Below the pieces are notes generated by a model. The model searched no databases. It was given only the letters and a program-made list of their open reading frames with translations, and was not told the origin of the DNA. The translations under genes were made by a program, and so were the position numbers. From Rhodospirillaceae bacterium (GTDB lineage: Bacteria; Pseudomonadota; Alphaproteobacteria; UBA8366), in contig PARQ01000008.1 of assembly GCA_002711555.1 (NCBI GenBank), positions 1 through 12,139 of the forward strand: 12,139 bases of DNA, given 5' to 3'. Below, piece by piece: positions 1 through 12,139 of the stretch. How positions within the stretch are numbered: the stretch's first letter is position 1; each line of letters opens with the position of its first letter.

Positions 1-67
1 CTATTTTTGCATACCAGATGTATAAAACCACAGCCAACACTGCGGAAATGATCAATATGATGTCCAT
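1..67 (-). CDS. N-terminal fragment of a small membrane-anchored protein, possibly LemA family
   Basis: The gene runs off the left edge of the window, so only its first 22 codons are visible. The ATG lies at 67-65, five bases after a perfect TAAGGAGG Shine-Dalgarno (73-80), so the start is very well supported. The peptide begins MDIILIISAVLAVV and continues LYIWYAKI, a single hydrophobic segment of about 18 residues followed by an aromatic/basic edge. LemA-type proteins start like this, with a short N-terminal helix running into a Tyr-x-x-x-Val segment. Too little is visible to assign the family. Any small protein with an N-terminal anchor would fit equally well. Confidence 0.6.
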   Translation of the reverse strand, partial: MDIILIISAVLAVVLYIWYAKI

Positions 68-72
68 AACAA

Positions 73-80
73 CCTCCTTA
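73..80 (-). promoter_or_regulatory. Strong Shine-Dalgarno for the left-edge gene
   Basis: The minus strand reads TAAGGAGG followed by TTGTT and ATG. This matches the 16S anti-SD over eight bases and is the strongest ribosome-binding site in the window. It suggests efficient translation of the gene that leaves the left edge. Confidence 0.8.
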
Positions 81-158
81 TGCACTTGGATGCCAGCTGA
101 CTTTCTCTTACGCTGATACAGCCTCGCAAATCTTTATAATCTTAATAATTGAGAATCC

Positions 159-182
159 TCTCTATAAGTTACCCGATAGAGA
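159..182. repeat. 7-bp inverted repeat, possible operator upstream of the left-edge gene
   Basis: TCTCTAT (159-165) and ATAGAGA (176-182) are perfect inverted copies separated by 10 bases. The centre-to-centre spacing is 17 bases, within the range seen for dimeric regulator sites. It lies about 100 bases upstream of the start at 67. The rest of 68-346 holds no convincing gene. A 63-codon frame on the plus strand at 149-340 starts with TTG, has no SD and looks random. Confidence 0.25.
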
Positions 183-346
183 TCCCGATGGAGATAATGT
201 ATAAAAAATCCCATAGCGCGTCGATAAACAAATATAGACACACCTATTCAAACCTCAAAGTCGTACCCAGTATTTGTTTGCTAGGTCCTGCATCTAACAA
301 CTACAATAATTTACTCCAATTTACGTCGAAAAAATCATAACCTTGT

Positions 347-601
347 TCATTGTAATTTAGGTTCCAAAGACCTAAAATCTGCATTTAGTCTATTGCCATT
401 AAAATCAACATGCACCACGTTCACATCATGCCTGCGACACCACACTTGCAGGCCGCTATTAGTAAACCCTACATCAAGCATAGAATATTCCTGCAATGAG
501 CGGCTTCCGGTTTCAGCCTTCATAAATTCGATCTCGCATTTTGAGCATACGATTTGATTTGTTATCTTATTGTGCAGCTGTTCAAACGAATTCTTAGGCA
601 T
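347..601 (-). CDS. Small conserved-type protein with Cys/His motifs, function unknown
   Basis: The 84-residue product is soluble, with no signal peptide or membrane segment. It has a CSKC pair at residues 19-22 and a second cluster, QVWCRRHDVNVVHVDF, at 52-67. The CxxC plus a downstream WC-x-x-H is compatible with a small zinc-binding fold. I associate the phrase GLQVWC-x-RH-x-x-NVVHxDF with a family of uncharacterised small proteobacterial proteins, but this is from memory. The ATG at 601 has GGAG ten bases upstream (612-615), a slightly long spacing. The gene lies alone between the barrel gene, which ends at 933 on the same strand, and the left-edge gene. No function can be given. Confidence 0.72.
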   Translation of the reverse strand: MPKNSFEQLHNKITNQIVCSKCEIEFMKAETGSRSLQEYSMLDVGFTNSGLQVWCRRHDVNVVHVDFNGNRLNADFRSLEPKLQ

Positions 602-932
602 CTAACACTTTCTCCATAACTTTTAATATCATAACCTTTGTAACTTTCAGTAGATCTGTCGGGACATTCCCTACGTGAGACTGCTACGTTAGTTATTATC
701 CACAAAGAGGAGATGCGAAAAAATACGCTTAAGCCACTTCAGATCGCACAATTAATTTGATGTTTTAGGTATGGAAGCGGAATAATAAATTGCAGGCCCA
801 GCCAATGATCATAATGGCTCTTACCCGCAAACAATTAACATCATTTTTTTTCAGTGAATTATAGAAATTCAGTTGATATTCCTCGATACCGAAAGTGCAA
901 TTCTGTTACGCTAAAAAGTCAATGTACTCCCG
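602..932. other. 331-base intergenic region, no gene found
   Basis: No supported gene lies here. Two imperfect stem-loops are visible: AGCCA/TGGCT around an ATGATCAT core (800-819) and TGAATT/AATTCA (854-871). Neither is followed by a T-run on the minus strand, so neither qualifies as an intrinsic terminator for the operon ending at 933. A GAGGAG directly abutting an ATG near 714 opens only a 15-codon frame. On the minus strand, TTTCAG (645-650) and TTAATA (623-628) would read CTGAAA-16 nt-TATTAA, with a TGn extension before the -10. This weak promoter-like arrangement would start transcription almost on the SD of the 84-residue gene. Confidence 0.5.
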
Positions 933-2324
933 CTAAAATGAATACTCTGCGCCAAGTCTAATAAGCTCATTATCAGTCCATCGCCCGAAATGGGTGTCTG
1001 AATTACCCTCAAAAAATGCTCCACTCATTTGTATTTTAAGGTTGTCACTTGGACGATATTCAACGCCGGCACCAAAAGTATGATCCTCATACTTGATATT
1101 TACGGTACTACCTGCGAAGTAGCTAAGTTCTTCATTGTGCTCAACCACTACTCGCAGAAAAACTGTGCGACGGAATGGTCGAGACAGCTTCGAGCTTTGA
1201 ACCCAATCATCTGCATAAGCGTCGCTAATTATTTCATCCCCGGAGAATTCTGCTATCGAAGTTATCTTCTCCAAACCAAGAAAGTTAGCGAACCTACTAT
1301 CGGTATAACTAAGGCCTGCTCCGTACCGAATAAAGTCCTCGTCTCGGCCGTTATAAGTTCTCTGATAAACTACCTCACCGGTGAATTTCCATTCATCTAT
1401 CACACGAGACAATCCAGCTCCGGTGCTGAGAGAAATGGGATTCACTCTTTCCAAAACAAGTGAATTAAAATCAGCTACATTTCGCGTGGTAGAACTCAGT
1501 GCCGAATAACTTGATGGACCGTGATGAGCAAACCCAAAAAAATCAATACCCTCTCGTGCACCCTCATATAACGCCAAATAACCCATATTTTCAAAATGGG
1601 TTGGATGGTAAAAATCAACCACCGATGACCCAGCTGGTAGATTTAAAAAAACAGAGCTACCAGAAGTACCAGCCCACCTAGAACCCAAGCCGGGGCTTAT
1701 TGATTTTTTGTCAAATGGGAGAAACTTGAATGAGATGGTGTCGTCATCAATGAAATAATTTAAACCCAGATGCCAGACACCTAACTCCGTTGTAGATGAC
1801 GGATCGCTTCCATCCCACAAACCAAATCGATCAGAGGGAGAATGAAGCTCAAGCAATCCCATCGATAGTACATCTTTGCCAAGGATTAACTCATAATCTT
1901 CAGCCTCATATTTGAGCCAAGCTGCAGTTAGGTCGGCATGACGAATTTTCCGGTAATGCTGCCCAGGGCCGTTAAACCAACCCTGCACCGTATCCGGATC
2001 CGTAGATAGAGAAAAATATCCCTTCATGCCGATTGAAAACTCTTCGTTTAGACTTGCCTCCGTTTCCCCTTCAAGTCTTGGGCTAAAGACAACGTAGTCA
2101 TCGCGGATTGAGCTATCGTCCAGTTTGGTAACAAAGCCAGAAAACGAAGCACTAGCGGTGCGTTGGAAATTGGTTGCAAGATCAACGAGCACCTTATTAA
2201 CTGGTGCGATCATAGCTTTCTTAATTTTCGCGTCGACTTCTGGGCCAGCTTCGGCCGAGCCAATAGCTGTCTGAAGGCCCATGCACAGAAAGGTTGCAAA
2301 AACAGCTTTAACGTTCTTATGCAT
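933..2324 (-). CDS. Porin-like outer-membrane beta-barrel protein of the RND/LolA-like operon
   Basis: The 463-residue product has a signal peptide (basic MHKNVK, hydrophobic core, predicted cleavage after GSAEA near residue 26). It ends in RLGAEYSF, the C-terminal aromatic signature read by the Bam machinery. The interior alternates short amphipathic strands with charged turns, as expected for a barrel. The segment LGKDVLSMGLLELHSPSDRF (148-167), followed by a Gly-Val-Trp strand near 182-184, resembles porin-like proteins in which a conserved barrel strand and loop precede a Pro-Asp-Arg-Phe turn. I see no match strong enough for a named family. The gene starts 5 bases after the RND stop with only a weak GAG, so it is probably translationally coupled. 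Its position suggests it is the outer-membrane exit or receiving site for cargo moved by the RND and LolA-like proteins. Confidence 0.8.
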   Translation of the reverse strand: MHKNVKAVFATFLCMGLQTAIGSAEAGPEVDAKIKKAMIAPVNKVLVDLATNFQRTASASFSGFVTKLDDSSIRDDYVVFSPRLEGETEASLNEEFSIGMKGYFSLSTDPDTVQGWFNGPGQHYRKIRHADLTAAWLKYEAEDYELILGKDVLSMGLLELHSPSDRFGLWDGSDPSSTTELGVWHLGLNYFIDDDTISFKFLPFDKKSISPGLGSRWAGTSGSSVFLNLPAGSSVVDFYHPTHFENMGYLALYEGAREGIDFFGFAHHGPSSYSALSSTTRNVADFNSLVLERVNPISLSTGAGLSRVIDEWKFTGEVVYQRTYNGRDEDFIRYGAGLSYTDSRFANFLGLEKITSIAEFSGDEIISDAYADDWVQSSKLSRPFRRTVFLRVVVEHNEELSYFAGSTVNIKYEDHTFGAGVEYRPSDNLKIQMSGAFFEGNSDTHFGRWTDNELIRLGAEYSF

Positions 2325-2329
2325 GAAAG

Positions 2330-5164
2330 TTAATCTCGAGTGCTCAGCTGCTCGCCCATATTTGCAAGCCTACCCGCCAATATGGCGCTAATATTACGAT
2401 TCAAAAGAGCATGGATGCGAGGGTAGGAACGCATAGCTGATGCAACGCGCTCTTGCTCCAGCATAAGCACCTTCAGAGGTTCTTTCGAGTTCTCCGGAAC
2501 ACGCACAGTAGCTGTTCTGGCGACATTCCCAGCATAAGCAGCTTCACCAAATATTTCTGAGGTCCCCAGCGTAGCCAATAAAGTTTCTTTACCATCTTTT
2601 GCACCGAGCACCACCTCTGCTTTACCCGACAGAATTACGTACATATTACGATCCGTGGAGCCCTGGAGAAATACATCCTCACCAGGTTCAAACTCTTTTG
2701 CATAAGACAGTAATATTGTTTTACGCATTTGATAAGCAGTCATGCCTTTGAACACCTCGCTATCCGCCAAAACTTTTTGATTAAGTTTTAGCGATGCAAT
2801 GTCCCATAAACTGACAAGTCTAAATCGTTTCAGCAGAATAGGCGTTATTAACAAATCTGTAATCAATGCCATTACCATCGTTACAGCACATAAGAGCCCA
2901 AATTGAATGATGATTGTAAAATCCGATAAAAGCAACGAAAGAAAAGCGAAGGCCAAAGCCAACGACGTTGATACAACCGGTATTGCCTCTACGCGCACTG
3001 CTGCTCTTGCAGCGACCGTTTGATCTGGATTAACTTTCAATTGATCGTTAAAGTTTGTCAGCAAATGAATGGTATCATCAATAGCTATGCCTATTGCAAT
3101 AACTGATACCAAAGTGGTGCCAGCGTTGAGCGGCACCCCAAATAGTCCCATTATGCCAAACATGGTGATAACCGGTATAAGGTTAGGCACTAAAGAAACA
3201 AAGCCAGCAGTGAAAGAGGTATAAAGCAAACACATCAGCACAAAAATAATAGCCACCAGCAAAATAATAGACGTGCTTTGGCTCTTGATCATTGTTTCAG
3301 CGCCATTGTTGATCAAAATATTTTTACTCGTTATGTGGTAAGTGGTTTTAGGACCAAGAATTCCAGCAATTTTGCCTCTAAGATCATCTAAATATTTTTT
3401 TAGTTCGTAAGAATTTGATATATTGTGACGCACCATAAGATTTGCTCGCGTCGCGTCTGCATTAATAAAACGCTCAACGTCTGGTCTCGCAAAAAGTAAG
3501 AGATACTGTTCTGCCAATGCGCGTGTCTTCGGCATTACATAAAACGCTTTATTTCCCTGGTTCATCTCCTGATTAACGAGTTTCAAGTAATCAGCAATTG
3601 AAGTGACTTTGTCATATGCCCCTTGCTGCCTCATTACATTTTGAATTTTGTCAACTTTTTGCAGCCATTTTGGATCTTTAAAATCCTTGCCGGAGTCTGC
3701 ATTGATGGATAAGTAAAATACTTGCATCCCTGCCAAGTCATTGTGCAAGATGTCGGCGTCGATCCTTACCGAATTATCTGGTTTAAAAAATGACAAAGGG
3801 TCATTGCTCGTTTGAACTTTGGTCGCGAAGCCTGCAAAGATAGTTGCCGCCAATAAAACTACGACCACCACTCTCCGCTCATACCGTCCTCCGAGGATAT
3901 CCAGGATAGACAGCACTTTTCCGGCCAGCCCAACAACATTTTCACTGTCGCCCTGTAATTTTGACTTGCGCGGCCCAAAAAACCTCAACAATAAAGGAAG
4001 CATTAATATGGTTACGATTAAATTTGCCACCATTGCGTAGCCTGCCGTAATCCCAAAATGCTGGACCATTATCAGATCACTCGAGATATTTGCCATGAAG
4101 CCAACAGCCGTGGTGAAGGAAGTGATAAAAATTGGCAAACCCACATGAACTGCCATAAAACGGACAGCATTCACCCGATTTGGAGGGTCATCTTTGGACA
4201 AACCATCCAAATATGCTGTTAACATGTGCGTATCTTCGGTTGAGCCAATCACGATCACCAAAGCTGGTAAGATTGCTGTCAAAAGGTTTAAAGGTATTCC
4301 GGCAAAACCCATAAAACCTGCGGTCCACAGAATACTCATTCCAGCAGTAATTAATGGCAAACCGGCAGCAACTGGGGTCCTCAGTTGGCTCAGCAGTATG
4401 ACTACCAGAAGCACCGCACCAATCGGAGTAAGTAATCCGATATCGTTGAACAAACCTCTTTCAATCGCTACATTTATTCGAGGCGCCCCCATTACAAAAA
4501 CATCCTCAAATTCACCACGAATATTTTTGAGGCGACTATTGATTTCAGCTGCCGCTTTGCGATTAAAAGTTGGATCTCCCTCGATATTCTGCAATGTAAC
4601 CACAACAGTCGTCTTCATTGCGTCGTCGGAAATGTAAGTCCCGCGCATAATTGGACTATAAAGCGCATCTTCGCGGGCTTTCGCTATCTCTTGAGCCGTT
4701 TCGGGAGTGGCATCCATCAATGGGTTCATGTCTAACCCGTCCGGCCCCGCCCGAATATTCAACGCAGTGAACAAGCTTTCTTGCTTTTCAACGTATTTCA
4801 CATCCTCTAAACCAAACGCAAACTCTTCAATTAAGCTGAGTTTTTTCTTTGAAAATAATTTCTTATCTTTGAAATAAACAAGAACAATATTGTCTGAACC
4901 AAACTCTGCGACAGTCTCTTGGTACGGAGCATAGCCCGGATCATTTTTGCTGTAGAGGATATCAAAGCTGCCATCTACGGTTAGCTTCATGGCTCCAAAA
5001 AATGATATGCCAGTGATGATAGCAGCCAACAGAAAACTGACGATTGGGCGGCGAGCTCCAAAAGTCATTGCTATTTCATACCACGGCTTTTTTTTAACGT
5101 TATTCCCGCTCTCCGCTCCTCTGCTGCCGTGTTGCGCTAAGGATTTTACATTGCCTTCTGCCAT
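2330..5164 (-). CDS. RND/MMPL-family transporter with C-terminal cyclic-nucleotide-binding domain
   Basis: The 944-residue protein has the duplicated MMPL/RND layout. TM1 is at about 39-62, followed by a periplasmic domain (about 63-240) and a TM block (about 241-395). The second half has a TM at about 431-448, a periplasmic domain (about 450-630) and a TM block (about 631-780). The proton-relay region of each half is recognisable: GSTEDTHML (307-315) and GIAIDDTIHLL (692-702), both with acidic pairs. Residues about 800-930 form a cNBD, with the phosphate-binding cassette FGEAAYAGNVARTAT (872-886) keeping the conserved Glu874 and Arg883. At 944 residues it is longer than a plain MMPL protein by about the length of this domain. 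AGGA lies seven bases before the ATG. It sits between a LolA-like carrier and a barrel protein, so lipid or hydrophobic-molecule transport across the envelope is more likely than drug efflux. The ligand of the cNBD is unknown. Confidence 0.9.
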   Translation of the reverse strand: MAEGNVKSLAQHGSRGAESGNNVKKKPWYEIAMTFGARRPIVSFLLAAIITGISFFGAMKLTVDGSFDILYSKNDPGYAPYQETVAEFGSDNIVLVYFKDKKLFSKKKLSLIEEFAFGLEDVKYVEKQESLFTALNIRAGPDGLDMNPLMDATPETAQEIAKAREDALYSPIMRGTYISDDAMKTTVVVTLQNIEGDPTFNRKAAAEINSRLKNIRGEFEDVFVMGAPRINVAIERGLFNDIGLLTPIGAVLLVVILLSQLRTPVAAGLPLITAGMSILWTAGFMGFAGIPLNLLTAILPALVIVIGSTEDTHMLTAYLDGLSKDDPPNRVNAVRFMAVHVGLPIFITSFTTAVGFMANISSDLIMVQHFGITAGYAMVANLIVTILMLPLLLRFFGPRKSKLQGDSENVVGLAGKVLSILDILGGRYERRVVVVVLLAATIFAGFATKVQTSNDPLSFFKPDNSVRIDADILHNDLAGMQVFYLSINADSGKDFKDPKWLQKVDKIQNVMRQQGAYDKVTSIADYLKLVNQEMNQGNKAFYVMPKTRALAEQYLLLFARPDVERFINADATRANLMVRHNISNSYELKKYLDDLRGKIAGILGPKTTYHITSKNILINNGAETMIKSQSTSIILLVAIIFVLMCLLYTSFTAGFVSLVPNLIPVITMFGIMGLFGVPLNAGTTLVSVIAIGIAIDDTIHLLTNFNDQLKVNPDQTVAARAAVRVEAIPVVSTSLALAFAFLSLLLSDFTIIIQFGLLCAVTMVMALITDLLITPILLKRFRLVSLWDIASLKLNQKVLADSEVFKGMTAYQMRKTILLSYAKEFEPGEDVFLQGSTDRNMYVILSGKAEVVLGAKDGKETLLATLGTSEIFGEAAYAGNVARTATVRVPENSKEPLKVLMLEQERVASAMRSYPRIHALLNRNISAILAGRLANMGEQLSTRD

Positions 5165-5243
5165 GCTTTTTTCCTAAATTTAAAGAGCCAGTAAACCGTG
5201 GTCTTGAGTTGCAACTACCTTTTTGATTGGAAATTCCGCCGGA

Positions 5244-6068
5244 TTAACGCGCTAGTTTGCCGGAGGTAATGGTTTTTTTTCTGAAATTCTTTGAAGGAGC
5301 ATCAGCTTCCTTGAGGCTACGTTCGACAACTTCTGTAATTGTTTTATGCTTATTCTTGAGATGTTCCATAGTTGAAAGATTTGCACGCCATGCTTTTCCT
5401 TCAACATTCACCCACTTGTCTGTGGTTTGACGCTTGATAAGCTTGCCTCTGCGATTGAAATAATCCGTTCTTATTATATTAAAATGCTTCTGCCCCACCC
5501 AAAGAAGTCTATATTTGTACCCAGTATCTTTCTTTAGCTGTTTGTCTTTGGCCATCGCCTTTACAACGAATGCACTCTCACCATTCAGCTTTTCATCTGC
5601 TTGTCTATCGTAAGAAAATTTCTCCTTAGCCTCAGACACCAGATCCTCATAAGTATAATCTGTGCCCATGAAGTAATTTCGTTTACCCCCCTTCGCTATC
5701 CGTTTCAGTTTTTTCCCCTGCGCGGGCAAATACAGCCACTGATCATCAGCCTTGCTATCATTCTGCCAAGTCAGCATAGCCGTACCTTTTATGCCGGAAG
5801 GAGATCTGAAGATTGTAAGATACCGAGTTTGCGACTTATCTTTTTCACGAGTGAACCTCCGCACATCACGCACTTCTTTCTTCCCTGACTTGTCTACCAA
5901 GGTCATTTTTTGTATTTCAAACTCGAAGGGTTTGTCGTGACGGGCTTCAACCTCATCCATAATTTGCCGGCCGGATAGGCTTTTCGTGTCGGCCATGGTC
6001 ACCGAGGGAAGTAATGATAAGGCAAGGCTTGCGACTATCATTAATGGCGTTTGGCGTACAAAAGTCAT
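5244..6068 (-). CDS. LolA-like periplasmic protein (outer membrane lipoprotein-sorting protein family)
   Basis: From the ATG at 6068 the product has 274 residues. I chose this start because GGAG lies eight bases upstream (6077-6080) and because it gives a clean signal peptide cut after VTMA near residue 26. An in-frame ATG at 6092 would add eight residues, has no SD and is less likely. Diagnostic stretches are GTAMLTW (95-101), DDQWLYLPA (108-116) and NYFMGTDYTYEDL (131-143). They are typical of the LolA-like family annotated as outer membrane lipoprotein-sorting protein. There is no lipobox Cys, so the mature protein should be soluble in the periplasm. It is the first gene of a unit with the RND transporter 79 bases downstream. 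The family's LolA-type fold suggests it shuttles a hydrophobic cargo between the RND protein and the outer-membrane barrel. The cargo is not evident from the sequence. Confidence 0.88.
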   Translation of the reverse strand: MTFVRQTPLMIVASLALSLLPSVTMADTKSLSGRQIMDEVEARHDKPFEFEIQKMTLVDKSGKKEVRDVRRFTREKDKSQTRYLTIFRSPSGIKGTAMLTWQNDSKADDQWLYLPAQGKKLKRIAKGGKRNYFMGTDYTYEDLVSEAKEKFSYDRQADEKLNGESAFVVKAMAKDKQLKKDTGYKYRLLWVGQKHFNIIRTDYFNRRGKLIKRQTTDKWVNVEGKAWRANLSTMEHLKNKHKTITEVVERSLKEADAPSKNFRKKTITSGKLAR

Positions 6069-6137
6069 AACTACATCTCCAGAACAATGCATAATTGAAA
6101 GTTTAGACCGTTAATTCTTGAAGCGGACTAGTGTTAG

Positions 6138-6166
6138 AGGATACGAAAAAACTAGGCCGAGAACAA
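6138..6166 (-). promoter_or_regulatory. Candidate promoter for the LolA-like/RND/barrel operon
   Basis: On the minus strand, TTGTTC (6161-6166) is followed after 17 bases by TATCCT (6138-6143). The predicted transcript start near 6131 would give a leader of about 60 bases. The spacing is ideal but the hexamers match the sigma-70 consensus only 3/6 and 4/6, so this is tentative. Confidence 0.3.
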
Positions 6167-6223
6167 TGGGAGAGATGAGAAAAAAGGTTTTTTAAAAGGA
6201 CAAATATTCAATAATAACAGATG

Positions 6224-6235
6224 CTTAATATTAAG
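6224..6235. repeat. 12-bp perfect palindrome CTTAATATTAAG
   Basis: This self-complementary 12-mer lies about 60 bases upstream of the candidate -35 of the LolA-like operon. Its core, TAATATTAAGT (6226-6236), recurs at 9803-9813 in the fkbM/ZIP divergent region. It could be an operator half, but AT-rich palindromes of this size are not rare in such sequence. Confidence 0.3.
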
Positions 6236-6586
6236 TAATTAGTGTTATCATTCCTCATTATGAGTTCATATTAATTGTCAAAAAATGCTAGTTAAAAATA
6301 AAAATGATCGTCTTTCCTTTTTCCTAAAATATACATAAAGGAAATAAGCAAAATTCATTGATATTTACTACGGGGTATTTTCGGTAATATTGATCAAATG
6401 AAAAAAATGAAATCAAGACACTTTAGATGAGCAAAACATTCTTTGGTGTTCGTATTGTTGTGATTATTTTTAAATTACAAAACTAATTTCAAACAAAGGT
6501 GAGAAAGGAGTCAAACAAGTAGCCTGTTTATCTTGGTCCTCTTGGCGTGCAAATCGCATTATTTTGCGAGCTTTGAAAATATCCAT

Positions 6587-6615
6587 TTTACCGATGCTTT
6601 ATTAATCTCTACACT
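6587..6615 (+). promoter_or_regulatory. Candidate promoter for the PsiE-family gene
   Basis: TTTACC (6587-6592), 17 bases, then TACACT (6610-6615). Each hexamer matches the sigma-70 consensus 4/6. The implied leader is about 55 bases. I looked for a Pho box in this region and did not find one, so phosphate control of this PsiE relative is not supported. Confidence 0.28.
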
Positions 6616-6677
6616 ACAGTAGGGGGTTCTACCTCGGTGGGTAAAGATTTTAATTATTTTTTGGTTACACCAGGCAC

Positions 6678-7145
6678 ATGGATATATTTTCAGAGAAAAA
6701 AATGAATGAAATTTTGAACACCAAGTCGGTAAATCGCCGGCTTCATTGGACTACTGTCGTCAGTGAAAAGGGGCTACTCGCAGTGATTGGTGCCCTTACA
6801 ATGTTAGCTGCCGCTATTGAGGTTCATGCCCTATGGGAAAAAAAAGAGATATTACTTGGCGACTTATTTTTACTATTTATTTACGCCGAAATCGTTGGCA
6901 TGATCGGAGCTTTCTATGCAAGTAGCCGGATCCCCGTAACACTCCCAATAATTATTGCGATCACAGCTTTGTGTCGTGTGATGATAGCTCAAGGCAAAAA
7001 TATCGAAGACACCACACTTCTAGCTGCTTCAGGTGCTATACTTTTGCTTGCGGGGGCAGCTTATATTATGAGCTTAAAGGATAAATTAAGCTTAGAGAAA
7101 ATAAAGTCTCGCAAAAAAACAACTGTGGGTAAAAATTCTAAATAA
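6678..7145 (+). CDS. PsiE-family inner-membrane protein
   Basis: The product is a 155-residue integral membrane protein with four predicted helices (about 32-50, 58-80, 86-105, 112-132) and a very basic cytoplasmic tail (133-155). The core LLFIYAEIVGMI, then RIPVTLPIIIAITALCRVMI (84-103), matches the PsiE family pattern of a FxYxE helix, a short loop and an IxITAxxR helix. E. coli PsiE, of about 136 residues, is phosphate-starvation inducible and has no known biochemical activity. The start is uncertain. The ATG at 6678 has only a close AGG, whereas the ATG at 6702 (residue 9) has GAG six bases upstream and may be the real start. The gene stands alone, divergent from the LolA-like operon and convergent with the photolyase gene. 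Confidence 0.8.
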   Translation: MDIFSEKKMNEILNTKSVNRRLHWTTVVSEKGLLAVIGALTMLAAAIEVHALWEKKEILLGDLFLLFIYAEIVGMIGAFYASSRIPVTLPIIIAITALCRVMIAQGKNIEDTTLLAASGAILLLAGAAYIMSLKDKLSLEKIKSRKKTTVGKNSK

Positions 7146-7209
7146 TAGCACAGAAATGTTCCGTTAAATTTGCGATGGTGCCTTGATTTGGAAGTACAAT
7201 GAGTTCCAG

Positions 7210-8703
7210 CTAGCATGTATGTTTTTCTATAAATTTCTCCGCGCTTTCGAAAATTAGATTTTTTCTATCTGGCTTCATTTTTTCTAACATTTTTACTTGA
7301 AATGAAAGCCGGGGGTTTTTTTGATAAAAAGCCTTGTGTTTCATGATAAACCGCCAATAAAGTCCATCCACCACATTGCACCAATCTCCCCGTTTGTAAT
7401 TACTCATCTTAAGAATGTAGTTGGAACTGCACGTGTATGGTTTGGTTGACATCAATCCACCATCTGCGAACGTTGCCATACCAAACACGTTTGGCACCAT
7501 CACCCAATCAGAAGCATCTATGTACATTTCCATAAACCATTTATAAATAGCTACAGGGTCTATCTCACTGAGATTCATTAAATTAGCGATCACCATCAAC
7601 CTTGGAATGTGGTGGCTGTACCCATCATTGATCGCTGAGTTAATGCAATCGTCCAAGGGTACTATGCCAGTAGATCCATCATACCAACTATCAGTCAGAC
7701 TGCGTTTATGTTTCCAGAAGTTGCTCTTACCCTGTTCCTCACCCCTCATCTGATAGATGCCGCGTATGAATTCCCGCCAACCCAACACCTGCCTTATGAA
7801 ACCTTCTGCGGAATTAATGGGCACTCCGCCTTTTTTGAAAAGCCCCAATACCTTCCCAATAATGATATCTGGTGTAATTAAACCAATATTGAGGAATGGA
7901 CTTATGCAACTGTGAAATAAAAAATTTTCACCGACCCGCATAGCATCCTCATAAACTCCAAAGTTAGAGAGTTTGTTCAGCAAGAAAAATTCTAGCTGCT
8001 CCTCTACACCACAACGTTCAACAGGAAACCAAATATTTTTCAAACTACCGTGGTGATCAGCAAACCGGCTGTTTATTAGGTCCACGACCTTATCATGATA
8101 CTTGGACAGAGACGGCACACTTGGTTGAGGGATAGAGACATTTGCAGGGATTTTTTTCCTGTTTTCCTCGTCAAAAGACCATTTGTTGCCTATTGGTTCG
8201 TCATGTTGGTTGACTAGTATGTCAAATTTTTTTCTTCCCGTTTTGTAGAAACTTGCGAGCCGAAATTTTTTCTTTTCTCCCTGTGCCGCAATGAATTCGT
8301 CACGTGAAAACATAAACATAGGAGAATTGAAAAACTCAACAGTCAATCCTTTGCTTCTGACCCCCTTGAGAAGAGCTTCTTCAAAGTTCTTGTCCTCGAT
8401 ATCAAAAAAATTTAAATGATCGATGCTATTTTCTTCAGAAAATCGAAGAAGAAATTCAACGTAGTCAAGCCCATCGTTTCTGTCTTCCAAAGAAAAATAT
8501 GAGACTTTAAAACCGCTTCGCTCCAATTCATCCCGGTATTCTCTCATCGCACAGAGAAATAAATAAATCTTCTTCTTGTGATGTCTTTGGTAGGTGCAGA
8601 GACCATGGTCTTCCGCCATAAATACATGGTCACACCCATTTGCCCTTAATAAACGGGGATCAAATAATTGATTCCCAAGTATGACAAAAGTTTTACTTTT
8701 CAT
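7210..8703 (-). CDS. Cryptochrome/photolyase-related protein (PhrB/DPRP family), cluster cysteines apparently missing
   Basis: The 497-residue protein matches the deoxyribodipyrimidine photolyase-related family, close in length to Agrobacterium PhrB (about 507). The N-terminal alpha/beta antenna domain starts FVILGNQLF (6-14). The FAD-binding helical domain includes FIRQVLGWREFIRGIY (302-317), GYSHHIPRLM (361-370; the His-His pair of the (6-4)-type active site) and NVFGMATFADGG (405-416). PhrB-type proteins then carry a Cys-rich insertion holding most of the 4Fe-4S ligands. Here MSNY runs directly into KRGDWC (437-442), so the CxxC and about nine residues are absent, and Cys353 does not align with the first PhrB ligand in my recalled alignment. 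The cluster is therefore probably not bound. The likely role is light-dependent repair of (6-4) lesions or photoreception. The ATG at 8703 has only a weak GGGTG. The 3' end converges on the PsiE-family gene with 64 bases between stops. Confidence 0.87.
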   Translation of the reverse strand: MKSKTFVILGNQLFDPRLLRANGCDHVFMAEDHGLCTYQRHHKKKIYLFLCAMREYRDELERSGFKVSYFSLEDRNDGLDYVEFLLRFSEENSIDHLNFFDIEDKNFEEALLKGVRSKGLTVEFFNSPMFMFSRDEFIAAQGEKKKFRLASFYKTGRKKFDILVNQHDEPIGNKWSFDEENRKKIPANVSIPQPSVPSLSKYHDKVVDLINSRFADHHGSLKNIWFPVERCGVEEQLEFFLLNKLSNFGVYEDAMRVGENFLFHSCISPFLNIGLITPDIIIGKVLGLFKKGGVPINSAEGFIRQVLGWREFIRGIYQMRGEEQGKSNFWKHKRSLTDSWYDGSTGIVPLDDCINSAINDGYSHHIPRLMVIANLMNLSEIDPVAIYKWFMEMYIDASDWVMVPNVFGMATFADGGLMSTKPYTCSSNYILKMSNYKRGDWCNVVDGLYWRFIMKHKAFYQKNPRLSFQVKMLEKMKPDRKNLIFESAEKFIEKHTC

Positions 8704-8705
8704 GA

Positions 8706-8718
8706 TACACCCGGTGTA
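8706..8718. repeat. Inverted repeat TACACC-C-GGTGTA at the photolyase translation start
   Basis: A perfect 6-bp inverted repeat with a one-base centre lies two bases upstream of the photolyase ATG. It covers the only SD-like sequence (GGGTG). As DNA it could be an operator. As RNA the loop is too short for a full hairpin, but a shortened stem could still mask the ribosome-binding site. Confidence 0.4.
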
Positions 8719-8774
8719 GTGGAAACAAGCGCTTTGTTAGGTAGCTTTTTTGCCGCCTAATTCAATAACAACTA

Positions 8775-8804
8775 ATTTTATCACTTTGAAAGTTTTGTCG
8801 GCAA
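8775..8804 (-). promoter_or_regulatory. Candidate promoter for the photolyase-related gene
   Basis: On the minus strand, TTGCCG (8799-8804), 18 bases, then TAAAAT (8775-8780). The -10 matches 5/6 and the -35 4/6. The spacer contains the inverted repeat ACTTT-C-AAAGT (8783-8793 on the plus strand), a possible operator between the hexamers. The leader would be about 64 bases. Confidence 0.38.
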
Positions 8805-8867
8805 AAACATGCGAATAAAAGATTTTAGCAGCAGACCCTAGCTTTATTTTTGGCTCAATTAAAGTTT

Positions 8868-9707
8868 CTAAACGATTGGGATGTCATTTTTTTTGTAAAA
8901 ATCAAAATATGTTTTGGAGTCCCATTTGTCTTGAGGAGACTTGATTCGTAGTAAATTTACTAACGGAGCACTGGCTTCCGGAACAGCGACAACATTCATA
9001 TCACCTGTTCCACCAAAAATATTGTCGCTAACTTTGTTTCTATTGTTTTCTCTGTACCAAAAAGCAAAATGCCAATAACAAACCCAGCCGTTATCCATAA
9101 ACCAGGTCAAATATTTTTCGGTTCCCTCTAATTCTTTTTTTGCTTCCAAGTAGACTACGGGTTGGTGCCGGGTTAAAAATTTAGTGCCACCTTGAACAAT
9201 GTTCCACTCGTGACCCTCCACATCAATCTTCACAAATGAACATTTATTTATTGGAAATTCGTTGAGATGTATCGCTTGTGCAGGAGTTCCATCGATTGCT
9301 ATGCCAACGGACCCGTAACGCCCTGCAGCAGAATGCTCCTGGTCGTTTATTAGTACCCAACCTGTTTCCGAAGATACAGCTAATGAAAATACGTCAACGT
9401 TCTTAATATTGTTGAGGACTAAATTTGCATTCAGGCATTGTGACATTAATTGTTGAGGCTCAAAAGCGTATACCTTCCCCGTTGCTCCAACCCTTTTGGA
9501 AAACGACATTACTGTTGTGCCGATGTTTGCGCCAATATCTAGAACAGTGTCTCCCGGTTTGATAAACTGCGACATAACGATATTTTCACCCTCAGACCAT
9601 TCGCCATACAAAGGTAAACTCTTACCCAACACGGCGTCGTTCTCGGGAAAAATCATCTTCCCATACAATGTATCCGCCACTTGTAATTTTTCTAATTTTA
9701 TAGTCAC
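8868..9707 (-). CDS. FkbM-family SAM-dependent methyltransferase
   Basis: The 279-residue protein has the class I SAM-binding motif VLDIGANIGTT (55-65), the acidic end of the second strand in YAFEPQ (80-85), and the family-typical FVKIDVEGHE (158-167). Together these place it in the FkbM/Methyltransf_21 group. Members O-methylate sugars, macrolides or other small substrates, and the substrate cannot be read from this sequence. The start is GTG at 9707 with AGG eight bases upstream. The next in-frame ATG (residue 18) would remove part of the N-terminus and lacks a better SD. It lies 164 bases upstream of the photolyase gene on the same strand, so read-through is possible, but that gene appears to have its own promoter. 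No glycosyltransferase or polysaccharide gene is nearby to indicate a pathway. Confidence 0.85.
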   Translation of the reverse strand: MTIKLEKLQVADTLYGKMIFPENDAVLGKSLPLYGEWSEGENIVMSQFIKPGDTVLDIGANIGTTVMSFSKRVGATGKVYAFEPQQLMSQCLNANLVLNNIKNVDVFSLAVSSETGWVLINDQEHSAAGRYGSVGIAIDGTPAQAIHLNEFPINKCSFVKIDVEGHEWNIVQGGTKFLTRHQPVVYLEAKKELEGTEKYLTWFMDNGWVCYWHFAFWYRENNRNKVSDNIFGGTGDMNVVAVPEASAPLVNLLRIKSPQDKWDSKTYFDFYKKNDIPIV

Positions 9708-9743
9708 GATTTTAACCTATCGAGTGTCTGAGAAGACAAAACG

Positions 9744-9771
9744 ATTATTTCATGCATTGAATTCAAGTCAA
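9744..9771 (-). promoter_or_regulatory. Candidate promoter for the FkbM methyltransferase gene
   Basis: On the minus strand, TTGACT (9766-9771), 16 bases, then AATAAT (9744-9749). Both hexamers match the sigma-70 consensus 5/6, the best promoter-like pair I found in the window. The leader would be about 30 bases, leaving room for the SD at the GTG start. Confidence 0.42.
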
Positions 9772-9804
9772 TTAGATGGATTTTATACAATTTTTGTGCA
9801 ACTA

Positions 9805-9820
9805 ATATTAAGTTTAATAT
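9805..9820. repeat. 7-bp inverted repeat ATATTAA-GT-TTAATAT in the fkbM/ZIP divergent region
   Basis: This perfect inverted repeat with a two-base centre lies upstream of the fkbM promoter candidate and about 105 bases before the ZIP start. It overlaps the 11-mer TAATATTAAGT that also occurs upstream of the LolA-like operon (6226-6236). It is a possible shared operator. Confidence 0.3.
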
Positions 9821-9926
9821 CAATTATTTAACTGATTTTATCTTAAGTCTCCATTACCCTCGCCTAAACAAGCAGAATTTCCACGGGTTTAATGTTGTTG
9901 TATTAACTAAATAAGAGTGCACCATT

Positions 9927-11303
9927 ATGGATTTTCAATTTCTGATTTGGGCCGTTTTCCTGGGTGCTCTCTCTGCAGCATCACTTCCATTGGGCTCATT
10001 ATTGGGGTTAGTCTGGACACCGAATAATCGTATTGTGGGGATGATGACTGCCTTTGGTGGGGGGGCCTTGCTCGCTGCATTGGGGATAGAATTAGTCGCA
10101 CCAACTGCAATGGACCTCGTTGGTGCCTCGACCGCTGATGCAAAAGATGAGGCCGCACATCATCTCGTTTATCTACTATTAGGTGCAGCCGGCGGCGGTA
10201 TTGTATTCGTAGTTCTTGACGAGATAATCAATTCGAAAGGCGGATTTCTAAGAAAAACATCTTCCACCATTGAATATTTCACGAACCGTAAGGCAGCACG
10301 CCGAAAAGAAATTTTAGAGCACCTATCAGTAAGTGAGCTAATTCGGCACCTCCCCCTTGAAGCCGTCGAAGAAATGATAACAAGAGTGAGTGAGAGGTCC
10401 TTCGGGGCTGGTGAAATAATTTTTCAAGAAGGGGATGACGGTGATGAAGTTTTTTTCCTAGAGACGGGCGGCGTAACTGTTTCACGTGATTCTCAAGAGA
10501 TCGCCCTTTTAAGTAGCGGCGACGTATTGGGAGAGATAGCGCTTGTAACTGGAGCACCAAGAACCGCGACAGCAATAGCAGCGGAAACCGCAACAGCATT
10601 TTCTCTTCCCAAAAGGGAATTTGATACATGGCGATCAAGGTATAAAAAATTTGAGGAAGCGGCAACAGTGCTATCCGCAAGCCGCCTCAAGGAGCTTTTG
10701 GCCCGCGACGGATCCAATAGCAATACAGATGCATGGGTAGAGAATGTGATGAATTCATTAGTAGAAACTTCTATCCTACCCACCAAATCCCAACTCAAAG
10801 AGGTTAGCGAAGAGCATGATGGAGCACCGCTAGCTATCTGGCTCGGCATAATGCTAGACGGCATCCCGGAGAGCTTTGTAATAGGCTCTGCACTATTAGT
10901 TGCTGTCTCAACCGTGATTGCGCAAGCCGGACCTGAAGCAGTTACATTGGGATCTGTGATTCCCTACACGCTCATTGCGGGATTATTTCTGGCTAATTTC
11001 CCAGAAGCGATGAGTAGTTCTATTGGAATGAAAAAGCAGGGATGGGGAAGTACAAAGATCCTACTTATGTGGTTGAGCCTTACGGTTATGACAAGCATCG
11101 GTGCCGGTGCAGGGTTCTGGTTCGGCGGCATGTTAGGTCACGGTGTTCTTGTATTAGTAGAAGGTTTTGCCGCAGGCGCAATGTTGACCATGATCGCCGC
11201 TGCTATGATTCCAGAAGCCATTCACTTAGGCGGAAGAAATTCGACTGGACTAGCCACATTGGTGGGATTTTTATCAGCCGTGGCATTTAAACTTCTTGAG
11301 TAG
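9927..11303 (+). CDS. ZIP-family (GufA-like) metal transporter with an inserted cyclic-nucleotide-binding domain
   Basis: The 458-residue protein has eight predicted helices (about 6-28, 36-57, 80-100, 302-326, 344-366, 376-400, 404-430, 440-457), the ZIP number. The long cytoplasmic loop between TM3 and TM4, usually short and His-rich, is replaced by residues 101-300. These contain a full cNBD from about 132 to 255, with the phosphate-binding cassette LGEIALVTGAPRTAT (201-215) and its conserved Glu203 and Arg212. ZIP identity rests on LDGIPESFVIG (310-320) in TM4, ANFPEAMSSS (356-365) in TM5 and AAGAML...MIPEAIHLGG (415-436) near TM7. These are the positions of HNxPEG, QNxPEG and EExxPEA in GufA-type ZIPs. 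His, Gln and Glu ligands appear replaced (Asp311, Ala356, Ala at 425-426), so transport of zinc or iron is not assured. The start has a weak AAGAG nine bases upstream (9913-9917). The gene is divergent from fkbM and convergent with hemG. Confidence 0.87.
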   Translation: MDFQFLIWAVFLGALSAASLPLGSLLGLVWTPNNRIVGMMTAFGGGALLAALGIELVAPTAMDLVGASTADAKDEAAHHLVYLLLGAAGGGIVFVVLDEIINSKGGFLRKTSSTIEYFTNRKAARRKEILEHLSVSELIRHLPLEAVEEMITRVSERSFGAGEIIFQEGDDGDEVFFLETGGVTVSRDSQEIALLSSGDVLGEIALVTGAPRTATAIAAETATAFSLPKREFDTWRSRYKKFEEAATVLSASRLKELLARDGSNSNTDAWVENVMNSLVETSILPTKSQLKEVSEEHDGAPLAIWLGIMLDGIPESFVIGSALLVAVSTVIAQAGPEAVTLGSVIPYTLIAGLFLANFPEAMSSSIGMKKQGWGSTKILLMWLSLTVMTSIGAGAGFWFGGMLGHGVLVLVEGFAAGAMLTMIAAAMIPEAIHLGGRNSTGLATLVGFLSAVAFKLLE

Positions 11304-11336
11304 GCGGGTATTGAAAAAGATACAATGCAAAGCAGC

Positions 11337-11861
11337 TCACAACGGTTTTGAAATTAATTTGCCAAATCGTTTAACACTTTCCCAGTCAGTGAATTCATGA
11401 CATTGGGAAACGTCGGTTGGCCCGTTAGTTATATACATAATGAATCGAATTATATTTCTGTCTAAAAAATTATATTTTGGATAATTCACCATTCCAGCAA
11501 ATACCTCAATGAAATCTGGTTTCCAGGCTGTTTTCTCCAAAAATTTTTTCATGTATGGATTGGTGGCTGGCGTATTTTTGTTAGGTTTGCGTGCAACAAC
11601 GTTAACCGAGAAAAAATAAGTTTCTTTTCCCTCGAGGATCTTTTTTTGTTTTTTCACGAAGTCGAAAACTTCCGGCTTGTGTTTTCCATATCGAATGCTG
11701 GCACCTAACACTACCTTATCAAACGCGGTTAATTCCAATTCGTTTGCACGGGAAATTGGTGCAGTTTCAACATCACTATCCGCTAATTCAACCTTTATAC
11801 GTTCAAGTACCTTTTTCGTTTGTCCGTCGGTCGTCGAATAAATCATTAAAATTTTGGCCAA
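11337..11861 (-). CDS. hemG: HemG, menaquinone-dependent protoporphyrinogen IX dehydrogenase
   Basis: From a TTG start at 11861 the product has 174 residues, close to E. coli HemG (181). It begins MAKILMIYSTTDGQT, with the FMN-binding flavodoxin loop STTDGQT at 9-15. Other HemG-typical stretches are GASIRYGKH (53-61), SVNVVARKPNKNTP (85-98) and FAGMVNYPKYNFLDR (121-135). The long-chain insertion that separates HemG from ordinary flavodoxins is present. It oxidises protoporphyrinogen IX to protoporphyrin IX in haem synthesis, passing electrons through FMN to respiratory quinone at the inner membrane. I chose TTG because GGAGG lies eight bases upstream (11870-11874) and no ATG is available before the first beta strand. 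A longer frame from another TTG at 11888 has no SD. Its stop is 33 bases from the ZIP stop, tail to tail. Confidence 0.92.
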   Translation of the reverse strand: MAKILMIYSTTDGQTKKVLERIKVELADSDVETAPISRANELELTAFDKVVLGASIRYGKHKPEVFDFVKKQKKILEGKETYFFSVNVVARKPNKNTPATNPYMKKFLEKTAWKPDFIEVFAGMVNYPKYNFLDRNIIRFIMYITNGPTDVSQCHEFTDWESVKRFGKLISKPL

Positions 11862-11869
11862 TACATTCC

Positions 11870-11874
11870 CCTCC
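11870..11874 (-). promoter_or_regulatory. Shine-Dalgarno that fixes the TTG start of hemG
   Basis: The minus strand reads GGGAGGGG with the GGAGG core ending eight bases before TTG at 11861. This strong site compensates for the weak start codon and argues against the in-frame TTG at 11888, which lies upstream of it. Confidence 0.7.
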
Positions 11875-11933
11875 CAACCATTATGCAAATCAAGTGCGAT
11901 GCCTCGTGTGTTTTGGCTCTATTTCATTTAGCC

Positions 11934-11960
11934 TTACATTAATTTTAACAGTATATGTAA
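11934..11960. repeat. 6-bp inverted repeat in the hemG upstream region
   Basis: TTACAT (11934-11939) and ATGTAA (11955-11960) are inverted copies 15 bases apart. They overlap a weak minus-strand promoter-like pair (TTTACA, 17 bases, TGTAAG). An adjacent ATTGC-TTTTT-GCAAT stem-loop lies at 11961-11975. The remaining sequence to the right edge holds the palindrome TGACGTCA (12015-12022) but no supported gene. Confidence 0.25.
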
Positions 11961-12139
11961 ATTGCTTTTTGCAATCCCCGTAATCACCTTATTGTGGATA
12001 TGGACGAATACGTATGACGTCACTTTTTGATGGTTCATAACATCATCGGGATTACGCCATTTAATGTACGTTTGGATCTGTCATTATCCAAAACTTGTGC
12101 TGTCGTGAAAATATACGACATTGACATATCTGAAAAACA

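What the first reader, a model, noticed from the sequence alone, without database searches (positions are those of the whole stretch)
9927..11303. Cyclic-nucleotide-binding domain inserted into the cytoplasmic loop of a ZIP metal transporter
The sequence shows three N-terminal helices, then about 200 soluble residues containing a cNBD with an intact cassette (Glu203, Arg212), then five helices with ZIP-like PE motifs. In ZIP proteins this loop is the known regulatory site. A cNBD there would place metal transport under direct control of cAMP, cGMP or another small ligand. I do not recall a characterised transporter of this design.
Basis: partly seen in the sequence, partly recalled or inferred. 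Interest (0 to 1): 0.78.

Follow-up and report, generated by a model that had tools for sequence, protein, structure and literature searches.

The report
ZIP-like transporter with cyclic-nucleotide switch
This bacterial gene encodes a divergent ZIP-type membrane transporter with a cyclic-nucleotide-sensing domain built into its inner loop, so transport may be switched directly by a second messenger such as cAMP or cGMP; this has not been tested at the bench.

The parts
9927..11303 (+). Whole gene: ZIP-fold protein with an inserted cNBD, 458 aa
   Evidence: ORF; Pfam; AlphaFold2 model; structure comparison
9927..10235 (+). Residues 1-103: membrane helices 1-3 (E55 at the position of BbZIP S106; D98 at that of BbZIP D144)
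   Evidence: Model helices 3-17/19-30, 34-66, 70-103; residue map
10257..10700 (+). Residues 111-258: cyclic-nucleotide-binding domain with its flanking helices, in the TM3-TM4 loop
10530..10571 (+). Residues 202-215: phosphate-binding cassette GEIALVTGAPRTAT (Glu203, Arg212, Thr213)
   Evidence: E203 56 of 57, R212 56 of 57, T213 48 of 57
10701..10772 (+). Residues 259-282: low-confidence linker from the cNBD towards TM4 (pLDDT under 50)
10824..11297 (+). Residues 300-457: membrane helices 4-8
   Evidence: Model helices 300-334, 347-370, 375-400, 405-435, 437-457
10857..10871 (+). Residues 311-315 DGIPE: TM4 motif at the position of BbZIP H177-N178-x-x-E181
   Evidence: D311 57 of 57, E315 56 of 57; map to BbZIP numbering
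10995..11006 (+). Residues 357-360 NFPE: TM5 motif at the position of BbZIP D208-x-x-E211
   Evidence: N357 56 of 57, E360 57 of 57; map

Best explanation
A ZIP-fold elevator transporter for a divalent cation, gated by a cyclic nucleotide. Shown by computation: a ZIP fold with one complete cNBD between helices 3 and 4, inherited as a unit. Inferred: the loop is cytoplasmic; the cNBD binds 3',5'-cAMP or cGMP through Glu203, Arg212 and Thr213; and binding moves the helices on either side of the domain, which join it to TM3 and TM4. TM4 belongs to the moving transport bundle of ZIPs (recalled), so binding would free or lock the elevator, much as cNBDs gate CNG/HCN channels and modulate the exchanger SLC9C1. 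Inferred with less confidence: the substrate site is a single oxygen-rich site (Asp311, Glu315, Glu360), which suggests a harder cation such as Mn, Fe(II) or Mg rather than zinc. Direction and sign of control are unknown.
Against: No binding or transport data. BbZIP E276, found to play a key role in transport (PMC9278863, PMC11549095, passages), is Ala or Thr in 56 of 57 members and Ile in one; the M2 ligand E240 is Thr in 54 of 57 and H177 is Asp. One member, P0119, lacks Glu203 and Arg212, and the double-cNBD variant L065 lacks the cassette Glu in both domains (read by eye), so nucleotide binding is not universal. Beyond the charged start, the rest of the loop is acidic overall (29.1 D+E to 20.8 K+R), and loop 7-8 is too sparse in charge to inform topology. 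No metal-linked neighbour was recognised among the other seven window proteins scanned; no Rfam match in 9 sources. Foldseek's 50 listed matches show no ZIP. Relative placement of the two domains is uncertain (pTM 0.65).
Confidence: 0.55

Rival explanations
1. A transporter-derived receptor: the ZIP fold no longer carries metal through the membrane but senses a metal or membrane state, and the cNBD couples this to cyclic-nucleotide signalling.
For: Loss of the M2 ligands and of the E276 equivalent across the family; E276 matters for metal release in BbZIP. Lys455 at the BbZIP D305 position and Glu55 at that of S106, both named as extracellular-vestibule positions, might close the entrance.
Against: Asp311, Glu315 and Glu360 stay nearly invariant, TM4-8 is under the strongest purifying selection, and Pfam shows no output domain besides the cNBD. 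Missing M2 or E276-type residues is not peculiar to this family: the four H-type ZIPs in my alignment have Thr at the E240 position, and at E276 two have Asp, one His and one Pro. Cyclic-nucleotide binding is normally an input.
Confidence: 0.2
2. The cNBD is a structural or protein-docking module without a nucleotide ligand, like the cNBD-homology domains of EAG/hERG channels or CNNM proteins.
For: Such domains are known (titles and abstract starts in the listing; details recalled). P0119 and L065 have lost cassette residues.
Against: Glu203 and Arg212 are kept in 56 of 57 members and Thr213 in 48 of 57; most of the best PDB matches by sequence are cGMP- and cAMP-dependent kinases.
Confidence: 0.15
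3. The ligand switches something other than a metal ion: the ZIP fold has been turned to another substrate.
For: No BbZIP-type binuclear site; Pfam Zip below cut-off for the window protein.
Against: Acidic TM4 and TM5 motifs kept; 22 of 57 members match Pfam Zip at 0.001 or better, best 1.2e-12.
Confidence: 0.08
4. Assembly fusion of two unrelated genes.
For: None found.
Against: 93% identical orthologue in L001 with the same order of ORFs of matching length and strand; 57 of 57 members with both parts; the two ZIP-half proteins listed without a cNBD label, P0124 and P0139, are fragments that begin inside the cNBD.
Confidence: 0.01

Closest known systems
BbZIP, the ZIP transporter of Bordetella bronchiseptica (PDB 8ght, 5tsa and others)
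   Different: BbZIP's TM3-TM4 loop (IL2) has 18 residues and a His-rich cluster (PMC11549095, passages); here it is about 172 residues with a cNBD. H177, N178, Q207, D208, E240, H275 and E276 are replaced in the window protein; N at the D208 position is common in other ZIPs (7 of 8 in the zip group)
cNBD-less mini-ZIP proteins from genomes of the same phylum (L052, L053, L054, L055, L056, L058)
   Same: Same LDGIPE and LSNxPE motifs; nearest group on the tree, support 95/84 without L058
   Different: No cNBD; His297, His433 and Lys455 are absent (0 of 6 each)
SLC9C1, sperm Na+/H+ exchanger
   Same: Secondary transporter with a cNBD; cAMP shifts its activation (PMC6052114, abstract)
   Different: Different transporter fold; also has a voltage sensor; the cNBD is not inside the transport fold (fold and placement recalled)
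MFS transporters with fused cNBDs
   Same: Bacterial secondary transporters with a cNBD (PMC10710835, passages)
   Different: That review says domains fused to MFS transporters are usually at the C-terminus; here the domain is inside the fold. The word ZIP has 0 occurrences in the review
cNBD channels SthK, M. loti channel (MloK1) and HCN
   Different: Channels, with the cNBD after the last membrane helix (recalled)

Membership tests
ZIP (SLC39) metal transporters | Eight-helix ZIP fold with 3 + 5 arrangement | tested here: met
ZIP (SLC39) metal transporters | Common descent with ZIPs | tested here: met
   Profile comparison 1.5e-14; collinear alignment
ZIP (SLC39) metal transporters | Score above the Pfam Zip (PF02535) cut-off | tested here: not met
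   Window protein 18 bits against 35.1; 22 of 57 members at E 0.001 or better
ZIP (SLC39) metal transporters | Binuclear metal centre as in BbZIP (H177, N178, E181, Q207, D208, E211, E240) | tested here: not met
   D311, G312, E315, A356, N357, E360, T389 in the window protein; only E181 and E211 are kept as such. Not every Pfam-accepted ZIP in my set has it either: all four H-type rows have Thr at E240, and the qdz rows have Asp at H177
ZIP (SLC39) metal transporters | Transport of a divalent metal | not testable with these tools
   Needs an uptake assay
Cyclic-nucleotide-binding domain (PF00027) | Profile score above cut-off | tested here: met
   67.9 bits against 27.5
Cyclic-nucleotide-binding domain (PF00027) | cNBD fold | tested here: met
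Cyclic-nucleotide-binding domain (PF00027) | Phosphate-binding cassette Glu and Arg | tested here: met
   Present in the window protein; 56 of 57 members each
Cyclic-nucleotide-binding domain (PF00027) | Binding of cAMP or cGMP | not testable with these tools
   Needs a binding assay

The most novel reading that the evidence does not exclude
A family of cyclic-nucleotide-gated metal transporters in which the cNBD has taken over the place and the role of the regulatory TM3-TM4 loop of ZIPs: the messenger, rather than metal bound to loop histidines, controls release at the cytoplasmic exit, where Asp98, His297, Glu430 and His433 would form a new exit site. His297 and His433 are present in 16 of 16 fusion proteins examined against 0 of 6 of their nearest cNBD-less relatives (the loop alignment around His297 is gappy in those relatives). 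Over the 57 members of A1 they are 54 of 57 and 57 of 57. Against it: His433 is Tyr in the fragment P0139 and absent from the double-cNBD variant L065.
Probability: 0.3. Interest if true: 0.78.

Novelty: new variant of a known kind. Interest (0 to 1): 0.62.

Why it matters
Bacterial cAMP is best known as a transcriptional signal (recalled; PMC10127613's abstract start says its most prevalent bacterial receptors are Crp-Fnr transcription factors). A cNBD inside the fold of a secondary transporter would be a direct, fast link from a second messenger to ion transport, and would put a ligand-driven switch at the ZIP loop already proposed as an activity regulator (PMC11549095, passages). The family is compact (458 residues here, near-fixed insert length) and has cNBD-less relatives, so the effect of gaining the switch can be tested.

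Tried and rejected
Split homologues or an assembly fusion: looked for among listed hits and not found. Search of the window's own genome: none is held. Foldseek's 50 listed matches were all cNBD-containing structures, so the ZIP match rests on the second look by VIA-align and on sequence comparison. An ordinary ZIP from G004 (L009) found no PDB chain. In one search the group 'g1' held spurious ORFs; both comparisons with it are discarded. A Pfam Zip search of the five genomes behind L001-L005 found a match only in G004 and missed the fusion proteins themselves, so I draw nothing from it. Pfam scans of TM4-8 pieces of L060, L055 and L052 gave no Zip match. A metal clue from riboswitches: no Rfam match in 9 sources. 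A metal clue from neighbours: the ORFs around the gene in L002-L005 were listed, not domain-searched; L002 and L003 share a next gene of 277 aa with similar starts. Residue distances in the model could not be measured, because no coordinates are laid in the Python box, so the exit-site idea is inference from conservation. Coupling of cassette loss to loss of Asp98, His433 and Lys455: seen by eye in L065, but P0119 lost the cassette and keeps Asp98, His433 and Lys455 (its row), so not claimed.

Literature: ten searches. The listings showed no paper describing a ZIP-cNBD protein; some searches asked about BbZIP, CNNM and SLC9C1 instead, and most listings showed only the best-ranked papers of many. 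Papers opened: PMC11549095, PMC9278863, PMC10710835 and PMC2246266 (passages only) and PMC6052114 (abstract and outline). PMC2246266 is a 2007 survey of cNBD families; 'zip' and 'zinc' have 0 occurrences in it. Subscription papers and supplements were not seen.

Full report

It is one real gene. L001, from a MAG named uncultured Rhodospirillaceae bacterium, holds a 93% identical orthologue with the same order of ORFs of matching length and strand (the neighbours were not aligned). Non-synonymous change is 0.034 and synonymous 0.356 per site; by part it is 0.037 to 0.329 in TM1-3, 0.057 to 0.421 in the loop and 0.010 to 0.315 in TM4-8. All 57 members of A1 match cNMP_binding and 22 match Zip at 0.001 or better. 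All 120 listed hits, of 3093 found, carry the cNMP_binding label, 23 of them the Zip label too (counted by eye). In a search with TM4-8 alone 118 of 120 listed hits, of 2127 found, carry cNMP_binding (counted by eye); the other two are fragments that begin inside the cNBD. The loop is 171-173 residues in all 57.

Topology. K+R outnumber D+E in loops 1-2 and 5-6 and at the start of loop 3-4 (family means 1.8 to 0.1, 2.8 to 0.2 and 6.2 to 0.5), and the reverse holds for loops 2-3, 4-5 and 6-7. Loop 7-8 carries almost no charge, and the rest of loop 3-4, being a soluble domain, is acidic overall. By the positive-inside rule the cNBD is cytoplasmic, as is the TM3-TM4 loop of known ZIPs.

The nucleotide site. 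The cassette reads GEIALVTGAPRTAT. Glu203 and Arg212 are kept in 56 of 57, Thr213 in 48 of 57. The exception P0119 lacks both Glu and Arg. The best PDB matches by sequence are cGMP-dependent protein kinases, whose three aligned domains show GE.AL and, ten residues after the Glu's neighbours, R followed by Ser or Thr and Ala. A Thr after the Arg is associated with cGMP preference in PKG (recalled), but I read no preference from it. All five genomes behind L001-L005 hold PF00211 cyclase domains over the cut-off, against 5 of 14 control genomes, so cyclic nucleotides are plausible there.

The metal site. L022 is a close BbZIP relative whose numbering is BbZIP plus one. Mapped through it, with counts over A1: H177 to Asp311 (57 of 57), N178 to Gly312 (56), E181 to Glu315 (56), Q207 to Ser/Ala/Cys356 (40, 14, 3), D208 to Asn357 (56), E211 to Glu360 (57), E240 to Thr389 (54), D144 to Asp98 (56), H275 to Ser/Gln/Ala/Glu425 (23, 18, 15, 1), E276 to Ala/Thr/Ile426 (31, 25, 1). 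In BbZIP the M1 site is held to be the transport site and M2 not, D144 and E276 play key roles, H275A has a marginal effect and H177A is tolerated (PMC11549095 and PMC9278863, passages read). So the M1 acids and Asp98 stay, the M2 site and the exit glutamate are gone. Two points soften this: other ZIPs in my alignment depart in the same places. All four H-type ZIPs have Thr at E240, and all five qdz proteins have Asp at H177, of which four pass the Pfam Zip cut-off. I therefore call the window protein ZIP-fold or ZIP-like, do not assume zinc, and take an oxygen-rich single site as the likeliest reading. Glu55 (BbZIP S106) and Lys455 (BbZIP D305) are fixed in the 16 fusion members examined; Glu55 is shared with 5 of 6 mini-ZIPs, Lys455 with none.

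Origin. A search with TM4-8 in 398 genomes drawn from the phylum gave 9 genomes at 1e-10: the full fusion in G001, six with short cNBD-less ZIP-like proteins having the LDGIPE motif, and two with ordinary HNIPEG ZIPs. A maximum-likelihood tree of 39 rows chosen by me (16 of the 57 fusion members, 6 mini-ZIPs, 17 other ZIPs) puts the fusions in one group (100/100), next to five mini-ZIPs (95/84), with mini_L058 just outside both (96/85). The root is at the midpoint, several branches are long, and the program warns of long branches meeting among the other ZIPs. The insert lies where the mini-ZIPs have a short loop. One gain of the cNBD is the simplest reading.

Distribution. Full-length matches: 4 of 59 near relatives of G001, G001 included, while 55 of 59 match in all, the rest of the listed matches mainly through cNBDs; 1 of 398 in the phylum, G001 itself; 4 of 39 in the phylum of G005, Candidatus Electryonea, G005 included. 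In 289 genomes of the class the matches are G001, G004 and G612. G612's protein (L065, 610 aa) has two cNBDs in tandem in the same loop (Pfam two stretches), both without the cassette Glu by eye; no match turned up in 60 other relatives of G612. Source names add Myxococcota, Latescibacteria, Nitrospirota, Planctomycetes and Handelsmanbacteria, and adds Cyclobacteriaceae. One source already names both parts, 'CRP-like cAMP-binding protein/zinc transporter ZupT' for P0091, so the combination is visible to automatic annotation though my searches listed no paper on it.

Known background. cNBDs fused to MFS transporters are mentioned in a 2023 review (PMC10710835, passages), and SLC9C1 is an exchanger whose voltage range of activation is shifted by cAMP (PMC6052114, abstract). 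The idea of a cNBD on a transporter is therefore not new; a cNBD inside the ZIP fold was not seen in the listings of the ten searches made.

Judgement. ZIP fold plus cNBD in one protein: about 0.97. cNBD binds a cyclic nucleotide: about 0.75. Full mechanism (divalent-cation transport under direct cyclic-nucleotide control): about 0.55.

Noticed in passing
window 2330-5164 (-): An MMPL/RND-type exporter of 944 aa that also ends in a cNBD (residues 823-912, 4.3e-14). The relative L001/G001 has an ORF of the same length in the same place with a cNBD, so two transporter-like proteins with cNBDs lie within about 9 kb.
   Followed up: partly
window 933-6092 (-): The RND gene sits between a LolA-like lipoprotein-sorting protein (5244-6092) and a 463-aa protein without a Pfam match (933-2324), close together on one strand: an apparent three-gene operon.
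   Followed up: no
L065:1498-3330 (-): A relative with two tandem cNBDs in the TM3-TM4 loop, each lacking the cassette Glu by eye.
   Followed up: partly
L040, L041, L042, L044, L045: Another group of small ZIP-like proteins (236-254 aa) with D[FY]xPE in TM4 and QNLPEG in TM5, also without His in TM4.
   Followed up: partly
window 7210-8703 (-): A deoxyribodipyrimidine photolyase-related protein (DPRP, 2.1e-58).
   Followed up: no
window 6678-7145 (+): A PsiE-family protein (1.4e-17).
   Followed up: no
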